In this document: positions 1 to 64,000 of the stretch, piece after piece | Position numbering within the stretch: the first letter of the stretch is position 1 | Layout: every line of letters starts with the position of its first letter | Assembly (NCBI GenBank): GCA_947458455.1 | Contig: CANGYJ010000006.1 | Span: 186,001 to 250,000, forward strand | Length of the DNA stretch: 64,000 bases | Reading direction: 5' to 3' | From: Verrucomicrobiaceae bacterium | GTDB lineage: Bacteria > Verrucomicrobiota > Verrucomicrobiia > Verrucomicrobiales > Verrucomicrobiaceae | Translations under genes and position numbers: made by a program | Notes under the pieces: generated by a model | What the model was told of the DNA's origin: nothing | Database searches by the model: none | Seen by the model: the letters and a program-made list of their open reading frames with translations, nothing else

Positions 1-1
1 C

Positions 2-433
2 ACCGGCGGGCCGGTGACGATCTCCCAGGCCATCCTGCGCAATTTCCTCCGCGTGATCGATTTCATGCCCTTCCTCTACCTCACGGGCTTTTTGAGCTGC
101 CTCTTCACGAAGCGCTTTCAGCGCCTCGGCGATCTCGTGGCAGGCACGGTGATGGTCTATACCGATCCGCCGCCGGTGACGCTGCCCAAGACGACGGTGC
201 ATGCCGAACGCCGCGCCCCGCCCAGACCCTTGAGCCGCGAGGAGCAGGCCGCCCTTCAACAATTCCTCGAACGCGCCCCAAACTGGTCCGACGAGCGTCG
301 CCTGGAGCTCTCCAGCATCCTTCAGCCGCTCACCGAAGCCGTGGGCATGGAGGGCCTGCGCCGTCTGGTGGGCATGGCAATGTGGATTCAAGAGCCGGAG
401 GCCCCAAAACCGCCACCCCCACCTTTTCGCTGA
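2..433 (+). CDS. RDD family membrane protein, C-terminal part (5' end outside window)
   Basis: The reading frame is open from base 2, so the gene begins upstream of the window. The visible part contains the end of an RDD domain: an arginine-rich FLRVIDFMPFLYL segment, one hydrophobic helix, then RFQRLGDLVAGTVMVY, which is the typical RDD ending. A soluble tail of about 85 residues, ending in a proline run, follows. RDD proteins are small inner-membrane proteins of unclear function. In many bacteria they are co-encoded with MoxR ATPases and SpoIIM-like proteins, as here: the next gene starts 3 bases after the stop. The family call is firm; the role is unknown. Confidence 0.85.
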   Translation, partial: TGGPVTISQAILRNFLRVIDFMPFLYLTGFLSCLFTKRFQRLGDLVAGTVMVYTDPPPVTLPKTTVHAERRAPPRPLSREEQAALQQFLERAPNWSDERRLELSSILQPLTEAVGMEGLRRLVGMAMWIQEPEAPKPPPPPFR

Positions 434-436
434 GTC

Positions 437-1408
437 ATGACGCCTGCTCAATTCGAGAAACAAATCGAGCCGCGCTGGCAGAAGCTGGAGCGTCTCATGA
501 ACGACGCCGAGTCCTCGAAGCCGAAGGCGGATGTGGTGGAGCTGCCGGCCACTTTCCGGCAGGTGTGCCATGATCTCAGCGTGGCGCAGCACCGCATGAG
601 CCCGCAGCGTCTCACGCAGAAGCTCAACGACATGGCCATCCGTGGCTACCGCATCCTGGAGCGACGCACGGCAGGTGGGCTGGAGGCCTTCATTCACATG
701 ATGCTCGTCACCTTTCCGCAGCTCGTGCGGAAGGAATGGCGGCTCTTCTGGTGGTGCAGCGCCATCTTTTACATTCCGCTCATCGTGCTCGTCCTGATCA
801 CGCCGCACTACCCCGAGTGGTCGATGGCGCTGCTGGGGGCCGATGGCATGGCCAGCGCCGAGGAGATGTATGGCCACGGCTCCGATCTGGTGGAGACGCT
901 GCGCGGGAAGTTCGGCTCGGACTTCGGGATGTTCTGCTTTTACATCTGGAACAATGTGGGCATCGACTTCAAGACCTTCGCCGGAGGTCTGGCGGGCGGG
1001 GTGGGATCGCTCTTCGTGCTGTTGTTCAACGGGCTGCACTTTGGTGCTTTCGCGGGCTACATCCGCTATGCGGGTGATCCTGAAAGCCTGCTGCTGTGGG
1101 TGAGCGGTCACTCGGCGCTGGAGCTCACCGGCATGGTGATCTCGGCGGTGGCCGGTTTCCGGCTCGGACTCACCGTTTTAAAGCCCGGACGCATGCTGCG
1201 GCGGGATGCGCTGGTGCTCGCGGGCCGTCAGGCGCTGCCGCTGATGCTCGGCGCGGCGATGATGACCTGCTTCGCGGCGGTCATCGAAGGCTTTTGGTCG
1301 CCGAAGCAGTTCGCTCCGGTCATCAAATACAGCTTTGGCATCGTGCAGTGGCTGCTGGTGGCCTCGTTCTTGATCTTCTCAGGCCGAAGGAGGGCGCATG
1401 CGGCTTGA
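437..1408 (+). CDS. SpoIIM/DUF95-like integral membrane protein
   Basis: A 323-residue protein. The soluble N-terminal third includes RMSPQRLTQKLNDMAIRGYR, a pattern usual for DUF95 proteins in MoxR operons. Several membrane helices follow (about residues 110-130, 185-215, 235-250, 270-290 and 300-318), along with the glycine-rich FNGLHFGAF region of the SpoIIM family. The family is related to stage II sporulation protein M, but this organism type is not a spore former; the homologues are thought to act in envelope homeostasis. The 3' end overlaps the next gene by 11 bases, which indicates translational coupling. Confidence 0.85.
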   Translation: MTPAQFEKQIEPRWQKLERLMNDAESSKPKADVVELPATFRQVCHDLSVAQHRMSPQRLTQKLNDMAIRGYRILERRTAGGLEAFIHMMLVTFPQLVRKEWRLFWWCSAIFYIPLIVLVLITPHYPEWSMALLGADGMASAEEMYGHGSDLVETLRGKFGSDFGMFCFYIWNNVGIDFKTFAGGLAGGVGSLFVLLFNGLHFGAFAGYIRYAGDPESLLLWVSGHSALELTGMVISAVAGFRLGLTVLKPGRMLRRDALVLAGRQALPLMLGAAMMTCFAAVIEGFWSPKQFAPVIKYSFGIVQWLLVASFLIFSGRRRAHAA

Positions 1409-2819
1409 GGATGTGACCATCGCGCTGCGTCCACGGCTTCCCTGGGAGGCGGTGGACCTCGGCTGTGCCATGGTGCGGCGGGATCTCGGCCGTGTGCTGG
1501 CGCTTTGGTGCTCCACGGTCTTTCCCGTGTGGGCGCTGATCATCGTGCTGCTGCCCAATGATCCCACCTGGGCCTCGCTCATCATGTGGTGGCTGAAGCC
1601 GCTCTACGACCGCGTGCCACTCTACCACCTCAGCCGCCGTGCCTTTGGCGTGGAGCCGAAGTTTGGCGAGACGCTCAAGCAATGGCCGAAGCTGTGGTTC
1701 ACGAACTTTTTGCCCGCGCTGCTCTGGCGTCGCCTGTCCTTCATCCGCAGCTTTGCCATGCCCGCGCAGATGCTGGAGGGCCTGCGTGGCTCCGCCGTGC
1801 GGAAGCGTGTCAAAACGCTGGCCGTGGATGGCGGCGGCAGCGGCATGATGGTGACCTACGCCTTCCTGAAACTGGAGATCGTGCTGCTCATCGGCCTGCT
1901 CTTCACCACCTACGGCTTCCTGCCGGAATCGTGGGAGCCAGATTGGAGTGCACTTTTTGAAGCTCCCGATGCCGTCGGTCTCGACCGCACACCTTTCGTC
2001 TGGTGGTATGTGAGCTGCTACATGCTCGCCATGACCGTGGTGGAGCCCTTTTACGTTGGCGCGGGCTTTGGCCTCTATCTGAACTGCCGCACCCGCATCG
2101 AGGGCTGGGATGTGGAGCTGGCCTTCCGCAAGCTCGCCGCCCGTCTCACCACGCCGGTGATGGCGCTGCTGGCCTTTGGCTTCCTGTTCACCAGCACGGT
2201 CATGGCGGAGGATGTGAGCAAGGTGACCGAGGAGGTGCTGAAGAGCCCTGACTTCGAGGTTCACAAGGTGAAGACCTGGGAGTTCGTGCCGGACAAGATC
2301 GACCTCGGTGAAGCTCCCAAAGGGGATTTCAGCGCCATCGCCGCCATCGGCCAGATTCTCTTTTGGGGTGTCATCATTGCCGCCGTGGTCGCGTTGATCG
2401 TTTACCTCGTGAAGAACCTCCAGGTCTTCGCTTTCCGAGCAAAGGACGAGGTCCAGTTTGAAGCGCCGAAGGTCGTCATGGGCATGCAGATCACCCGTGA
2501 AAGCCTGCCCGATGACATCCTCGCCGCCGCGATGGCCGCCTGGGATGCGGGAAATGCCCGTGAAGCACTCAGCCTGCTCTATCGCGGCTCGCTTTCCTGG
2601 CTCGTCACCCAGCGCCGCGTGCCCATCCGCGATAGCGACACCGAGGAGGACTGCCTCTCGCACGTCGCCCGGCATGCGCAGCAGCCCGAAGCGGCCTTCT
2701 TCCATCAACTCACCGGGGCGTGGATCCAAACCGCCTACGCCACCCTTCCCGTCACTCGCGATGAAGTGATGCACCTTTGCGCCCGCTGGCCTTTCGCGGG
2801 GAAAGGAGGCGCGGCATGA
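1398..2819 (+). CDS. Multi-pass membrane protein with DUF4129-like C-terminal domain
   Basis: A 473-residue protein. Hydrophobic segments lie near residues 28-48, 150-172, 203-228, 250-272 and 318-343. The cytoplasmic C-terminus (about 385-450) has the DUF4129 pattern AWDAGNAREALSLLYRGSLS, followed by a late SDTEEDCL segment. DUF4129 domains are commonly found in MoxR/DUF58 operons and are suspected to connect an envelope or transglutaminase-like system to the ATPase. The ATG at 1398 lies inside the end of the previous gene, and the stop overlaps the next start as ATGA. No enzymatic motif is visible, and the function is unknown. Confidence 0.75.
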   Translation: MRLEDVTIALRPRLPWEAVDLGCAMVRRDLGRVLALWCSTVFPVWALIIVLLPNDPTWASLIMWWLKPLYDRVPLYHLSRRAFGVEPKFGETLKQWPKLWFTNFLPALLWRRLSFIRSFAMPAQMLEGLRGSAVRKRVKTLAVDGGGSGMMVTYAFLKLEIVLLIGLLFTTYGFLPESWEPDWSALFEAPDAVGLDRTPFVWWYVSCYMLAMTVVEPFYVGAGFGLYLNCRTRIEGWDVELAFRKLAARLTTPVMALLAFGFLFTSTVMAEDVSKVTEEVLKSPDFEVHKVKTWEFVPDKIDLGEAPKGDFSAIAAIGQILFWGVIIAAVVALIVYLVKNLQVFAFRAKDEVQFEAPKVVMGMQITRESLPDDILAAAMAAWDAGNAREALSLLYRGSLSWLVTQRRVPIRDSDTEEDCLSHVARHAQQPEAAFFHQLTGAWIQTAYATLPVTRDEVMHLCARWPFAGKGGAA

Positions 2820-4207
2820 GAAGCCTGGAGCCAATCCAAGTGATGCGGGCACTCCTGCCCGCAGTCATTCGCCGCTTCGTCCTGTGCTCGTTGCTTTTCC
2901 TCCTCAGTGCCTGCGATGGCCACTGGGAAGAGGTCGAAAAGGTCACCGGCTACCGTGGCAAGGCTCGCGTGAATCCCTTCCTCGCAGCGGAGCGAGTGCT
3001 TGATGAGCTGGGGCATGAGGCGGAGCGGAAGTTGTATCTCTCGAAGATGCCCGATGATGACGCCGTCATGTTCCTCTCGGCCGAAGGCGGGCTTTCCGAA
3101 GGGCGCACGAAGCAGGTCCTCGATTGGGTGGATAGCGGTGGGCATCTCGTTTACTGCCTCGGCGGCACCCGCAGCTACAACGACCACGCCACCGGCCTCG
3201 AACTCGGCATGCGAGTGCTCAACGAGGTTCTCGTCGAGGAAGGCGATCCCCTGCTCCGCGATCTCGGTATCAAGGTGAAGAAGTGGGACCCCGAAAACAT
3301 CGAGCAAGCCCTCAAGAAGTTTGGGAAGAGCTTTGAGGTCGAAGAGACCAAGAAGGACGACAAAGACAAAAAGGATACCCAAGGGTCCTCCAAGGCTGAG
3401 GAAGAGCTCAAGAAGCTTTCGGTCGATGGCAAGGATGTCCGCGAGACGATGAAAAAGGTCGGCAATCTCATCGAGCAGGTCGTGAATGATCAGATGGCGG
3501 AGTTTAACCTGCGCTGGCGGGGCCAGGAGTATCATGTGAAGCTCGCTGGCTTCCTTTCGATGGAACTCGACCGCAAGCTCACCCGCGATGAATTCGTCGT
3601 CGGGACCACCAAGACCGCCGCTGCGCTGCATCTCATCCGTGGCGGTGGCCGCATCACGGTGCTCACGCATGCGCGGCCCTTCCGCAATCGCTGGCTCGGC
3701 GAGCACGATCACGCCCGCTGGCTCTCCGCCCTCGTCGGCGAGGACGATGTGCATCAGGTGCATTTCGTCGCAGCCGCCACGGGGAGCTTTTGGTCGCTGC
3801 TCTGGGACCACGGCTGGATGGCCATCCTCACCCTCGCCGCCTGCATCGCCTTCTGGCTGTGGCGACACATGCCCCGCTTCGGCCCGCTGGAAAAAGTCGA
3901 ACTCGACGAGACGCGACACTTTGCCAGCCATATCGCCGCGCTCGGCCAGTTCTTCTGGCGCATGCGCCGTCCCGATGTGCTCGTGCAGGCCGCCCGCGAG
4001 GCCGTGTGGGAAAAGCTGCGCCAGCATCACAGCGGCCTCGAAGTCCACACCCGCCCGCTCAGCGACACCCTCGCCGCCAGCATCGCCGAATGCTGTGAAA
4101 TCCCGCTTCAACGCGTCCAGGACGCCTTCCACATGCCCGCCCCGCATCAGGCTCACCATTTCATTCCCCTCATGCGGGATCTGCAAACGATGCGGAGCAT
4201 GCTTTGA
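2816..4207 (+). CDS. DUF4350-like lipoprotein with one membrane anchor
   Basis: The ATG at 2816 forms ATGA with the preceding stop, which is a better start than the upstream in-frame TTG at 2777. The predicted 463-residue protein begins with a signal peptide ending in a lipobox-like LLSAC, so the cysteine is probably lipid-modified. The next 300 residues resemble DUF4350: an AVMFLSAEGGLSEG segment, a GGHLVYCLGG strand, and a later GGGRITVLTHARPFRNRWLG segment. A charged, lysine-rich insert lies around residues 170-215. A membrane helix near residue 340 (WMAILTLAACIAFWLW) precedes a helical cytoplasmic tail. It belongs to the MoxR operon. The exact role is unknown. Confidence 0.7.
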   Translation: MRSLEPIQVMRALLPAVIRRFVLCSLLFLLSACDGHWEEVEKVTGYRGKARVNPFLAAERVLDELGHEAERKLYLSKMPDDDAVMFLSAEGGLSEGRTKQVLDWVDSGGHLVYCLGGTRSYNDHATGLELGMRVLNEVLVEEGDPLLRDLGIKVKKWDPENIEQALKKFGKSFEVEETKKDDKDKKDTQGSSKAEEELKKLSVDGKDVRETMKKVGNLIEQVVNDQMAEFNLRWRGQEYHVKLAGFLSMELDRKLTRDEFVVGTTKTAAALHLIRGGGRITVLTHARPFRNRWLGEHDHARWLSALVGEDDVHQVHFVAAATGSFWSLLWDHGWMAILTLAACIAFWLWRHMPRFGPLEKVELDETRHFASHIAALGQFFWRMRRPDVLVQAAREAVWEKLRQHHSGLEVHTRPLSDTLAASIAECCEIPLQRVQDAFHMPAPHQAHHFIPLMRDLQTMRSML

Positions 4208-4266
4208 ACATCGAACATCGAACATCGAACATTGAACAGCGAACATTGAAAAACTGAGAACCGAGA
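4204..4266 (+). repeat. Perfect 7-bp-period repeat in the leader of moxR
   Basis: Nine consecutive heptamers run from the stop of the previous gene to just before the moxR start. The first units are TTGAACA and TCGAACA (three copies), then variants ending in ACTGAGA and ACCGAGA. The phase of 7 never slips over 63 bases. Similar heptads occur at 14358, 33040, 38638, 40994 and inside the S23 element ends. Confidence 0.9.
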
Positions 4267-4273
4267 ACAAACC

Positions 4274-5365
4274 ATGAACGATCCCGCCTTCCCACCTCCG
4301 CCGCCTTACACGCCACCCGCGCCGAGCTATGCGCCGCCCGTGCAAAGCTACGAGCCGCCGCCTGCGCCGCCTGTTTATGTGCCGCCACCCGTCAGCTACG
4401 CGCCGCCGGTGGTGCCCACGAGCACGTCCACGATGCACGCCATCCGCCAGGCGGTGGGTCAGGTCTTTGTGGGACAAGATGAAGTCGTGCATCAAGTGCT
4501 CGCCGCCTTGCTGGCCGGAGGTCATGTGCTGCTCGAAGGCAAGCCAGGCCTCGGCAAAACCCATCTCGTGCTCGCTTTGGCCCACACCTTTGGTGGAAAC
4601 TTCCGCCGCATCCAGTTCACGCCGGATTTGATGCCCTCCGATGTCACCGGCCACACGCTCTTTGATCTCAGCAGCCAGACCTTCCGCGTGCGTCGTGGAC
4701 CCGTCTTCGCCAATCTCCTCCTCGCCGATGAAATCAACCGCGCCCCGGCAAAGACGCAATCCGCCCTGCTCGAGGTGATGCAGGAGGCCCAAGTGACCAT
4801 CGACGGCGAAAGCCACGCTTTGCAGCCGCCTTTCATGACCTTCGCCACGCAAAACCCCATCGAACAAGAAGGCACCTATCCCCTGCCCGAGGCCCAGCTC
4901 GACCGTTTCCTGCTCAAGGTGCTCATCGACTATCCCGAGAGCCAGCATGAGGCCTGGATCGTCAAAGCCGTGGCCTCCAAAGCCGGTGGCAGCGGCCTTT
5001 CCGCCGGTGCCGTGACCACCGTCTGCACGCCTGAGGACATCTTGAACGCCCAAGCCGAAGCCGCCGCCGTGCACGCGGTAGAACCGGTGGTCGATTACGC
5101 CGTGAACATCGTCCGCGCCACGCGGCAGCACAGCGCCATCAGCCTCGGGGCTGGCACGCGTGGAGCCATCAGCCTCGTCCGCGTCGCTAAATCCTACGCC
5201 CTGCTCGAAGGACGCGGCTACATCACCCCAGGCGATGTGAAACGCGCCGTCCTGCCCGTCCTCCGCCACCGTGTCCAGCTCTCCCCTGAGATCGCCATCA
5301 CCGGTCAAACCGTGGATGACATGCTCAATGCCGTCGTGCGCACAGTGGAAGCACCGCGTGGGTAA
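4274..5365 (+). CDS. MoxR-family AAA+ ATPase
   Basis: A 363-residue ATPase. Walker A is GKPGLGKT at about residues 89-96, Walker B is LLLADEINR at about 148-156, and the sensor region FATQNPIEQEGTYPLPEAQLD is typical of the MoxR subgroup. MoxR proteins act as chaperone-like ATPases that mature metalloenzymes or envelope complexes, usually with a vWA-containing DUF58 partner. The first 50 residues are an unusual proline and tyrosine-rich extension with repeated APSYAPP-type units, absent from most MoxR proteins. The gene follows the RDD, SpoIIM, DUF4129 and DUF4350 genes. No DUF58 gene follows it in this window, so that partner must lie upstream or elsewhere. Confidence 0.93.
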   Translation: MNDPAFPPPPPYTPPAPSYAPPVQSYEPPPAPPVYVPPPVSYAPPVVPTSTSTMHAIRQAVGQVFVGQDEVVHQVLAALLAGGHVLLEGKPGLGKTHLVLALAHTFGGNFRRIQFTPDLMPSDVTGHTLFDLSSQTFRVRRGPVFANLLLADEINRAPAKTQSALLEVMQEAQVTIDGESHALQPPFMTFATQNPIEQEGTYPLPEAQLDRFLLKVLIDYPESQHEAWIVKAVASKAGGSGLSAGAVTTVCTPEDILNAQAEAAAVHAVEPVVDYAVNIVRATRQHSAISLGAGTRGAISLVRVAKSYALLEGRGYITPGDVKRAVLPVLRHRVQLSPEIAITGQTVDDMLNAVVRTVEAPRG

Positions 5366-5438
5366 GCGTTTTGACTTTGAACAACCGAACGCCTTTGTGC
5401 TGAGTGTGGAATGGGCAGCAGCTTGATGCGCCGCCTTG

Positions 5439-5515
5439 GGCAAACTGACGTTTGCCGCTACGAATTCACTGGAAGCTACCTCGTCGTGGAAGTCGTCAGA
5501 CTTCCCCACGACTCG
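5439..5515. repeat. Two REP-like palindromes between moxR and purQ
   Basis: The gap between the convergent moxR and purQ genes holds two hairpins. GGCAAAC-TGAC-GTTTGCC (5439-5456) is a perfect 7-bp stem with a 4-base loop. At 5480-5515, CTCGTCGTGGAAGTC pairs with GACTTCCCCACGACTCG around a GTCA loop, with one bulged base. Neither has a clear T-tract, so they look more like REP elements than simple terminators, although they could end transcription from both sides. Confidence 0.7.
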
Positions 5516-5549
5516 CCAAGTTCGTCCATGATTCCTCAGCGGCCCACTC

Positions 5550-6260
5550 TCACGCCATCGCCTCGGCGACGGACTTGAACATGTAATAACCCCAGCCGTG
5601 GTCGGCATCACCCTTCCAATCGGGATCGTAGTGCTGGCCACGGAACAGGAAGCGCTCGGGATGCGGCATGAGGCCGAAGACGCGGCCGGTGTCGTCTTGA
5701 AGACCCGCGATTCCCTGGGTGGAGCCGTTGACGTTGGTCGAGTAAAGCAGCGCAGCGTGGCCAGACTTCACATACTTCACGGCGTCATCGCCTTCGGTAA
5801 CGAGGCGGCCTTCAGCATGGGCAATGGGTAGCTCAAACTGCTCGGGAAGCTTGGAGAGATAGGGGCTGGGCTTGGCACTGGTCTTCTTCAATCCCACCCA
5901 CTGGCACATGAAACGGCCGCTGGTGTTGTGGATGAGGCTGCCTTTGGGCAGAAGCTCGAGCTGGGTGAGGATCTGGAAGCCGTTGCAGATGCCCATGGCA
6001 TAGCCGCCACTGGCGACGAAGGACTTCAACCGATCCCCCAGCTTCGATTTGGTGATGAGCTGGGCGATGCGGCCGGACATGACGTAATCCCCGTAGCTGA
6101 AACCGCCGGAGAAAACGACCATCTGGGCCTTGTCGAGCGAGCCAGCCTCCAGCAGCGCCACGGGGAGCACCTCGGTGGTAAACCCGGCAGCCTCAAGGGC
6201 GCGGGAGGTTTCGGCGTCGCAGTTCGTTCCGGGAAATTTGATCAGCAGGGCGTGGGGCAT
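5550..6260 (-). CDS. purQ: Phosphoribosylformylglycinamidine synthase subunit PurQ
   Basis: A 236-residue class I glutamine amidotransferase that supplies ammonia to PurL in step four of purine biosynthesis. The N-terminal LLIKFPGTNCDAETSRAL motif is typical of PurQ. The nucleophile cysteine lies in MGICNGFQIL (about residue 92), and the His-Glu pair lies in LMPHPERFL near residue 216. The length matches the stand-alone small subunit of the PurSLQ type. No purS or purL is nearby. The ATG at 6260 is the only sensible start. The gene converges with the moxR operon. Confidence 0.96.
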   Translation of the reverse strand: MPHALLIKFPGTNCDAETSRALEAAGFTTEVLPVALLEAGSLDKAQMVVFSGGFSYGDYVMSGRIAQLITKSKLGDRLKSFVASGGYAMGICNGFQILTQLELLPKGSLIHNTSGRFMCQWVGLKKTSAKPSPYLSKLPEQFELPIAHAEGRLVTEGDDAVKYVKSGHAALLYSTNVNGSTQGIAGLQDDTGRVFGLMPHPERFLFRGQHYDPDWKGDADHGWGYYMFKSVAEAMA

Positions 6261-6495
6261 GGGAAAGGGCGGGCTTCCTTTATGGCGATGCTGGCGGGAG
6301 GGTCAAGGCGGGGCCTTTAAACTTCAACAATCAGCAATCGGAGTTCATCAATCGATATTCCGACTCTGGCGAACCCTCGAACCGCAAATTTCTGAATGAC
6401 GCTGGCTGATTGATACGCTTCGCTTCCCTTCGGGCTGCCTGCGGCAGTCTGTCTCGCTGCGCTCGGCTGTTGATGTTTCAAAGCACCCAAGCAAA

Positions 6496-6532
6496 CCAAA
6501 ACCCCGCCGCGAGGTTCGCGGACGGGGTTTTG
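6496..6532 (-). terminator. Strong hairpin terminator downstream of rpmF
   Basis: CCAAAACCCCG pairs with CGGGGTTTTGG, and an inner CGCGA/TCGCG stem closes on a GGT loop. On the minus strand the stem ends in GGGGTTTTGGTTTG, suitable for terminating yceD-rpmF. The symmetry means it could also work for the plus strand. The rest of 6261-6569 has no gene; it includes a low-complexity CTTCG/CGGCAG-rich stretch at 6415-6475. Confidence 0.75.
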
Positions 6533-6569
6533 GAAAAGAGGGAGATCGGGAGGCCGATCCGACTCGGAA

Positions 6570-6758
6570 TTATGCCTCGCCAGCGACCTTGCTGATGACC
6601 TGACGGCCACGGTAATAACCGCAGGACGGACAGGCGACGTGTCCGGGGACGGTGCTGCCGCACTCAGGGCAAGATTTGAGGGTCGGCGCTGTCCAGCGGC
6701 TAGCGCCTTGACGCTTGCGTTGGCGGCTCTTGGATTGTCTGCGCTTCGGATTGGCCAT
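6570..6758 (-). CDS. rpmF: 50S ribosomal protein L32
   Basis: A 62-residue basic protein beginning MANPKRRQSKSRQRKR, with a zinc-ribbon pair CPECG and CPSCG separated by about 13 residues. Both are hallmarks of the zinc-binding C+ type of L32. It lies 18 bases downstream of the yceD homologue, the conserved arrangement in which the rRNA accumulation factor and L32 are co-transcribed. A strong terminator follows at 6496-6532. Confidence 0.97.
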   Translation of the reverse strand: MANPKRRQSKSRQRKRQGASRWTAPTLKSCPECGSTVPGHVACPSCGYYRGRQVISKVAGEA

Positions 6759-6776
6759 GGGGGAGGATTCGGAGGT

Positions 6777-7256
6777 TTAATTGAGTTGGTTCAGAGCATC
6801 CCAAGCGGCGCGGGCCGCGTTTTCATTCTCCACCGCGACTGTTTCAGGCGCGGGTTCAAACTTTCCTTCGGCGGGGCACTGGCGGGGACGGACGTTTCCG
6901 TCCTCGCAGCGGGGGTAGCTCGGAAGGGCGACGAGAGTATCTTCCCGGATGGTATCCGTCAAGTTGATCATTCCATTCGTCTCAACAGGAATCTCGGCGA
7001 GGTAGTTTTCCATCACCAGACGGAACTCGAAGGGCTCTAGGCAGCAGCCGCACTCCAGCCGGAAGAGGGCCTCCAGGCGGCCGGTGATGATAATATCCTC
7101 CGCGTCCTTCTCCAGATGGAGCTGATAGGTAAGGGGCGAGAGGGGCTGGACGGTGTCTTCGGGCGAAAGGTCGAAAAACGAGGGCTGCTCGCAGCCGGAG
7201 ATGTCCTTGCCTTCCGCAGAGAGGTTTCGCAGATCGATGTGAAACGGATGATGCAT
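6777..7256 (-). CDS. yceD: YceD/DUF177 large-subunit rRNA accumulation protein
   Basis: The start is placed at ATG 7256 (MHHPFHIDLRNL); an upstream TTG at 7292 would add residues not typical of the family. The protein is 159 residues, acidic, with the family's cysteine motif in FRLECGCCLEPFEF and another cysteine at PRYPRC-like positions further on. YceD proteins bind or stabilise 23S rRNA precursors in bacteria and are nearly always encoded directly before rpmF, as here. The SHD1-like secreted protein gene lies 43 bases upstream on the same strand, so the three may be co-transcribed. Confidence 0.88.
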   Translation of the reverse strand: MHHPFHIDLRNLSAEGKDISGCEQPSFFDLSPEDTVQPLSPLTYQLHLEKDAEDIIITGRLEALFRLECGCCLEPFEFRLVMENYLAEIPVETNGMINLTDTIREDTLVALPSYPRCEDGNVRPRQCPAEGKFEPAPETVAVENENAARAAWDALNQLN

Positions 7257-7299
7257 GGCGGGATGATAGCGCGGGAGCAGCCCGGCTGGCAATCACGGA

Positions 7300-8094
7300 T
7301 CAGCGATCCAAGACGATGCCGCTGTGAAAATTGGCGTTGGCCAAGGTCTTAAAGTCGCGGTCGATGACGGAGGGTGCCGTGAAGGCCAGGGCAGCCTGAG
7401 CGTGCTTCTCATTGCCGTCCGGCGTGCAATCCACATGCTGGATGACGCCTGCAGCATTCATCACGATGAAAATGTAGCCGTATTCACGAGCGCCATCGCG
7501 ATAGTTCGTGCCTTGAAAGTAGGAGAGGCGCACCTCCGGCGTGGTCTGCTCGAATTTGCCCTGCGCCCGCAGATTCACCTCCCACTCCAGTTTTTGCATG
7601 ACGTAAAGGCGGTCGTCACTCCCGGAGGCGGCCTCTTTGCCGAGGGTGATCATGACGGCCTTCGCCCCAATGAGGTCACGCTTCACCTCGCGGCTCTGGA
7701 GGGTGATGTTGTAAGCGATATCGATGGTGCGATAGCCGCCGTCTGCACCACCGCGGCTGCTTTTGGCGCTGCGGATGCTGCTGGTAAGGGAAAACTTCGG
7801 CCCACCGGTGACAGGCGCAGCTGGTGCGGGGGCCGCCGGAGCCTGAGCGGCCATCTCAGGGTGGGCGGCGGCCCAGAAGTCGATGTAGTTTTGATCCTCT
7901 TTGCAAAGAGTCGCCCGAGGCACTTGGATCGTGCTGGCATCATCTTTTTTGCGCAGCACCACGACGGGACCGTTCACAGCGGCCAGCTCCGCCTCCAACA
8001 GCGTGCCCGCCGTGCTCACAAAGAAACGCGTCTCCGCCCGGCCAAGGGCGGCCAGCAGCAAGAGCGTGAGCAATGGAATAAAACGAAAACGCAT
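7300..8094 (-). CDS. Secreted protein with SHD1-like N-terminal domain
   Basis: The ATG at 8094 gives a signal peptide (RFRFIPLLTLLLLAALGRA). Residues 24-72 resemble the SLA1-homology-1 (SHD1) domain frequent in Planctomycetes and Verrucomicrobia: a strand-rich segment ending in IQVPRATLCKEDQNYI. An Ala/Pro linker (about 85-98) leads to a C-terminal domain of about 165 residues with no recognised motif. It is probably periplasmic or surface exposed. It may be co-transcribed with yceD and rpmF, although no functional link is known. Confidence 0.7.
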   Translation of the reverse strand: MRFRFIPLLTLLLLAALGRAETRFFVSTAGTLLEAELAAVNGPVVVLRKKDDASTIQVPRATLCKEDQNYIDFWAAAHPEMAAQAPAAPAPAAPVTGGPKFSLTSSIRSAKSSRGGADGGYRTIDIAYNITLQSREVKRDLIGAKAVMITLGKEAASGSDDRLYVMQKLEWEVNLRAQGKFEQTTPEVRLSYFQGTNYRDGAREYGYIFIVMNAAGVIQHVDCTPDGNEKHAQAALAFTAPSVIDRDFKTLANANFHSGIVLDR

Positions 8095-8136
8095 GGTCAA
8101 ATTACGCCATGAGCAGGCGGCTGTTGCAAGCCTTCA

Positions 8137-9546
8137 TCATGCTTCCCTCAGCAGGATGGCATCCACATTCACGCCATCGTAAAGGGCATCGCTGAGGATC
8201 ACGAGGGGATCGCCTGGCTTGATGAAATTGTCCCGCCGGAGGATATCCAGAGCCTCGCGGATGCTCTTTTCGGGGTTTCCCTCTTCGAAGGAGAGCACAA
8301 AGGGATGCACGCCACGGGCGGTCACTAGCGTGCGGGAGACGTGCAAATTCGGCGTGAAGGCAAAAATCGGCGCAAACTCCGGCCGCTGATGCGCCAGCAG
8401 ATGCGCCATGACGCCACGCAGGGTGAAAACGAGCAGCTTCGAGCCCTCAATGCTGTTGGCGAGGGCGATGGCGGCCTTCACAGTCTTGTGCTTGTTCGTC
8501 TTGAGCGGGGCATCACTGGCGAAACGCCCGGAGGGATACTTTTTCTCGATGCGGCTGATCACCGTGTCGAGCACCTCCACGCACTTCGTGGCATAGCGGC
8601 CCACGCTTGTCTCCCCGCTGAGCATCACGCAGTCCACCTGCTCAATGACCGCATTGAAAATATCCGTCACCTCGGCGCGGGTGGGCACCGGGTTCTCGAT
8701 CATGCTTTCGAGCATCTGCGTGGCCACGATGACCTTCCGGCCATGATAAGAGCAGCGCTCCACGATCTGGCGCTGGATCAAAGGCAGGTCCTCGATGGGC
8801 ATTTCGCTGCCCAGATCACCACGGGCGATCATGATGCCGCCGCTGGATTCCACCAGCGCATCGATGTTGTCGAGCGCCTGCTTGTTTTCGATCTTGGCGA
8901 TGACGCGGGCCTTGCTGCGCTTCTGCTCGATGAGCAACTGAAGGTGCTGAATGTGCCCCGGCTCGCGGGCAAAGCTCAGCGCGAAGTAGTCCACCCCCAG
9001 CTCCACGCCGAGATCGAGGTCCGAGTAGTCCTTCTGCGTGAGTGGCGGCAGGCGCACGGGGATACCGGGCAGATTGATATGGCGGCGGGATTTCATCTCC
9101 CCTTTCGTCAGCACCGTTCCGGTCACATGCTTCTGCGTCACCTCCGTGGCTTTGATCTGAATCATGCCGCCATCGACCATGATGACGTCCCCGGCCTTCA
9201 AATCCTTGCCGAGATCCGGGTAGTTCACCGTCACGGAATACTGCGTGCTCGGCGTAGCCTCGGGACGGCAGCGAAACTCCACCACATCTCCCACCTGGAG
9301 CTGCCAGGGCTGCTCCACATCTCCGGTGCGAATGCTGGGGCCGGTGAGATCCATCAGCACCGCGATTTCACGCTTGGTGGCCGCCGCGGCCTCCCGCACT
9401 CGGGCGTAAACCATGCGCACCCAGTCGTGCGAGGCGTGGCTCATGTTCAGGCGCATCACATCGGCTCCCTTGGCGATCAATTCCGCGATGACTTCAGGGC
9501 TTTCAGTGGCGGGACCGAGGGTACAAAGGATTTTGGTTTTGCGCAT
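8137..9546 (-). CDS. pyk: Pyruvate kinase
   Basis: A 469-residue enzyme converting phosphoenolpyruvate and ADP to pyruvate and ATP, the last step of glycolysis. Recognisable segments are RKTKILCTLGPATESPEV at the start, the active-site strand VIAKIENKQALDNI, MIARGDLGSEMPIEDLPLIQ, and the ATQMLESMIENPVPTRAEVTD signature. The length is normal. The gene stands alone, with 52 bases to the next minus-strand gene upstream. The C-terminal allosteric domain is present and complete. Confidence 0.97.
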   Translation of the reverse strand: MRKTKILCTLGPATESPEVIAELIAKGADVMRLNMSHASHDWVRMVYARVREAAAATKREIAVLMDLTGPSIRTGDVEQPWQLQVGDVVEFRCRPEATPSTQYSVTVNYPDLGKDLKAGDVIMVDGGMIQIKATEVTQKHVTGTVLTKGEMKSRRHINLPGIPVRLPPLTQKDYSDLDLGVELGVDYFALSFAREPGHIQHLQLLIEQKRSKARVIAKIENKQALDNIDALVESSGGIMIARGDLGSEMPIEDLPLIQRQIVERCSYHGRKVIVATQMLESMIENPVPTRAEVTDIFNAVIEQVDCVMLSGETSVGRYATKCVEVLDTVISRIEKKYPSGRFASDAPLKTNKHKTVKAAIALANSIEGSKLLVFTLRGVMAHLLAHQRPEFAPIFAFTPNLHVSRTLVTARGVHPFVLSFEEGNPEKSIREALDILRRDNFIKPGDPLVILSDALYDGVNVDAILLREA

Positions 9547-9597
9547 GGGGTGGAGTTGGAGGTGCTGTCATGCGCTTGAAGCATGGAGCGGGCCGGT

Positions 9598-10392
9598 TCA
9601 AGCACCCAAATTGTCAAAAAGCCGCTGGTAGTTCCCTGCCACCACCTTTTCCGCCTCTTCGCGGCTGATCCCGTGCTGCGCCGCGATGAGATCGTAGCTC
9701 ACGCTGAGATTTAAAGGGTGGTTCACGTCCGCCGATGGCAGCGGATGCGGATTCAACTCCAGTGGCGGCCACATGTCCGGCGCATCCGTTTCCGCCAGCA
9801 GGCGCTCCAGCGGGATTTTGGCAATGGTGGCGAGCTGAGCGGCCTTGCGCGGATGGGCAAAGTAGGGACTCACCGAAAAGTAGCCGCCCAACCTCACAAA
9901 CCCCGGCACCATCTCCGCCGGGCCGCCATACGAGTGCAGCAGAAAACCTCGCCTCGGCAGCTTCCTCGACCTCAAAACCTCCTCCAGCAGTCCAAACGCC
10001 CGCAAACAATGAATCGTAATCGGTCGGTCCAATTCGACCGCGAGAGCCACCTGGGCACGAAAACAAGCCACTTGCGCCTCCACGTCGGGATTTTCGATCC
10101 AGCGATCCAGCCCCGTTTCTCCCACCACCGCCCTCGGATGCGCCACGAGATGCTCGCGAAGCTTTTCGAGCCACGGCGAGCCTCGTTCCTTCACATACCA
10201 CGGATGCAAACCAAACGCCGGCCGCACCCAGGTATGCTTTTGCGCCAGCTCCGCCACCTGCGGCCAATCCTCCTCGCACGAGCCATTCACGATCATCTCC
10301 CCAATGCCCGAGGATGGCACCGCCGCCGCGATTTCTTCCCGCCACGGATCAAGCCGCTCGTCCTGGAGATGATTGTGGGCGTCAAAAAGCAT
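9598..10392 (-). CDS. TatD-family metal-dependent hydrolase
   Basis: The start is placed at ATG 10392 (MLFDAHNHLQD); a TTG 12 bases upstream is less likely. Metal ligands are visible as DAHNH near the N-terminus, VGETGLDRW in the middle, TIHCLRAF, and ETDAPDMWP near the C-terminus, the usual order for TatD deoxyribonuclease-like TIM-barrel hydrolases. The protein is 264 residues, close to family length. It lies 12 bases downstream of the PP2C phosphatase gene and may share its transcript. The substrate is uncertain: TatD proteins act as 3'-5' exonucleases or D-aminoacyl deacylases. Confidence 0.9.
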   Translation of the reverse strand: MLFDAHNHLQDERLDPWREEIAAAVPSSGIGEMIVNGSCEEDWPQVAELAQKHTWVRPAFGLHPWYVKERGSPWLEKLREHLVAHPRAVVGETGLDRWIENPDVEAQVACFRAQVALAVELDRPITIHCLRAFGLLEEVLRSRKLPRRGFLLHSYGGPAEMVPGFVRLGGYFSVSPYFAHPRKAAQLATIAKIPLERLLAETDAPDMWPPLELNPHPLPSADVNHPLNLSVSYDLIAAQHGISREEAEKVVAGNYQRLFDNLGA

Positions 10393-10404
10393 GAACGCGG
10401 CCAA

Positions 10405-11223
10405 TTAAGTCACCTCCACCACCACCGCACTCGAGTTGTCGCGGCCGGATTCGGCCACGGCGTGCTCCACGAAGGCTTTCGCATCGCCACCCGCGATCAG
10501 CATGTCTTCCAACGCATGATCCCAGATGCCGTCGATAATGCCATCGGTGCAAAAGAAGAAACGGTCGCCACTCTCGCAGCCGACGGAGCCGGTCTGCGGC
10601 TCCAGGAACTGCTGATTCGCGCCGAGCACCTGGCTGAGGATGCTTTTGCGAGGATGCATGCGAGCCTCTCGCTCATTGATCTGCCCCTGACGACGCAGCC
10701 AGCCGACGTGGGAGTGATCCTCGGTGAGCTGGCGCAGCTTGCCTCCTTTGGGCAGCCAGTAAATGCGGCTGTCACCGATGTGGGCAAAGTGCATCCAGCC
10801 CGGTGTGAACCAGCCCAGACTGAGCGTGGCTCCCATGCCACGGCACTCCTCGTAGTAGCGGCCGAGTTTCAGCAACTCCTCGTGAATGCGGTGGATCAAT
10901 TCGATGAGCACATCGCCACGACCAGCCTCCATTTGATTCGCGGTCTGCTTGAAGCTCTGCGGCAGCAGCCGCGTAATCTTTTCCGCCGCGATCTTGCTGG
11001 CAAACTCGCCCGATTTGGCTCCGCCCATGCCATCGCTCACCGCGAAGACAAAGTCGCCCGTGTCGAGCGAGGCCTCGCCGATCTTGCCGAGGTAACGCAG
11101 CTCGCGAGAGTCAAAGTTCAGGCACAAGAAAGTGTCCTCGTTGTTGGCACGGACCTTCCCTGGATGGGTCATGCCTGACCATCGAAGGTGGTTGGGTGGT
11201 TGGGGCAGGTTGGGTTCGCTCAT
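10405..11223 (-). CDS. PP2C-type serine/threonine protein phosphatase
   Basis: A 272-residue, single-domain PPM phosphatase without a membrane anchor. Metal-binding motifs are GKVRANNEDTFL (about residues 22-33), AVSDGMGGAKSGE (about 62-74), THIGDSRIYWLP-type GDSR, FFCTDGIIDGI, and GRDNSSAVVVEV at the C-terminus. It removes phosphate from Ser/Thr with Mn or Mg. Its start overlaps the stop of a small kinase-like gene by four bases (ATGA), which suggests a coupled writer/eraser pair. Confidence 0.93.
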   Translation of the reverse strand: MSEPNLPQPPNHLRWSGMTHPGKVRANNEDTFLCLNFDSRELRYLGKIGEASLDTGDFVFAVSDGMGGAKSGEFASKIAAEKITRLLPQSFKQTANQMEAGRGDVLIELIHRIHEELLKLGRYYEECRGMGATLSLGWFTPGWMHFAHIGDSRIYWLPKGGKLRQLTEDHSHVGWLRRQGQINEREARMHPRKSILSQVLGANQQFLEPQTGSVGCESGDRFFFCTDGIIDGIWDHALEDMLIAGGDAKAFVEHAVAESGRDNSSAVVVEVT

Positions 11224-11618
11224 GAAGCGGGTTTCGCAGGCAGGTCGAGGATGGTGGCGAGTTCGAAATCAATGATGCAGAATCTCCCGTCGCTGGCCCG
11301 GTAGGTGATGTTTCGATCAAAGGGATCATCGTGGCGGATGCCAAAGTCTTTCTCCAGCTCATCAAAGAGCGATTTCACCTTACCCTCGCTGATGCGCTCG
11401 ACACGGGCACCGCAGTTCGTCGTGATGAGGTAAAGCTGGTCTTCATGGGCCTCGATCACCCGCGGCACATAGTCGCACTGGCGTTCCTCCAGCACCTTGA
11501 GGACGCGGACTTCGTTGGTGAAACGTTCCGCCGCATTCGGACCCCGAAAATGCTTATGGACGCGTCCGTCGTAACCGATTCGGACCAGAGCGCGTTGGGT
11601 GTTTTTGGCTTCGTGCAT
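11220..11618 (-). CDS. Very small protein-kinase-like protein
   Basis: The start is taken at ATG 11618 (MHEAKNTQRALVRIG), giving 132 residues; upstream in-frame sequence is low-quality leader. The protein looks like a minimal eukaryotic-like kinase fold. It has an N-terminal strand pair with GYDGRVHKHFRG, a hinge YLITTNCGARV, a catalytic-loop-like GIRHDDPFDRNITYR (H-D-x4-N pattern) and a metal-binding-like FCIIDFELA in place of DFG. This resembles the RIO/lipopolysaccharide-kinase subgroup, but the N-lobe is extremely short. It overlaps the PP2C gene by four bases. Activity is unproven; it may be a reduced kinase or a phosphate-binding partner of the phosphatase. Confidence 0.7.
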   Translation of the reverse strand: MHEAKNTQRALVRIGYDGRVHKHFRGPNAAERFTNEVRVLKVLEERQCDYVPRVIEAHEDQLYLITTNCGARVERISEGKVKSLFDELEKDFGIRHDDPFDRNITYRASDGRFCIIDFELATILDLPAKPAS

Positions 11619-11779
11619 GGGGGTGACGCGAACTTCCCGAGCACAGGCACTCCGCGCAAGGCAGGAGATTTCGCCAGGGTGCTGGGAGGTACTATTTCGT
11701 ATCTTTGCTTTGGTTGGTCGAAAAAAAAGGGAGCCCCCTGGATGTTGGAACATGCCTCGACCATAGACGAACGGCAGCT

Positions 11780-12004
11780 CCCCTCACCTAACCTCTCCCC
11801 GCGAACACGCCAAGAAGCAGGCGGATACGCCCTGCGGGGAGAGGGACTGAAAAAGTGTGCGTCATGAGTTGAAGCCTTTACACCTTCACAGGGCGGAAGT
11901 TGGCGCGTTTCAATCAAGAGTCGATGCGCACTTTCTGGTCCCTCTCCCCCCAATTGGCAGCCGATCACATCATCGCATGATGCGGGGAGAGGTTAGGTGA
12001 GGGG
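11780..12004. repeat. 225-bp fold-back element with perfect 23-bp inverted ends
   Basis: The first 23 bases (start CCCCTCACCTAACC) are the exact reverse complement of the last 23 (11982-12004). A nested imperfect inverted pair lies inside: GGGGAGAGGGACTG near 11836 against CTGGTCCCTCTCCCC near 11936. The element fills most of the 557-bp gap between the kinase-like gene and the SDR gene and codes for nothing obvious. It looks like a MITE or large REP element; no matching second copy was seen in this window. Confidence 0.85.
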
Positions 12005-12176
12005 ATATCGAACGATCAGTACCCCGGCGAACGCACCCACTTCCCGGATGAACCAAAAAACGCGAGAGGTCCGAAAAGAACGGCTGCTCAAAGCAGCCCT
12101 GTTTTTTCGCCTTTTTTCGTTTCTTTCGGCTACCCGCCTTGGAAACCTACCAAAGTACAATTATGCAGCACGCCTC

Positions 12177-12989
12177 ATGACCCACGGTTTCCCTCTCGAA
12201 AACTGCCGCGCCCTCATCACCGGTGCCTCCTCCGGCCTCGGAGCGGAGTTTGCACGTCAACTCGCCCCGCACGCCGCCGAACTCATTCTCGTGGCCCGGC
12301 GTGGTGATGTGCTCGAAGAGGTCAAATCAAGCCTCGCCGGTCAAAAAGCTCGCGTGACCTGCTTCGCCGCTGATCTCGGCAGCGATGCCGGAAGAGCCTC
12401 GCTGATGACTTTTCTCGATCAAAACGGCCTCAAGCCCAATTTGCTCATCAACAACGCCGGCCTCGGCGATTACGGCCCCTTCGCCTCCTCGCCCGCCGAC
12501 AAAACGCGGCTGCAAATCGACCTCAACATCACGGCGCTCACCATGCTCACCCATGCCCTGCTGCCGAAAATAGAAGGTCGTGGTGGCATTTTGAATGTCA
12601 GCTCGCTCGCCAGCACGCTGCCGATGCCGGAACTGGCCGTTTATGCGGCCTCGAAAAGCTATGTGACGAGCTTTTCCGAAGCCCTCGCCATCGAGCTGGC
12701 TCCACGCGGCATCAGCGTCACCTGCGTGTGCCCCGGCCCCACGCCCACGAACTTCAGCCAGACCGCGAAACGCAACGACGGCACCGATACGAATCGCGAT
12801 GGTCAGGCCCTCCTGCGCATTCTGCCTTCTCAAGTCGTTAGTGAAGCGCTCACTGCGTTACAAAGCGGCCAATCATGCGTCTTTCCCGGCATGGGCGTGA
12901 AGGTGGCGGGCAGCCTCTTCCGCCTCATGCCACGTTTTCTCATGCGCTGGATTCTGCGCCGCCGGATGAGCCATCAAGGCTCCAAATAG
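12177..12989 (+). CDS. Short-chain dehydrogenase/reductase
   Basis: The ATG at 12177 gives a 270-residue SDR; upstream in-frame sequence is repeat-derived and not SDR-like. The cofactor motif TGASSGLG lies at about residues 15-22, NNAG in LLINNAGLGDYG, the catalytic Ser in LNVSSLAST, and YAASK carries the active Tyr/Lys pair. The C-terminal 40 residues are basic and hydrophobic (LMPRFLMRWILRRR), as in the long-chain DltE/KR-like SDRs that associate with membranes. The substrate is unknown. The 3' end overlaps the convergent esterase gene by 16 bases. Confidence 0.92.
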   Translation: MTHGFPLENCRALITGASSGLGAEFARQLAPHAAELILVARRGDVLEEVKSSLAGQKARVTCFAADLGSDAGRASLMTFLDQNGLKPNLLINNAGLGDYGPFASSPADKTRLQIDLNITALTMLTHALLPKIEGRGGILNVSSLASTLPMPELAVYAASKSYVTSFSEALAIELAPRGISVTCVCPGPTPTNFSQTAKRNDGTDTNRDGQALLRILPSQVVSEALTALQSGQSCVFPGMGVKVAGSLFRLMPRFLMRWILRRRMSHQGSK

Positions 12990-13843
12990 CCCATCGACTT
13001 CATCCACTCGATCACACGGTTCGGCCACTCATTGACCGGCTGGCCGTTTTTGCGCATGCCAAAGCCGTGGCCGCCCTTCGCGTAAATATGTAGTTCGGCG
13101 GGCAGGTTCTTCTTTTTGTATTCGAGGTAGAGCAGAGCACTGCCGGAAGCCGGCCACGGATCGTCGTGGGCATGCACAAAGCACATCGGCGGGGATTTTT
13201 CCTTCACCTCAAAGCCCGGCAGCAGCTTCGTCGGCTCTTCCTTGCTCACGAGGTAGGCGGGATAGACGGGGATGGCGAAGTTGGGCGTCGCGTCGTCCAC
13301 ATCGAGCGCGGGATCGACCGTGTAGGTGCGGTCATTCGCATGTAGCGCGGTCATCACCGTGAGGTGACCGCCAGCGGAGAAGCCGAGAATGCCCACGCGG
13401 TCCTTTTTGATACCCCACTCAGCGGCGTAATGGCGGATCATCCCCATCGCACGCTGCGCATCCTGCAAAGCCTCGCGGCCTGGATCCTTCGGATCACGCT
13501 TCGGCACGCGGTATTTGAGCAGGATGCCGGTGACACCGTGCTTGTTGAGGAATTCACATACCTGCGAGCCCTCGTGCTCATACGCCAGGATGCCGTAGCC
13601 GCCACCAGGGCACACCAGCACCGCCGCGCCATTCGGTCTCTCGGGTTGGAAGACGGTGATCATCGGCTCCGTGACGTTGGTGATGCGCTGCACGTCGTCT
13701 GCGGACTTCTTCGGCACTTCCTTTTCCGCCTCCATCTTGAAGCCCGGCTTCTCGGGAGCGCCTTGCGGCCAGAGTTTCATCTGAATGGGTTCCGCGGCAA
13801 ACAGGCTGCCGCAGGCGAGGAAGAGGGCGGGCGTGAACTTCAT
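12974..13843 (-). CDS. Secreted alpha/beta-hydrolase (acetyl-xylan-esterase-like)
   Basis: A 289-residue protein with a short signal peptide (FTPALFLACGSLFAA). The oxyanion segment VLVCPGGGYGILAYEHEG, the nucleophile elbow GILGFSAGGHL, the acid strand in FVHAHDDPWP and a terminal His in KGGHGFGMR are all visible. This is the BD-FAE/Axe2-like arrangement of exported carbohydrate esterases common in Verrucomicrobia and Planctomycetes. It probably removes acetyl or feruloyl groups from polysaccharides, but the substrate cannot be read from sequence. It ends inside the convergent SDR gene. Confidence 0.88.
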   Translation of the reverse strand: MKFTPALFLACGSLFAAEPIQMKLWPQGAPEKPGFKMEAEKEVPKKSADDVQRITNVTEPMITVFQPERPNGAAVLVCPGGGYGILAYEHEGSQVCEFLNKHGVTGILLKYRVPKRDPKDPGREALQDAQRAMGMIRHYAAEWGIKKDRVGILGFSAGGHLTVMTALHANDRTYTVDPALDVDDATPNFAIPVYPAYLVSKEEPTKLLPGFEVKEKSPPMCFVHAHDDPWPASGSALLYLEYKKKNLPAELHIYAKGGHGFGMRKNGQPVNEWPNRVIEWMKSMGYLEP

Positions 13844-13867
13844 GGTGGGCCGCCATTGGAGCGGAAA

Positions 13868-15148
13868 TCACCGCGCTACGCAAGGCAGCATCATGGCATC
13901 CCGCATGCCGTGGAGGATTTTTTTGTCCGAAGGGCATACCGTGGCCAGTACGCCACCGAGCACCGGCTCGTCCACGGCCGACGCCCCAAAGTAATACGGG
14001 CACAATCGCACCCGGCTCGGCATCAGCCGCGTGCTTTGCGTCTCCTCCACCCAGGCCGGATGTGTCACCACCTTGGCCCGATGAAACTCCTGAAGCACGA
14101 ATGGATTCGTCGGGAAGCTCGCCAGCGCCTCGTCGATGGCCGCGCCCCACTGCTCCTGCGAGAGATCGTGGCCGATGAAGACGCCCCGCGAGCCCCAGCC
14201 ACGCTCCGAGAAGCCGCTGATCTTCAAAACGAGTTCCCGCTTCTTGCCTCCAAAAGTTTTCATCTCACTCCAACTCTGGATGTCGAGCTTGGGAAACACC
14301 GCGAAGGGCGGCAGCGGCGTGGGATCGACCACCCAGCCGAAGGGAATGCACTTTTTGAGAAGTTCCTGGTTCTTGGTTCCTAGTTGTTCGTTCCAGTAGT
14401 CTTCGAGAGCGGGTGACCAGAAGAGAGCAAGCCAGAGTTTTTCTTCGAGGAAGGCTTTCAACGGCGGCGTGAAGCTCAGCTCGCCATTCTCGGCCATACG
14501 GAGCATCGCATCGGCATTTTCCACGTTCGCGAGATCGAAGAGTTCAAAGAAGCGGTAGATCGCCGCGCCGCTCAGTTCATACGGCTGCACCTCCCAGGGC
14601 CGCAAAACACGCCGACCGAGCTTTTCCGCCAGCCATTCCATCTCCGGCACATAATCGCCCGACTCCCGTGAGACGAGGATGTCCTCCGCTGGAAACGTCT
14701 GCGCGAAAGCCTCCAGCATGCCTGAGGCACCCCCGATCACGTTTTGGCCAAGCGAGGCATAGGTTTCATTCAGCCACGCCGTCAGGCCGATGCCGCCCGG
14801 CAGCGAATCCAGCTCTGAAATCGTCACGCCCGTCTCCGTCAGCACGAGGTCGGGGCGCAGCACGGCAGGCAGTTCATTCCGCCAACGGGCCAGCCGACCG
14901 AGCTTCACCACCCGCTCCGGCTTGCCCTGATCCAGCAAACGAGCCACCCAAGCATGCCGCTCATCAAAGTAGAGCGCATTGCAGGCCCGCTGAAACGCCC
15001 GCAACGCCGGCCCAAGCTCACGAATCAAGCTCACCGTGCCTTCATCCAAGGCAAACGCCTCCGGCGAGAGTACCCACTCCTTCTCCGCAAAGAATCCCTG
15101 TGCCGGAAACGCGGCACGCAGTCGGGAAATGGCATCAGCAGCACTCAT
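13868..15148 (-). CDS. Unrecognised protein, possibly ATP-grasp fold
   Basis: The start at ATG 15148 gives 426 residues; other in-frame ATGs lie at 15163 and 15232. No family is recognised with certainty. Features that suggest an ATP-grasp-like enzyme are ISELDSLPGGIGLTAWLNE in the N-terminal third, a lysine-bearing strand ELVLKISGFSERGWGSRGV followed by a helix, and NPFVLQEFHRAK, which resembles an ATP-grasp hinge (V-Q-E). The stretch YWNEQLGTKNQELLKK is encoded by heptamer repeats at 14358-14392, so part of the protein derives from repeat DNA. It lies 92 bases from the divergent cobalamin adenosyltransferase gene. Confidence 0.6.
   Translation of the reverse strand: MSAADAISRLRAAFPAQGFFAEKEWVLSPEAFALDEGTVSLIRELGPALRAFQRACNALYFDERHAWVARLLDQGKPERVVKLGRLARWRNELPAVLRPDLVLTETGVTISELDSLPGGIGLTAWLNETYASLGQNVIGGASGMLEAFAQTFPAEDILVSRESGDYVPEMEWLAEKLGRRVLRPWEVQPYELSGAAIYRFFELFDLANVENADAMLRMAENGELSFTPPLKAFLEEKLWLALFWSPALEDYWNEQLGTKNQELLKKCIPFGWVVDPTPLPPFAVFPKLDIQSWSEMKTFGGKKRELVLKISGFSERGWGSRGVFIGHDLSQEQWGAAIDEALASFPTNPFVLQEFHRAKVVTHPAWVEETQSTRLMPSRVRLCPYYFGASAVDEPVLGGVLATVCPSDKKILHGMRDAMMLPCVAR
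14358..14392 (-). repeat. Five heptamers inside a coding region
   Basis: Read on the minus strand, five contiguous 7-mers occur in strict phase: AACGAAC, AACTAGG, AACCAAG, AACCAGG, AACTTCT. They encode the polar stretch around NEQLGTKNQELL of the 426-residue protein without breaking its frame. The consensus AACYNRG matches the intergenic heptads elsewhere in the window. Confidence 0.85.
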
Positions 15149-15240
15149 GTGTCCGCTGTCCATGCCGGAACTTCGCCCGATGGGAAGTGAAAAAAATCTT
15201 CGCGTGACTCCGGCGCTGCCTTGCCCATGCATGCGCCCCC

Positions 15241-15783
15241 ATGTCCATCACCACCCGCAAAGGCGACGACGGCTCGACCGACCTTCTCTTCGGCGTCCGC
15301 GCCGCGAAATCCCATCCCCGCATTCACGCCCTCGGCAGCGTGGATGAATTAAACGCCGCCCTCGGCCCGCTGCGCATCACCGCCGCGAAGGCAGAGACGC
15401 GTGAATTCCTCCCGCAGGTGCAGCGTTGGCTCATCAGCCTCATGGGCGAGCTAGCCACCCCGCCGGGCTTGGAGGCCAAATATGCCGCCACGCACAAAGA
15501 CCTCATCTCCGCCGAGCAGATTGCCCTGCTCGACACCCTCGCCGCGAAGCTGGAGGCCTCCGGGGCGCTTCAGTTCAAAGGTTGGGCACTCCCCGGTGAG
15601 GCCGGTGTGATGAGCGGTGCCCATGCCGATCTCGCCCGCGTGGCCTGTCGCCGTGCTGAGCGCAGCGTGATCGACCTCCATGACACCCCCGAAGCCGTGC
15701 CAAACCGCGAAATCGCCCGCTTTTTGAACCGCCTCTCCGATGTGCTCTGGCTGCTGGCACGCTGGGAGGAGCGGGCGGCTTGA
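15241..15783 (+). CDS. Cob(I)alamin adenosyltransferase, PduO type
   Basis: A 180-residue enzyme that transfers the adenosyl group of ATP to cob(I)alamin to make coenzyme B12. The N-terminal TTRKGDDGSTDLLFG motif is the ATP-binding signature of PduO/MMAB enzymes. The C-terminal half has VACRRAERSVIDL and RFLNRLSDVLWLLARWEE, also characteristic. The length is normal. No cobalamin riboswitch was found upstream. Its presence indicates that the cell uses adenosylcobalamin, although no B12-dependent mutase is visible here. Confidence 0.94.
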   Translation: MSITTRKGDDGSTDLLFGVRAAKSHPRIHALGSVDELNAALGPLRITAAKAETREFLPQVQRWLISLMGELATPPGLEAKYAATHKDLISAEQIALLDTLAAKLEASGALQFKGWALPGEAGVMSGAHADLARVACRRAERSVIDLHDTPEAVPNREIARFLNRLSDVLWLLARWEERAA

Positions 15784-15877
15784 TCGAGACTTTGCGACGG
15801 TTCTGAACCTACCTTTGGCTTGCCGATTGTGAAGGCGACCCGTAGCGTACCCGCTTCACGCCCATTTTTGACCTCTC

Positions 15878-16882
15878 ATGCTCATCCAATCGAAAGCCTT
15901 CGCCCGTGCCGGCCTTGTCGGAAATCCCTCCGATGGCTACTTCGGCAAGACGATCTCCTTCATCATCCGGAATTTCCATGCGGAGGTCACCCTCTACGAA
16001 ACGCCGGAACTCCGCATCGAGCCAGCGGATCGTGATTTGAGCGTCTTCGGCAGCATTGAGGAGCTCGTGCGCACGGTGCGGCAGTTTGGTTACTACGGCG
16101 GCATGCGCCTGCTCAAAGCCTGCGTGAAGCGCTTCTTCGAATACTGCTCCAAGCATGGCATCGACCTCCACGGCCGGAATTTCACCCTTCGCTACTCCAG
16201 CAATGTGCCGCCGCAGGTCGGCATGGCCGGCAGCAGTGCCATCATCACCGCCTGCTGGCGGGCCTTGATGGAGTTTTACCGCGTCGAAATCCCGAAGCAC
16301 CTCGTGCCCAGCCTCGTCCTCAGCGTGGAAAATGACGAGCTCGGCATCCCCGCCGGCCTTCAGGACCGCGTCATCCAGACCTACGAGGGCGTCGTCTTCA
16401 TGGACTTCAACCGCGCCAGCGTGGAAAAGCTCGGCTACGGCATCTACGAGGAGATCGATCCCGCGTTGCTCCCTCCCGTTTACGTCGCCTACACCACCCA
16501 GCTCAGCGAAGGCACGGAAGTCTTCCACAACGACATCCGCGGTCGCTGGAACCGCGGTGAACGCGAAGTCGTCAGCGCCATGTATCAATGGGCCGGGCTG
16601 GCTCATCGGGTGAAGGACATGATCCTCGAAGGCCGTGGCCGCGAGATCGGCCCCCTGCTCAATGAGAATTTCGACCTACGTCGCCGCCTCTATAAAATCA
16701 GCCAGGGAAACATCGACATGGTCGAGGCCGCTCGCGAAGTGGGTGCCAGCGCCAAATTCACCGGCTCCGGCGGTGCCATCGTCGGCACCTATGAGGATGA
16801 CGCCATGTTTGAGAAGCTACGCACCGTGCTCGAACCCATGAAAGTGGCCGTCATCAAGCCGCAGATCCTGCTAGAAGGATAA
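15878..16882 (+). CDS. GHMP-family sugar kinase (glucuronokinase-like)
   Basis: A 334-residue kinase. The phosphate-binding loop PPQVGMAGSSAI lies at residues 111-122. The N-terminal GLVGNPSDGYFGKTIS and the C-terminal GASAKFTGSGGAIVGTY complete the GHMP motif set. Among GHMP enzymes the closest feel is the glucuronokinase and heptose/fucose-1-kinase subgroup rather than galactokinase or homoserine kinase; this is inference. The gene is monocistronic and ends 2 bases before the convergent plsC gene, with no room for a terminator. Confidence 0.88.
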   Translation: MLIQSKAFARAGLVGNPSDGYFGKTISFIIRNFHAEVTLYETPELRIEPADRDLSVFGSIEELVRTVRQFGYYGGMRLLKACVKRFFEYCSKHGIDLHGRNFTLRYSSNVPPQVGMAGSSAIITACWRALMEFYRVEIPKHLVPSLVLSVENDELGIPAGLQDRVIQTYEGVVFMDFNRASVEKLGYGIYEEIDPALLPPVYVAYTTQLSEGTEVFHNDIRGRWNRGEREVVSAMYQWAGLAHRVKDMILEGRGREIGPLLNENFDLRRRLYKISQGNIDMVEAAREVGASAKFTGSGGAIVGTYEDDAMFEKLRTVLEPMKVAVIKPQILLEG

Positions 16883-16884
16883 GA

Positions 16885-17499
16885 TCAAGGCTTTGGCAGA
16901 TCACCAATGCGCTGCATCACCTCATCGGCGAGGGCTTGGTAGAGTTCCTTGCCCGTCTTGCCATAGCTAGCGAGATCCGGCCGCCAAAGATCACCCACCG
17001 ACAGCGTCACATGGGATGGTCGGGGAAAGCAGGCCCCACGCGGAAAGCACTCACGACTGCCAAAGATGCGCATCGGCAACACCGGCACCTCCGACTTCGC
17101 AATGAAGAGGCCCACACCCGCCTCCGCAGGCATGAGATTGTCATCCGGGCTGCGGGTGCCCTCCGGGAAAATGAGAACCTTCTTTCCTTCCTTCAGCAGG
17201 CGGATGGTGAGCTTCAAAGACGAGGCATCCGGCTTATCGCGATCAATGGGAATGGCCTGCCAGCGGCGCAGAAGCCAGCCAGCCACCGGATGATTGAACA
17301 GCGTCTTGCGGGCGAAGTAATGGATCGGCTCATCGAAGGTCTGGCCCACGAAAGGTGGGTCAACGAAGCTGGCGTGGTTGCAGGCGATGAGAGCCGGGCC
17401 GTCAATGCGCAGCTTCTCCGCGCCGATGATGCGAAAATCGGCCAATCCATGCGCCAGCTCGCTGAAGATGTGCCATCCAAGCTTATAAACAGGGTCCAT
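16885..17499 (-). CDS. plsC: 1-acyl-sn-glycerol-3-phosphate acyltransferase
   Basis: The start is chosen at ATG 17499 (MDPVYKLGWHIF); the upstream in-frame extension is cysteine-rich and improbable. The 204-residue protein has the acyltransferase block I NHASFVDPPF (HX4D), block II around IPIDRDKPD, and block III VLIFPEGTRSPD. It transfers an acyl chain to lysophosphatidic acid to make phosphatidic acid at the inner membrane. The 55 bases between it and the upstream sulfatase gene suggest possible co-transcription by chance rather than function. Confidence 0.92.
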   Translation of the reverse strand: MDPVYKLGWHIFSELAHGLADFRIIGAEKLRIDGPALIACNHASFVDPPFVGQTFDEPIHYFARKTLFNHPVAGWLLRRWQAIPIDRDKPDASSLKLTIRLLKEGKKVLIFPEGTRSPDDNLMPAEAGVGLFIAKSEVPVLPMRIFGSRECFPRGACFPRPSHVTLSVGDLWRPDLASYGKTGKELYQALADEVMQRIGDLPKP

Positions 17500-17554
17500 T
17501 CGGGAGAAAGAGAGGGGCGAGGCTAGCAAGCCGCCACAAAAACACAAACGGAGC

Positions 17555-19336
17555 CTACTTCTTCAAGGTCAGCGTCACGCGGCGCACCTCCGCCACACTG
17601 CGGCCGGGAATTTCGAGAGCTTTGAGCGTGAGCAGACCGCGTCCGGCAGGCAGCTTCATCGTGCCGAGGCTCAGCGTTTTGAAGTCACGCATGTAGCTCT
17701 CGCCGCCGCGTGAAGCGCGGTCCTGATCATTCAGCAGACGCGGATACCAGCCTGGAGTGACTTTGCCGGTCGTTTTCGAGTCACCAAGGCTCAACTCGAT
17801 GGTGGAACCCGCATCAGCCTCGGGGCAGACGTAGTCGATGATCACTTCGTAATCGCCTGCCGTGTACACGTTGATGTCCCAGGTCATGAAATCGTCCTTC
17901 GTCGTCCAATTCACGAAGTAAGAGCAGTTCGGCGCACCGGAACTGCGCTTCACACCGCCATGCGGCAGGCCATCACGAGCGGGAAGCATGGTGATGGGGA
18001 ATTCCGCAAAGCCCACGGGATAAGGGCGATCATCGGCTGGCTTCACGCCGCCTTTTCCCTTTTTTTTGCCATCTGCTGGAGCGTAAGGGCGACCAAAAAC
18101 CTCCTGATGCCATTTGGAGCCTGCCTCGGCGAGTTTCGCAGCCACCTCCGTTTTCTCGGCGGCGATGTTCTTCGTCTGATTCGGATCAGCCACCATGTCA
18201 AACAGGCCACCAGCAGCATCGAGGCGGTATTGCTGGCTTCGCACGCTGAGACGGCCGTTGAAGAAGTTCATGAGTTCACGAGCCTGCGCCTCCCATTTGG
18301 CCCCCAGAAGCAATGAATCAAAGCTGATGCCGTCCAGCGGCTTCGCGCTCACCGATTTCACGCCCGCCAACGCCGTGAGTGTGGGCATCAAATCAATCGC
18401 TCCGGCGATATGCGGCACGGTCATTCCTTCACTCACCTTCCTTGGCCAACGCAGGTAGCAGACGCTGCGCACGCCGCCTTCGTCCGTGACGCCTTTCTTG
18501 CCCTTCATGCCGCCGTTCCAGCGCGTGGTGTTCGGGCCGTTGTCGCTGAAATAGACCACGATGGTGTTTTCGGCGATTTGGAGCTCGTCGAGCTTCGTGA
18601 GCACGCGACCCACATTTTCGTCGATGTTGTCCATCATCGCCAAAACCGTGCGGGTGACATTGATGTCCTCCTTTTCGCCATCCGGGCCGCGCATCGTCAC
18701 CGGCGAGTCTTTGAACTTGTTCCAATGCTTGTCCGGCACGCTGAAGGGCGAGTGCGGCGTCGTCAGCGGGATGTAGCAGAAGAAGGGCTTTTCGCGATTC
18801 TTCTCGATGAACTCCACCGCCCTGCCCACCAGCACGTCCACGATGAAACCCTTCGCGCGGAACATCTTGCCGTTCTCCTCCAGCGGCGGGTCAAAATACT
18901 CGCCCCAATGCCCACTGGTGTAGCCCACATACTCCTCGAAGCCGCGAGCATTCGGATGGTAGGGCCACTGGCTGCCATTGTGCCATTTGCCAAAGGCTCC
19001 GGTCTTGTAGCCAGCCGCCTTAAAACTATCCGCGATGGTCTTTTCATCCGTGTTGAGCCTTTCGAGGCCTTCCGACACGCTGATCACCCCACCGCGAGAA
19101 TGGTAACGCCCGGTGAGAAACTCCGCCCGCGTCGGCGCACAGACCGGGCACACGAAAAAGCGATCAAAGCTCGCTCCGCCCTTCGCCAGCTTGTCGATGT
19201 TGGGTGTTTGCAGATTCGTGTTCCCATTGATCGAATAGTCCCCCCAGCCTGAATCATCGGCGAGAAGGACGATGACATTCGGCGGAGCCGCGTGCAGCAG
19301 CGTGGCAAGGCAGAGAAACAGAGCGATTCGGATCAT
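17555..19336 (-). CDS. Secreted arylsulfatase-type sulfatase with C-terminal beta domain
   Basis: A 593-residue protein with a signal peptide (IRIALFLCLATLLHAA). Metal-binding VIVLLADDSGWGDY lies at residues 21-34. The formylglycine signature is C66-A-P-T-R70 within FVCPVCAPTRAEFLTGR, so C66 should be converted by a sulfatase-modifying enzyme. Later motifs are GAFGKWHNG and VVYFSDNGPN. Residues beyond about 460 form a separate beta-rich domain (NVYTAGDYEVIIDYVCPEAD), reminiscent of carbohydrate-binding modules attached to such sulfatases. It probably desulfates a polysaccharide outside the cytoplasm. A second sulfatase begins at 63064. Confidence 0.93.
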   Translation of the reverse strand: MIRIALFLCLATLLHAAPPNVIVLLADDSGWGDYSINGNTNLQTPNIDKLAKGGASFDRFFVCPVCAPTRAEFLTGRYHSRGGVISVSEGLERLNTDEKTIADSFKAAGYKTGAFGKWHNGSQWPYHPNARGFEEYVGYTSGHWGEYFDPPLEENGKMFRAKGFIVDVLVGRAVEFIEKNREKPFFCYIPLTTPHSPFSVPDKHWNKFKDSPVTMRGPDGEKEDINVTRTVLAMMDNIDENVGRVLTKLDELQIAENTIVVYFSDNGPNTTRWNGGMKGKKGVTDEGGVRSVCYLRWPRKVSEGMTVPHIAGAIDLMPTLTALAGVKSVSAKPLDGISFDSLLLGAKWEAQARELMNFFNGRLSVRSQQYRLDAAGGLFDMVADPNQTKNIAAEKTEVAAKLAEAGSKWHQEVFGRPYAPADGKKKGKGGVKPADDRPYPVGFAEFPITMLPARDGLPHGGVKRSSGAPNCSYFVNWTTKDDFMTWDINVYTAGDYEVIIDYVCPEADAGSTIELSLGDSKTTGKVTPGWYPRLLNDQDRASRGGESYMRDFKTLSLGTMKLPAGRGLLTLKALEIPGRSVAEVRRVTLTLKK

Positions 19337-19371
19337 GGCCGCGCTCTAACGATGCCCGCCGTGCCGAATTA

Positions 19372-19533
19372 TCATCCCTCATCTCCCGCGCAGCACGAGC
19401 CACAGGCAATGTAGCACGCATCGCAGATCCATTCCTCGCCTAGCAGCCACGCCTCCAACTTCCCGCAGCGGTCGCAGGCAGCTTGAGGTTGCTCCGCAGC
19501 AGGGGCGGCGGCATAGGCGGGAGTCTCGTCCAT
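19372..19533 (-). CDS. Small cysteine-rich protein (53 aa)
   Basis: A 53-residue frame starting ATG 19533 and ending TGA 19372. The first 18 residues are Ala/Pro rich; the rest is dominated by cysteines: CDRCG, then WICDACY, then ACGSCC, close to the C-terminus. This spacing suggests a small zinc-ribbon or metal-binding protein and resembles short proteobacterial Cys-rich proteins ending in GSCC; I recognise the style, not a named family. The ATG shares the sequence CATG with the divergent DUF5722 gene starting at 19532, so the two starts overlap back to back. Confidence 0.65.
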   Translation of the reverse strand: MDETPAYAAAPAAEQPQAACDRCGKLEAWLLGEEWICDACYIACGSCCAGDEG

Positions 19534-20758
19534 GCGTTACCTTCTCCTCAGCCTCCTCCTTGCGCAATCCGCCCTCGCGCAAAATTCCGATCCCTTCCCC
19601 ACCCCGCCGAATGTGAAAGGCCTCCAGGTGCAGATGGTCGATGATGCCTTGAAACTCGGCATCCACCACGCCGGCATCAACATCAATCTCACCGCGCTCT
19701 ACACCGCCAAATCCAAGCCCGAGCAGGGCGAATTCATCTGGAACGAATCCTACCTCGCGTCCCTCGATCGACAGATCAAGCCGCTCTCCGATACCGGCAT
19801 TCTCGTTTATCTCATCGTGCTGACTTATCCGTCGAAGAATCCCGCCATCGATGCCGTCACGCTCCATCCCGGCCATCGCAAAGATTACAAATTCAGCGTT
19901 GGCGCACCGAACACCTCGAACGGCTTCTTCCCCGCCGTGATGAACCTCATCGCCGAGCGGTGGAGCGGCGCACACCTCGAACACGGCCGCATTTGGGGCT
20001 GGATCATCGGCAACGAAGTGAACTCCCACTGGCTCTGGAACAACATGGGCCTCGCCCCACTCGAAACCGCCGTCTCCGAACACGAGAAAGCCGTGCGCAT
20101 CGCCCACACCGCCATCCGCCGTCATTCGGCAAACGCCCGCGTGTATCTCTCCTTCGATCACCATTGGGCCATCGGCATGAACGGCATCAGCCCGCAGGAG
20201 GCTGTGCCCGGCCGCGACTTCCTCGATGCCTTTGCCCGCCTCGTCCGCGAGCGTGGCGACATCGATTGGAATGTCGCCTGGCATCCCTATCCCGAGGACC
20301 TCGGCAATCCGCGTGCCTGGGCTGATAAAAACGTCACCCACGCCGACGATACCATCAAAGTGACCTTCAAGAACCTCGACGTGCTCCCCAAGCATCTCGA
20401 AAAGCCCGAGCTGCTCTTCGGCGGCAAGCCCCGCCGCGTCATCTTGAGCGAGCAGGGCTTTCAAACGCTGCTCAAACCCGAAGGCGAAGAGCTCCAAGCC
20501 GCCGCCTACGCCTACGCCTGGGAAAAAATCGCCACGTTGCCCACCGTCGATGCCTTCATCTACCACCGCCACGTCGATCACGCTCACGAAGGCGGCCTGC
20601 GCCTCGGCCTTTGGCGCAATGCCCCACACTCAGTGGCCGATCCACACTCGAAGAAGCAACTCTACGACCTCTTCCAAAAAGCGGGAACTCCCGCCTGGCG
20701 TGAGGCCGCGGACAAGCTGTTGCCCGTGACGGGATTGAAGTCGTGGACGCAGCAGTGA
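19532..20758 (+). CDS. Secreted DUF5722 glycoside-hydrolase-like protein
   Basis: A 408-residue protein with a signal peptide (RYLLLSLLLAQSALAQ). The fold reads as a TIM barrel: GIHHAGININLTAL, GILVYLIVLTYPSK, then IWGWIIGNEVNSHWLWNN, which holds a plausible acid/base Glu in the NEVN context, and RVILSEQGFQTLL with a candidate nucleophile Glu. These are the conserved stretches of DUF5722 proteins found with polysaccharide-degrading genes in Bacteroidetes and Verrucomicrobia. Substrate unknown. It starts divergently and overlapping with the small Cys-rich gene, and the neighbouring sulfatase and transporter genes suggest a carbohydrate context. Confidence 0.8.
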   Translation: MRYLLLSLLLAQSALAQNSDPFPTPPNVKGLQVQMVDDALKLGIHHAGININLTALYTAKSKPEQGEFIWNESYLASLDRQIKPLSDTGILVYLIVLTYPSKNPAIDAVTLHPGHRKDYKFSVGAPNTSNGFFPAVMNLIAERWSGAHLEHGRIWGWIIGNEVNSHWLWNNMGLAPLETAVSEHEKAVRIAHTAIRRHSANARVYLSFDHHWAIGMNGISPQEAVPGRDFLDAFARLVRERGDIDWNVAWHPYPEDLGNPRAWADKNVTHADDTIKVTFKNLDVLPKHLEKPELLFGGKPRRVILSEQGFQTLLKPEGEELQAAAYAYAWEKIATLPTVDAFIYHRHVDHAHEGGLRLGLWRNAPHSVADPHSKKQLYDLFQKAGTPAWREAADKLLPVTGLKSWTQQ

Positions 20759-20764
20759 TGTGAC

Positions 20765-22039
20765 TCACTCCGGCAGCTCTTCACCGCTCGTTTCCGGCAG
20801 AAAAGCCAGGAACACGAGACCCAGCAGAAAGAAGCCACCGAGGCAGGTGATGGCAAGACGGAGGTCGAGCGTGGATTTCATCCAGGCGGAGAGCCAGATG
20901 AGAACGGGCGCGGCGAGCAGGCGGCCAGTGTTGAAGCAAAAGCCAGAGCCAGTGGCTCGCAGATGCGTGGGGAAGAGCGCCGGAAAGTAGGCGGCATAAC
21001 CTGCGTGGATGCCTTGGGCACAAAATCCAAACAACGGCAGCAGCACGAGCAGCAGCGTGTAACTCCCGAAATGCGAGGGCAGCCAGCAGATCACCGGCGT
21101 CATCGCCAACGCGGCCAGATGCATGATGACAAAGGTCTTCTTACAGCCCCATCGGGCGCTCAGCGGTCCAAAGGCCAGCATCCCTGCACCCGCGCCCGCC
21201 GTTTGGATGAAGCCAAAGGCGATCTTCGATTTGCTGGCCCAATCAGGATCATTCGTCCGCTTCAGGAAATCGGCGGCGATGTCCTGCCCGGCCACCACCA
21301 CGCCCCAGAAGGTCGCCAGTCCCACCATCGCCAGCAAAGCACCAAACACCGCTCGCGAGCGCCAGCGGGCATCGCCGAGCAATTCGCCGAAACTGCCCAT
21401 GCGCTTTGTTTTCGACTCCCGCGCAGCCTTCCACGATTCCGGTTCCTTGATGCTCATGCGCACCCACAGCACCAGCAAAGCCGGGGCGACACCAAGCAGA
21501 TACGCCGTGCGCCATTCAGTGCCCACCCAAAGACCCGCCGCCGCCGCCAGCCATAGGCCGCAAACACTCGTCGCATGAAAAATGCCACCTGCTCGCTCAC
21601 GAGCCTCCTTGGGAAACACCTCCGCCACCAACGCCGCGCCCACCGCCCACTCACCACCCACGCCCATCGCCACGAGGAAGCGTAGCACACCCACCTGCCA
21701 GATCTCATCCGCAAACGCCGTGATGCCGGAAAACACCGAGTAAAACAAGATTGTCAGCGCCATCACTGGATTCCGTCCCCATTTATCCGCCAGCGAACTG
21801 AACAACAACCCGCCAAAGGTGCCACCGAGGAGGAAGATACCGAGGAGTCTCTCACGCCACACCTTCACGAGCGGATCATCGGCCTTCGCATCCAGCAGAT
21901 CAGGCACCATGTCCTCGCGCGTCAAATTGTAGATCTGCCCTTCAAACGCATCGAAGACCCATCCCAGTGAGGCCACGATCAAAACGAGCCACTGATAGCG
22001 AGTGACAGAGGCATACCATTTCGGTGAGCTATGGTTCAT
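20765..22039 (-). CDS. MFS transporter, metabolite:H+ symporter type
   Basis: The start is placed at ATG 22039 (MNHSSPKWYASVTRYQW). The longer frame to 22123 is derived from the adjacent palindrome and is not needed. The 424-residue protein has about 12 membrane helices, the loop-2 signature SSLADKWGRNPVM (G-x3-D-[RK]-x-G-R), and loop-4 features in the GVGGEWAVGAALVAEVFPKEAR segment, which are typical of the sugar-porter/aromatic acid symporter group. It probably imports a sugar or an organic acid. It converges with the DUF5722 gene, with stops 6 bases apart. Confidence 0.9.
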   Translation of the reverse strand: MNHSSPKWYASVTRYQWLVLIVASLGWVFDAFEGQIYNLTREDMVPDLLDAKADDPLVKVWRERLLGIFLLGGTFGGLLFSSLADKWGRNPVMALTILFYSVFSGITAFADEIWQVGVLRFLVAMGVGGEWAVGAALVAEVFPKEARERAGGIFHATSVCGLWLAAAAGLWVGTEWRTAYLLGVAPALLVLWVRMSIKEPESWKAARESKTKRMGSFGELLGDARWRSRAVFGALLAMVGLATFWGVVVAGQDIAADFLKRTNDPDWASKSKIAFGFIQTAGAGAGMLAFGPLSARWGCKKTFVIMHLAALAMTPVICWLPSHFGSYTLLLVLLPLFGFCAQGIHAGYAAYFPALFPTHLRATGSGFCFNTGRLLAAPVLIWLSAWMKSTLDLRLAITCLGGFFLLGLVFLAFLPETSGEELPE

Positions 22040-22070
22040 GAGGAGCGTCGTTGAGAGGTGGCTGGTTTGA

Positions 22071-22136
22071 TGGCTGACAGAAAAATGGGGGCAGCAAATC
22101 TTCTTTCCATTTTCTGCCCCCATTTGCTGTCAGCCA
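22071..22136. repeat. 66-bp fold-back palindrome upstream of the MFS gene
   Basis: TGGCTGACAGAAAAATGGGG opens the left arm. The right arm (22109-22136) is its near-perfect reverse complement, with the internal AAAAAT and CAAAT blocks exchanged. It lies just upstream of the MFS start, so it is transcribed only if the promoter is further out. It shares a GGCAGAAAAAT-like core with palindromes at 22290 and 55019. Confidence 0.85.
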
Positions 22137-22289
22137 ATCATGAAACCGATGGTTCCAACCGCAGTTGATGTTGGATTCCAGCAGCTTCATCGTGATGCAA
22201 CGCTGCGCAAAGACACGGCTTCTGTGCAGCGATGGATGGGGAGAGCGTGGAAAGGAGCAGGTGGCGGCGGTTCATGCGGCGATCTGGTT

Positions 22290-22352
22290 TGGTAGAAAAA
22301 TTTCAGCATCAGAAGGTTTGGGAAAATCTTTCTACCCCTAATTTTTCTACCA
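22290..22352. repeat. 63-bp fold-back palindrome at the end of a Gfo/Idh/MocA gene
   Basis: TGGTAGAAAAATT (22290-22302) is matched by AATTTTTCTACCA (22340-22352). A third, inverted unit GATTTTC/GGTAGAAAG-like lies between them. It abuts the stop of the dehydrogenase gene at 22353. Between this and the palindrome at 22071 (bases 22137-22289) I see no convincing gene. Confidence 0.75.
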
Positions 22353-23396
22353 TCAAAACTGCAGCAGCTCGCCCACGGGCAGCGGCTTCTGCTGGCGGAT
22401 GGATTCCTCGGCGACGAGGCACAAACCAGCGCTCCACAGGCCGTCCAAACCCGTCGCAATGGGCTTTTTGCCGCTGCGCACCATGTCGATGCATTGGGCG
22501 ATCTCTTCGCGGAGTTCGAAGACCTCGCCGCTTTGCTTGGTGAGTGTTAGTTCTTCGAGTTTTTCGCCATCGAAGACCTTAAGGAAGGCGGTGGGCTCCA
22601 GTGTGCGATCAAGCGCACCGCTCCAGCCGGCCCAGAGCGCGCCTTTGGTGCCGCTGACCTTCACGGTTTGATGATGCTCGAAGGCAGCGAGCGTCTGGGA
22701 GACGACGGCGTAGCTGCCGTTCGGGTATTTGAACATGGCGCTGAAGTTGTCGTAGAGCGTAGGGCGCTGCGGATCGCGGGAGTTGCCGTAGGCGTAGAGT
22801 TCGACGGGATCGCCACTGCCTTCGAGATACCAACGGGCGAGGTCAAAGAAGTGAATCGGCTCCTCGAGTACCCACGAGCCGACGCGGTTCTGATCGTAGC
22901 GCCAACCGGATGCGCCTTGGCGATAAGGTTTCCGCGAAAGCTCCACCAGTACGTATTGCGGATCACCGATGGTGCCCGCGGCGATGATCTCCTTGATGCG
23001 CCCCCACTGACTGGAAAGGCGCAATTCATGACCAACGGCGAGATGCACACCGTGATCGCGTGCGCCGGCCACAATGGCTTTGCAATCGTCTAGCGTGATG
23101 GCCATCGGCTTCTCCAAAAGGACGTGTTTGCCCTTTTGCATCGCCGCGAGCGCGATTTTACGATGCGTGTGACTCGGCGTGGCGATGTCGATGATGTCGA
23201 AATCGGCCCTCGCGATCATTTCGAGGCTGTCGGCGAAGATTTGAGCATCAGGATACAGCTTCCGAGCCTCCTCACGCGACGCCTCCGACGGCGCGGTGAT
23301 GGCGACGAGCTGAGCATCAGGATTTCCAGCGATGGATTGAGCATGAAATTTGCCCCAGGCGCCGAATCCGGCGAGAGCGAAGCGAACGGGTGGCAT
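22353..23396 (-). CDS. Gfo/Idh/MocA-family oxidoreductase
   Basis: A 347-residue NAD(P)-dependent dehydrogenase. The Rossmann motif GFGAWGKFHAQ lies at residues 10-20, the second-strand region AQIFADSLEMIAR follows, then DIIDIATPSHTHRKIAL and the family hallmark GKHVLLEKPMAI (the E-K-P motif). No signal peptide is present, so it is cytoplasmic. Such enzymes oxidise sugars or inositols and are strongly expanded in Verrucomicrobia. The substrate cannot be assigned. A fold-back palindrome directly follows its stop. Confidence 0.93.
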   Translation of the reverse strand: MPPVRFALAGFGAWGKFHAQSIAGNPDAQLVAITAPSEASREEARKLYPDAQIFADSLEMIARADFDIIDIATPSHTHRKIALAAMQKGKHVLLEKPMAITLDDCKAIVAGARDHGVHLAVGHELRLSSQWGRIKEIIAAGTIGDPQYVLVELSRKPYRQGASGWRYDQNRVGSWVLEEPIHFFDLARWYLEGSGDPVELYAYGNSRDPQRPTLYDNFSAMFKYPNGSYAVVSQTLAAFEHHQTVKVSGTKGALWAGWSGALDRTLEPTAFLKVFDGEKLEELTLTKQSGEVFELREEIAQCIDMVRSGKKPIATGLDGLWSAGLCLVAEESIRQQKPLPVGELLQF

Positions 23397-23437
23397 AAGC
23401 GTAGAGCGAAGGGCTAAGAGCGGAGAGTTGGTTTGTA

Positions 23438-24589
23438 TTAGATGCGAGGGGCTGTCGTCAATGGCGTGACGGGATCAGGAACACGGCGGCCTTGGAGTTC
23501 ATTTAGACGGCAGCTTGGCAGCTTGGGCAGCACATGTTTGGCGAAGAGATCACACTCTTCGAGATGCGGGTAACCGCTGAGGATGAAAGCGCGCATGCCC
23601 ATGTCCATGTAGCGATTCAGTTTGGCGAGAACTTGATCGGGATCGCCGACGATGGCGCTGGCGCAGCCGCTGCGGGCGAGACCGATGCCGCTCCAGAGAT
23701 GGTCCTCAATGTAGAGATCCTTGCTTTGAGCACGGAGTTCATCCTGACGCTTCACGCCGGCGCTTTGGCTGTCCTGCGAGCGAGCTTTGATCTCCGCGCC
23801 CCTAGCGGCATCGAGCTTCGAAATGAGCTGGTCGGCAGCGGCTCGGGCCTCGGCCTCGGTTTCACGGACGATGACATGGCTGCGGAAGCCGAAGTCGATC
23901 TTGCGACCGTATCCAGCGGCCTTTCCGGACATCACGCGCATGGTTTCGGCGATGCGATCCTCCGTTTCGGGCCACATGAGGAAGACGTCGCAATGCTTCG
24001 CGCACAAATCCTGTGCGGCAGGTGAGATACCGCCGAAATACATCAGCGGGCCGCCATTCTGCTGGTAGGGCTTTGCGGGTTCGGTGGTGGGCAGGGAGAT
24101 CTGATAAAACTCACCCTTCCACTCGAAGGGACCATCGGTTCGCCACAGGCCCTGAAGGATCTGGATGATCTCGCTGGCACGGGCATAGCGGACTTCGTTG
24201 CTCTCCTTCATGCCGGGCATGTCGGAGGAGATGATGTTGATGCACAAGCGGCCTTTGGAGATGTGATCGACGGTGGCGAGCGCGCGCGCGAGCATCGGCG
24301 GCCACACCTCGCCCATGCGCAAGGCCACGAGTTGATTGATCTGCTGCGTCTGGGGTGCCATGGCGGCCGCAAAGGCCAGCGCGTCTTGCCCGGCGATCCA
24401 GCCGGAGGGCAGAAGGATGTTTTGATAACCCAGCGCGTCCGCTTTTTTCACGATGTCGCCGCAGTGCTCGTAGCTGCTGCGGAGGGAGCCATCTGGCACA
24501 CCGAGGAATTCATAGTCATCGGAGCAGATGGCAGAAAACCAGGCGACTTCACATTGGCGGCCTTCAGTGCGGATGGAGATGGGAGGCAT
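23438..24589 (-). CDS. LLM-class flavin-dependent monooxygenase (SsuD-like)
   Basis: A 383-residue luciferase-like TIM-barrel oxidoreductase. The start [15 protein letters not shown], the strand [17 protein letters not shown], the segment [13 protein letters not shown] and the substrate-side [10 protein letters not shown] followed by [15 protein letters not shown] are the pattern of FMNH2-dependent alkanesulfonate monooxygenases. It would desulfonate organosulfonates to release sulfite, or oxidise a related substrate. No ssuABC transporter or flavin reductase is adjacent. The gene is 41 bases upstream of the Gfo/Idh/MocA gene on the same strand. Confidence 0.88.
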
Positions 24590-24759
24590 GGTGATGAAAC
24601 GAGTTGTTCATGGTGGTATTGCAGCATTGGAATAGGCGACAAGGCATATCTCCCCCCACCCCGCACTCGCAGCTCGATGATGATACCGGTGTCCTCGAAG
24701 CCACAAGCCATCGCGATGGAGAATTTTGGAATGCTGTGATACCGAGACGCCATCCGCCC

Positions 24760-25467
24760 ATGTCACGCCATCTCCCTCCGCCTCCGCACCCGAGCATCCG
24801 CCTGGTGAGCAGCTTCGCCGAGCTTCTCAGCACGCCGCTGCGCGACGGCGTGAATGCCGTGTGCTGGCTGCGACATCTCGCTGGAGATTTTGCGGAGGTG
24901 GCGCGGATGCTGCCGATGCCACCGGGGATCACCCATCTGGCCGAGGAGGATTTCACCTCTCTCGAACTCAGCGCCGAGGGCCGCCTCGCAGCAGCGCGGA
25001 TGCTTGAGGATCTTCATTTATTGCAGGAGCATGGGCTCGATCCCGTGCTGGATAGTGTGAATGGCTACACGCATCCCATCGAGCCGCCCCATCAGCGCAG
25101 CGATGTGTGCTCCTGGCATGTGGATAGCGCCACGGCGGAGGCGGATACCTGGCTCTGCACCTATCATGGAGCCTCCTCGGAAGGTCTTTTCCCTGAAGAT
25201 GCCATTCCACGCATTGAGGTGCCTGAGGCGCGAGCGGAGCTTTTGAGGCTGTTTGGAGGTCGGGACGATGAAACCTTCACCGAATGGTTGGAAGAGCATT
25301 TTCACGATCTGCATTACGCGGCACGTGAAGGCGCTCGCCCCTATGCTTTTGGCATCGGGAACCTCTGGCGCATTGCCACAAGGCATCCCGAGGTGGCGGT
25401 GGCACCGTGCGTGCATCGGGCACCAGATCCAGTGCCAGGTCAAAGACGCCTACTGCTCATCAGTTGA
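24760..25467 (+). CDS. DUF1826 domain protein
   Basis: The start at ATG 24760 (MSRHLPPPPHPS) gives 235 residues; a longer in-frame extension is unlike the family. Conserved segments are LRDGVNAVCWLRHLAGDFAE near the N-terminus and SWHVDSATAEADTWLCTYHG in the middle, with a late APCVHRAPDP. DUF1826 has no known activity; homologues often sit near metal-handling genes in other bacteria, which is general knowledge rather than evidence here. The stop TGA shares its A with the ATG of the next gene (TGATG), so the two are translationally coupled. Confidence 0.78.
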   Translation: MSRHLPPPPHPSIRLVSSFAELLSTPLRDGVNAVCWLRHLAGDFAEVARMLPMPPGITHLAEEDFTSLELSAEGRLAAARMLEDLHLLQEHGLDPVLDSVNGYTHPIEPPHQRSDVCSWHVDSATAEADTWLCTYHGASSEGLFPEDAIPRIEVPEARAELLRLFGGRDDETFTEWLEEHFHDLHYAAREGARPYAFGIGNLWRIATRHPEVAVAPCVHRAPDPVPGQRRLLLIS

Positions 25468-25811
25468 TGCCCCGCATGACCTACGATCCCTCCGCCTGCA
25501 TCACCTGCGGTGCCTGCTGCTCCGCCTTTCGCGTCTCGTTCTACTGGCAGGAGGCTCAGCAGCGGGGCATTGACGAGGCTTCGCTGGTGCAGATCACGCC
25601 TTGGCGGGTGGCCTTTGCCGGAACGGACCGCCAGCCACCACGCTGCATGCATCTCGATGGCGTGGTGGGTGAAAAAACAGGCTGCCGCATTTACGAGCAG
25701 CGTCCGCATCCCTGCCGCGAAGTCCAACCAGGCGACGAAAAGTGCCAGCAAGCCCGCGCCGCACATGGTATGCCGCCACTCCCACCAAGCTGTCAGTCAC
25801 AAATCATCTGA
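25467..25811 (+). CDS. YkgJ-family cysteine-cluster protein
   Basis: The start overlaps the DUF1826 stop (TGATG at 25465-25469). The 114-residue protein carries the YkgJ cysteine cluster: CITCGACCSAFRVSFYW, a second cysteine in PPRCMHLDG, and TGCRIYEQRPHPCREVQ, then a late CQQA. The family is thought to bind zinc or an iron-sulfur centre and is annotated as a putative zinc- or iron-chelating domain. Coupling to DUF1826 suggests that they act together in metal handling or protein modification; this is inference. Confidence 0.88.
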   Translation: MPRMTYDPSACITCGACCSAFRVSFYWQEAQQRGIDEASLVQITPWRVAFAGTDRQPPRCMHLDGVVGEKTGCRIYEQRPHPCREVQPGDEKCQQARAAHGMPPLPPSCQSQII

Positions 25812-25830
25812 GAACTCGAATTCCCCACTC

Positions 25831-26430
25831 ATGAGCAACCTTCATCGAATCTGCGTCTACTGCGGCTCCAGCGCCGGAAACAATCCCGCCCACCGCGCCA
25901 CCGCAAAGGCACTCGGTGGCTTATTGGCGCGTGAAGGCATCACCGTGGTTTATGGCGGCGGAAACATCGGCCTCATGGGCGCGGTGGCAGACGGAGCACT
26001 CGCCGCAGGCGGTAAGGTCATCGGCGTGATCCCTCAATCCCTGCTCGAAAAGGAGCTCGGGCATCGCGACGTCACCGAGCTGCATGTGACAAGCAGCATG
26101 CACGAGCGAAAGCAGATGATGGTGGACCTCAGCGATGGCTTCATCGCCCTTCCCGGCGGCTTTGGCACGCTCGATGAACTCTTTGAGACACTCACCTGGC
26201 TCCAGCTCGGCTTTCACGACAAGCCCGTGGGCCTGCTGAATGCCGGCGGTTTCTTCGATGGCCTCACCACCTTCATCACGCACATGAGCCGCGAAGGTTT
26301 TCTGAAGCCCGAGCACGCCGATTGCGTGCTCGTCGAGACCGATGCCGAAAAACTGCTCTCCCGCATGCGCAGCTTCCGTCCGCCGGATTTGGGCAAATGG
26401 ATCGAAAAGCTAGCGGCAGAAGCTCGCTGA
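25831..26430 (+). CDS. LOG-family protein (TIGR00730, lysine-decarboxylase-like fold)
   Basis: The start is ATG 25831 (MSNLHRICVYCGSSAG), 199 residues. The signatures are VVYGGGNIGLMGAVADGAL and the LPGGFGTLDELFE motif (PGGxGTxxE), which binds nucleotide phosphoribose. Members hydrolyse nucleoside 5'-monophosphates such as cytokinin riboside phosphate to release the base; bacterial versions may serve in nucleotide salvage or detoxification. The gene lies 19 bases after the YkgJ gene and is probably part of the same transcript. Confidence 0.93.
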   Translation: MSNLHRICVYCGSSAGNNPAHRATAKALGGLLAREGITVVYGGGNIGLMGAVADGALAAGGKVIGVIPQSLLEKELGHRDVTELHVTSSMHERKQMMVDLSDGFIALPGGFGTLDELFETLTWLQLGFHDKPVGLLNAGGFFDGLTTFITHMSREGFLKPEHADCVLVETDAEKLLSRMRSFRPPDLGKWIEKLAAEAR

Positions 26431-26439
26431 CCTTCACGA

Positions 26440-28509
26440 TCACTTCGCGGGCAGCCACTGCGCAGCGTCGATGATCACATGGCCGGAGGTGCCTTCGTTG
26501 CGGATTTCGAGCCAGCCGGTTTTGCCGGACTCGAAGCGGAAGGTGCCGAGAGGCATCAGGTTGTGCTTCTCGGTGGGCTTTTCCTTTTGGTTCACGATCA
26601 CCGTTTTCTCACCGTCGGCGTGGTGGATGATGACGGGGACTTTTTCGGCACGGTTGGCGAGCGCGGTGTAGGCGATGGCGACGCGATACTGGCCTGCGGC
26701 GGGGAGATTGGGCGTGAAGCGAGCCTTTTGCTCGCCTTTGAGGCTGTCGCTATCGTGGCGATAGCCTTGGCCGACGAAACCGGGGGTGGTGTGGCCTTCG
26801 GAGCTGAAGCCGGTCAGATCGGCCTCGCTGTCATCGACGACGATGCCGCCGAGTTGCTCCTTGGTGAAGGCGACGTGCTCGGGCATGGGCGGGGATTCGA
26901 AATCGAGCATCTGGCCATCGGCGAGGAGCTTCTCTTTGAGCTTGGTGTAGTCGAGCTTTTGCAGTTCAACGCCGTTTTCAATGGCAAGCACGGCAGCGGT
27001 GGCGGCGCTTTGGCCCATGACCATGAAGACGGGCTCCATGCGGATGCTGCCATACGAAATGTGGCTGGCGCTGAGGCAGACGGGCACGAGCAGGTTCGTG
27101 CATTGCTCCGCCTTCGGCGTGATGCTACGGTAGCTGATCGGATACGGACGCACGCCGATCTGGATGTCGCCCTCGTTGCGGGCAAAGCCTTCCGCTGTGA
27201 CGTAGCGCTGCGTGTGGTGGCTGTCCATGTTGTAGGCACCCATGCCGACGCTGTCCTCGACGATGACGCGGCGTTTGCAGTTCTGCTCGCTCATGACGTA
27301 ACCGCCAATCAGGCGGCGGGCCTCACGCACATACATCTGGCGCGGCCAGTTGCCGTTGTCGGTGAACTCATCCTTCGCCAAGCCCCATTGCGAGTAATAG
27401 GCGCGGATTTTCTCCGGCACACGCGGATGATTGGCGAGCGTCCACATGAGGCCTTTTTGATAATCCTCATGCGCTTTCCAGATCTTTGCCCGCGTGGCGT
27501 AATCGGCGTCCGGGTAGTCGTAGTTCATGCCGATCATGTCGGTGCTGAAGGCGAAGTTGTTGTTCGTGTCCGTTTTGCGGTTCGGCATCGGCGTGGGTGC
27601 CCAAGGATGGCGGGGATCACCGGCCTCACCGTTGCGCAGAAGCAGCTCGAACTGCTTTTCGTCGTAGTTTTCGGGCTTCGCAAAGGGGACGCGGTTGGAA
27701 TCGTCGTCCGTGTTGCACATGCGGAAGTTGTAGGCCTGGATGCGGTGGTCGCCGTCGCCATCATTGCCCCGCGGCATTGGTGTGACGCCCGAAACCAGCC
27801 CGCTGGAGGGATCACCCGGCTTCACATACGGATCGACGTTTTTGACGAACTGATGATGCTTCGCCCCGGCCATCTGGAGGCCGTTGATGCTTTCGCCATA
27901 GAGCGAATTCGGCTCGCGACCGACGTGGTAACTCACACCCGCCTTCGCCATGAGATCGCCTTCGTAGCTGGCGTCGATGAACATAGCGCCCTCGAACTCC
28001 TCGCCACTCTCCATGACAATCTTGACGATCCTTGCCCCTTCTTTGACCACACCCTTGTTCAAATCGAGCCGTTCACCGAACACGACCGTCACCTTGTCCT
28101 TCACCTTGGCAAGCATCGCATCGTAAATCTCCGTCGCGGCATGCGGCTCGAAGGTCCACATGGTTGTTTCGGTGCTGGAGTTGCCGTGCGGGCGCTTGGC
28201 GTAGTATTGCTCGCGGGTCTGCTGCTTCCACTTCGCGGGATCGGCGTAGTAGGTGAAGACGTTGGCATAAAACTCACGCGAGATGCCGCCGATGGCCTTT
28301 TTGTTGCCGATGTCCGTCGCACCGAGTCCGCCGGTGGTCAGGCCGCCGAGAAATTTTGTTGGTTCGATCAAAACGGCCGTTTTACCCATGCGAGCCGTCT
28401 GAATGGCCGCCGCGACACCACCGGACGTGCCGCCGTAAATGACCACATCCGGCGCGGCGAAAGCTTGGACGGCAAAAAGAGCGAAAAGCGAGGTCAGGAC
28501 GGGTTTCAT
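26440..28509 (-). CDS. Secreted FAD-dependent oxidoreductase (xanthan-lyase-like)
   Basis: The start is set at ATG 28509 (MKPVLTSLFALFAV) so the protein begins with a signal peptide. It is 689 residues: the dinucleotide-binding motif VVIYGGTSGGVAAAIQTAR at about residues 22-40, then conserved FAD_oxidored stretches LGGLTTGGLGATDIG, GISREFYANVF and FIDASYEGDLMAKAGV. The last 130 residues form a beta domain like the golvesin/xanthan-lyase CBD type, with a DAAQWLP ending. Such proteins are numerous in Verrucomicrobia and Planctomycetes. The substrate is unknown; extracytoplasmic sugar or lyase chemistry is likely. Confidence 0.88.
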   Translation of the reverse strand: MKPVLTSLFALFAVQAFAAPDVVIYGGTSGGVAAAIQTARMGKTAVLIEPTKFLGGLTTGGLGATDIGNKKAIGGISREFYANVFTYYADPAKWKQQTREQYYAKRPHGNSSTETTMWTFEPHAATEIYDAMLAKVKDKVTVVFGERLDLNKGVVKEGARIVKIVMESGEEFEGAMFIDASYEGDLMAKAGVSYHVGREPNSLYGESINGLQMAGAKHHQFVKNVDPYVKPGDPSSGLVSGVTPMPRGNDGDGDHRIQAYNFRMCNTDDDSNRVPFAKPENYDEKQFELLLRNGEAGDPRHPWAPTPMPNRKTDTNNNFAFSTDMIGMNYDYPDADYATRAKIWKAHEDYQKGLMWTLANHPRVPEKIRAYYSQWGLAKDEFTDNGNWPRQMYVREARRLIGGYVMSEQNCKRRVIVEDSVGMGAYNMDSHHTQRYVTAEGFARNEGDIQIGVRPYPISYRSITPKAEQCTNLLVPVCLSASHISYGSIRMEPVFMVMGQSAATAAVLAIENGVELQKLDYTKLKEKLLADGQMLDFESPPMPEHVAFTKEQLGGIVVDDSEADLTGFSSEGHTTPGFVGQGYRHDSDSLKGEQKARFTPNLPAAGQYRVAIAYTALANRAEKVPVIIHHADGEKTVIVNQKEKPTEKHNLMPLGTFRFESGKTGWLEIRNEGTSGHVIIDAAQWLPAK

Positions 28510-28563
28510 GGGCGGAATCAAACGAACCGCCCAGGAAGGTTTATGCGCCATTTGACCTCAAAC

Positions 28564-29298
28564 TCAGAAGCGAACGGTGAAGCCCGCGCTGAGATAATGG
28601 AACAAGGCAGAGGAGTAGGTGGTATCACTGTCCACGCCACCTTCGAGGACGCGGTAGCCGAGGCGAAGGGCGAGTTTTTCGGTGGGATGATACTGGATGG
28701 CGGCGAGGACGTCTTCGGCGCGGCCGCTGGGTCCCACGAGAGCATCGCCTTCGAAGAGGAAGCTGAATTTTGGCGCGAAACGCCAGTTGAGGCGGAAATT
28801 GATGAGCGGGACGAAGCCGAGGTTCGAATCGCGGGCGGAGAGGCCGCCCTGATCGACCTGGATGGAGGCATCGCGGAGCTTGCCGGTGATGCCGAGGCCG
28901 AAGGTGAGGTCATCACGGGTGATGAAGTTGTAGCGGTAGGTGAGACGATAAGAATCGAAGCGGTAACGAGCCGTGGTGGGCGCACCGGCGGCGAAGGCGG
29001 TGCCGGCGAAGTTGACCGGCGTGGCGAAGGCTCCATCTGCCTCGGTGCGCAGTGGGGCGAAGAGGAAGGAGATGTCGTGATGGAGGCCAAGATGATAGGT
29101 GGCACGCGTGCGGAAGAAGGCGGTGGGGTCGGATTTGAGATCATCGGACAGGGAGAAGAGCGTGCCGGTATCCGCCGGGATACGGATGTCATTAGCTCCG
29201 GTCCAAACAGCACCGGATTCGAAATCGACGCTGTAGTCGGCACGAGCCACGGTAGAGCTAAAAACGAGGAGCGAGGCAAAAAGGAGGCAGGTTTTCAT
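28564..29298 (-). CDS. Outer-membrane beta-barrel protein (hypothetical)
   Basis: The start at ATG 29298 (MKTCLLFASLLVFSSTVARA) gives a clear signal peptide and a 244-residue product. The mature part consists of alternating hydrophobic/polar strands (YRFDSYRLTYRYNF, LTFGLGITGKLRDASI, LALRLGYRVLEGGVD) and ends with an aromatic residue, as expected for a barrel inserted by BAM: the last residues are SAGFTVRF. No specific family is recognised. It stands 47 bases downstream of the zinc peptidase gene and 54 bases upstream of the FAD oxidoreductase gene, on the same strand. Confidence 0.75.
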   Translation of the reverse strand: MKTCLLFASLLVFSSTVARADYSVDFESGAVWTGANDIRIPADTGTLFSLSDDLKSDPTAFFRTRATYHLGLHHDISFLFAPLRTEADGAFATPVNFAGTAFAAGAPTTARYRFDSYRLTYRYNFITRDDLTFGLGITGKLRDASIQVDQGGLSARDSNLGFVPLINFRLNWRFAPKFSFLFEGDALVGPSGRAEDVLAAIQYHPTEKLALRLGYRVLEGGVDSDTTYSSALFHYLSAGFTVRF

Positions 29299-29345
29299 AA
29301 AGTCAGCACACAAACGCTCCTCGAGGCCGGACGGATTCAACTACT

Positions 29346-30044
29346 TCACCCAGGCCTCGATTTGCCCGAGCCGGGCAGAGCGCTGAGGAAAAAGTAGCGT
29401 GGTGAGCGGAGGATGTCTCCGACCTCACGGATGGCCATACAGAAGAGGAGCTCGCCGAGGCGCTGGTGCGCCTGAGGATGGCGCTCGAGCTGACGTTCCA
29501 AAAAGGCACGCAGGCGGCGGTTGGCGGCGAATTCGATCATGACGGTGCCGAGATTGAGGAAGACGAGGAGGCTAAAAACGGCGGCGAGCACGAGGATGGC
29601 CACACGGGGCACGAAAACGCGGCCGATCATGAGTCCGATGAGCGCCATCGCGACGGCCACGGGGATGTAGCGGCACATGCGGATGACGCTTTGCCGCCAT
29701 TTGAGTTCAGCGAGGCCTTCCGCCGTGGTATGCAGGGCATGAGCGGCCTCGTGCAAAGCGGCAGCCCAGGCGCTGAGGGTGGTCCCTTGCGCTGTGCTGT
29801 GGCGTAAAAACAAGCGACGGCGCACAGGATCGAAGTAATCGGTGACGACGCCGTTGTGCTCGACGATCTGCACATCCATCACCCCTTCGCTTTCCAGAAA
29901 TAGCAGGGCAATTTCTCCTCCCGTGTGTGCGGTGGGACTGGTAACCTGCGATCCTTTGGCCATCATCGAGGCATACCTGCCGAGTGCCCATTGGCTGATG
30001 CCGAAGGCGAGCACGGCGAGGATGAGAAGGACGACGAAGACCAT
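29346..30044 (-). CDS. Membrane zinc metallopeptidase (YugP-like)
   Basis: The start is placed at ATG 30044 (MVFVVLLILAVLAFG), giving an N-terminal membrane helix and 232 residues. The zinc motif is ALHEAAHALH (HExxH), followed by three or so further helices (YIPVAVAMALIGLMIG, VAILVLAAVFSLLVFLN) and a Glu-containing IEFAANRRLRAFL segment where the third ligand is expected. This order matches the neutral zinc metallopeptidase family of YugP (PF04298). The C-terminal tail is shorter than usual. It is probably a membrane quality-control protease. Confidence 0.8.
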   Translation of the reverse strand: MVFVVLLILAVLAFGISQWALGRYASMMAKGSQVTSPTAHTGGEIALLFLESEGVMDVQIVEHNGVVTDYFDPVRRRLFLRHSTAQGTTLSAWAAALHEAAHALHTTAEGLAELKWRQSVIRMCRYIPVAVAMALIGLMIGRVFVPRVAILVLAAVFSLLVFLNLGTVMIEFAANRRLRAFLERQLERHPQAHQRLGELLFCMAIREVGDILRSPRYFFLSALPGSGKSRPG

Positions 30045-30098
30045 GGCTTCATCCTTGGCGCGATGCCCGAACGGCCGCAACCGCGTTCATTGAAACCA

Positions 30099-30746
30099 TC
30101 AATCGGCCTTTCGATAGGCGACGATACCCTGAGCAATGCCTTCGGCGATGCGAGCGCGGAATTCACCGGTCATCATGCGGGCACGTTCGGAGGGATTGCT
30201 GACGAAGCCGCACTCGACGAGCACGGCGGGATTTTTCGTGGTGGAGCGGATGACGTGAAAGCTGGCGCTTTTGACACCGCGATGCGTCATTTTCGTGCGC
30301 TGAACGAGATAGGCTTGGATATAGGCCGCGAGGGTGTAGCTGGAAGAGAAGTGGTAGTAGGTCTCGGCTCCTGCGCCACTGCCGCCACGGTTGTAGTTGT
30401 AGTGAATGCTGACGAAGATGGCATTTCCCACGCGGTTGCCGGTGGCGGAGCGGTCCTGCAACGGGATGAAGACATCGCGACTGCGGGTCATGACGACCTT
30501 GAGACCCTGCTTTTTAAGGAGTTGCTCGACGCGACGGGCGGTATCGAGGGCGAGATGCTTTTCATACACATAGCCGATGGCGGCACCGCGATCATGGGCA
30601 CCATGGCCGGGATCGAGGATGACGGTGTCAAAGGCTGCGGCGGAGCGAGTAAGCAGTGCCATGACGAGGCAGCCCAACAACGGCCAACGAAAGGCGGCGA
30701 GAAAAAGGGTGGAGGAGCGGGAAAGCGAAGCGCGTAAAGGAGACAT
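30099..30746 (-). CDS. N-acetylmuramoyl-L-alanine amidase (Amidase_3)
   Basis: The start is set at ATG 30746 (MSPLRASLSRSS); an in-frame ATG 48 bases upstream is possible. The 215-residue product has an N-terminal hydrophobic export segment and the zinc amidase_3 domain: VILDPGHGAHDRG with the first His ligand, a Glu in VYEKHLALDTARR, FVSIHYNYN with the second His, and VLVECGFVSNPSE with the catalytic Glu. It cleaves the amide bond between MurNAc and the stem peptide during cell separation or wall turnover. No AMIN or LysM domain is present. Confidence 0.93.
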   Translation of the reverse strand: MSPLRASLSRSSTLFLAAFRWPLLGCLVMALLTRSAAAFDTVILDPGHGAHDRGAAIGYVYEKHLALDTARRVEQLLKKQGLKVVMTRSRDVFIPLQDRSATGNRVGNAIFVSIHYNYNRGGSGAGAETYYHFSSSYTLAAYIQAYLVQRTKMTHRGVKSASFHVIRSTTKNPAVLVECGFVSNPSERARMMTGEFRARIAEGIAQGIVAYRKAD

Positions 30747-30855
30747 GAGGCGTGAGAGAACGAGCCTGACGGGATCGCGCACGATCACCGCCAACTCAGT
30801 AAGCGATGCAGAGGGGAAAGGGTCAAGGTGGATTTACCCTTTGCTCCTGCGTTCC

Positions 30856-30892
30856 AAAAAAATCCGCCGGATGCCAACGAGCATCCGGCGGA
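30856..30892 (-). terminator. Rho-independent terminator of the pseudopilin gene
   Basis: A perfect 12-bp stem (TCCGCCGGATGC with GCATCCGGCGGA) closes a CAACGA loop at 30863-30892. On the minus strand it is followed by seven T residues (30862-30856). It lies 22 bases past the pseudopilin stop and is the clearest intrinsic terminator in the window. Confidence 0.9.
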
Positions 30893-30914
30893 TCAGGATT
30901 GAGCGGAGGATCAA

Positions 30915-31817
30915 TTAATTGCCAAGGGGCGAAGGAGCAGCACCTGGAAGCGGAGCGCCAAGAGGTGCCCCGAGAGGAGCGCCACCGGGAGCCTGACCTG
31001 GAAGCGGCTGACCGAGAGGCTGACCAAGCCCACCACCAAGGGGGCTACCGAGAGGACCACCACCCAAGGGACCACCGAGGGGATTGTTGGGGTCCCCTCC
31101 TGGCTGCCCACCACTACTGTTTGGGCCACCGTTGATCTGAGCATTCAGCACCTGCTGCACCTGGCCGGGAGTAGCCTGAGTGAACATGTCTAGCCCGCCC
31201 GCCATTTGCTTGACAGTGACCATGCCGATCTTGGCGGCGAGGTCCACGACCTCAGCACCACCGTCATTGCGACCGATGATGACCTGACCACCAGGCCAGG
31301 TGCGGCCCGGACGGATCTGGCCGGCCACATTGGCATTCCACTGCGGAGGCCAGGAGAGGGCGGCCACATTTTCATACACGAGCGGGATGTTTCCAGCGCT
31401 GGTATCCGTGAGGCCCTGGGTCATCGCCCAGTGGTTCTCATTGCTGCTAAGAGCCATGCCGTAGTTTGGAGGCGTACCGAGATTGGCATCCGGGTTGTAA
31501 CCGGCCGGGCAGCCAAAGATGCGCTCATCCGTGACGACCTGCTCCTGGATCATGAAGCGGAAGGCGTCATTGGCATTCATGGCGGTGCCGCCTGTGTAGG
31601 GGTTATTCACCGAGTCAGGGTACTGGCTGTTATTGCGCGTGGCGAACTGCTTCATCGAGACGATGACCTGCTTGCAGTTACTGACGCCCTTCATCTGGTT
31701 GCCCTGTCGCTGGACGGAGTTGAAGGCGGGGACGGCGAGGCTGGCGAGGATGGCGATGATGGTGATCACCACCAGCAGCTCGATCAGCGTGAAGCCGCGA
31801 TTGTTTGGTTTTTTCAT
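30915..31817 (-). CDS. Type II secretion/pilin-like pseudopilin with Gly-Pro-Leu tail
   Basis: The ATG at 31817 (MKKPNNRG) places the class III prepilin site correctly: [18 protein letters not shown], with the Glu at +5. The 300-residue product has a central globular pseudopilin domain of the DUF1559-like/Verrucomicrobia type (with [23 protein letters not shown]) and a remarkable last 75 residues dominated by glycine, proline and leucine in repeats such as [17 protein letters not shown]. Such pseudopilins are abundant in Verrucomicrobia and Planctomycetes. The protein is probably processed by a prepilin peptidase. A strong terminator follows. Confidence 0.88.
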
Positions 31818-32055
31818 GTGTATGGATACGGTATGTTTTATGGGTTGGACGATGCTCTTGGCGGGGTTGGCTGCCGTGAAGCGAAATAGATTAGAACAAA
31901 ACGCCTTCGGCTTGGCGAGAAAAATTTTGCAGCATTTGCTGCCTGCCCGCAGCGAATGCTCGGCGGCCTTCGCGGCGATTGACAAGGGTATCCTCCCCGC
32001 CTTTGTAGGTGGCCCTTTCCGCCCCCTCACGACAACCCCGAGTCTCCCCACCGCC

Positions 32056-33033
<978 letters not shown>

Positions 33034-33039
33034 GCACGG

Positions 33040-33067
33040 AATAGCGAATCGAGAACCGAGAATACCT
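33040..33067 (+). repeat. Heptamer repeat in the cysK-TPR gap
   Basis: Four units in exact 7-base phase (AATAGCG, AATCGAG, AACCGAG, AATACCT) fill the gap and end 2 bases before the GTG start of the next gene. They match the heptads ahead of moxR (ACCGAGA) in sequence and position relative to a start codon. Confidence 0.8.
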
Positions 33068-33069
33068 TT

Positions 33070-34059
33070 GTGAGCAACGAACCCTCCAACAATCCCGCCG
33101 CCTTTGAACCCTCCGCTCAGGAGCAGGCTCTCAACGGCCAGTTTAAAAAAATCCTCCTGCTTTTCGGGGTGATCGTCGCTGGCCTCGCTGCCTACGGCAT
33201 CATCCAGAGTAATGCCCGCACGGCAGCCGAAGCCGCTGCCGAGGCCTTCACGGGAGCGAAGACCGTGGATGACTGCGATCTGGTGGTGAAAAAGCATCCC
33301 GGCACACCGGCCGCAGCCAATGCGTTGCTACTCAAAGCCACGCTGCATTGGGAAAAGAACGAGAAAAGCTCCTGCGTGGAGGCTTTGAAGGCCTATCTGG
33401 CTGGGCACAAGGATCACGCTTTCTACAAAGAGACGCTCCTGACGCTCGCCACCCGCCTCGAAGCGATGGGTGAAAAGAGCGAAGCCAAAGCCGCCTACGA
33501 GCGAGTCATCTCCGAGCTGGCTGGCTCCGAACTCGCCCAACTCTCCCAGCTCCGCCTCGGAGATATGCTGTGGGCCGATGGCAAGGAAGAGGAAGCCAAA
33601 AAAGCCTACGAAGAGGCTGGCACCAAATACCCCGGCGTGACCGCCTTTGAAGGCGACAGCAAGACTCGCCTCGAATGGATCGCGGCGAACCTTCCGACCA
33701 AAGAAGTCGATGCTCCCCCCGCACCCAAGCCCGATCCAAAGACCGCCCCTGCCCTGCCAAACATCAAGCTCAACTCCGTCGAAGGCGGTATCAGCCCCAC
33801 GATCAAGCTCGGTGATACGCCTGCCATGCTCCAGCCTCCGGCCGGCGTGCCCACCTCACCCACGGCTCCCGCTCCCATCTCGGCCCCTCCTGCGGCCACA
33901 CCGCCTGCGCCGAAACCCGCTGCACCCTCGCTGGAACCTGCCAAACCTGCCTCCGCCGCTCCGAAGCTCGAAGTACCGAAATCGGCCACTTCTCCCGCCG
34001 TTCAGGTGCCTGCCACGCTTCCGGCTCCAGCTCCCGCAGCGCCTGCTCCGAAGCCTTGA
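33070..34059 (+). CDS. Membrane-anchored TPR protein with Pro/Ala-rich tail
   Basis: The start is GTG 33070 (MSNEPSNNPAAF). The 329-residue protein has one membrane helix (LLLFGVIVAGLAAYGIIQS, about residues 31-49), then tetratricopeptide-like helix pairs to about residue 205 (AANALLLKATLHWEKNEKSS, ELAQLSQLRLGDMLWADGKE), and a low-complexity tail of Pro, Ala and Lys from about residue 215 to the end. The shape resembles YfgM/CpoB-like periplasmic scaffold proteins. The partner is unknown. It follows cysK by 36 bases, most of it heptad repeat. Confidence 0.75.
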   Translation: MSNEPSNNPAAFEPSAQEQALNGQFKKILLLFGVIVAGLAAYGIIQSNARTAAEAAAEAFTGAKTVDDCDLVVKKHPGTPAAANALLLKATLHWEKNEKSSCVEALKAYLAGHKDHAFYKETLLTLATRLEAMGEKSEAKAAYERVISELAGSELAQLSQLRLGDMLWADGKEEEAKKAYEEAGTKYPGVTAFEGDSKTRLEWIAANLPTKEVDAPPAPKPDPKTAPALPNIKLNSVEGGISPTIKLGDTPAMLQPPAGVPTSPTAPAPISAPPAATPPAPKPAAPSLEPAKPASAAPKLEVPKSATSPAVQVPATLPAPAPAAPAPKP

Positions 34060-34138
34060 GGCCTATCGAAGGCTTGCTTCATCTGGGCGGACTTTCTGCT
34101 TGAACAATCGGGGCGTGTCGTGGTCTGCTAGTGCCACC

Positions 34139-34639
34139 ATGAAAAAGTCCTTCCTGTTCCTTCTGTCCGCCACCGCACTGCTCCTCTCGAGCTGCGTCTC
34201 AAGCTCACCCCAGGCTCGCATTGAGCGCAATCCGCAGCTCTACACCCAGCTCAGCGCCAAAGACCGCGAGTTGGTCACTCAAGGGACCATTCGTGAAGGC
34301 ATGACGCGTGATGCGGTCTTCCTCGCTTGGGGAGCACCGGATCAAACCACCGTTGGGCGCAAAAGCGGCCGTGAGATCGAGCAGTGGACGTATCTCGGCC
34401 AGCGCCCTGTGCGCACGATGTCGATGAATGTCGGATTTGGCTATGGCTACGGAGGCCGCTGTGGACCCTGGGGTGGTGGTCCATGGGGATGGGGTGGTGG
34501 TCCATGGGGATGGGGTGGTGGCCCTTGGGGATGGGGTGGCCCAGGCTTCGGCACCGACGTGATGTACGTGCCTTACACCGCCGGCACTGTCGGCTTTCGC
34601 AGTGGCCGCGTGAGCGAATGGCAGGCCGCTAGGCGCTGA
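34139..34639 (+). CDS. Small lipoprotein with Gly/Trp repeat segment
   Basis: The start at ATG 34139 gives 166 residues. The signal peptide ends in a lipobox (LLLSSC), so it is probably a lipoprotein. Residues 20-90 include SAKDRELVTQGTIREGMTRD and LAWGAPDQTTVGRKSGREIE, the SmpA/OmlA (BamE)-like pattern of many verrucomicrobial lipoproteins. A region of about 35 residues is almost only Gly, Trp and Pro, produced by a 21-bp tandem DNA repeat (34472-34534). The C-terminus is normal. The repeat number probably varies between strains. Confidence 0.75.
   Translation: MKKSFLFLLSATALLLSSCVSSSPQARIERNPQLYTQLSAKDRELVTQGTIREGMTRDAVFLAWGAPDQTTVGRKSGREIEQWTYLGQRPVRTMSMNVGFGYGYGGRCGPWGGGPWGWGGGPWGWGGGPWGWGGPGFGTDVMYVPYTAGTVGFRSGRVSEWQAARR
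34472..34534 (+). repeat. Three 21-bp tandem repeats inside the lipoprotein gene
   Basis: The unit GGTGGTGGTCCATGGGGATG plus G occurs at 34472, 34493 and 34514, the third with three changes. It encodes GGGPWGW three times in frame. It is a good candidate for length polymorphism. Confidence 0.9.
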
Positions 34640-34653
34640 AGCCAATTGGCTAC

Positions 34654-36315
34654 CTACCTTCCATCCGCCTTCCCCGGCACGCGGGGATCGTGGGCGGGGT
34701 AAAAGAGCTGCTTTCCGCGATCTAGGAAGATCGCCTGACAGGCACCAAACCCAGCACTCGGGGCGAGCTTGTGGCCGAGTTTTTCGACGCGTTGGAGTGT
34801 TTCTTCGCCGAAGGCTTTTTCGATTTTCAGCTCGTCGGGATTCCATTGATGGTGAAAACGCGGCTCAGCGAGGGCGGCGGCAGGGAACTGGCCGTCGTCG
34901 ATGATGTGGGTGAGGAGTAGAAGGGCCTGCGTGATGATCGTGGGGCCGCCAGCGGCGCCGGTGACGATGACGGGCTGGCCGTCTTTGAGCACGAGGGTGG
35001 GGCTCATGCTGGAAAGCGGCCGTTTACCAGGGGCGACGGCATTCGCCTCGGCACCGACGAGCTTGAAGGCGTTCGGAATGCCAGGCTGTACGGCGAAATC
35101 ATCCATCTCATCGTTCAAAAGCACGCCCGTGCCGGGAATGACGACCTTGCTGCCGAAGGCGGTGTTGATCGTTTGATTGAGAGCCACCCAGTTTCCTTCC
35201 GCATCGGCGGTGCAGAGGAAGGTGGTGTGCTTGCCGAAGATGTCGCCTTCCCAATGCGGCGGCATGCCATGGCCGGAAACCGGGGTCGTGTGATCGAGGT
35301 CGATCTTTTTGGCGAGTTCGACGGCGTAAGCGGGATCCACGAGGCCTCGCGGCACCTTGGCGAAGTCAGGATCGCCGAGCCAGTGGGCGCGATCGGCAAA
35401 GGCGAGCTTCATTGCCTCGGTGATGACATGCACGCGGCTGCTCGCCCGGAAGTGACGAATCGGAAAATGCTCCAGGATGTTCAGGATCTGCGCCACATGC
35501 ACACCGCCGGAGCTGGGCGGCGGCATCGTGATGAGGTCGTAACCGCGATACTTTGAGCGGATGGCCTCGCGTTCAGGTGCCTTGTAGGCGGCGTAATCGG
35601 CGGCGGTGGTGATGCCGCCATTTGTTTTCATCCATGCCTCGGTCTTTTGGGCGAACTCACCTTCGTAAAACCACTCGATGCCATTCTTCGCCACCGCCCG
35701 GTAAGTAGCCGCGAGATCGGCCTGCACGAGTGGCTGCCCCTTTTCGATGGGTTTGCCATCCTTGAGGAAGATGGCGGTGGAGGCGGGAAACTGGGCGAGC
35801 TTCGCCGCGGTGGCAGTGAGCTTGCGGGCATACACTTCATCGAGTGGAAAACCCTTCTCCGCGATGTCGGCGGCGGGCAGCAGCACGTCGGCGAGTTTGA
35901 GTTTGCCGTGCTTGGTTTGGGCGACAGCGCAGGCTTTGAGGTAGCCAGGAACGCCGCTAGCAAGAGCGCCGGTCTTGCTGGCCTCGTCGTCGAGCTTGCC
36001 ATTGATGACATACATGTCGCGATGCGCCTTCGCGGGAGCCATCTCACGGCCGTCGATGCAGGTCACGGTGCCATCAGCGGCCCGGATGACGAAGAAACAG
36101 CCGCCGCCGATGCCGGAATTATGCCCATCCACCACGCCGAGCGTCAAACCCGCCGCGATGGCCGCGTCGATGGCGTTTCCACCTTTGGCGAAGGCATCCA
36201 TCCCGGCCTGCGTGGCCAGCGGATGCACCGTGGCGATGGCCTGTTTCGGGAAGGAAAGGTCCGCAGCAGCCAAAGAACCGGCCAGGAGCAGCGATAGGGC
36301 AAAAAGGGCTTTCAT
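34654..36315 (-). CDS. ggt: Gamma-glutamyltransferase
   Basis: A 553-residue periplasmic enzyme with a signal peptide (KALFALSLLLAGSLAAA). It is synthesised as a precursor and cleaved before the catalytic threonine, here T364 in GKHTTFLCTADAEGNWV, which matches the family's autoprocessing site. Large-subunit features are GIGGGCFFVIR and DGREMAPAKAHRDM; the small subunit has RPLSSMSPTLVL and GAAGGPTIITQALL. It transfers or hydrolyses gamma-glutamyl groups, for example from glutathione. The start forms ATGA with the end of a small upstream frame. Confidence 0.95.
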   Translation of the reverse strand: MKALFALSLLLAGSLAAADLSFPKQAIATVHPLATQAGMDAFAKGGNAIDAAIAAGLTLGVVDGHNSGIGGGCFFVIRAADGTVTCIDGREMAPAKAHRDMYVINGKLDDEASKTGALASGVPGYLKACAVAQTKHGKLKLADVLLPAADIAEKGFPLDEVYARKLTATAAKLAQFPASTAIFLKDGKPIEKGQPLVQADLAATYRAVAKNGIEWFYEGEFAQKTEAWMKTNGGITTAADYAAYKAPEREAIRSKYRGYDLITMPPPSSGGVHVAQILNILEHFPIRHFRASSRVHVITEAMKLAFADRAHWLGDPDFAKVPRGLVDPAYAVELAKKIDLDHTTPVSGHGMPPHWEGDIFGKHTTFLCTADAEGNWVALNQTINTAFGSKVVIPGTGVLLNDEMDDFAVQPGIPNAFKLVGAEANAVAPGKRPLSSMSPTLVLKDGQPVIVTGAAGGPTIITQALLLLTHIIDDGQFPAAALAEPRFHHQWNPDELKIEKAFGEETLQRVEKLGHKLAPSAGFGACQAIFLDRGKQLFYPAHDPRVPGKADGR

Positions 36316-36494
36316 GCCCCGAGGCTAGCAGCGGGCGCAAATTTGTCCTCAAAAGTCGCTGTGACCTTGTAACTAACCTCTCCGGCCTTCTCCAAAGCCC
36401 TCACCATTAATCGCTCGAAGCGTTTCTTCCGCTCGGTGGCGAGCTTGAAGAGGTAACGGATTGCCGCTTGGCAGCAGTCGCTCCTTTGTGGCAT
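36312..36494 (-). CDS. Possible 60-residue small protein upstream of ggt
   Basis: A frame beginning ATG 36494 (MPQRSDCCQAAIRYLF) ends with a TGA that overlaps the ggt start as ATGA, the usual sign of coupling. The product is basic, with KLATERKKRFERLM in the middle. No family is recognised, and the upstream region is divergent to the Uma2 gene with 9 bases between starts, so this may be chance. Confidence 0.3.
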   Translation of the reverse strand: MPQRSDCCQAAIRYLFKLATERKKRFERLMVRALEKAGEVSYKVTATFEDKFAPAASLGA

Positions 36495-36503
36495 GATCTC
36501 CAC

Positions 36504-37136
36504 ATGTCTGCCGCCCTCGCCATCAAGCACACACCCGAGCAATACTACCGCCTCGAACGAGCCGCGCCCCACAAGAGCGAGTTCCTTCATGGAGACATCA
36601 TCGCCATGGCAGGCGGCACCTCGCGGCACAGCCTGATCAAGAGCAACCTCATTCGGGAACTTGGCAACAAACTCAAAGGCCGCCCCTGCGCCCCGTATGA
36701 CAGCGATCAGCGTCTCCGCGTGAAGGACACCGGCCTGCGCACCTATCCTGATGCGGCGGTGTATTGCGGAAAAATGGAATACGATTCCGAGGACAGTCAG
36801 GCAGAGACCGCCACCAACCCCACCGCCATCTTTGAAGTGCTCTCAGATTCCACTGAGGCCTATGATCGCGGCGCGAAAGCCGCGCACTACCGCCGCATCG
36901 AAAGCCTGAAGGCCTATGTGCTCATCTCGCAAAACATGCCGTTTGTCGAAATCATCCAGCTCGTGCCCGGCCAGGGCTGGCAGATGAGCGATGCAGCCGG
37001 CCTCGATGCCTCACTGCGCATCCCCTGCCTCGACATCGAACTCAGCCTCGCTGAAATCTACGACCGCGTCACCTGGGATGGCCCCGGCCAGAGCATCATT
37101 CCACTGCGGGTGGTCGAAGAGGCTCCCCTGCGCTGA
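36504..37136 (+). CDS. Uma2-family PD-(D/E)XK-fold protein
   Basis: A 210-residue protein starting ATG 36504 (MSAALAIKHTPEQYYRLE). The Uma2/DUF820 pattern is clear: KSEFLHGDIIAMAGGTSRHS, then a strand LRTYPDAAVYCG (the PD motif), AIFEVLSDSTEAYDRGAKA (E-V-L-S), and YRRIESLKAYVLISQ. These are the conserved elements of a restriction-endonuclease-like fold that is hugely expanded in Cyanobacteria, Planctomycetes and Verrucomicrobia. The role is unknown, although mobility and DNA repair have been suggested. It is monocistronic. Confidence 0.9.
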   Translation: MSAALAIKHTPEQYYRLERAAPHKSEFLHGDIIAMAGGTSRHSLIKSNLIRELGNKLKGRPCAPYDSDQRLRVKDTGLRTYPDAAVYCGKMEYDSEDSQAETATNPTAIFEVLSDSTEAYDRGAKAAHYRRIESLKAYVLISQNMPFVEIIQLVPGQGWQMSDAAGLDASLRIPCLDIELSLAEIYDRVTWDGPGQSIIPLRVVEEAPLR

Positions 37137-37199
37137 ATTCCTCCCTCGCACGAAAAAGCTCTTGCCAGAGCGCCGGGCCTCCCGCACACTCCGCCCCGT

Positions 37200-37352
37200 T
37201 CACGGGACTCAGGACTGAGTTGTGGACACTGGTGTCACTCCGGCAAGTCTGCCGCTGTTTTCATGGCCGTAGCGTCATCAAAACCTCCTGCGCATCCCCA
37301 TGCGTGCGGGCATTCCTATCGGAGTCATCGCGGCGAGGCCGCTTTTTCTTTT
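37200..37352 (+). ncRNA. Candidate structured RNA ending in a terminator
   Basis: The gap between the Uma2 gene and yebC shows five hairpins in a row: ACTCA-GGAC-TGAGT (37207-37220), GACA-CTGG-TGTC (37225-37236), CGGCA-AGTC-TGCCG (37241-37254), GCGCAT-CCCC-ATGCGT (37290-37305), and the terminator GCGGC-GAG-GCCGC followed by TTTTTCTTTT (37330-37352). A weak promoter-like TTGCCA is at 37163. No RNA family is recognised. It may be a small RNA, a leader attenuator of yebC, or a chance cluster. Confidence 0.35.
37330..37352 (+). terminator. Hairpin with T-tract upstream of yebC
   Basis: GCGGC-GAG-GCCGC is followed by TTTTTCTTTT on the plus strand. It would stop transcripts arriving from the Uma2 gene or from the structured region before it, so yebC must have a promoter in the remaining 80 bases or rely on attenuation control. 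Confidence 0.7.
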
Positions 37353-37435
37353 CCCCTCATACCAACCCCGCACGGTATGCCAGCCCTCATGGGCGCATCA
37401 CTGATTGCTTCCGATAACCGACATCGTCTCCCCCC

Positions 37436-38185
37436 ATGGCCGGCCACAATAAATGGTCCAAGATCAAGCGCACCAAGGCAGTCATTGATGCCAAGCGCGG
37501 CAATGCCTTCTCCAAGCTCGCCAAGGAGCTCACCCTCGCCGCGAAAGCCGGCGGCGGCAGCCCGGATACCAACGCACGCCTCCGCAGCGCCATCACCGCC
37601 GCCAAGGCCGCCAACGTCCCCAACGACAACATCGACCGCGCCATCAAAAAAGGCACCGGCGAGCTCGCCAGCGCCGCTCTCGAAGAGGTCCTCTACGAGG
37701 CCTACGCCCCCGGCGGCGTCGCCATGATGATCGAAATCGTCACCGATAACCGCAACCGCAGCGCCAACGACGTCCGCGTCCTCCTTTCCAAGAACAGCGG
37801 CACCTTCGCCGATAGCGGCAGCGTCGCCTACATGTTCCTGCGCCGTGGTGAAATCCGCCTCGACAAAGCCGCCGCCTCCGAGGACCAGCTCATGGAGGCG
37901 GCCCTCGATGCCGGTGCCGACGACATCGCCGACGAAGGCGATGACTGGGTCGTTTACACCCCCACGGATAAGCTCTTCCAGGTCTCCAATGCCCTGCGGG
38001 ATAAAAACATCACCTCCCGCAGTCAGCAGCTCATCTACCAGCCGCAGACCACCGTCACCATCAGCGATGTGGCCACCGCCAAGTCCCTCATCAAGCTCTA
38101 CGAGATCCTCGACGACTACGACGATACCCAGCACGTCCACGCCAATTTTGAAATCGACGACGCCATCGCCGACCAGCTCGATTAA
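37436..38185 (+). CDS. yebC: YebC/PmpR-family protein
   Basis: A 249-residue protein with the hallmark start MAGHNKWSKIKRTKAVID, then GSPDTNARLRSAITAAKAAN, the conserved YEAYAPGGVAMMIEIVTDNRNR, and an acidic C-terminus. YebC proteins were described as transcriptional regulators; recent work on relatives links them to translation of proline-rich stretches. The latter would suit a genome with as many proline-rich proteins as this one (MoxR, pseudopilin, TPR protein). The rho gene follows after 20 bases, suggesting an operon. Confidence 0.96.
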   Translation: MAGHNKWSKIKRTKAVIDAKRGNAFSKLAKELTLAAKAGGGSPDTNARLRSAITAAKAANVPNDNIDRAIKKGTGELASAALEEVLYEAYAPGGVAMMIEIVTDNRNRSANDVRVLLSKNSGTFADSGSVAYMFLRRGEIRLDKAAASEDQLMEAALDAGADDIADEGDDWVVYTPTDKLFQVSNALRDKNITSRSQQLIYQPQTTVTISDVATAKSLIKLYEILDDYDDTQHVHANFEIDDAIADQLD

Positions 38186-38205
38186 TCCCCCTTTCCCCCA
38201 CCATC

Positions 38206-39993
38206 ATGCCCGATAACGAACTTCCTGCTGACGAGGCCGCCGAAACCAAACCCAAGCGCAAGCCCGCCGCCAAGAAAGCAGCCGCCAAAAAAGCGGCCGT
38301 GAAGAAGCCTGCGGCCAAAAAAGCAGCGCCAGCCGCCAAGAAAGCAGCGCCAGCCGCCAAAAAGGCCGCTGCGGTGAAAGCGCCCGCCGAGGTGAAAGTG
38401 CCCGTCGAAGTCAAAAAGCCCGCCGCCAAAAAAGCCGCGAAGCGCAAGACCAAGGCCGAAATCGCGGAGGAAAGCACGCCCGAGCTGCCTCTCGCTGAAG
38501 CTCCGGCACCCACTCCAGTTCCAGCCATCGAAGCCCCGGCTCCGGTCAGTGAGACACCCGCGCCCGTTGTCATCGCCGCTCCCGAACCACCAGCCTCATC
38601 GGCACCGCCCGCGCCAGCCGCACCCGTTGCCCCGTCGAATCAGGACTCAGGAATCCAAAATCAGGAATCCCCCCGGCCCCAAAACGCCCACGAACGCCGC
38701 AAATCCAAGTTTGAACGTTGGAAAGAAAAGCAGCGCCAGCGTGCCCTTGAGCGTCAGCAGGCCCGTCAGAATGGTCAAGGCGGTCAGGGCGGCCAATACG
38801 CTCCAAACGGCTCCCAGCCATCCCACGGCCATCAGCAGGGCCCCGCCGCTGAGCCTCTGCCAGTCAAAGAAATCGAACTCGGCCCGCCCGAGCCAGCCAA
38901 TGGCGTCCTCGAGCTAAACCTCAAAGGCTTTGGCAGTCTCCGCCAGAAGGACCGCGCCTATGCCCAGCACCCGAATGATTGCTGGGTCAGCCAGGACACC
39001 ATCCGCCAGTATGGCCTGCGTGAAGGCATGCACATCAGCGGTGTGCAGCGCAAAGGCGCCCGTGGCCCGCAGCTCACTGAAGTCACCGAGATCAATGCCC
39101 GCGCCCCCGAGGTCGTGCGTGATCTCCCGCTCTTTGAAGAACTCAAAGCCATCAATCCCAACAAGCGCATCCAGCTTGAGACCCACAAAGACCGCCTCAC
39201 CACCCGCGTGATCGATATGTTCACGCCCGTCGGCCGCGGCCAGCGTGGTCTCATCGTCGCTCCGCCGCGTTCGGGAAAGACCACCATCCTCCAGCACGTC
39301 GCCGAGGCCGTCACCACGAACCACCCCGGCACGCACCTCATGATTTTGCTCGTCGATGAGCGTCCCGAAGAAGTCACCGAATTCAAACGCGCCCTTCCGA
39401 ACGCCGAAATCTACGCCAGCAGCAACGATCAGGACGTCAAATGCCACACCCGCATCTCCCAGTTCGCCATCGAGCGGGCAAAGCGCCTCGTCGAGTGCGG
39501 CGAGCATGTCTTCATGCTCATTGATTCCATCACCCGCATGGCCCGCGCCTTCAACAACAGCGCCAAAAACAGCGCCACCATGAGCGGTGGTGTCGGCGTC
39601 GGTGCCCTGGAGATTCCGCGCCGTCTTTTCGCCGCCGCGCGAAACACTCGCACCGCCGGCAGCCTCACCATCCTCGCCACCGCCCTCATCGAGACCGGCA
39701 GCAAGATGGACGACCTCATCTTCCTTGAGTTCAAAGGCACCGGAAACATGGAGCTCGTGCTCGACCGCAAAATCGCCGAGCAGTTTTATTATCCTGCCGT
39801 GAACATCTTCAAATCCGGCACTCGCCGCGAGGAGCTCCTCCTCCAGGCCTTCCAGCTCGATAAGATCCACATGCTCCGCCGCGGCCTCGCCGGTGGCAAG
39901 CCCATCGACGCCATCCAGCGCGTCCTCACCCTCCTCGAACGCTACCCGAGCAACGCCCAAATGCTCGTCGATCTCCCCAGCAAGGCCAGTTGA
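38206..39993 (+). CDS. rho: Transcription termination factor Rho with long Lys/Ala/Pro N-terminal extension
   Basis: A 595-residue Rho. The RNA-binding domain begins near residue 220 (KEIELGPPEPANGVLELN), the Walker A is APPRSGKTT near residue 350, and the motor domain is complete through RRGLAGGKPIDAIQRVL. The first 215 residues are an intrinsically disordered extension: AKKAA repeats (residues 20-80), a Pro/Ala stretch, a heptad-repeat-derived NQDSGIQNQES (about 145-155), and an RNA-binding-like FERWKEKQRQRALERQQAR with a Gln/Gly tail. Such inserts in Rho of high-GC bacteria can bind RNA or phase separate. It is in an operon with yebC. Confidence 0.95.
   Translation: MPDNELPADEAAETKPKRKPAAKKAAAKKAAVKKPAAKKAAPAAKKAAPAAKKAAAVKAPAEVKVPVEVKKPAAKKAAKRKTKAEIAEESTPELPLAEAPAPTPVPAIEAPAPVSETPAPVVIAAPEPPASSAPPAPAAPVAPSNQDSGIQNQESPRPQNAHERRKSKFERWKEKQRQRALERQQARQNGQGGQGGQYAPNGSQPSHGHQQGPAAEPLPVKEIELGPPEPANGVLELNLKGFGSLRQKDRAYAQHPNDCWVSQDTIRQYGLREGMHISGVQRKGARGPQLTEVTEINARAPEVVRDLPLFEELKAINPNKRIQLETHKDRLTTRVIDMFTPVGRGQRGLIVAPPRSGKTTILQHVAEAVTTNHPGTHLMILLVDERPEEVTEFKRALPNAEIYASSNDQDVKCHTRISQFAIERAKRLVECGEHVFMLIDSITRMARAFNNSAKNSATMSGGVGVGALEIPRRLFAAARNTRTAGSLTILATALIETGSKMDDLIFLEFKGTGNMELVLDRKIAEQFYYPAVNIFKSGTRREELLLQAFQLDKIHMLRRGLAGGKPIDAIQRVLTLLERYPSNAQMLVDLPSKAS
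38638..38672 (+). repeat. Five heptamers inside the rho gene
   Basis: AATCAGG, ACTCAGG, AATCCAA, AATCAGG and AATCCCC follow each other in exact 7-base phase within the sequence for the disordered extension of Rho. Thirty-five bases is not a multiple of three, so if the block was inserted, additional changes kept the frame. Confidence 0.88.
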
Positions 39994-40155
39994 GCCGCTT
40001 CACGTTACTCAAACTCACCGAGCCTGATGTTCAGCGCTCGGGAGTTAGCGGCGGACGTCCCGGATCAGGCGACGGCGAGCGCAAGACGTTGCTGACGCGA
40101 GAGATAGCCTTCGAGCCGTTATGTGTATCCGCCCTTGGATTGGCGGTGGTGTCGG

Positions 40156-40740
40156 TCAGGGAGCATTCAGGTCTGTCGTGAAGCCATGCAGAGAAAGCTT
40201 CGGCACTAACTCCAGGGCGTCCAGATACGATAAATCCGTGATGGAGACGGAGCGAACAGCAGCCAATTGCTCTCTCACATCAAGTGCCGACAGCGAGCGG
40301 TAGTGTGGAATAGATCGCTTGGCGGCCATCACGAGGTCATTGAGGCTCCAGTTACTCGGCCATGTAAGTGTCAGACGCCCCGGCCGGGAATCCCTAACGA
40401 GCAGATTATAGCGAACACGCCAATCTGTTACCGTAAGCGTCGTGGGGGAATCGAGAAAAGCGAAACCCGCCGCTAACAGAAAATCCCAAGACGCCGAAAC
40501 CGCAGTCGCGAGTGTGTCGTAGTGGTCAGTGTTCCACCATGGGCTCTCTGCTTTCAGGTATGGAGGGTCTCCGTGGGAAAGGAAGCACCGCAGACGTCCT
40601 CCCGTGACTCTGTCGTATGAAACTAAACGTCCATCACAGCTCTGGAACGAAGGCCCTCTCTCTCGTGCCGAGCGTCTCGAGTAACCACGGGAAGCGAACA
40701 GCGGTTCGTAACTGTCGAGAAGCTTACCGGGTGCGGCCAT
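40156..40740 (-). CDS. Hypothetical protein (194 aa)
   Basis: An open frame from ATG 40740 (MAAPGKLLDSYEPLF) to 40156. The composition is less GC-biased than its neighbours. It has no signal peptide or membrane helix and shows mixed alpha/beta character (DWRVRYNLLVRDSRPGRLTLTWP, SALDVREQLAAVRSVSIT). I recognise no family. The flanking gaps (39994-40155 and 40741-41186) are gene-free and repeat-rich, so this may be a recently acquired gene. The 39994-40155 gap holds an 11-bp imperfect inverted repeat near 40014-40041 just after rho. Confidence 0.55.
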   Translation of the reverse strand: MAAPGKLLDSYEPLFASRGYSRRSARERGPSFQSCDGRLVSYDRVTGGRLRCFLSHGDPPYLKAESPWWNTDHYDTLATAVSASWDFLLAAGFAFLDSPTTLTVTDWRVRYNLLVRDSRPGRLTLTWPSNWSLNDLVMAAKRSIPHYRSLSALDVREQLAAVRSVSITDLSYLDALELVPKLSLHGFTTDLNAP

Positions 40741-40993
40741 TGGCTAGTGACTTTGAAGTTGGGTTAACGTTGTTTAATCACAATAAACTGTGGGCGAATC
40801 AGATTCGCTCACGGTTTACTTTGGAATAAACAGGCAAAAAGTGGGGTGAAAGAAGGTCATTCACGAAAAGAAAGGTTTTTGATGGATGGACCGATGGAAG
40901 CGAAAAAGTCTCCCGAGGTCAAGACTTGGGTGCGGCGGGTCGTCGAGGCAGCGAGTGTTTTCAGGCCAGCGAACGAGGAGAAAGATGATTGTT

Positions 40994-41047
40994 AGGAACA
41001 AGGAACGGGACTTGCCAAGTCCCTCCCTGAGGCACTTGGCAAGTGCC
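40994..41047. repeat. Heptads running into two tandem palindromes
   Basis: The 446-bp gene-free gap before the menC-like gene contains AGGAACA and AGGAACG in 7-base phase, then two hairpins: GGACTTG-C-CAAGTCC (41008-41022) and GGCACTTG-G-CAAGTGCC (41031-41047). Both share the core ACTTGG/CCAAGT. They lie 40 bases from the fold-back at 41089. The remaining part, 40741-40990, is A+T rich and shows nothing else. Confidence 0.8.
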
Positions 41048-41088
41048 TCTCCTTGATCGCGGGCTCGCCGATCCTGAAGCCGACAAGC

Positions 41089-41170
41089 ATGGTGGAACTG
41101 AAAAGGGAGGAATGGCGCTGTGGCTCGTGCCATTGGCCATTTTCAGTTCCTCCATTCTCAGTTCCACCAT
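41089..41170. repeat. Gene-less copy of the S23-element ends (fold-back)
   Basis: The left arm starts ATGGTGGAACTGAAAAGGGA (41089) and the right arm is the reverse complement of ATGGTGGAACTGAGAATGGA plus GGAACTGAAAATGG (41137-41170). The outer 13 bases match perfectly and 23 of the outer 25 match. Between the arms only a small hairpin (AATGGC/GCCATT) remains. The arms resemble those around the four-helix-bundle gene at 46217-46612, so this looks like a solo or internally deleted version of that element. Confidence 0.8.
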
Positions 41171-41186
41171 TCCCGCCTCAAACGCC

Positions 41187-42158
41187 TCACACCAGCCTGC
41201 GCCATGGCAGACCATCCAGCACCTCGCCAAAACCAAGACCTCCGCCGCTGTGATCGGCTGCGAGATAGCCGCCGTGTGATGTGACCCGCTCAAAGAAGGC
41301 GTCCTTCGCGAAAAGATGCTCGGTGCAGAGCCCGCAATAGTCGAGCGTGTATCCGGCGGCAGCTGCCGTGGCCGCTTCATAGGCGGCGAACATCTGGCCG
41401 AGTGCATGATCCATGGCGGAGGTCATCACGAGGCGCTTTTCAGGATGCTTTTCCGCCACCACACGCCAGTCACGACGGGCGGGTTTTACCACGACGGCGT
41501 CAAAGCCATGCGTACCGGACTTCCATCCTTTGTCGAGCGCCAGTGCCACACCCCAGCGCCGCCGAATGGCCTCCCAGGCCTCCGCCTCATACGGAAACGG
41601 GTCCTCCACAAAATCGAGCGCCCGATAAATGCGCAGCGGCATGAACTCGACGAATTTTTCAAACGTCATCCGATCCAGCACCCCATTAAAATCCACTCGA
41701 AGCCGCACGCCCTGCGTTTCAAAGCGCTTCGCGCAGCCTTCGAGAAAGCGGATCGTCTCGCCGTAGTTCGCGAACCCCTTCGCTTTGATGGCTCCCCAGC
41801 CTTCCTCCATCACCCGCTGCATCTGGGGCTCCGTCTCGGCGGCAAAGCTCCACGAATAATGGCTGCGCGGAATGCTCAAGCCCTCGAACAAGCTCACTCC
41901 TGCCCTTCTCGCCGCGCCGTCGATCTCCGCACAGCGCAGCGCCATCTCCGTGACCGGCGTGGTGATGCCCTCGGCGAGCAGCCGAAGCTGCTCCTCCACC
42001 GGCGCATCCCCAAACTCCGGCCACGGATGCACGCAGCCATAGCCGCCATTCACACACAGCAGCGCTCCCGCAAACACCCGCCGCTGCGACACGGCATTGA
42101 GAGCCGTGCCGCTCTTCAGCAGGTAGTCATGCACATAGATCGAGGGCATCTCACTCAT
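41187..42158 (-). CDS. Enolase-superfamily protein, probably o-succinylbenzoate synthase
   Basis: A 323-residue barrel enzyme. Visible features are an acidic N-terminal capping domain, KAKGFANYGETI with a catalytic-type Lys, LRVDFNGVLDR and DFVEDPFPYEAE carrying metal ligands, ALDKGWKSG, and VVVKPARRDW with the second Lys. This order is that of MenC in menaquinone biosynthesis, but N-succinylamino acid racemases share it. No other men gene is in the window. The stop lies 16 bases from the fold-back element at 41089-41170. The start at 42158 is the best ATG. Confidence 0.78.
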   Translation of the reverse strand: MSEMPSIYVHDYLLKSGTALNAVSQRRVFAGALLCVNGGYGCVHPWPEFGDAPVEEQLRLLAEGITTPVTEMALRCAEIDGAARRAGVSLFEGLSIPRSHYSWSFAAETEPQMQRVMEEGWGAIKAKGFANYGETIRFLEGCAKRFETQGVRLRVDFNGVLDRMTFEKFVEFMPLRIYRALDFVEDPFPYEAEAWEAIRRRWGVALALDKGWKSGTHGFDAVVVKPARRDWRVVAEKHPEKRLVMTSAMDHALGQMFAAYEAATAAAAGYTLDYCGLCTEHLFAKDAFFERVTSHGGYLAADHSGGGLGFGEVLDGLPWRRLV

Positions 42159-42162
42159 TGGA

Positions 42163-42276
42163 TCAAGCCTTCGCGAGTGCCTGATCGAGATTAAGGCGGC
42201 AGATCGACACGGTCCGGGAACCAGTGGTGGGATCAGGGACCTGACCGCCGTGGAGGCAACGAGTTTCGAGTTTCAT
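42163..42276 (-). pseudogene. Relic of an O-acetylhomoserine sulfhydrylase (metY) gene
   Basis: The 37-codon frame MKLETRCLHGGQVPDPTTGS reads as the exact N-terminus of MetY/cystathionine gamma-synthase-family enzymes (LETRCLHGGxxPDPTTGSR). After RTVSICRL it ends NLDQALAKA, which resembles the usual C-terminus of the same family (DLDQAL). The roughly 400 codons in between are missing. I infer a large internal deletion that left both ends joined. It lies 4 bases upstream of the menC-like gene start and 18 bases from a MITE end at 42294. Confidence 0.7.
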
Positions 42277-42293
42277 GGTGGAAGAGGGAGATG

Positions 42294-42567
42294 CTAGGCC
42301 GTGTTTGAAAACCATATTAGCGTCGAAAAAGGCGTCAGCAAAGTGGCCATCTCGCTCCGTCGAACCGACTGAAGGGAGATAGTCAGCCGTAGGCTGCCCG
42401 TAGGGTGGAGCGAAGCGACAGCAAATGAGCAAAAGGCTCTCGTTGACACCTGCACGTCCCGGAATTCGTCAACAGCTCAGCCTGCCTCACGCTTAGTTCC
42501 TCTCGCGGAGCGAGAGGACTACTTTGCTTCGCCCAGTCGCAGTCCTTGGTTTTCAAACACGCTCTAG
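42294..42567. mobile_element. MITE-like element copy A, CTAG ends
   Basis: The terminal inverted repeats are CTAGGCCGTGTTTGAAAACC (42294-42313) and, inverted, CTAGAGCGTGTTTGAAAACC (42548-42567): 18 of 20 match. A second inverted pair lies inside: GCAAAGTGGCCATCTCGCTC at 42338 against its complement at 42506-42527. The 274-bp element has no gene. It fills most of the 390-bp gap before btaA. The centre is unrelated to that of copy B at 44878. Confidence 0.85.
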
Positions 42568-42666
42568 CTGACGGTGCCCCAGCGTCAATGAGACGGCAGC
42601 CGTGCGTGACGAAAGCGACACGCGGCTGTGCTCGCAGGTCGGGCGCGACCTTGTTTCTTTTGAGGC

Positions 42667-43845
42667 ATGGTTAAACACGCCGCACGCCCCGTCCTCAAGG
42701 CCGCCCACGACATCGTCTTCAAGCACGTCCATGGCTCCAATCTCATCTACAACTGTGCCTGGGAGGACCCGCGGCTCGATCGCGAGATGCTCCGACTCGA
42801 TGCCACCTCGAAAGTCGTCATGATCACCAGCGCAGGCTGCAATGCGCTGGATTACCTGCTCGATGATCCCGCCGAGATTCATGCCATCGACATGAATTTC
42901 CGCCAAAACGCCCTGTTGGAACTCAAAATGGCCCTCATTACCCGCGGCAACTTCGAGGACCTGTTTGAGATGTTTGGAATCGGTTCGCACCCCTCCCACA
43001 AAACCCTCTACCAGGAAGTTCGCGAGACCTTAAGTGAATCCGCCCGCAAGTTTTGGGACAAGCGCATCACCTTCTTCAATCCCGGCAGCATGAAGAAATC
43101 CTTCTTCTACCACGGCACCTCCGGCCTCGCCGCCTGGGTGATGGGCCAGGCACTCTTCCGCCTGAAGCCAAACATCCGAAACTATGCCCTCGCTCTGCTC
43201 GATGCCACCACGCTCGATGAGCAGCGCACCGCCTGGGAAATGATCGAGCGGGAGGTGTGGACGGGCTTCATCGACTGGCTCGTGCGCCAGCCCGCCCTCA
43301 TGACGCTGCTCGGCGTGCCACGCCCGCAGATCAAGCTCATCCAGGACAGCTATCCCGGCGGCCTCAGCGGCTATGTGAAGGACAAGATGCGCCATGTTTT
43401 CACGGAGCTACCCGCAGCGGATAACTACTTCTGGCGAGTGTACATCACCGGCAGCTACACGCTGGCCTGCTGCCCAAACTACCTCCGCCGCGAAAACCAA
43501 GACGTTCTCCGCGCTCGTGTGAACCGGCTGAAGCCCTACACCACCACGATCTCGAATTTCCTCCGCGAGCACCCCGGCGAATACTCCCACTTCATCCTGC
43601 TCGACCACCAGGACTGGCTCGCCGCGCATGACACCCAGGCCCTGCGTGAAGAATGGGAGCTCATCTTTGCCAATAGCCGTCCAGGCGCAAAGATCCTCAT
43701 GCGCAGCGCCGGCCTCGAAGTCGATTTCATCCCAGAAAGCATCCGCGCCCGCCTCCGCTTCCAGCCAGAAATCACCACGCGGCTGCATCCGCGGGATCGC
43801 GTGGGAACCTACGGCAGCACCCACTTCGCCGAAATCCTGCCATGA
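42667..43845 (+). CDS. btaA: BtaA-like 3-amino-3-carboxypropyl transferase
   Basis: A 392-residue DUF3419 protein. BtaA moves the 3-amino-3-carboxypropyl group of S-adenosylmethionine onto diacylglycerol, the first step to the betaine lipid DGTS. Conserved stretches are LIYNCAWEDPRLDREML (residues 25-41), VVMITSAGCNALDYLLDDP, HAIDMNFRQNALLELK, FFYHGTSGLAAW, and the C-terminal YSHFILLDHQDWL followed by RPGAKILMRSAG. The start may be the ATG at 42667 (MVKHAARPV). It overlaps btaB by four bases (ATGA), the standard btaAB coupling. Confidence 0.9.
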   Translation: MVKHAARPVLKAAHDIVFKHVHGSNLIYNCAWEDPRLDREMLRLDATSKVVMITSAGCNALDYLLDDPAEIHAIDMNFRQNALLELKMALITRGNFEDLFEMFGIGSHPSHKTLYQEVRETLSESARKFWDKRITFFNPGSMKKSFFYHGTSGLAAWVMGQALFRLKPNIRNYALALLDATTLDEQRTAWEMIEREVWTGFIDWLVRQPALMTLLGVPRPQIKLIQDSYPGGLSGYVKDKMRHVFTELPAADNYFWRVYITGSYTLACCPNYLRRENQDVLRARVNRLKPYTTTISNFLREHPGEYSHFILLDHQDWLAAHDTQALREEWELIFANSRPGAKILMRSAGLEVDFIPESIRARLRFQPEITTRLHPRDRVGTYGSTHFAEILP

Positions 43846-44468
43846 ATGCCGCCACTGCGCCCCACGAAGCACTTCAGGGCTACTACGCTCTCCACGCCCG
43901 CATCTACGACGCCACCCGCTGGAGCTTCCTCTTCGGACGCGATGCCATCGTCCAGCGTGCCGCCAGCTTCATCAGCCCGCGCCGCATTCTCGAAGTCGGC
44001 TGCGGCACCGGAAGGAACCTTCTGCGTCTCCGTCGGCAGTTTCCAGAAGCCGAGATCACCGGCCTCGACCTCAGCGCCGACATGCTCCGCATCGCACGGA
44101 CCAAGGTGGATGGCGTCCAACTCATCCAGCAATCCTACGACGCTCCAGCGGGCGGTTTTGATCTCATCCTGTGCTCCTATGCCCTGAGCATGTTCAATCC
44201 CGGCTGGGACCGCGCCATCGAGACCGCCGCCCAGGATTTGAATCCTGGCGGCATCATCGCCGTGGTCGATTTTTCTCACACGGACTCGCTGTGGTTCGAG
44301 CAGTGGATGCAAAAAAACCACGTCCGCATGCAGGGCCATCTCTGGCCCCAACTGCGATCCGCCTTCACTACCCTGAGCGATACCCGCCACCGCGCCTACC
44401 TAGGCTGGTGGAATTACGGCATGTTCATCGGCCGCAAGCAGGAAGCTGCATCTTCGCTTACGCGATGA
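43842..44468 (+). CDS. btaB: BtaB-like SAM-dependent N-methyltransferase
   Basis: A 208-residue class I methyltransferase. The SAM-binding motif ILEVGCGTGRNLL is at about residues 49-61, and TGLDLSADMLRIA is motif II. FDLILCSYALSMFNP and GGIIAVVDFSH complete the fold. In betaine lipid synthesis BtaB adds three methyl groups to the amino group made by BtaA. The overlap with btaA and the typical BtaB tail (YLGWWNYGMFIGRK) support the call. After the stop an 800-bp gene-free region begins, containing a MITE and a broken NERD gene. Confidence 0.88.
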   Translation: MNAATAPHEALQGYYALHARIYDATRWSFLFGRDAIVQRAASFISPRRILEVGCGTGRNLLRLRRQFPEAEITGLDLSADMLRIARTKVDGVQLIQQSYDAPAGGFDLILCSYALSMFNPGWDRAIETAAQDLNPGGIIAVVDFSHTDSLWFEQWMQKNHVRMQGHLWPQLRSAFTTLSDTRHRAYLGWWNYGMFIGRKQEAASSLTR

Positions 44469-44727
44469 GGGGGGGGATTTTTGAGGCCTTACACGAAGAC
44501 ACAAAGGGTGAGTTGGTCTCACGAAGAATGCTTAGTGCCTTTGTGACTTTATATGAGCTTCTGCTTTCGAGGCAGGAGGTGTATTCGGTTACCGGGCTTC
44601 GATCTGCATAGTAGATGCAGTGTCTTTCGATCCGACTTTTCACCTACGCAAAGCCTGTCGCCTTCGCGTCTCAAACTCCAGAAGGAATGTCGCGTGACAG
44701 CAGCGAGGAGGGTGTGGAAATTTTGGG

Positions 44728-45160
44728 ATGATTCCTCTCAGCGCATTGAATACAATTCCGGTCGAGCAAATCCAGTCTGGCCTCCTTAAGGTGCTTTTGA
44801 TCCCACTGGTGTTCGCCGCAGTGCTTATTTTGCGCAATTACATACGCCGCCGCTGGCTGCCGAAATCAAAGGGCAACCTAGGCCGTGTTTGAAAACCATC
44901 TGGGGCACTCGAATGATGCGACAGCAGAGTAGCCATCTCGCTCCGTCGAGATGAGCTTGGCGCTTCTCAAAGCCCCCGGCTTACGAGTTGTGGGAATCCA
45001 ACATGCTGGCGAAAGCCTCCCGCTCATCTCGCGGAGCGAGATGGCCACTTTGCTTCGCCAGATCGTCATCGGTAGGTTTTCAAATACAACCTAGGCGAGT
45101 GGGCGATGAACCAGCAGCTGCTCAAAAAGCTCGACCCAAACCGCAGTCATGTGCTTTCTT
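44728..45160 (+). pseudogene. NERD-domain membrane protein relic split by a MITE
   Basis: The ATG at 44728 opens MIPLSALNTIPVEQIQSG, a membrane helix (VLLIPLVFAAVLIL) and RRRWLPKSKGN. The MITE at 44878-45094 interrupts here. When one CTAG and the element are removed, the frame continues as LGEWAMNQQLLKKLDPNRSH-VLSYLPS, the start of a nuclease-related (NERD) domain, whose usual pattern is KGxxGEWxVNxLLxxLDPxxYHVL. Downstream the similarity stops, so the gene was also truncated. Bases 44469-44727 before it hold no gene but contain an imperfect CACAAAGG/CCTTTGTG inverted pair (near 44499 and 44541). Confidence 0.7.
44878..45094. mobile_element. MITE-like element copy B, inserted in a NERD-type gene
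   Basis: A 217-bp element with ends CTAGGCCGTGTTTGAAAACC (44878-44897) and the inverted CTAGGTTGTATTTGAAAACC (45075-45094), 17 of 20 matching. The inner inverted pair GCAGAGTAGCCATCTCGCTC (44924) and its complement at 45032-45053 is 20/22 identical; the right copy is identical to the left one of element A. No gene inside. CTAG at both borders is either part of the inverted repeat or a 4-bp target duplication. Confidence 0.87.
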
Positions 45161-45203
45161 ATCTACCATCCAAGGTCACGGCCATGCCTGAAATTGCCCA
45201 ATC

Positions 45204-45271
45204 GGGCCGGATAGTTCGGCGAAGGTCACGGCTCGTGTGAGCCGTGCGTTTTGCGCCGAACACATCCGCCC
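45204..45271. repeat. Two-level palindrome at the end of dapA
   Basis: The outer arms GGGCCGGATAGTTCGGCG (45204-45221) and CGCCGAACACATCCGCCC (45254-45271) pair with a few mismatches. The inner stem is CACGGCTC-GTGT-GAGCCGTG (45227-45246), perfect. The right end overlaps the dapA stop codon. It could serve as a terminator in the dapA direction but lacks a T-tract. Confidence 0.8.
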
Positions 45272-46152
45272 TACGAGATGAGCCCGAGCTGCTTCAGCGT
45301 GGCGGCGAGTTCGTCCACCTTGGCTTTTTCCATGCCCACGAGGGGAAGGCGCAGCTCATCGGAGCAGTGACCCGCCAGCGCCATCGCCGTTTTGATCGGG
45401 ATGGGATTGGTGGCGAGCTTCAGGAAGGCGGCGAAGAGCGGGTAATACTTCGCGTGGATCGTGTAGGCGGAGGCGTAATCGCCTTGGAGGGCGAGGTTCA
45501 CGAGATCACTCATCTGTTTCGGAATGAGGTTCCCGGCCACGCTGACGATGCCGCAACCGCCCACGGACATGAAGGGCAGCGTGAGGCCATCATCGCCAGA
45601 CAGGATTTCGAAATCGGCGGGCAGGATCTGCTTCATCTGACTGACCCGTTCGGCATTGCCGCCCGCCTCTTTGATGGAACGAATGTTCGGGCAGCTCTCG
45701 GCGAGGCGCACGAGCACCTCGAGACTGATCTCAATGCCGCAGCGACCGGGGATGCTGTATAGCATGATGGGCAGCTTGGTGTTGTCCGCGATGGCCTTGA
45801 AATGCTGATACAGACCCTCGGGCGTGGGCTTGTTGTAGTAAGGAGCCACTTGGAGAGAAGCGGTCGCGCCAGCGGCCTCGGCTTCCTGAGTCAACTCGAT
45901 GGCCTCGCGGGTGGAATTCGATCCTGTGCCCGCCATCACGACGCCACGGCCCTTGGCGAACTCGACCGCCAGTTTCACGACCTGCTCATGCTCATCGTGA
46001 TCGAGTGTGGGCGATTCCCCCGTGGTGCCGCAGGGCACGATGCCCGTCACGCCATTGTCGAACTGGAAATCGACGAGACGTTTGAGCGCGGCCTCATCAA
46101 TTTGGCCGTTCTTAAAAGGGGTGACAATGGCGGTGTGGGTTCCTGCGAACAT
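45271..46152 (-). CDS. dapA: 4-hydroxy-tetrahydrodipicolinate synthase
   Basis: A 293-residue aldolase of the lysine/diaminopimelate pathway that condenses pyruvate with aspartate semialdehyde. The Schiff-base lysine is K161 in RSIKEAGG, the proton-relay tyrosine is Y132 in MLYSIPGRCG, and the pyruvate-carboxylate loop is GTTGES at residues 42-47. The length is normal. It lies downstream of dapF on the same strand; the 513 bases between them are filled by a four-helix-bundle gene with inverted ends. A palindrome overlaps its stop. Confidence 0.97.
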   Translation of the reverse strand: MFAGTHTAIVTPFKNGQIDEAALKRLVDFQFDNGVTGIVPCGTTGESPTLDHDEHEQVVKLAVEFAKGRGVVMAGTGSNSTREAIELTQEAEAAGATASLQVAPYYNKPTPEGLYQHFKAIADNTKLPIMLYSIPGRCGIEISLEVLVRLAESCPNIRSIKEAGGNAERVSQMKQILPADFEILSGDDGLTLPFMSVGGCGIVSVAGNLIPKQMSDLVNLALQGDYASAYTIHAKYYPLFAAFLKLATNPIPIKTAMALAGHCSDELRLPLVGMEKAKVDELAATLKQLGLIS

Positions 46153-46162
46153 GGAGGTAGGG

Positions 46163-46649
46163 ATGAAAGAACTGAAAAAGGAGGAACTGAGAATGGAAAA
46201 TGAGATGACGCGATACTTAGCGACGTTTTTTGGTGGGTTCGACGGCTTTGGCGGTGGTGATCAACTTGCCGGTGATGTTCATCAGTTCCGTGCATTCATC
46301 TATCAGAGGCTGCAAGCGTTTTGCTGGGAGGCATTTGCTTCGGATGGCAAGCTTTAGCCACTCCCGAGTCTCCCGCAATTCTTTGAGCACGATGCCAAGC
46401 TTATGCACAAAGTCAGCCCGGCTTTCCGCCGCGCAAGCTTCGGCGTAATTGGGTGCTGGAGATGTGCCGGAGCGGATCATCTGACCAGCGATATGCCTGC
46501 CCTTGCGGTTATCAGGCAAGCTCTCGACGACCTCACAGACACGGGAAGCAAATTCGATGAAACGATCTTCCATCGCATCTGCCCAGTCGAGCTTCGTAAG
46601 TCGCTGATCCATTTTCAGTTCCTCCATTCTCAGTTTTCAGTTCTTCCAT
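46163..46649 (-). mobile_element. S23/four-helix-bundle element between dapF and dapA
   Basis: The element consists of one small gene bounded by inverted ends built of heptad-like units. The left end on the plus strand opens ATGAAAGAACTGAAAA (46163); the right end, inverted, opens ATGGAAGAACTGAAAA (46649), 15 of 16 matching. Inside the arms the modules AATGGAG, GAACTGA and GGAGGAACTGA appear in a different order. It separates two genes of one pathway by 513 bases, leaving 10-16 bases outside the element on each side. No transposase and no clear target duplication are visible. Confidence 0.72.
46217..46612 (-). CDS. Four-helix-bundle protein of the S23/IVP family (TIGR02436 type)
   Basis: The start chosen is ATG 46612 (MDQRLTKLDWADAM), which has GGAGG eight bases upstream; an alternative ATG at 46627 adds five repeat-encoded residues. 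The 131-residue helical protein has the family pattern: FIEFASRVCEVVESLP, GRHIAGQMIRSGTSPAPNYA, AESRADFVHKLGIVLKELRE and a basic C-terminal tail. Relatives are encoded in 23S rRNA intervening sequences and as the Avd protein of diversity-generating retroelements; the stand-alone role is unknown. Its Shine-Dalgarno sequence is part of the element's right inverted arm. Confidence 0.88.
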   Translation of the reverse strand: MDQRLTKLDWADAMEDRFIEFASRVCEVVESLPDNRKGRHIAGQMIRSGTSPAPNYAEACAAESRADFVHKLGIVLKELRETREWLKLAIRSKCLPAKRLQPLIDECTELMNITGKLITTAKAVEPTKKRR

Positions 46650-46665
46650 GCTGGGAAGCCTCCGC

Positions 46666-47478
46666 TCAAATCGAGACGCTTCCTTCAAACACAAAATCCG
46701 CCGGACCAAACAGCGTCACATTCGTGTACTCGCTCTTGTTCGGCTCTTCGAATCCGACTTTCAACGTGTCGCCGCCCTTCACGAGGACGCTCACGGGGCT
46801 GGTGACACCCGTCAGCTCGTGGTGAATCAAGGCGCAGGCCACCATGCCGGTGCCGCAGGCCAGAGTTTCATCTTCCACACCGCGCTCGTAGGTGCGGATG
46901 GCGATGCTGCCAGGAGCGAGCACCTTGGCAAAGTTCGCATTCGTGCCCTTCGGCTTGAAGGCCTCTTGGTAACGAAGACTCGCGCCCCATTCGCGGACAG
47001 GGACGCTTTGAAGTTCCTCGACGAAAACGACCGCATGCGGCACGCCCGTATTGACGCTGTGGACGGTTAAATCCGTGCCAGCCACTGGCAGCGTCTGCGC
47101 CAGTTTCAGGCTGTGCGGAGCACTCATGTTGATGCGCACCTGCCCTGCCTCGAATTCAGCGCTGATCATGCCCGCGAGCGTTTCAAAGCGGATCTTCGTG
47201 AGCGTGTCAGCATGCAGGTGATTCACGAAGCGCCCAAAGCAGCGGGCGCCGTTGCCACACATCTCCGCCTCGCCGCCATCGGCGTTGTAGTAGCGCATTT
47301 TGAAATCGCCGCCCTCGGTGGCGGGCTCCACGCAGAGAAGGCCATCCGCGCCGATGCCACGATGGCGGTCACACAGCTTCTCGATCTGCTCCTGGGTGAG
47401 AGAGAGCTTCAGGTCGCGATTGTCCAGCATGACGAAGTCATTGCCAGCGCCGTTCATTTTGGTGAATTGGAGGGTCAT
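46666..47478 (-). CDS. dapF: Diaminopimelate epimerase
   Basis: A 270-residue enzyme that interconverts LL- and meso-diaminopimelate for lysine and peptidoglycan. The two catalytic cysteines sit in AEMCGNGARC (C74) and in ETLACGTGMVA near residue 216. The start MTLQFTKMNGAGNDFVMLDN is canonical. dapF and dapA are commonly neighbours in related genomes; here the S23 element intervenes. The 46650-46665 spacer between its stop and the element is only 16 bases. Confidence 0.97.
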   Translation of the reverse strand: MTLQFTKMNGAGNDFVMLDNRDLKLSLTQEQIEKLCDRHRGIGADGLLCVEPATEGGDFKMRYYNADGGEAEMCGNGARCFGRFVNHLHADTLTKIRFETLAGMISAEFEAGQVRINMSAPHSLKLAQTLPVAGTDLTVHSVNTGVPHAVVFVEELQSVPVREWGASLRYQEAFKPKGTNANFAKVLAPGSIAIRTYERGVEDETLACGTGMVACALIHHELTGVTSPVSVLVKGGDTLKVGFEEPNKSEYTNVTLFGPADFVFEGSVSI

Positions 47479-47550
47479 GGAAAAGGACGCAGAGTCAAAG
47501 CGAGGGCCGTGGAGCGGTCAAGAAGGTCCAACATCAAGGAGGGCTGACAA

Positions 47551-47862
47551 CTATTTGCCTTCAAACCGCCCCTCCCAGTATTCTTCGCCTCGTCGTTCAT
47601 GGACGATAGCGATGATTTCCAGAGTGTCCGGCTCCGATGGCAGCCGGCGATAGACGATCCAGTGAGACTGCCGGTGGACCTTGCGCCTCAGCGTGCCGTG
47701 ACGCCCACGGATGTTAGAGTCTGGATGCGCCTGAACGTAGGCGATGGCAGCTTCGACGCGCTGAATGAACAAGCGGGCATTCTGCTCCGAATCTTGGGCG
47801 ATATAGGCTGCCGACTCACGATACTCTTCGAGCGCCTGCTTCTGGAAAATGATTTTCATCAA
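47551..47862 (-). CDS. ParE/RelE-family toxin
   Basis: A 103-residue basic protein of the ParE type. MKIIFQKQALEEYRESAAYI opens the fold, NARLFIQRVEAAIAYVQAHP is the second helix, then IRGRHGTLRRKVHRQSHWIV and LEIIAIVHERRGEEYW give the C-terminal strands with the usual Arg/His/Glu cluster. ParE toxins poison gyrase; RelE relatives cleave mRNA. The start is ATG 47862 or 47859. It overlaps the antitoxin gene by four bases, with the antitoxin first, the standard TA order. Confidence 0.9.
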   Translation of the reverse strand: MMKIIFQKQALEEYRESAAYIAQDSEQNARLFIQRVEAAIAYVQAHPDSNIRGRHGTLRRKVHRQSHWIVYRRLPSEPDTLEIIAIVHERRGEEYWEGRFEGK

Positions 47863-48101
47863 AAAGAGGCTAGACCATGCTCAGCACGGATCTGAGCAAG
47901 AGCAACATCTCCGGCCACATGCTCGACCTGCCCCGCATCACTGGCGACCACACGGCGTCTGATCTCCTGCCAAGTGGCCTCGGAGAAAACCGAATCCTCC
48001 TGTGGCTGCACCACATCCCAGAGCCGCTCGGCGAGGTCGCGCCTTGAGTCAGCATCCAGAGTCATCGCGGCGGAGAAGATATTTTGGATAGTTGCAATCA
48101 T
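47859..48101 (-). CDS. Addiction-module antitoxin (PF09720-like)
   Basis: An 80-residue acidic protein. AAMTLDADSRRDLAERLWDVV resembles the 'putative addiction module component' antitoxins (LxxxxRxxLxxxLWxS). The C-terminal half is helical and probably wraps the toxin. It precedes the ParE-like gene with a 4-base overlap. No operator palindrome was recognised in the 165-bp gap to the next gene; that gap holds GCGAGG-TACTTT-CCTCGC, a 6-bp hairpin near 48193. Confidence 0.85.
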   Translation of the reverse strand: MIATIQNIFSAAMTLDADSRRDLAERLWDVVQPQEDSVFSEATWQEIRRRVVASDAGQVEHVAGDVALAQIRAEHGLASF

Positions 48102-48266
48102 AGGGAGGAAGATTACGAGGCCGGTAAAGCAAGCTCAAGTAGCAAATTGAGAGGTTTGAGAACCGTTGTAACTCGGCAGTACATCGCACATCGCGAGGTA
48201 CTTTCCTCGCTCTATCTCGCAGCTCTTGCTTCACATCCGCTTCTTGGCAAAGAACCGCCTCCCACC

Positions 48267-49433
48267 ATGCCTGCCACCGCCTCACGACTCTCGCACTTCA
48301 CCGAATCCGTCATCCGCGCCATGACGCGGCTCTCGAATCAGCACGGAGCCATCAATCTCTCCCAGGGCTTCCCCGATTTCGATCCGCCGGAGCCCGTGCT
48401 CGCCGCGCTGGAGCGGGCCACGCGAGGCCCTTTTCACCAATACGCCGTCACCTGGGGTGCGCCGCGCTTTCGTCAGGCACTGGCAGCCAAAATCACCCGC
48501 TGCTCCGGTGTCCCCGTCGATCCCGATCTAAACCTCGTCGTCACCTGTGGCAGCACGGAAGCCATGATGTGTGCCATGATGACCTGCTGCAATCCGGGCG
48601 ATAAAGTCATCATCTTCTCCCCCTTCTACGAAAACTACGGTGCAGACGCCATCCTCAGCGGTGCCGATCCCATTTATGTGCCGCTGCGTCCGCCTCAATT
48701 CAGCTTTGATCCCGATGAACTCGCTCGCGCCTTTGCCAGTGGAGCCAAAGCCATCATCGTCTGCAACCCCTCCAATCCCACCGGCAAAGTTTTCACGCGT
48801 GCGGAACTCCAGTTCATCCTCTACCTCGCCGAGAAGCACGACGCCTTTGTCATCACCGATGAACCCTACGAGCACATCGTGTATGCCCCGCATGAGCATG
48901 TGTACATGAACTCCCTCCCCGGTGCTGCCGACCGCGTCATCGTGTGCAATTCGCTCTCCAAAACCTACTCCATCACCGGCTGGCGCCTCGGCTACGTCCA
49001 CGCCGCGCCACACATCATCGCCCAGGCACGGAAAGTGCATGACTTCCTCACCGTGGGAGCCGCCGCGCCACTTCAAGAAGCCGCCATCGCCGGTCTCGAA
49101 CTGCCCGCCAGCTACTACGCCGGCCTCCAGGCCACCTACACCGCGAAGCGGGATGTCTTCCTCACGCACCTACGCCGCACCGGCCTCCCCTTCACCGAGC
49201 CGCAGGGAGCCTACTATGTGCTGCTCGACATCTCATCCCTCGGCTTTCCCACCGATACCGAAGCCGCCGAGTGGTTCATCCGCGAGATTGGCGTGGCGGG
49301 CGTCCCCGGCAGCAGCTTTTTCCGCGAGCCGGAGCATCGCTTCATCCGCTTCCACTTTGCGAAGAAAGAAGAAACGCTCCACGCGGCAGGTGAGAGGCTG
49401 GCGCTGCTAGCCAATCATCCGCGCCGGGCTTGA
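48267..49433 (+). CDS. PLP-dependent class I/II aminotransferase
   Basis: The start is ATG 48267 (MPATASRLSHFTES), 388 residues. The N-terminal AINLSQGFPDFDPP, FHQYAVTWGAPRFRQALA, the PLP-binding Asp in VITDEPYEHIVY, and the Schiff-base lysine in SLSKTYSITGWRLGY are those of the kynurenine/methionine aminotransferase subgroup (YbdL-like). It probably uses methionine, glutamine or aromatic amino acids. The downstream HNH-like gene and proC are on the other strand, converging. Confidence 0.93.
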   Translation: MPATASRLSHFTESVIRAMTRLSNQHGAINLSQGFPDFDPPEPVLAALERATRGPFHQYAVTWGAPRFRQALAAKITRCSGVPVDPDLNLVVTCGSTEAMMCAMMTCCNPGDKVIIFSPFYENYGADAILSGADPIYVPLRPPQFSFDPDELARAFASGAKAIIVCNPSNPTGKVFTRAELQFILYLAEKHDAFVITDEPYEHIVYAPHEHVYMNSLPGAADRVIVCNSLSKTYSITGWRLGYVHAAPHIIAQARKVHDFLTVGAAAPLQEAAIAGLELPASYYAGLQATYTAKRDVFLTHLRRTGLPFTEPQGAYYVLLDISSLGFPTDTEAAEWFIREIGVAGVPGSSFFREPEHRFIRFHFAKKEETLHAAGERLALLANHPRRA

Positions 49434-49440
49434 GCGATCT

Positions 49441-49764
49441 TCAAATCAACCTCCGCGCATTTCGCAGGCCATCCGCCGTCATCACCGCCTGATGGCGGGA
49501 GGCCACCATGAAGTCGAGGTAGTTCTGCCACTGCATGGGGCGCAGCGAAGCGAGGCCGAGAGCACGGCGACTGTAGCCGTAATCGGCGATCTCCCAGCCA
49601 AACTCGGAATGACGGTTCCGATACTCCTGGCGGTGAATCCAGGCGCCGAACTCATCCTTCCGCCACACCTCGGGATCATTGCCGGGCACGGTCTGCGCCA
49701 GCGCCCACACGCTGCGCACGACCTCGGCTTCGTAGCCTTCGATGATGTCCTCGTCGGACCTCAT
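49441..49764 (-). CDS. Small HNH-related protein (hypothetical)
   Basis: A 107-residue frame starting ATG 49764, overlapping the proC stop by four bases. The segment VWRKDEFGAWIHRQEYRNR then SEFGWEI resembles the first part of certain HNH endonucleases, where it is followed by a DHI...N...H core. Here ADYGYSRRALG and RPMQWQNYLDFM follow instead, so the zinc/HNH core is absent and nuclease activity is unlikely. It may be a structural relative or degraded derivative. It is co-transcribed with proC. Confidence 0.6.
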   Translation of the reverse strand: MRSDEDIIEGYEAEVVRSVWALAQTVPGNDPEVWRKDEFGAWIHRQEYRNRHSEFGWEIADYGYSRRALGLASLRPMQWQNYLDFMVASRHQAVMTADGLRNARRLI

Positions 49765-50564
49765 TTGCCCAAGGCCTGGCTTTTCTCCGTGGAGGCACGC
49801 ACCGCCTGGATGAGTGCGTTGCGAAGACCATGCTTTTCGAGCTGTTCCAAAGCGGCGATCGTGGTGCCGCCTGGGCTGGTGACCTCATCACGCAGCACGG
49901 CAGGATGCTTGCCCGTTTGCAAAACCATCTGCGCCGCACCGGTCACGGTTTGGGCGGCAAGTCGCAAGGCAGCCGCGCGGGGCAGTCCCATCAGCACACC
50001 GCCATCGGCGAGGGCTTCGATCACCGTGTAAATATAAGCCGGACCGCTGCCGCTGAGACCCGTGACGGCATCAAGGAGCTTCTCCGACACCTCATCGGCG
50101 GTGCCGACGGCGCCGAGCAGTTTCGAAGTCAGCTCGGCATCGGCGGCCGAGGCATGAAGACCACGCGAAAATCCAGCCGCACCGGCTCCCACAAGCGCGG
50201 GCGTATTTGGCATGGTGCGAATGACACGCTGACCTTCACCGAGCCAGCTTTCGAGTTTCGCGAGGGCAATGCCCGCCGCGATGCTGAGATACAGCGGACG
50301 GTTTTTGGCCTTCCCGAGGCTCACACACAGTTTTTCCATGTCCCCCGGCTTCACGGCGAGAATGACCACATCAGAGCCTTCAGCCACTTTGAGGGCTGTC
50401 TCGGCCTTGGTTCGGCATTTGAGACCTTCTTGCAGTGCTTTCACGGCAGCAGGCACCGCATCGCAAAGCGCCACGCTTACGTTTTTCGATCCGAGGGCCG
50501 ATTCAATGCCGCGCAGCAGTGCTCCGCCCATTTTCCCGCATCCGATGAGTCCAATTTTCAACAT
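49761..50564 (-). CDS. proC: Pyrroline-5-carboxylate reductase
   Basis: A 267-residue NAD(P)H-dependent enzyme that makes proline. The nucleotide-binding motif is IGLIGCGKMGGALLRGI, VVILAVKPGDMEKL is the typical second motif, RTMPNTPALVGAGAAGF follows, and the C-terminal signature is AVTGLSGSGPAYIYTVIEAL with ALRLAAQTVTGAAQM and TSPGGTTIAALEQLE. The length is normal. The stop overlaps the start of the small HNH-related gene. Confidence 0.96.
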   Translation of the reverse strand: MLKIGLIGCGKMGGALLRGIESALGSKNVSVALCDAVPAAVKALQEGLKCRTKAETALKVAEGSDVVILAVKPGDMEKLCVSLGKAKNRPLYLSIAAGIALAKLESWLGEGQRVIRTMPNTPALVGAGAAGFSRGLHASAADAELTSKLLGAVGTADEVSEKLLDAVTGLSGSGPAYIYTVIEALADGGVLMGLPRAAALRLAAQTVTGAAQMVLQTGKHPAVLRDEVTSPGGTTIAALEQLEKHGLRNALIQAVRASTEKSQALGK

Positions 50565-50672
50565 AGGGTGGCGATTGTGCGGGCGGGAGCGGCTTCGCGC
50601 AAGCCTGCATTACCACCATCACGGGAAGGATGTGATTGCGATCAAACCAGCGTGAAGCTACTCTGCGCTTTC

Positions 50673-51281
50673 ATGAAACGATTCCTGCTCGCCACCGCCG
50701 CGTCCCTCCTCTGCACGCTGTCGACCTTCGCTGGCACACCTGCCGCCGCGACGATCCCATCCTCGATCAATCCGTGGGATCGCCATGCAGTGGATTTCGA
50801 GACCGGCATGCTGTGGAAGGTCGGCGGAGACACCCCACTGGGCTACCGCATCGTGCCTTTCATGGTCTCCTGGCGTTCCCCTCGGGTCATCGGCCACGAT
50901 TTTGACAACGGCGCCGCCCTCATCGTGCGCAATCGCCTCACCTTCATGGCGAACTGGTTCGAAACCGGCGCGGAAAACCGCTACCTCGGCATCGCGGGCG
51001 CTCCGTCCATCGAACTGTGGTCGCCCTGCAAATGCTGGGCGCTGTTTGGCTCCATCGGCGGCGGCATCGGCTTGGTGGATTCGCAGGGCGTGGTCGGCGG
51101 CCAAGGCCGTGACCTTACCTTGAACTGGTTCGGCCAGCTCGGCGTCGAGCATCGCCTCAATGACCATCTCTCGCTGCGTGTGAGCAGCTACTTCCAGCAT
51201 CATTCGAATGGTGGAGCCACGAATCCGAATCCTGGCCTGAACTCCCTCGGTGCCCTCGTCGGCCTCGGCTGGACGTTCTAA
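50673..51281 (+). CDS. PagL-like lipid A deacylase (acyloxyacyl hydrolase family)
   Basis: A 202-residue outer-membrane protein with a signal peptide (KRFLLATAASLLCTLSTFA). The family pattern is at the C-terminus: SSYFQHHSNGGATNPNPGLN (residues 171-190), containing the His-Ser pair of the PagL active site, then SLGALVGLGWTF with the terminal aromatic of a barrel. The middle strands are consistent with an 8-stranded barrel. PagL removes the 3-linked acyl chain from lipid A in the outer leaflet. The call is by motif; the N-terminal strands are weakly conserved. Confidence 0.82.
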   Translation: MKRFLLATAASLLCTLSTFAGTPAAATIPSSINPWDRHAVDFETGMLWKVGGDTPLGYRIVPFMVSWRSPRVIGHDFDNGAALIVRNRLTFMANWFETGAENRYLGIAGAPSIELWSPCKCWALFGSIGGGIGLVDSQGVVGGQGRDLTLNWFGQLGVEHRLNDHLSLRVSSYFQHHSNGGATNPNPGLNSLGALVGLGWTF

Positions 51282-51284
51282 GCC

Positions 51285-52346
51285 TCACTCAAACAGCTCC
51301 ATCTGCCCGCTGGGATCTCGCGGACGTCGAAAATGCTCCGTGGTGGGATCAGGTCGGCGATGGAGCATGCCAGCGCGGCGCAAGCTGGCCTTGAAAAGCG
51401 CCGCGATCTGCTGGCTCCAGATGCCTTCGCCTTTCAGACGCGTGCCGAAATCTCCATGCGACATGGTTTTGCCCTGGGTCTCGGCAATGCGTCCGAGGAT
51501 CTTGTCCTTGGAACCAGGAAAGTGCTCGTCGAGCCACGCGGCAAAGATGTCCTTCACGGCAAAGGGCAGCCGAACGACGGTGTAACCGGCGAATTGCGCT
51601 CCAGCAGCCTTGGCAGCCTCGATGATCTTCGGGATCTCGCTGTCGTTGAGGCCCGGGATGATCGGTGCCGAACTCACGCCGACGGGAATGCCAGCCGCAG
51701 CGAGCGTGCGAATGGCCTCCAGCCGCATCGCGGGGCTGGAGGCGCGGGGTTCCAGCTTGCGGGCTAGCTCAGGATCGAGCGTGGTGATGGAGATGTAGGC
51801 GGCAGTGGCTTGATACTTGGCCAGCTCACTCAGCAGATCGGTATCGCGGGTGATGAGATGGTTCTTCGTGATGAGCACCACGGGATGGCGGGCCTCGGCG
51901 AGCACTTCGAGGCAACTGCGGGTGATGCGCAGACGCTTCTCGGCCGGTTGATAGGGATCGGTGACGCCGCTGAGTGAGAGCGTGCAGGGTTTGTAGCCGG
52001 GCTTCAGCAACTCCGCCCGCAGCAGTGCCGCGGCGTTTTCCTTCACCATGATGCGGCTTTCAAAGTCGATGCCGGAGGAGAAGCCGAGGTACTCATGCGT
52101 GGGCCGAGCGTAGCAGTAGGCGCAGCCATGCTCGCAGCCTCGGTAGGGATTCAAACTGGCCTCAAAGGGCAGATCGGGGCTGCTGTGGCGGGAGATGATG
52201 GTGCTGGAGTGGTCGATGAAGAACTTCGTCGGCACCCGCTCCGGCGCTTCGCCCGGATCATACTCGACATGAAGCTGCGCGAAGCGCTGATCCGGGTTCA
52301 CGGCAGCGCCGCGACCTCGGGGAGCAGTTGTCTTCGCATCGGGCAT
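51285..52346 (-). CDS. Radical SAM protein, PA0069 family
   Basis: A 353-residue radical SAM protein with the cluster motif C71-x3-C75-x2-C78 in RGCEHGCAYCYARP. Flanking features typical of the PA0069/SplB-like family are NPYRGCEHG, SLSGVTDPYQPAEKRLRITR and IPVGVSSAPIIPGLND. The family's function is unknown; relatives repair DNA photoproducts, which is inference only. It converges with the PagL-like gene, with stops 3 bases apart. Confidence 0.9.
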   Translation of the reverse strand: MPDAKTTAPRGRGAAVNPDQRFAQLHVEYDPGEAPERVPTKFFIDHSSTIISRHSSPDLPFEASLNPYRGCEHGCAYCYARPTHEYLGFSSGIDFESRIMVKENAAALLRAELLKPGYKPCTLSLSGVTDPYQPAEKRLRITRSCLEVLAEARHPVVLITKNHLITRDTDLLSELAKYQATAAYISITTLDPELARKLEPRASSPAMRLEAIRTLAAAGIPVGVSSAPIIPGLNDSEIPKIIEAAKAAGAQFAGYTVVRLPFAVKDIFAAWLDEHFPGSKDKILGRIAETQGKTMSHGDFGTRLKGEGIWSQQIAALFKASLRRAGMLHRRPDPTTEHFRRPRDPSGQMELFE

Positions 52347-52399
52347 GACGCGGACAGGACATCGGAAAGCGAGCCTGAAAACGACAAATCAGGCTCTTT

Positions 52400-53092
52400 T
52401 CACATCGCCGCATGGCAGCAGCTCGGCACCTCGGTGCTGCCGAAGTCGAGCGTGTCACGCAGCCGCCAGGCGAGGATGATGGCGGTGACGAGGGCCAGGC
52501 CACGCTGGAGCTTCCGCATCGTAGCGGGCTGGAGTCGGCCTCCGAGCCAGTGAAGCTGGGTTTGCGCCAGCCAGAGCAGCGGCAGCGTGCCGAGACCAAA
52601 AGCCATCGCGAACTCCGCGCCGCGTGACGCACTACCATTCGCCATCGCGAGGGCAAACATCATGTAAAGCGGTCCACAGGGCAGCAGCGGCGTGGCAAAA
52701 CCAAGCAAGGCAGCCCGCAGCGTGCTCTTCATTTTGAAAGCGGCGGTCTGCACACGCCGCAATCGAGAGCTCAAAAAGGCGGGCTTGGGCAGCCACACAT
52801 CCAATCCCATGCCCACGATGGCAAAGGCCAGCACCAGCAACCACGGCAGCACAATGCCTGCCCCATGCTGAAAGAAAGAAAGCGGCATCATGCCGATGGT
52901 GCCCGCCAGCGCTCCAACAAGGCCATAGGCCAGCAGACGGCCTCCATGATACAGCGCCGTGCTCCGCATGAAGCCCCCGTCTTTGGCGGAAATGGCCCAG
53001 GAGCACGAGAGCGGACCGCACATGCCCACGCAGTGGACGCTGGTCACGATCCCAGAGAGGAAAGCGGCAGCGCTGGTATCGATCTGCATCAT
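52400..53092 (-). CDS. Sulfite exporter TauE/SafE-like, DsbD_2-type membrane protein
   Basis: A 230-residue protein with about six membrane helices, an N-terminal VTSVHCVGMCGPLSCSWAI with a Cys-Gly-Met-Cys metal-binding look, and the core ALLGFATPLLPCGPLYMMFALA. This is the cytochrome-biogenesis (DsbD_2) subgroup that accompanies cbb3 oxidase maturation genes, sometimes named CcoS-associated or SafE. It may move copper or reducing power. It overlaps the upstream small protein by 4 bases and belongs to the ccoG cluster. Confidence 0.85.
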   Translation of the reverse strand: MMQIDTSAAAFLSGIVTSVHCVGMCGPLSCSWAISAKDGGFMRSTALYHGGRLLAYGLVGALAGTIGMMPLSFFQHGAGIVLPWLLVLAFAIVGMGLDVWLPKPAFLSSRLRRVQTAAFKMKSTLRAALLGFATPLLPCGPLYMMFALAMANGSASRGAEFAMAFGLGTLPLLWLAQTQLHWLGGRLQPATMRKLQRGLALVTAIILAWRLRDTLDFGSTEVPSCCHAAM

Positions 53093-53277
53093 GGCTTGGC
53101 TTCTTGCAGATGCTTCAGCGGCACCGTTTCAGGCTGGTTGTTCATGGCGATGTAAAACAAGGCGCTCCAGGCCGAGAAAAGCATCACAAAGGCAGCCACG
53201 ACGAAAAGCCATGGGCGACGGCCCAAAAAGCCGGGGGCGTTACTGCTGGAGGTATTGTTTGGGGTCGAGGTAGTCAT
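53089..53277 (-). CDS. Small membrane protein in the cbb3 assembly cluster
   Basis: The start at ATG 53277 gives 62 residues (MTTSTPNNTSSSNAPG). A single membrane helix (WLFVVAAFVMLFSAWSALFYI) is followed by a short periplasmic tail, similar in topology to CcoH/FixH but much shorter than FixH (about 150 residues). It starts 38 bases inside the end of ccoG and overlaps the next gene by four, so translation coupling is likely. Function is probably in copper or oxidase maturation; this is inference. Confidence 0.65.
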   Translation of the reverse strand: MTTSTPNNTSSSNAPGFLGRRPWLFVVAAFVMLFSAWSALFYIAMNNQPETVPLKHLQEAKP

Positions 53278-54667
53278 TAGATTTGAGGCGGTTATCTGGC
53301 CCGACGAACTCGAAGGGCTTGGTCGTGTAGGTTTTGCCATCTTTGCTATCGGTGACGCGGATGCTGATCTTGAAGGGGCCTTTGAAAGCGGTCTCCGGCA
53401 GGCTGATCATGAGTGGCTTCAGCTCCTCACCCTGCGCAGGGATCGTCACCGGCGTGTCGGAACCTGCCACGACGAGGCCCGTTGGCAGCTCACCTTGAAG
53501 AGCAAAGGTGAAGGTGCGCGGCTCACCACGCTTGTTGATCATGCGCATGAGGAACTGGTTCCGCAGCACGCCGTTCGCCACATAGTAGGGAGAGCCTTGC
53601 ATGCGCAGCACATTGGCTCGCAGCGGCTCGATGCGGCTGGCCGCGAAGGCAAATGCCCCCACACCTACGAACAGCAGGAAGGTGTAGAAAAGGATGCGCG
53701 GCCTGATGAACTTCGTCTTCCCCCCCTCAAAGGCCACGAGCGAGTCATAACGCACCAGCCCGGGCTTGCGGCCCAGTTTGAGCATGATCGTATCACACGC
53801 ATCCACACAGGCAGCGCAGCCGATGCACTCAAGCTGGAGGCCATTGCGAATGTCGATGCCTGTGGGGCATACCTGCACGCAGCGGGTGCAGTTCACGCAG
53901 TCACCCACGCCCGTTGTGCCGACCTTTCCGCGTGGCTCGCCGCGTGTCTTGTCATACCCGATGATGACGGTGTGATTATCACTCAGGGCGGACTGCATGC
54001 GACCATACGGGCACATGATCACGCAGAACTGCTCACGAAACCAGCTAAACGATCCGTAAAGCCCGGCGGTGAGAAACATCACCACGCCAAACGCCGTCGT
54101 ATTCGCTGTGGGCGAGTGATGCATCATGTCATACAGCCCTTTGATCGAGACAAAGTAACTCAGGAAGATGTGGGCGATTACCAGTGAGGTGAAAACATAC
54201 GCGCCGTGCTTCAATACACGCTTCGTGATCTTCGACGACGTCCACGGAGCCGCATCTAGCTTCCTCCGGGCCGCCGCATCGCCATCGATCAGCCGCTCGA
54301 TCCGGCGATAGATGTGCTCCAGGAAGACCGTGTAAGGGCAGGCCCACCCGCACCACACACGCCCAAACAGCGCCGTCACATAGAACAGCGAGAAACCGAT
54401 CCCCGTGACGAGGAAAAAGCCCACCCACAGATCCTGCACCGCCAGCGTCAGCCCCATGAAATGGAAGCGGCGATTCAGCACATCGAGAAACACCGCCGGG
54501 AAGCCGTTCACCGGAATCCACGGCAGCGCCACATACACGATCAGCAGCAGCAGGGCGAACCACCGTCGCCCACGCGAAAACTTCCCGCTCACATCAGCCG
54601 GGTGCAGTGTTCTTTTGCTCCCATCTTGATTGATGGAGCCAAGGGAAACCAAATTGGGCGCGTTCAT
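53240..54667 (-). CDS. ccoG: Cytochrome c oxidase accessory protein CcoG
   Basis: The start is ATG 54667 (MNAPNLVSLGSINQDGS), 475 residues. Four or five membrane helices precede a ferredoxin-like region. Cys motifs are VWCGWACPYTVFLEHIYR, then QFCVIMCPYGRMQ, and the two 4Fe-4S clusters CVNCTRCVQVCPTGIDI and CIGCAACVDACD. The C-terminal domain is a periplasmic IgG-like fold (FTFALQGELPTGLVVAGSD). CcoG (FixG/RdxA) is thought to reduce copper during cbb3 oxidase assembly. The structural ccoNOP genes are not in the window. Confidence 0.94.
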   Translation of the reverse strand: MNAPNLVSLGSINQDGSKRTLHPADVSGKFSRGRRWFALLLLIVYVALPWIPVNGFPAVFLDVLNRRFHFMGLTLAVQDLWVGFFLVTGIGFSLFYVTALFGRVWCGWACPYTVFLEHIYRRIERLIDGDAAARRKLDAAPWTSSKITKRVLKHGAYVFTSLVIAHIFLSYFVSIKGLYDMMHHSPTANTTAFGVVMFLTAGLYGSFSWFREQFCVIMCPYGRMQSALSDNHTVIIGYDKTRGEPRGKVGTTGVGDCVNCTRCVQVCPTGIDIRNGLQLECIGCAACVDACDTIMLKLGRKPGLVRYDSLVAFEGGKTKFIRPRILFYTFLLFVGVGAFAFAASRIEPLRANVLRMQGSPYYVANGVLRNQFLMRMINKRGEPRTFTFALQGELPTGLVVAGSDTPVTIPAQGEELKPLMISLPETAFKGPFKISIRVTDSKDGKTYTTKPFEFVGPDNRLKSNDYLDPKQYLQQ

Positions 54668-54992
54668 TCCTACCGCACCATGGCGAGCTACCCATACCCT
54701 TCTCACCTCCCCTTGCGCATGCCTCACAGGATCTTGCGCTGAAACCCTGCGCCCGATCACGTTCAGCTACGTCAACGACACCCCCGAAGCCCAAGGGAAG
54801 CTCCAAGACTGCTTCACCCTCACCACCCACCCCACCCTCTTGAAAGGCCGCCTGCCGGTGCAACTCCAGCTCTGCACACCTTATGGCAAACGCCTCGCCA
54901 CCACGACGGATTGGGCCAAGTTTCAGGAACGCGAATGGCCGAAGCATCGCCAGGCGGTGGCGGAAAAGTTTTCGGGTGTGTTGTGGCGCTGA
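54630..54992 (+). CDS. Doubtful small ORF overlapping ccoG start
   Basis: An open frame of 120 codons on the plus strand. The 5' third runs antisense to the ccoG N-terminus and is probably not coding; a real gene might start at a non-ATG codon near 54748 (LRPITFSYVNDTPEAQGK). The rest reads like coding sequence (LPVQLQLCTPYGKRLATTTD, WPKHRQAVAEKFSGVLWR), but I recognise no family. Either a small hypothetical gene or a remnant. Confidence 0.3.
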   Translation: MMEPRETKLGAFIPTAPWRATHTLLTSPCACLTGSCAETLRPITFSYVNDTPEAQGKLQDCFTLTTHPTLLKGRLPVQLQLCTPYGKRLATTTDWAKFQEREWPKHRQAVAEKFSGVLWR

Positions 54993-55018
54993 TGAATGGC
55001 TTTTTGAGGCCTGATTGA

Positions 55019-55087
55019 TGGTGAAAGATTCGGGGTAAAAGATGCCAGAGATCAGAGGTCTTATCTTTTCCCCACCATCTTTTACCA
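55019..55087. repeat. 69-bp fold-back palindrome
   Basis: TGGTGAAAGATTCGGGGTAA begins the left arm and its near-complement CCCCACCATCTTTTACCA ends the right arm (55063-55087). About 20 of 25 bases pair. It resembles the palindromes at 22071 and 22290 (GGTARAARAT core). It lies in the boundary between the ccoG region and the lower-GC accessory patch. Confidence 0.8.
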
Positions 55088-55209
55088 GCCCAGTCAGATC
55101 CGAAGTTTGTCGCCGCATCGTCAGGCCCAGCCTTGGCGCGTGAAATCTGGCAAGATCTGTTGTGTGCGGGGCTTCCCGTGTAGATTCGCATGAAAGACGC
55201 CAAGATTGC

Positions 55210-55671
55210 ATGAGTGAGTTGATACATTTTGAATTTGATGTCCCCATCCACACCGATGGAGGTGAAGGCCTCGTGCATGTTTTATGGCCTTGCGATGCCT
55301 CGCAAATTCACCAATTCTTGAAAAAGCACTACGATCTAGCCGGTCCAGAGAGGGATAGTTGGGTAGGAATCTGTGTTTCGTGTCCTGAGCTTGACGCGAA
55401 GGTAGGTCGCCCCACCGCGTTGATTGCCTTGAGGACTTGGAACGCGAATTCGGATGAATTGGCAGTTCTGGCACACGAGTGCTTTCATGCAGCCGAGTGG
55501 ATGCTCAAACAGACTGGACATATGCCGCCGATCAACTGGATGGATCTACCACCAGAAGGAGGCCCAAGAAATGCGTGGGAAGATGCGGCCTATCTCCTGC
55601 AACGGATCATGAGGCGTGTTTTAGACGGCATTATGAACGGATCAAGTAGCCCAGTGCTGCGCGATAGCTGA
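55210..55671 (+). CDS. Hypothetical protein with HExxH motif (phage-like zincin)
   Basis: The start at ATG 55210 (MSELIHFEFDVPIHTDG) gives 153 residues; a GTG at 55162 would add 16. The product has a zincin motif LAHECFHAAEWML (H-E-x-x-H), and a later Asp/Glu-rich WEDAAYLLQRI that could supply the third ligand. This layout (HExxHAAE then an E/D-A-x-AYLLQ helix) is typical of small phage-encoded proteins of unknown function. Codon use is less GC-rich than the flanking core genes. It converges with a coiled-coil gene at 55701. Confidence 0.68.
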   Translation: MSELIHFEFDVPIHTDGGEGLVHVLWPCDASQIHQFLKKHYDLAGPERDSWVGICVSCPELDAKVGRPTALIALRTWNANSDELAVLAHECFHAAEWMLKQTGHMPPINWMDLPPEGGPRNAWEDAAYLLQRIMRRVLDGIMNGSSSPVLRDS

Positions 55672-55700
55672 AGGGGTTGGACGGCTCCGCGCTAGGTCGA

Positions 55701-56723
55701 TCAATGCTGCTCAATACTGTCTAGCTGCACAAAGAGCTTTCGCCACGGTCCTCGACGCATGATGCGCAAGCGCTTGATGAGCGCTTGGCGGAGTTCAATT
55801 GGCAGATTCCGAACGGATACATCGTCAATCTCAGCGAATGAATCAGGATAGAATGCAAGGGGGCGGCTTTCGTCTTTGCAGATCGCCTCAAGCCGCTTGT
55901 CAGCGGAGAGTTCGGCAAGGATCTTGCAGATATTAACGCGGTCATTAGTTGCTATCGCCTTCCGATCCTCATGAGCTTCACGTATATTCCGCCGCTTGTT
56001 CTCCCGCTCTTCTGAACGGGCATGTGACTCTCTTTCTTCTTTCTCGATTCGTTCTTGCCGACGCTTCTGATGAAGTGCCTCAGCTTCGTTCACAAGCCTC
56101 CAAGTGTCTTGAGGCGATGTAGCCTCTTCTCGGCTGTATTCCCATTGATGCCGAGTTCGTTGAAAATTGAAAGGGATATACGGATTCGTGGTGTGAACCA
56201 CAATCCAATCAGCCAAACGCGCCCAGTCTGCTGGCGGATGAACTTGTCTAAAAACATTGAATGACCAATTCACGAGGGAAACAGACCCACCCGATTCAGA
56301 GTATCCAAATTCTTCAGCGATCGCCAAACCTCGAATCAACGAGTCGGCATTTTCGCGAGGCATTTGGCGAATGCACTCAAAGCGAATATCAGTTCCGCGC
56401 GCCAAGAGATAAAACGAGTATCTAGCTAGCTTGTTCAGCTTTTCGGTAAGGTCATCGGAGGACTCGACATCGGCATTCCCTAAATCGATCAGCACGGAGG
56501 CTGTGACTGGATCGAGAGGCCAATACCCCACTCTTTGCATTGCCTCCATGATGGAAGGGCCAGTGAATCGCTCGTCGCCGAAGCGGTCCTTGATTACTTT
56601 CTTTAGCTTTGAGATCAGTTCAGGCGGCCAAGTTTGGATCACCTCTCCAAAGGCATCTTTATCAGGTTGCCTGAGATAATGCCAAAACTCATTCCATAGC
56701 CTGATTCTTGGTAAGGTAATCAT
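55701..56723 (-). CDS. Hypothetical protein with charged coiled coil
   Basis: The start is ATG 56723 (MITLPRIRLWNEFWHYL); an upstream ATG at 56762 is in frame. The 340-residue protein is alpha-helical, with a highly charged coiled-coil segment (EALHQKRRQERIEKEERE, about residues 215-260) and a C-terminal basic domain (IKRLRIMRRGPWRKLFV). I recognise no family. It follows the YhcG gene by 43 bases on the same strand and has lower GC than the core genes, so the two may have been acquired together. Confidence 0.6.
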   Translation of the reverse strand: MITLPRIRLWNEFWHYLRQPDKDAFGEVIQTWPPELISKLKKVIKDRFGDERFTGPSIMEAMQRVGYWPLDPVTASVLIDLGNADVESSDDLTEKLNKLARYSFYLLARGTDIRFECIRQMPRENADSLIRGLAIAEEFGYSESGGSVSLVNWSFNVFRQVHPPADWARLADWIVVHTTNPYIPFNFQRTRHQWEYSREEATSPQDTWRLVNEAEALHQKRRQERIEKEERESHARSEERENKRRNIREAHEDRKAIATNDRVNICKILAELSADKRLEAICKDESRPLAFYPDSFAEIDDVSVRNLPIELRQALIKRLRIMRRGPWRKLFVQLDSIEQH

Positions 56724-56766
56724 AGAGCTGTTGTTGGCGGGAATGAGGGTTTCGGCAAGCAAATGC

Positions 56767-58023
56767 TCAACGTGAAGCAGCGGAGCTCCATTCGTCGATC
56801 TTCTGCTTCAACAGCTCCTTCGAGGGCAAGTAGAGCTGATACTCCTTCGCGTGGATGTTGGCGTCTTTTGGCAGGGTGAGCTCGACGACGGTCTTTTTGG
56901 CGGATTTGCAGAGGAGCAGGCCGATGGTGGGGTTTTCATCGGGGAGCTTCACCTCGCGGTCGTAATAATTGACGTACATTTGCATCTGCCCGAGGTCCTG
57001 ATGCGTCGCTTTATCGAGCTTGAGGTCGATGATGACGTAGCAGCGTAGGAGGCGGTTGTAGAAGACCAAATCCACGAAGTAGTGGTCCTCATCGAAGGTG
57101 AAGCGCTTCTGCCGGGCCTCGAAGAGGAAACCTTTGCCGAGTTCGAGCAGGAAATGCTCCAGCCGGTCGATGATGGCCTGCTCCAGATCCGTCTCGGAGT
57201 AGCCGGATTTTTCCTCCAGGCCCAAAAACTCGAGCACCAGCGGCTCCTTCAACAAATCCTCCGGCCTCACGATCACCTGCCCTTCCTTGGCGAGCTTGCG
57301 GATGCCTGCCTTATCCCGACTGAGCGCCAACCGCTCGTAAAGACAGGAGGCCTTCTGGCGCTTCAGCTCCGGCACGGACCATCCAGCATTCGTGGCCTCG
57401 ATCTCGTAGAAGCTGCGTTCGTCGGGATCTTTGATGGTGAGGAGGACGAGGTAGTGCGTCCAACTGATGGTGAAGGGCGATTTCCGACTAGGCTGCTCGG
57501 AAATTGGGAATTGCCCAATAGCCTGTTGGGCAATCTTTGGGATCGCCAATTTGCCAGTAGGCTGCTGGCAAATCTCGGCGGGGAGCAATTTCCCAGACGG
57601 TGTCTGGGAAATCTGTGCCGCCTTCGATTTCGCAACAGGCTGCTGCGAAATTGCCTCTGAACCCAATTTCGCAATAGGCTGTTGCGAAATCTGGACGCGT
57701 TCATTCCAGACCAGATAAAACTTCCGCATGTAGTCGAGATTGCGGTGCGAAAAGCCACTCCCAAACTCCTCCGTCAGCCTCACTGACAGCTCCTTCAACA
57801 GCTCGGAGCCATACGCCGCCCTTTTCGCACCCTTTTGCTCGTGCTCGACGATGCGGCGGCCAATTTCGAAGTTGGTCATCACCTGGAAGGTGTCCACGAC
57901 GGTGGCGACGCCGCGCCGGGCGCTCTGGATGAGCTGGCGGACCTCGGTGAGCAGGCCTTTGAGGCTGTCCGGCTTGGGTTGGGCCGGGGTGCTGGCTTTC
58001 TGGAGGGCGGGCTTCTTTTTCAT
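56767..58023 (-). CDS. DUF1016/YhcG-family PD-(D/E)XK nuclease
   Basis: The start is ATG 58023 (MKKKPALQKASTPAQPK), 418 residues; the long upstream in-frame extension is antisense to another gene. The DUF1016 N-terminal region runs to about residue 110 (VVDTFQVMTNFEIGRRIVEH, SHRNLDYMRKFYLVW). The middle is the ISQQPIAK-type repeat block. The C-terminal nuclease domain (about 240-400) has FTFDEDHYFVDLVFYNRLLR, YVIIDLKLDK and ATHQDLGQMQMYVNYYD, a PDDEXK-like active site. YhcG-type proteins are linked to defence islands and phage; activity here is inferred. Residues 111-181 come from six tandem palindromes. Confidence 0.85.
   Translation of the reverse strand: MKKKPALQKASTPAQPKPDSLKGLLTEVRQLIQSARRGVATVVDTFQVMTNFEIGRRIVEHEQKGAKRAAYGSELLKELSVRLTEEFGSGFSHRNLDYMRKFYLVWNERVQISQQPIAKLGSEAISQQPVAKSKAAQISQTPSGKLLPAEICQQPTGKLAIPKIAQQAIGQFPISEQPSRKSPFTISWTHYLVLLTIKDPDERSFYEIEATNAGWSVPELKRQKASCLYERLALSRDKAGIRKLAKEGQVIVRPEDLLKEPLVLEFLGLEEKSGYSETDLEQAIIDRLEHFLLELGKGFLFEARQKRFTFDEDHYFVDLVFYNRLLRCYVIIDLKLDKATHQDLGQMQMYVNYYDREVKLPDENPTIGLLLCKSAKKTVVELTLPKDANIHAKEYQLYLPSKELLKQKIDEWSSAASR
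57480..57690. repeat. Six tandem 25-nt palindromes inside the YhcG gene, 39-bp period
   Basis: Palindromes start at 57480, 57510, 57549, 57588, 57627 and 57666, so five of the six are spaced exactly 39 bases apart (first interval 30). Each is an 8-11 bp stem with a 3-9 base loop, mostly TAGGCTG. Stems are ATTTCCGA/TCGGAAAT, ATTGCCCAA/TTGGGCAAT, ATTTGCCAG/CTGGCAAAT, ATTTCCCAGAC/GTCTGGGAAAT, ATTTCGCA/TGCGAAAT and ATTTCGCAA/TTGCGAAAT. Both arms change together between copies. They encode 13-residue units around ISQQPxAK. Confidence 0.93.
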
Positions 58024-58183
58024 CACACGGTTCAGACTACGCCGGAAGGCGGGAAGTTGGCAAGATGCGGATTGAAGGTGGAGAGCTCGATCCATCTCGC
58101 CTTCGGCCATTCTACCCCAAGGCCATATTCCAGTCGCCAGATCATCCTTGTTGCTGCCTCCAGTTGAGTCCAAAGGAGGGCGG

Positions 58184-59404
58184 ATGAACGCATTCTTCAA
58201 TGACCTAGGCCGCCAGGTGCTCGCGCAGTGGAAAAAGGTGAACTTCTCCCTGGAGAAATTCCCCGCCATCGCCCGCAAAGCTCTCGAAGCTCGCCCGCCG
58301 AGCAAGCACGTCGCTCTGCCGGAGCTGATGCGGGAGTATCTGCTCAATGATGAGCAGCCGCTTCAGTCCATGTCCGGCTTTGGACAGCCAGAACTCATCG
58401 CCTACGAGAATCCGCGTTTTTACATCCAACTGCTCTTCTGGCTCGATGGCACCACGGACATCCATCAGCACGAGTTCTCCGGTGCCTTTCACGTCATGCA
58501 TGGATCGAGCATCCACGCTCACTACACCTTTGAAAATGCCCGGAGCGTCACGCCGCATCTACGCCTGGGAGATGTGCGCATGAAGCAGATCGAACTGCTC
58601 GAAACCGGCCGCACCGTGTCCATCGTCTCCGGGCAAAGCTGCATTCATTCCCTCTTCCACCTCGATAGTCCGTCCGTCACCGTCGTCCTGCGCACCCACA
58701 ATGACCCCGGCACCGGCCCGCAGTTCAACTACCTGCCGCCCCACCTCGCGGTGGACCCCATGCACGCGGACACCCTCACCATGCGCCGGAAGCAATTGCT
58801 CGACGTGCTGGAGCAGGGCGATGACCCCGCTTATGCCGGCCTCGTGAAGGAAATGCTCGGCACGCTCGATTTCGAGCGCGGCTTTTTCATTCTCCAGCAC
58901 AGCATGGCTGCCCTGCGGGATCGCGGCGAGTGGCACGCCGCCTTGAAGATCTTCCGCCAGCGCCACGGCCAGCTCGCCGCGGGTGTGCAGACCACCCTCG
59001 AAGAAGGTGTGCGTCGTGATCTCATCAAAAACATGCGCAGCACCATCGCTGCGCCAGAGCACCGCTTCTTCCTCGCCCTGCTCATGAATGCCCCCACGCG
59101 GGCGGACCTCCTCACGCTCGTGAAACGCCGGCACCCCAAGCCCGCGCCAGTGGAGACGGTGATGCGCTGGGCCCAAGAACTCGCTGTCCTCACCGAGGAC
59201 GGCGTGGAACTGCTCGATGCCGTCTTCCCCGCCACGCTCGATGCCGAGCTGGAAGACCAGCCGGAAATCTTCCTCAGCGCCCTGCGCCACTTCCTTTCCG
59301 GCAGCAAAAGTCTCCCTCCCGCCCTCCGTGGCCAGCCTCCCGCCGTGATCGAAGAACTGCACCAAGCCTTCGCCGCATCCACGCTTGGCATGCTGGTGGT
59401 TTGA
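58184..59404 (+). CDS. Hypothetical protein with cupin-like N-terminal half
   Basis: The start is ATG 58184 (MNAFFNDLGRQVLAQW); an upstream ATG at 58148 is possible. The 406-residue protein has in its first half FYIQLLFWLDGTTDIHQHE, FSGAFHVMHGSSIHAHYTFE and SGQSCIHSLFHLDSPSV, a His-rich pattern typical of cupin/cysteine-dioxygenase-like beta barrels with H-x-H-E metal ligands. The second half is helical with no motif. I do not recognise a named family. The gene is divergent from YhcG with 160 bases between the starts. Confidence 0.6.
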   Translation: MNAFFNDLGRQVLAQWKKVNFSLEKFPAIARKALEARPPSKHVALPELMREYLLNDEQPLQSMSGFGQPELIAYENPRFYIQLLFWLDGTTDIHQHEFSGAFHVMHGSSIHAHYTFENARSVTPHLRLGDVRMKQIELLETGRTVSIVSGQSCIHSLFHLDSPSVTVVLRTHNDPGTGPQFNYLPPHLAVDPMHADTLTMRRKQLLDVLEQGDDPAYAGLVKEMLGTLDFERGFFILQHSMAALRDRGEWHAALKIFRQRHGQLAAGVQTTLEEGVRRDLIKNMRSTIAAPEHRFFLALLMNAPTRADLLTLVKRRHPKPAPVETVMRWAQELAVLTEDGVELLDAVFPATLDAELEDQPEIFLSALRHFLSGSKSLPPALRGQPPAVIEELHQAFAASTLGMLVV

Positions 59405-59411
59405 AGCCCCT

Positions 59412-61040
59412 CTACCTGCCTCCACGATAGCTCTGCGCCAGCACCTCACCCAGTTTCAACACGCCGGCTGTATCGAGCACGAGCTTCTCGGGCTGTGGCG
59501 GCAAATCGAAGGCCTTGATGTGAATGAACGCTTTGTCAGCCGCCGCGATGGCAGCGAGATCAGCGGTGATGTCGAGGTTGCCGGGTCCTTTTTGGTCCGG
59601 CGGCAGTTGCTGGCTCACAAACCACTTCAACGAAGGCATCGCCAAATCTTGACGACTCTGCGCCACGGTTGATTGCAGCCACTTCGCGGCATGTCTGCGA
59701 TATCCGCCGAAGGCCATGTCATTCTCGCCCGCATGATAAAAAATGCCCGCGAGCTCCACGCTGTGGCCTTGGTCCTTCAGCTCCTGCATCGCACTGCGGA
59801 TGAACGCGATGAACGCCGGGTAAACATGCATGTCCTTGGCCGTCGTGCCCTCCGGCGTCCAGTCATTCATCTGAGTGCCGCTGTGCGTGAACTTGGCGAT
59901 GGCGATGTTACCCTTCTCCGCGGCTCGCAGCGTCTTCGCGAAGCTCAATTCCGGCCCAAAGGTATCGTAAGCGCCCGCAGGGCCGAGCGGCTCCCAGCCC
60001 TTCGAAGTTTTGAAGCCGCCGCCGAGGCTGTATTTGAAGGCGATTTGAGCATCGTCACCCGCCGCCACGCCAAGTTCTTGTTGGAAAGCACGCTCGCCCT
60101 CCATGTTGCGATGTCCGGCGAGGATGAAGAGCTTCACCGCGCTGCCCTTGGCATAGGGCCAGGCATTGAGCGGCCTGTTGGTGCCGGTTTGGATGCCGAG
60201 CGTGCGCAGATACGCGTCCGCATGATTCACGCCGTGCTCGAGCTGCCCGAGCGTGCCGTAGTGATAGTGTAGTCCCGCTTCGCCACCGATCTCCACCGCG
60301 TTGTGCGAGGTGGGCACATAGTCCACCAGCGGGTCTGCTTCCGCGACCGCCTTCTGCGCCGTGCGAATCGCGAGCATGTTGTCGCGGTTGTCCATGCCCC
60401 AGATCGTTTTTGTGCAAAGCTCGCCGAGGTAGAAGCGCAGATTTGGCAGCTTCAAATCGCGACGCCAGAACGCGATGAAGTTCTTCAAGTTCGCCGCGTA
60501 GGCCGGCTTGAAGGCCTTGTCGAACATGTCGTTCTCCCCCTGATGCCACACGAAGCCTTCGATGCGATACGCGATCTTTTTACGATCCAACTCAGCCAGC
60601 GAGGCTCGGATATGCTCCAAAGCGAGCGGGTAAAGCTTGAAGCCGTCCGGCGTGTCCGGATTCCAGTCCTTGCCCAGCGTCGTGCCACCCGAAGCCACTT
60701 TGATCACCGCGATGGGTGCTTCGATGTTCTGTGATACCTTTTTGGCAAAACTCAGCTCCGGCCCGAAGTAATCACGCGTCGGCTGCATCGGAATCCATCC
60801 CTCCGAGGTCTCCATGTTTTCACGCCCGAGCTTGTAGGAGAACAAAACCTTCGCCTGCGGCTGATCCAGTCCCGCAAATGGCGGGAAGCGATGGATGTCC
60901 TTCACCCTCGAATGCGTGCCCACCATGTTCGACTGCCCCGCGAAGATGAAGACACGCAGGGTTTTCGTGTCGGAGCCTGTGCTGCGAGCGGTGACGGGGG
61001 CGATAAGGAAAAGTGCAGCGAGAAGCGTGCGGAATTTCAT
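59412..61040 (-). CDS. Duplicated SASA-type (sialate O-acetylesterase-like) secreted protein
   Basis: A 542-residue protein with a signal peptide (KFRTLLAALFLIAPVTA). It holds two copies of an SGNH-like SASA domain. Domain 1 (about 28-290) has VFIFAGQSNMVG with nucleophile S37 and VWHQGENDMF with the His. Domain 2 (about 302-535) aligns along its length but reads LFILAGHRNMEGE, so the catalytic Ser is replaced, while its YHAGENDMAF keeps the His context. Domain 1 is probably the active esterase on acetylated sugars; domain 2 is probably a non-catalytic partner or binding module. A tandem duplication with decay is the simplest explanation. Confidence 0.85.
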   Translation of the reverse strand: MKFRTLLAALFLIAPVTARSTGSDTKTLRVFIFAGQSNMVGTHSRVKDIHRFPPFAGLDQPQAKVLFSYKLGRENMETSEGWIPMQPTRDYFGPELSFAKKVSQNIEAPIAVIKVASGGTTLGKDWNPDTPDGFKLYPLALEHIRASLAELDRKKIAYRIEGFVWHQGENDMFDKAFKPAYAANLKNFIAFWRRDLKLPNLRFYLGELCTKTIWGMDNRDNMLAIRTAQKAVAEADPLVDYVPTSHNAVEIGGEAGLHYHYGTLGQLEHGVNHADAYLRTLGIQTGTNRPLNAWPYAKGSAVKLFILAGHRNMEGERAFQQELGVAAGDDAQIAFKYSLGGGFKTSKGWEPLGPAGAYDTFGPELSFAKTLRAAEKGNIAIAKFTHSGTQMNDWTPEGTTAKDMHVYPAFIAFIRSAMQELKDQGHSVELAGIFYHAGENDMAFGGYRRHAAKWLQSTVAQSRQDLAMPSLKWFVSQQLPPDQKGPGNLDITADLAAIAAADKAFIHIKAFDLPPQPEKLVLDTAGVLKLGEVLAQSYRGGR

Positions 61041-61153
61041 AACTGGTAAACGCGGTCAGATTCACGTAGCAAGGAAACGACTCGCTGACGGCTCCTTTTA
61101 AAGCTGCCTCAGCGTTGTTTGGCTATGCAAAAGTCCGTCGCTTAAGGCGGCAT

Positions 61154-62203
61154 TCACGAGCTCGTGGCCGACTGCTGGCGTAGACCGCTCCAGCCAACGA
61201 GTTTTTGCTGCTGCTCATCCCAAAGGCGGAGAGAGGCGAGTTTCAGGCTGGAAAGCAGGGTGATCGGCTTCACGTGCTGGAACAACTCGTTCGCTTGGTG
61301 GCATCGCTCGAGGTTGTAATTCGGAATGCGGGGACTCAGATGATGAATGTGGTGGAAGCCGATATTTCCAGAGAACCACTGGAGCACACGCGGCAGCTTG
61401 TAGAACGAACTGCCTTCGAGAGCCGCCTTCGTGTAATCCCACTCCTTGGCATGTTCCCAGTAAACGTCTTCGAACTGATGCTGCACATAAAACATCCAGA
61501 TGCCGGCTCCGCCACCCACCGTGATGATCGTCAGTTGAATGAGGACGTAGTTCATGATGCCAAAAGGCCAGGAGAGCAGCGCCGCCATGGCGAGGATGGC
61601 CACGTTCATTCCCCACACGGACATTTTCTCACGGAGATTCGCCTTCTTATGGGTGCGCCGCTGCCAGATGACAAAAACCAAGGCCGGTGCGATGACGAAG
61701 AGCACCACCGGATTTCTCGCCACGCGGTAGCAAAAACGCCTCCAGCGGGAGGATTCGAGGTATTCCTGCACGGTCATCGTCCAGATGTCTCCCGTGCCCC
61801 GACGGTCGAGATCACCGCAGCTCGCGTGGTGGATGGAGTGCTCCCAGCGCCAGTGGTGGTAGGGGGTGAAGGTCAGCAGCCCTGTGATGAAGCCGACGAT
61901 GTCATTTGCCTTCGAGGATTTAAAGAAGGAGCCGTGGCCGCAATCATGGAAAATGATGAAGATGCGCACCAGAAAGAGGCCATTCAGAGCGGCGAGACCA
62001 AAGGTGATCCACGCGGACCAAGCCAGACTCAGGTACATGAGATACCAAATCGCCGCAAAGGGGATCAAGGTGTTACACAACTGCCACACGGCCTTCGGCA
62101 CGGAAGGCTTTTGGAAGGGCAAAACGAGCGGCTTCCAAGTGGAGGCACTGATCTTGGGTTGCGTGAGGGGAGGCGTTGTGGAGATGCCGGGTTGGTTCAT
62201 CAC
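61154..62203 (-). CDS. Membrane fatty acid desaturase
   Basis: A 349-residue integral membrane di-iron desaturase. The three histidine boxes are HDCGH (residues 86-90), HSIHH (about 122-126) and HHIHH near residue 290 in GFHHIHHLSPRIPNYN. Membrane helices surround them (FAAIWYLMYLSLAWSAW, VVLFVIAPALVFVIW, ILAMAALLSWPFGIM). It introduces a double bond into acyl chains of membrane lipids using O2 and electrons from a ferredoxin or cytochrome b5-like donor. The pattern is of the delta-12/omega-3 type rather than delta-9. The start is ATG 62203 or 62200. Confidence 0.93.
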   Translation of the reverse strand: MMNQPGISTTPPLTQPKISASTWKPLVLPFQKPSVPKAVWQLCNTLIPFAAIWYLMYLSLAWSAWITFGLAALNGLFLVRIFIIFHDCGHGSFFKSSKANDIVGFITGLLTFTPYHHWRWEHSIHHASCGDLDRRGTGDIWTMTVQEYLESSRWRRFCYRVARNPVVLFVIAPALVFVIWQRRTHKKANLREKMSVWGMNVAILAMAALLSWPFGIMNYVLIQLTIITVGGGAGIWMFYVQHQFEDVYWEHAKEWDYTKAALEGSSFYKLPRVLQWFSGNIGFHHIHHLSPRIPNYNLERCHQANELFQHVKPITLLSSLKLASLRLWDEQQQKLVGWSGLRQQSATSS

Positions 62204-62295
62204 GCATCCGTTGGCACGGAATGCCCTGAAACGCTAGCTCGTGTTTGCGGCGATCCCCTTCATTTTGCGCATGTTGAGGACCCGAAGAAACGAAC

Positions 62296-62475
62296 ATGAG
62301 TGCCGAAGTTGAGGTGGCTAAGATGGCAGGCATAGCGTTCTTTTTCATGGAGGATAAGAACTATGCAGAAAGTGAACTAGCTGTTCAAAATCATGAACAT
62401 CACTTTTCGCTTGATGCGGCGATTTACCACCGTGGCATCGGAAGCCGTTTGCACGGTTTAACATCCCCCTCATAA
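62296..62475 (+). CDS. Possible 59-residue ORF before the cytochrome gene
   Basis: ATG 62296 opens MSAEVEVAKMAGIAFFFMED and ends at TAA 62473. The composition is not GC-biased and no family is seen, so it may be chance. It is in the same frame as the cytochrome c gene 33 bases downstream. The surrounding region 62204-62508 shows nothing else except the signal-peptide-like stretch discussed under the cytochrome. Confidence 0.2.
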   Translation: MSAEVEVAKMAGIAFFFMEDKNYAESELAVQNHEHHFSLDAAIYHRGIGSRLHGLTSPS

Positions 62476-62508
62476 AACATCTCACACTCACTCTCGTCGG
62501 CTTTTTGT

Positions 62509-62853
62509 TTGTTCTCAGTCCATGGCGCAGACTCCGCCCCCGCATCCGTAGCCCTTTGCTTCGCCTGCCATGGTCCAGATGGCAAAGGCATCGTTGCTGG
62601 CACGCCCAATCCGATGGCACCTCCTTTCGCCGGTTCCAAATTCGTCAATGACGGCGACGGCGAGGTCATGGCCTCCGTCGTGTTCACCGGCATCGCCAAA
62701 GAGGATGCCAAGTTCCTCGGCATGATGGCTCCTCTGGGTGCCGTGTTGACCGATGACCAGCTCGCGGAAGTGCTCACCTATGTGCGTGGCAACTTCACCA
62801 ATAAATCCTCCGCCGTCACCGCTGCGCAGGTGAAGGCATGGCGCGAAAAGTAA
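62509..62853 (+). CDS. Small c-type cytochrome with unclear start
   Basis: The frame contains a heme-binding CFACHGPDGKGIVAGTPNP and a later axial-Met candidate in LGMMAPLGAVLTDDQLAEVL, followed by the usual C-terminal helix VLTYVRGNF. This is a class I cytochrome c of about 100 residues. The only start codon in frame near the mature part is TTG 62509, which would not give a full signal peptide. A good signal-peptide sequence (KHLTLTLVGFLFVLS) lies just upstream in another frame, so a frameshift or a non-standard start is likely. Confidence 0.7.
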   Translation: MFSVHGADSAPASVALCFACHGPDGKGIVAGTPNPMAPPFAGSKFVNDGDGEVMASVVFTGIAKEDAKFLGMMAPLGAVLTDDQLAEVLTYVRGNFTNKSSAVTAAQVKAWREK

Positions 62854-62865
62854 AATGGTAAGCCC

Positions 62866-62973
62866 ATGCAGAAGCGCGCTGACATTGAAAAGCTGCTCAA
62901 GCCAGCCGCCGCTTTTTTGACAAAGTGGGGCGAAAAGCTCACCAAGGTCATCGAGCAACGCGCCAGCAAATAA
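62866..62973 (+). CDS. Possible 35-residue helical protein
   Basis: ATG 62866 to TAA 62971 encodes MQKRADIEKLLKPAAAFLTK and a short amphipathic helix ending QRASK. A GGTAAG sequence sits at a fair Shine-Dalgarno distance. It follows the cytochrome gene by 12 bases. Charged helical composition suggests that it could be real, but no family is recognised. Confidence 0.35.
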   Translation: MQKRADIEKLLKPAAAFLTKWGEKLTKVIEQRASK

Positions 62974-63063
62974 CGACTGCTCTTTGACCTGTCTGGATGC
63001 CTTGCCGCATCCCGATGGATCACTGCAACTTCCGCTCCCGCCCCACGTTTCCTCGCCCGCACC

Positions 63064-64000
63064 ATGATCCGCTTTTTCGCCGCGCTTTTTCTTTCCACCG
63101 CCGCCTTCGCCACTAACCGGCCGAATATCCTCTGGCTCACCAGCGAGGACAACGGCCCAAACTACGGCTGCTTTGGCGATAAATACGCCGTCACACCCAA
63201 CATCGATGCACTCGCGGCTCGTGGCATCCGCTTCAAGCGAGCTTGGTCAAACGCTCCCGTCTGCGCTCCGGCCCGCACCTGCCTCATCAGTGGTCGCTGG
63301 GCTCCGGCGGATGGGGCTGAGCACATGCGCAGCTTGGTTCCGATGCCAGCTGGCCACAAAATGTATGCGCAGGTGCTTCGTGAGACTGGTTACTACTGCA
63401 CGAATAACAGCAAGGAGGATTACAACCTCGACCGCGCCCCGGTGAAAGGCGCAGACGCCGTGTGGAATGAGAGCAGTGGCAAGGCGCACTACAAAAACCG
63501 CGCCTCCGGGCAGCCCTTCTTTGCCATCTTCAACGATACCGGCACCCACGAGAGCCAGATCCGCCGCCGCCCACACAGACTCATCCACGATCCGGCCAAG
63601 GCTCCCCTGCCCTCTTTTCATCCCGATACTCCTGAGGTGCGCCACGATTGGGCGCAGTATTATGACAACATCACCACGATGGACTCCGGCATCGGCAAAA
63701 AGCTCGCCGAACTCGAAGCCGCCGGTCTCGCCGAGGACACGATCATCATGCTTTATGGCGATCACGGCGCGGGGATGCCACGCTTCAAGCGCTGGCCTTA
63801 CAACAGCGGCCTGCAAATCGGCCTCATCATGTATTTCCCGGAGAAATGGAAGCACCTCGCGCCCCAAGGCTATGCCCCAGGAACTGCCAGCGATGAGCTG
63901 GTGCAGTTCATCGACCTCGCGCCCACGCTGCTGAGCATCGCGGGCGTCAAACCACCCGCTTTCATGCAAGGCCGCGCCATCTGCGGCTCGCATTCCGCTG
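63064..64000 (+). CDS. Secreted sulfatase, N-terminal part (3' end outside window)
   Basis: The frame runs off the window at 64000. The signal peptide is IRFFAALFLSTAAFA. The metal-binding start is NILWLTSEDNGPNYG (residues 21-35), the formylglycine signature is C67-A-P-A-R71 in APVCAPARTCLISGRW, and GDHGAGMPRFKRWPYN marks the later active site. It belongs to the same superfamily as the sulfatase at 17555, but the two differ clearly in length and in the middle region. Likely substrate: sulfated polysaccharide. The window ends near residue 312 of an expected 450-550. Confidence 0.9.
   Translation, partial: MIRFFAALFLSTAAFATNRPNILWLTSEDNGPNYGCFGDKYAVTPNIDALAARGIRFKRAWSNAPVCAPARTCLISGRWAPADGAEHMRSLVPMPAGHKMYAQVLRETGYYCTNNSKEDYNLDRAPVKGADAVWNESSGKAHYKNRASGQPFFAIFNDTGTHESQIRRRPHRLIHDPAKAPLPSFHPDTPEVRHDWAQYYDNITTMDSGIGKKLAELEAAGLAEDTIIMLYGDHGAGMPRFKRWPYNSGLQIGLIMYFPEKWKHLAPQGYAPGTASDELVQFIDLAPTLLSIAGVKPPAFMQGRAICGSHSA

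Follow-up and report, generated by a model that had tools for sequence, protein, structure and literature searches.

The gene and its arms between dapF and dapA

All coordinates are positions within the window, the whole 64,000-nt stretch of DNA that was analysed. The locus consists of dapF (diaminopimelate epimerase, 46666..47478), a small gene of the four-helix-bundle (FHB) type (46217..46612) and dapA (dihydrodipicolinate synthase, an ORF at 45271..46152), all on the minus strand, with dapF upstream and dapA downstream of the FHB gene. The order of dapF and dapA is conserved among relatives. Here the gap between them is 513 bp, and the FHB gene is the single small ORF within it. Its reading frame is open from 46627, and the likely start is the ATG at 46612, which is linked to a Shine-Dalgarno sequence and gives a protein of 131 aa. 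A profile search matches the ORF to PF05635 (23S_rRNA_IVP) with E=1.3e-17 and 64.4 bits against a curated cut-off of 33.8. The AlphaFold2 model (pLDDT 91) finds its best match in the PDB in 2RLD (E=1.4e-6), followed by 2GSC and then by Avd (8UB7/4DWL). Profile score and four-helix-bundle fold place the protein in the S23/23S rRNA-IVP family, as the first-pass annotation had proposed for the ORF in this gap. To our knowledge, function in this large family is known only for rRNA inserts and for Avd, the DGR partner. Both 2RLD and 2GSC are S23 proteins whose crystals hold five chains each, and by analogy with these solved relatives the protein probably forms a pentameric ring. It is basic (pI 9.2, net charge +4.7), and its gene has a dN/dS of 0.036 relative to the copy in genome G016.

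The gene is bracketed by two heptad-built arms. The left (5') arm lies at 46608..46649 on the minus strand (ATGGAAGAACTGAAAACTGAGAATGGAGGAACTGAAAATGGA in the minus-strand sense), and the right (3') arm, at 46163..46197 on the plus strand, is its reverse complement (ATGAAAGAACTGAAAAAGGAGGAACTGAGAATGGA). Aligned in inverted orientation, the two differ by three mismatches and a single gap whose length is exactly one heptad (7 bp); on realignment 15 of the 16 outer bases match, the same count as first reported. This alignment scores 41, whereas none of 2000 shuffles exceeds 29. The left arm also includes the start codon and, as had been claimed, the Shine-Dalgarno sequence (GGAGG, 46625-46621), which lies 8 nt ahead of the ATG. 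This placement suggests self-regulation of the gene. In the predicted RNA fold the arms pair into a stem that encloses the ORF (z=-3.77). A known structured RNA is rejected on the basis of an Rfam search over 40900-47600, which gave no match.

Occupancy of the site in relatives

For comparison of the site, dapF was located in 23 additional genus genomes as well as in outgroup genera. The gap is empty in eight genus genomes (15–31 bp) and in five outgroup genera (42–98 bp), and these empty sites rule out a fixed operon gene. An FHB gene with arms occupies the gap in six genomes (the source genome G000, G016, G013, G001, G012 and G009). Eroded FHB remnants are present in three more (G015, G005 and G018), and G005 retains both arms. 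In G003, G010 and G022 (L029, L030 and L036) the gap carries a different insert of ~548 bp without heptad arms, whose two small ORFs resemble DUF4160 and DUF2442 proteins as judged by eye.

Five of the FHB proteins at this site form one clade in the protein tree (SH-aLRT 93), and the sixth, from G009, is not placed. The nearest relatives of the clade are planctomycete proteins (e.g. 66% identity to one from Rhodopirellula europaea). The dapF/dapA host tree interleaves occupied and empty genomes, and it is so poorly resolved that gain, loss and allele replacement are not separable on it. The final dapF codons differ consistently between occupied and empty alleles, which suggests allele replacement by recombination. 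The dapF C-terminus (L019-L042) reads ...FQGTVQL in most empty-site genomes and ...F(T/E)GSVSI or similar in occupied ones. From these comparisons we infer that the dapF-dapA copy is an inherited old insertion and not a recent jump, with a single old arrival within the genus followed by repeated loss, erosion or replacement. No target-site duplication is definable, because empty and filled sites at dapF-dapA, and at the nuoM-nuoN gap described below, are too diverged for exact junctions.

Inverted arms around other members of the family

The source genome carries ten PF05635 genes. When the ten upstream flanks are compared with the ten reverse-complemented downstream flanks, the high scores fall on the diagonal, i.e. 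each copy has a repeat of its own, although the sister copies L011 and L012 share one. These copy-specific arms rule out a single terminal repeat common to all FHB copies.

The wider survey includes 191 copies, 118 from the genus and 73 from other species; because the set contains orthologs and a handful of duplicated records, its members are not all independent. A flank arm score of at least 29 is reached by 78% of the 191 copies; among 731 displaced controls with identical geometry the share is 0.27% (Mann-Whitney p=5e-80). The ~22% of copies without clear arms at this score are explained in part by contig ends and decay. Together with the shuffle scores at dapF-dapA, the displaced controls exclude a chance inverted repeat. 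An independent plasmid set, collected with a different FHB protein as query, contains 14 loci (12 cyanobacterial, one from Gemmatirosa and one from Azospirillum). All 14 have inverted tandem-repeat arms, as compared with 2 of 56 controls, and the repeats include TAGGGAG, AGGGAAC and AGTCAGG. On plasmids of Pseudanabaena galeata (L370) and Anabaena sp. 90 (L377), the heptad-armed FHB gene sits between CRISPR cas6 and cas4, the locus in Anabaena sp. 90 being of type I-D.

Arm autocorrelation has its maxima at lags 7, 14 and 21. The best lag is 7 in 56 of 94 genus arms and in 55 of 63 arms from other phyla, the remainder being 6, 8, 10 and a few others. The hosts include Verrucomicrobiota, Planctomycetota, Bacteroidota, Acidobacteriota, Ignavibacteriota, Kiritimatiellota, Lentisphaerota, Thermodesulfobacteriota, Myxococcota, Chloroflexota, Cloacimonadota, Cyanobacteriota, Gemmatimonadota and Pseudomonadota. 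The genes lie in operon gaps, mostly downstream of a co-directional gene, and a median dN/dS of 0.095 (n=136) shows that purifying selection acts on them. We regard the association of FHB gene and heptad arms across the family as practically certain.

The first-pass annotation had described an element of an undescribed type. Its anatomy stands, but it is no peculiarity of this locus, since a heptad-armed four-helix bundle is the rule for the gene family. The two situations named at the outset as fatal to the idea of an element, a gene fixed in all relatives and arms absent from other copies, do not occur: empty sites are present, and most copies at unrelated sites are armed.

Gene-less arm pairs

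The arms also occur without a gene. A REPIN-like hairpin of the dapF-dapA arm family is found by pattern match at 41089..41170, where gene-less arms had already been noticed, and the genome holds more hairpins of this family at other places. This family has 16 pattern matches in the source genome and none for the reversed-pattern control, and its gene-less copies are mostly hairpins of ~80–110 bp. A BLAST-type arm search scored 40 of 202 candidates; its counts are lower bounds, and the pattern counts are therefore used for comparisons. REP-like palindromes (GGGACTTGCCAAGTCCC / GGCACTTGGCAAGTGCC) adjoin the gene-less hairpins of the dapF-dapA family at 41003-41066 and also at L003 and L006. The ~70 bp between palindromes and hairpins is common to the copies, as if a composite unit had been copied.

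The arm family of a second FHB copy in the source genome, L016 (CGAGGACGAG...), has 17 matches there, and many of these form inverted pairs on either side of an intergenic gap. One such gene-less pair fills the gap between nuoM and nuoN, which is 263 bp in the source genome only and -1 to 15 bp in ten relatives. The sequence between gene-less arms of this family (CGAGGACGAG) is not conserved, unlike that of a copied hairpin. All 10 genus genomes with the matching FHB gene contain arms of the L016 family (11.6 copies on average), as do 11 of the 29 genomes without that gene (average 2.7 over all 29); the difference has Fisher p=0.0006 over the 39 genomes, not corrected for phylogeny. For the 11 genomes with arms in which the matching gene was not found, either the draft state of the genomes or arms that outlast their gene would account for the pattern. 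In relatives, two short operon gaps, PdhB-PdhC (L295-L304) and DUF58-BatA (L298, L301), hold heptad-like arms (CATTCGTCATTC...) that stand singly and belong to other families, so that many of the small gaps in this genus are filled by heptad sequence.

The element class thus consists of a single S23/IVP-type FHB gene, inverted arms of ~7-bp repeats and dispersed gene-less arm pairs, and both its gene-bearing and its gene-less forms are polymorphic for insertion. The strong purifying selection, the start signals inside the arm and the operon-gap location, mostly downstream of co-directional genes, would also suit a fixed regulatory cassette, in which the FHB protein binds arm hairpins in its own and other mRNAs and tunes their stability or translation, the arms forming its regulon. 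However, presence and absence between close relatives at dapF-dapA and nuoM-nuoN, near-identical arms at many unrelated loci, and the scatter of the genes across phyla all indicate dispersal. A fixed cassette is consequently unlikely, although a regulatory role and a mobile element are compatible readings and do not exclude each other.

Arms and gene as one unit

Most FHB pairs with >60% identity share flanking genes, as in vertical inheritance; about 80 pairs share none. In the source genome L011 and L012 (84% identical) have unrelated neighbours, and their homology starts in the arm and stops with the gene. At unrelated sites the same arm family is found in 0.1% of pairs with <30% protein identity, 2.8% at 30–40%, 2.6% at 40–50%, 10% at 50–60%, 26% at 60–70% and 73.5% at >=70% (n=34). 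The last value is near the 80% of shared-site pairs that have the same arm family. Given this climb with protein identity, arms and gene form one unit, whether they travel together or are matched to each other. At shared sites the left and right arms tend to co-vary (160 of 217 comparisons positive and 41 negative, the pairs not being independent).

Some insertion sequences target REPs, and FHB genes could likewise insert into pre-existing heptad hairpins spread by something else, the arms then being a property of the landing site. Gene-less arms are indeed common and present also without a matching FHB gene, and L014 and L015, which are 75% identical and lie in the same genome, have different arm families. 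However, random targeting predicts no link between arm family and protein identity at unrelated sites, and the homology of L011 and L012 takes in the arm and stops there. The arms are therefore not random landing pads, and we consider this explanation improbable. Instead, the unit of arm and gene has probably been mobile over evolutionary time, in line with the initial reading of gene and arms as one mobile element. The further description of the gene as cargo is doubtful. The arms are matched to the protein, on which purifying selection is strong, and the FHB gene therefore looks like a partner that belongs to the element.

Candidate movers

The arms might also be spread in trans by a Y1/RAYT transposase or a reverse transcriptase, with the FHB protein as a passenger or accessory. 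Y1_Tnp genes are present in all 39 genus genomes, and the FHB fold is common to Avd, the partner of the DGR reverse transcriptase. However, inverted repeats of a GC-rich palindromic type clearly flank 14 of the 20 Y1 loci sampled, and heptad-like repeats flank none; the loci with palindromes serve as an internal positive control for the flank method. The search for PF00078 reverse transcriptases gave no match in the whole source assembly or in the FHB-rich genomes G005, G016 and G002. Such a mover in trans therefore seems improbable as well. In many cases the Y1/RAYT-type genes of the genus (L329-L348) stand between long REP pairs that are inverted and GC-rich (e.g. AGCCCTGAAAGGGCG...).

The notion that the heptads are REPs of local RAYTs is unsupported, since the sampled RAYT-type genes carry other repeats, and so is a reverse transcriptase as obligatory partner. 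These observations argue that RAYT-REP and FHB-heptad are parallel systems. They also leave the earlier suggestion of mobilisation in trans unproven, as the sampled short RAYT-type genes have GC-rich REPs of their own and no reverse transcriptase was found. Because the sampled RAYTs carry other repeats and reverse transcriptases were not detected, the FHB protein itself is proposed here as the promoter of arm spread.

Interpretation

The reading that best fits these data, to which we give a probability of roughly 0.6, is a hairpin element similar to both RAYT/REPIN systems and 23S rRNA intervening sequences (IVSs), with the FHB protein as its matched partner and not mere cargo. The basic FHB protein would recognise the heptad hairpin of its own element, in the form of either RNA or single-stranded DNA, and would promote the spread and homogenisation of its own arm family, as RAYTs do for REPINs. 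The cutting and joining enzyme may be supplied by the host or by another element. Insertion would be tolerated mainly in gaps between cistrons, where a cut of the transcript at the arm stem, such as RNase III makes in an IVS, would be harmless. On the dapF-dapA site, the element would have arrived once in the genus and later been lost, eroded or replaced in several lineages. That the FHB protein is the driver of its arm family is a tentative step, held at slightly under even odds.

The general pairing of gene and repeat is a larger finding than the single-locus claim from which it started. It makes the FHB-arm layout a candidate source of heptamer repeats of so far unexplained origin. With pairing in at least a dozen phyla, it joins these repeats with the S23/IVP family so that both become testable, and each heptamer repeat family would gain a named protein partner. 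It would also turn 23S intervening sequences, hitherto a curiosity of rRNA, into one case of a general class of hairpin elements between cistrons. In the broadest form of the proposal, which falls a little short of an even bet, S23/IVP-type FHB proteins are the dedicated partners, and probably the drivers, of the heptamer repeats of bacteria in general (STRR and the like), in a new REPIN-like class where a non-enzymatic ring of the Avd fold that binds RNA or DNA replaces the transposase and both defines and spreads its repeat family. If this is true, the classical 23S rRNA IVS is the rRNA-resident form of the FHB-heptad element.

Comparison with known systems

The FHB protein shares its four-helix-bundle fold with Avd of DGRs (4DWL and 8UB7, TM about 0.67–0.68 by query length), but in contrast to a DGR no PF00078 reverse transcriptase was found near the element or elsewhere in the assembly.

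The likeness to RAYTs (TnpA-REP) is closer. These are vertically kept genes with inverted-repeat flanks, gene-specific repeats and dispersed gene-less pairs (PMC3116915, PMC8266576). The FHB element also has one vertically kept gene between inverted repeats that are dispersed as gene-less pairs, and its repeat family is gene-specific. However, it encodes no Y1/HUH transposase (PF01797) or HUH motif, the sole gene inside the arms being that of PF05635, and its arms consist of short-period tandem repeats, where RAYTs have a GC-rich palindrome. The same genomes contain both FHB elements and RAYTs with REPs of their own.

Heptamer repeats such as TAACTGA are on record from Beggiatoaceae, cyanobacteria (there also as STRR) and Bacteroidetes; no mechanism is evident for them, and a protein that binds the repeat has been suggested as the possible mobile element (PMC4679880). 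GGGAATC repeats occur in Xanthomonas and Nostoc, with ~70 inverted pairs per genome in Xanthomonas (PMC4692102). Like the FHB arms, these are all tandem repeats, short and intergenic, with a unit of 7 bp, and the arms of the cyanobacterial plasmid FHB genes are such repeats. Unlike the FHB arms, they come with no partner gene named in either paper (PMC4679880, PMC4692102). A literature search limited to sources outside subscription journals returned no paper tying S23/IVP (PF05635) genes to heptamer repeats. Xanthomonas campestris has both the solved S23 protein XCC0516 (PDB 2GSC) and GGGAATC heptamer pairs (PMC4692102).

In the 23S rRNA IVS an S23p/IVP gene lies between ends that are complementary, and RNase III excises the element (PMC4990558). 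In Coxiella burnetii the terminal inverted repeats of the IVS pair in the RNA as a 28-bp stem, and this sporadic element has been called selfish (PMC4990558). The dapF-dapA element likewise consists of a PF05635-family ORF inside inverted ends that are able to pair in RNA, and its predicted fold shows the stem around the ORF. It differs in its position between protein-coding genes, in its heptad-built arms and in its gene-less copies throughout the genome. As it does not lie inside an rRNA gene it is not an IVS by definition, but by analogy it may work like one.

Follow-up and report, generated by a model that had tools for sequence, protein, structure and literature searches.

Sequence-free, structure-conserved palindromes at one fixed coding position of DUF1016/YhcG nuclease genes

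The stretch of DNA analysed here (the window; 64,000 nucleotides from a Verrucomicrobiaceae bacterium) carries on its minus strand, at 56767–58023, a gene for a DUF1016/YhcG-family PD-(D/E)XK nuclease of 418 amino acids, recognized from the open reading frame with its translation and from Pfam: both PF17761 (DUF1016_N; E 1.8e-38, 132 bits) and PF06250 (YhcG_C; E 1.8e-50, 171 bits) scored above the cut-off of 33, in agreement with the identity proposed in the earlier note. The protein has a helical N-terminal domain (residues 27–120, minus strand 57664–57945; Pfam and AlphaFold model), a disordered hinge (residues ~118–187, minus strand 57463–57672) and a YhcG_C PD-(D/E)XK nuclease domain (residues 256–408, minus strand 56800–57258; Pfam). 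The catalytic residues are present (VDLVFY...VIIDLK), and the same motif was seen in the surveyed family members with two exceptions. The hinge is coded by an array of palindromes located after the N-terminal domain and ahead of the central and nuclease domains, and its AlphaFold pLDDT of 36–49 bears out the earlier placement of the repeated units in a linker, while the target-recognition role suggested for the encoded peptide found no support. NucS/EndoMS were the closest solved folds to the nuclease domain in structure comparison, its sequence resembles Holliday-junction resolvase-like enzymes (PMC1189080), and a yhcG deletion is synthetically lethal with dnaB, dnaN and parE alleles (PMC2672614). 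Two paralogues encoded in the same genome, with 42% and 35% identity in the nuclease part, have such palindromes as well. A second DUF1016 gene of this genome (L034, G000:C1:273416-274426), whose linker palindrome is weak (6/8 pairs), is located between gyrB and gyrA in the same direction, a curious neighbourhood given the synthetic lethality of yhcG with topoisomerase IV and replication alleles.

Six 25-nt inverted repeats span 57480–57690. In coding order, all on the minus strand, they are ATTTCGCAACAGCCTATTGCGAAAT at 57666–57690 (coding for ISQQPIAK), ATTTCGCAGCAGCCTGTTGCGAAAT at 57627–57651 (ISQQPVAK), ATTTCCCAGACACCGTCTGGGAAAT at 57588–57612 (ISQTPSGK, 11/11 arm pairs), ATTTGCCAGCAGCCTACTGGCAAAT at 57549–57573 (ICQQPTGK), ATTGCCCAACAGGCTATTGGGCAAT at 57510–57534 (IAQQAIGQ) and ATTTCCGAGCAGCCTAGTCGGAAAT at 57480–57504 (ISEQPSRK, 9/11 arm pairs). 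They had previously been described as six perfect hairpins with a 39-base period: the number and length stand, but the repeats are near-perfect (11, 10, 10, 10, 10 and 9 of 11 arm positions paired), and four gaps are of 39 nt while the last one (57480 to 57510) is of 30 nt. The arms are near-identical in one neighbour pair only (57627 and 57666) and differ in the remaining copies. Folded as DNA, the array reached -64 kcal/mol against -31 +/- 3 in dinucleotide shuffles (z -10), and the RNA folding gave a z of -9. The sole other hairpins of like strength in the window, at 30862–30893 and 41010–41044, have the look of ordinary inverted repeats. The six-palindrome observation is confirmed and turned out to be larger than first stated: what had been taken for a peculiarity of this gene marks almost the whole DUF1016 family. 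The six copies are best explained as a lineage-specific tandem expansion of this family-wide feature, which the disordered hinge would have tolerated.

Where the array is intact, orthologues of the same genus, family and order carry 2–6 palindromes at this position, often with the 39-nt spacing kept but the arms different; the window gene and L006, for instance, have the spacing of 39, 39, 39, 39 and 30 nt in common, while most of their arms differ. In the orthologous arrays 52 arm pairs had changed on both sides and were still paired, against 23 changed on one side, which makes the earlier statement that both sides always change nearly right; the comparison of orthologues also confirmed that the hairpin number varies and that the changes are compensatory. 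L026 has the first and last units in common with the window and is missing the inner ones, indicating that units are gained and lost. One palindrome of L009 lies out of the usual frame (EFPNRLFGNL), and therefore the peptide is not the conserved thing. In an IPWGHH-type DUF1016 gene (L253, G136:C105) the palindrome TTTCCCCCAAGTTGGGGGAAA reads FPQLGGK and not the usual IxQTLSxK. A second palindrome, likewise strong, lies near the N-terminus in a phage-borne DUF1016 subfamily (L164, L166, L169–L173); it is TCGAGGCGGCGCGC..GCGCGCCGCCTCGA (IEAARKRAAST), and L164 and L166 differ in it by a paired change. A shorter palindrome (GTGTCCACC..GTGGACAC) is present at a similar protein position in the window's genus.

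For the family-wide survey, DUF1016 genes were gathered from species genomes (one per species) and viral contigs by nuclease-domain patterns and not by the linker, and the sample is therefore free of linker bias. It included 147 non-redundant genes, and 139 complete non-redundant genes from bacteria, archaea and phages, the named loci with complete genes representing at least 14 bacterial and 4 archaeal phyla; the family sequences are not phylogenetically independent, and the chance figures are shuffle frequencies. A palindrome score of at least 10 was reached by 65% of the 147 genes and by 2.2% of protein-preserving synonymous-codon shuffles, which upholds the earlier argument that protein selection alone is insufficient. 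Of the 96 genes with this score, 85 had their best palindrome in the linker, and the strong palindromes were concentrated in a single segment of the family profile, at the end of the N-terminal domain and before a (S/P)W(S/T/G)H motif. At this site, at least 7 of 8 arm pairs (j2–9) were found in 129 of the 139 complete genes (93%), compared to 8.7% of synonymous shuffles and 5.2% of other stretches of the same genes, while 10 of the 139 scored only 6/8, no better than chance. Most genes failing the first 25-nt threshold had a shorter palindrome of ~19–21 nt at the same site, where the overall length is ~19–27 bp, and a single copy was present in most genes. Almost every DUF1016/YhcG gene, then, has a palindrome of nearly free sequence and conserved self-complementarity at one fixed coding position. 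Flanking palindromes as a general rule were rejected: E. coli yhcG has them, but only a few of 140 genes do.

The set used to characterize the signal consisted of 191 palindromes from 122 genes, with 185 distinct 25-mers among them and the centre at the first codon position (phase 0) in 190 of the 191. Watson-Crick pairing at the most variable pairs, j7 and j8, amounted to 97% and 95%, where independence expects 36% and 28%. Isoleucine was coded by ATT 141 times (52 expected) and by ATC twice (78 expected), the lysine codon AAG was absent (0 against 36 expected), and leucine at codon 9, just after the palindrome, was coded by TTR in 88 cases and by CTN in none. The residues of paired codons covaried across unlike chemistry (V..AQ, S..GK, G..DQ, W..AK, F..EK). 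Among 2101 arm cells, 1916 were paired, 67 were A-C mismatches and 25 (1.2%) were G-T on the coding strand. G-U pairs would be acceptable in an mRNA hairpin under selection, yet G-T is rarer than A-C, which places the constraint on DNA; the earlier suggestion of selection on RNA or DNA structure thus keeps its DNA half. A template-strand reading of the A-C excess was weakened, because much of the excess is at pairs set by codon context. These results show that the feature belongs to the DNA level and is neither dictated by the protein nor adjusted to mRNA pairing. The centre orientations were nearly balanced (CACTG 40, CAGTG 37; CGCTG 10, CAGCG 11), and inversion of the palindrome would explain the alternation of L/V and P/A in the hinge.

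The yhcG gene of E. coli K-12 has three linker palindromes and none of similar strength elsewhere. Palindrome 1 is AATTCGCCAGACAGTGTCTGGCGAATT in most alleles and AATTGTGCAGACACTGTCTGCACAATT in a second allele group, the K-12 copy having mismatches relative to the allele of other strains, and palindrome 2 of the second group shows a paired T-A to G-C exchange (ATTCTCC..GGAGAAT vs. ATTCGCC..GGCGAAT) between alleles about 96% identical in that stretch. A unit deletion was seen in E. coli O157. Two independent disruptions of yhcG (L054 and L055), one adjoining a transposase gene and the other by IS1, interrupt the gene inside palindrome 3 or at its border. The breakpoints of some E. coli alleles (matches 1–406 and 385–1128) were considered as domain swapping, which was rejected, as they go with insertion sequences or deletions.

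A non-coding palindrome, ATTCTGCAGACAGTGTCTGCAGAAT, follows the yhcG stop codon at a distance of 16 nt. Of 3668 genomes sharing identical flanks, 2916 had G at its centre and 391 had C, the spacer being one base, for which inversion and G/C transversion look alike in a single case; in L062 both arms of this downstream palindrome had changed (ATTCTCC..GGAGAAT). The K-12 segment from gltF-yhcA to yhcG is bounded by a palindrome after gltD and one after yhcG. In 944 genomes a joined query of the gltD and nanQ flanks had a match at a single place covering at least 80% of the query, and the two such strains that were read were without yhcG and had a single palindrome at the gltD-nanQ junction; the junction palindrome of strain Nissle 1917 is letter-for-letter a 27-mer found inside yhcG of other strains. 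The gltF-yhcG segment was either inserted at a palindrome or lost between two palindromes. Dispersed copies elsewhere in the E. coli genomes were not found, the places, counted on both strands, being at the yhcG locus only.

The pattern ATTNNNCAGACNNTGTCTGNNNAAT occurred 0–3 times in each of 50 whole genomes, almost always in DUF1016 genes. The extra hits checked in several genomes included four in further DUF1016 genes, a stand-alone copy (L251) and an imperfect match with no DUF1016 gene (L254). The search of the window's own genome outside the gene, which the earlier note had proposed, gave one DUF1016 paralogue and two weak places, and with the searched palindrome types almost confined to DUF1016 genes there and in the 50 other genomes, the idea of a general REP-like spread was abandoned. 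In viral contigs 10 complementary CAGAC-core palindromes were present outside DUF1016 open reading frames, compared to 2 and 0 for scrambled cores; some were in frame in other genes, and some adjoined toxin-antitoxin or RhuM-like genes, named by eye from the sequence. Spread outside DUF1016 genes is real but rare. In the viral contig L211 a ~95-nt stretch containing two palindromes occurs twice in identical form (4700–4800 and 6022–6122), on either side of a DUF4065-like and PemK-like gene pair, and in L219 (1208–2499; also in L216) a RhuM-like gene lies between two different ATT...AAT-type palindromes, the genes again being named by eye. A cassette idea, with palindromes beside toxin-antitoxin genes (L211, L216/219, L218, L251), was suggestive, and some of these palindromes could be terminators.

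The most certain part of our interpretation is that the paired changes would stem largely from arm-to-arm copying, that is from a switch of template within a hairpin or cruciform that would restore perfect arms and invert the centre; the earlier proposal that the hairpins are copied or maintained fits such a process. Less certainly, the near-universal retention at the site suggests that the folded DNA is also selected: template switching explains joint arm change, but not one near-universal site despite unit deletions, which favours selection on the folded DNA. Least certainly, the palindrome would be a candidate cis-acting structure-specific site for the encoded nuclease, or for the movement of its gene, enzyme and site travelling together, much as replication-initiator genes contain their own origin. 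From the NucS/EndoMS-like fold, the resolvase-like sequence and the synthetic lethality we infer a link of nuclease and palindrome, with a cis-acting branched-DNA site as the most economical function. Our preferred reading, a cis-acting DNA hairpin or cruciform site linked to the encoded nuclease and kept perfect by arm-to-arm copying, is tentative, at somewhat less than even confidence. Perfection is not essential, as natural palindromes with point mutations show (K-12 palindrome 1 and the ten genes at 6/8), and the lack of flanking palindromes in most DUF1016 genes other than that of E. coli also counts against this reading. A self-marking gene, in which the sequence-free, structure-conserved in-frame palindrome is both the cis substrate of its own enzyme and the junction at gene gain and loss, is a possible form of this reading to which we give somewhat lower credence.

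The main rival of the cis-site reading is a function-free self-repairing palindrome: an ancestral palindrome in a tolerant hinge would persist as a mutational relic, template switching (quasipalindrome correction) restoring its arms faster than point mutation erodes them. The covariation could come from template switching alone, and the survival in DUF1016 genes could reflect such an ancient palindrome. The paired changes, the balanced centre flips, the strict pairing with few G-T and the multi-base arm swaps between close alleles all agree with it, and the mechanism is known, its mark between short inverted repeats being arm homogenisation and spacer inversion (PMC8604942, PMC8794818); it has also been proposed for nematomorph coding palindromes (PMC6649704). 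We consider it somewhat less likely than the cis-site reading because one exact site is kept in ~93% of genes of bacteria, archaea and phages, because unit deletion, as in E. coli O157, would free a gene of its palindrome, and because nothing similar exists in other stretches of the same genes.

A sequence-specific operator, with a DUF1016 homodimer bound to its own palindrome for in-gene autoregulation and each subfamily having its own sequence, appears improbable. Dimers suit palindromes, the dsDNA symmetry is strict and the core type has some phylogenetic signal (51 tree changes vs. 75 shuffled), but the half-sites differ among copies in one gene (window, E. coli), the cores differ even at 80–90% protein identity, and the few conserved bases (ATT, centre, AAT) are mostly explained by protein constraint. 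Quite improbable is a mobile palindrome of the REP or RPE kind that inserts into genes and has DUF1016 for its host or its mobiliser: the tandem copies, the same-core copies that bound the E. coli gltF-yhcG segment on either side and stand alone where the segment is absent, and the excess of viral CAGAC-core copies, some of them in frame, would suit it, yet in the 50 genomes the CAGAC-core pattern is almost restricted to DUF1016 genes, the E. coli copies are at the yhcG locus only and the in-gene position is fixed, not scattered. Hairpins of the mRNA acting on translation, stability or co-translational folding are very improbable despite the very stable predicted RNA fold of the array: the G-T scarcity contradicts them, no known Rfam family matched the palindrome stretch, and non-coding copies adjoin E. 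coli yhcG. Codon coincidence of a repeated peptide, for which the similar peptides of the units (IxQxxxxK) might speak, is refuted by the synonymous shuffles, the codon choice and the matched changes of chemically unlike residues.

No earlier description of the DUF1016 palindromes was found in open-access papers, to which the search was confined. They are a DNA signature, invisible to protein-level annotation, of a widespread nuclease family to which E. coli yhcG belongs and whose function is unknown. If the cis-site reading is true, the palindrome discloses the substrate of the enzyme, namely branched or hairpin DNA within the gene itself; if the palindrome is a relic, it strikingly illustrates how a mutational process can shape proteins over very long times.

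Among known systems, REP/RAYT likewise associates a nuclease-type gene with short DNA palindromes. REPs, however, are many, intergenic and sequence-conserved, and their enzyme is of the HUH type, while the palindromes described here are in-gene, few and sequence-free, with a PD-(D/E)XK enzyme and without the copy number of REPs. Replication initiator genes (pT181 repC, phiX174 A) hold a cis-acting nuclease site within themselves; their sites are sequence-specific and shown, while the DUF1016 site is only inferred. Rickettsia palindromic elements are also palindromes within frames that stay open, but they are selfish insertions of ~100–150 nt in many genes (PMC4316617) that lose arm identity over time (PMC6649704); the DUF1016 palindromes are of 19–27 nt, have a fixed site and arms kept perfect, occur almost only in DUF1016 genes and so fall outside that class. 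PARCEL repeats (PMC2996958) are similar in being tandem coding repeats with DNA dyad symmetry and a horizontal distribution, but have 75-nt units (25 aa), imperfect symmetry, surface-type proteins and no DUF1016 link, in contrast to the 13-residue (39-nt) units of the window, which are not PARCELs. Inverted repeats maintained by template switching have in common with the present ones the paired arm changes and, in the E. coli downstream palindrome, a centre inversion with unchanged arms, the latter being ambiguous with transversion for a one-base spacer. The coding palindromes of Nematomorpha mitochondria (PMC6649704) are alike in being near-perfect repeats in functional genes, with arm conversion and a bent codon choice; those, however, are long (up to 284 bp) and are gained or lost by species in conserved regions of many genes, whereas the palindrome described here is short and tied to a single site in a single gene family, in different domains of life.
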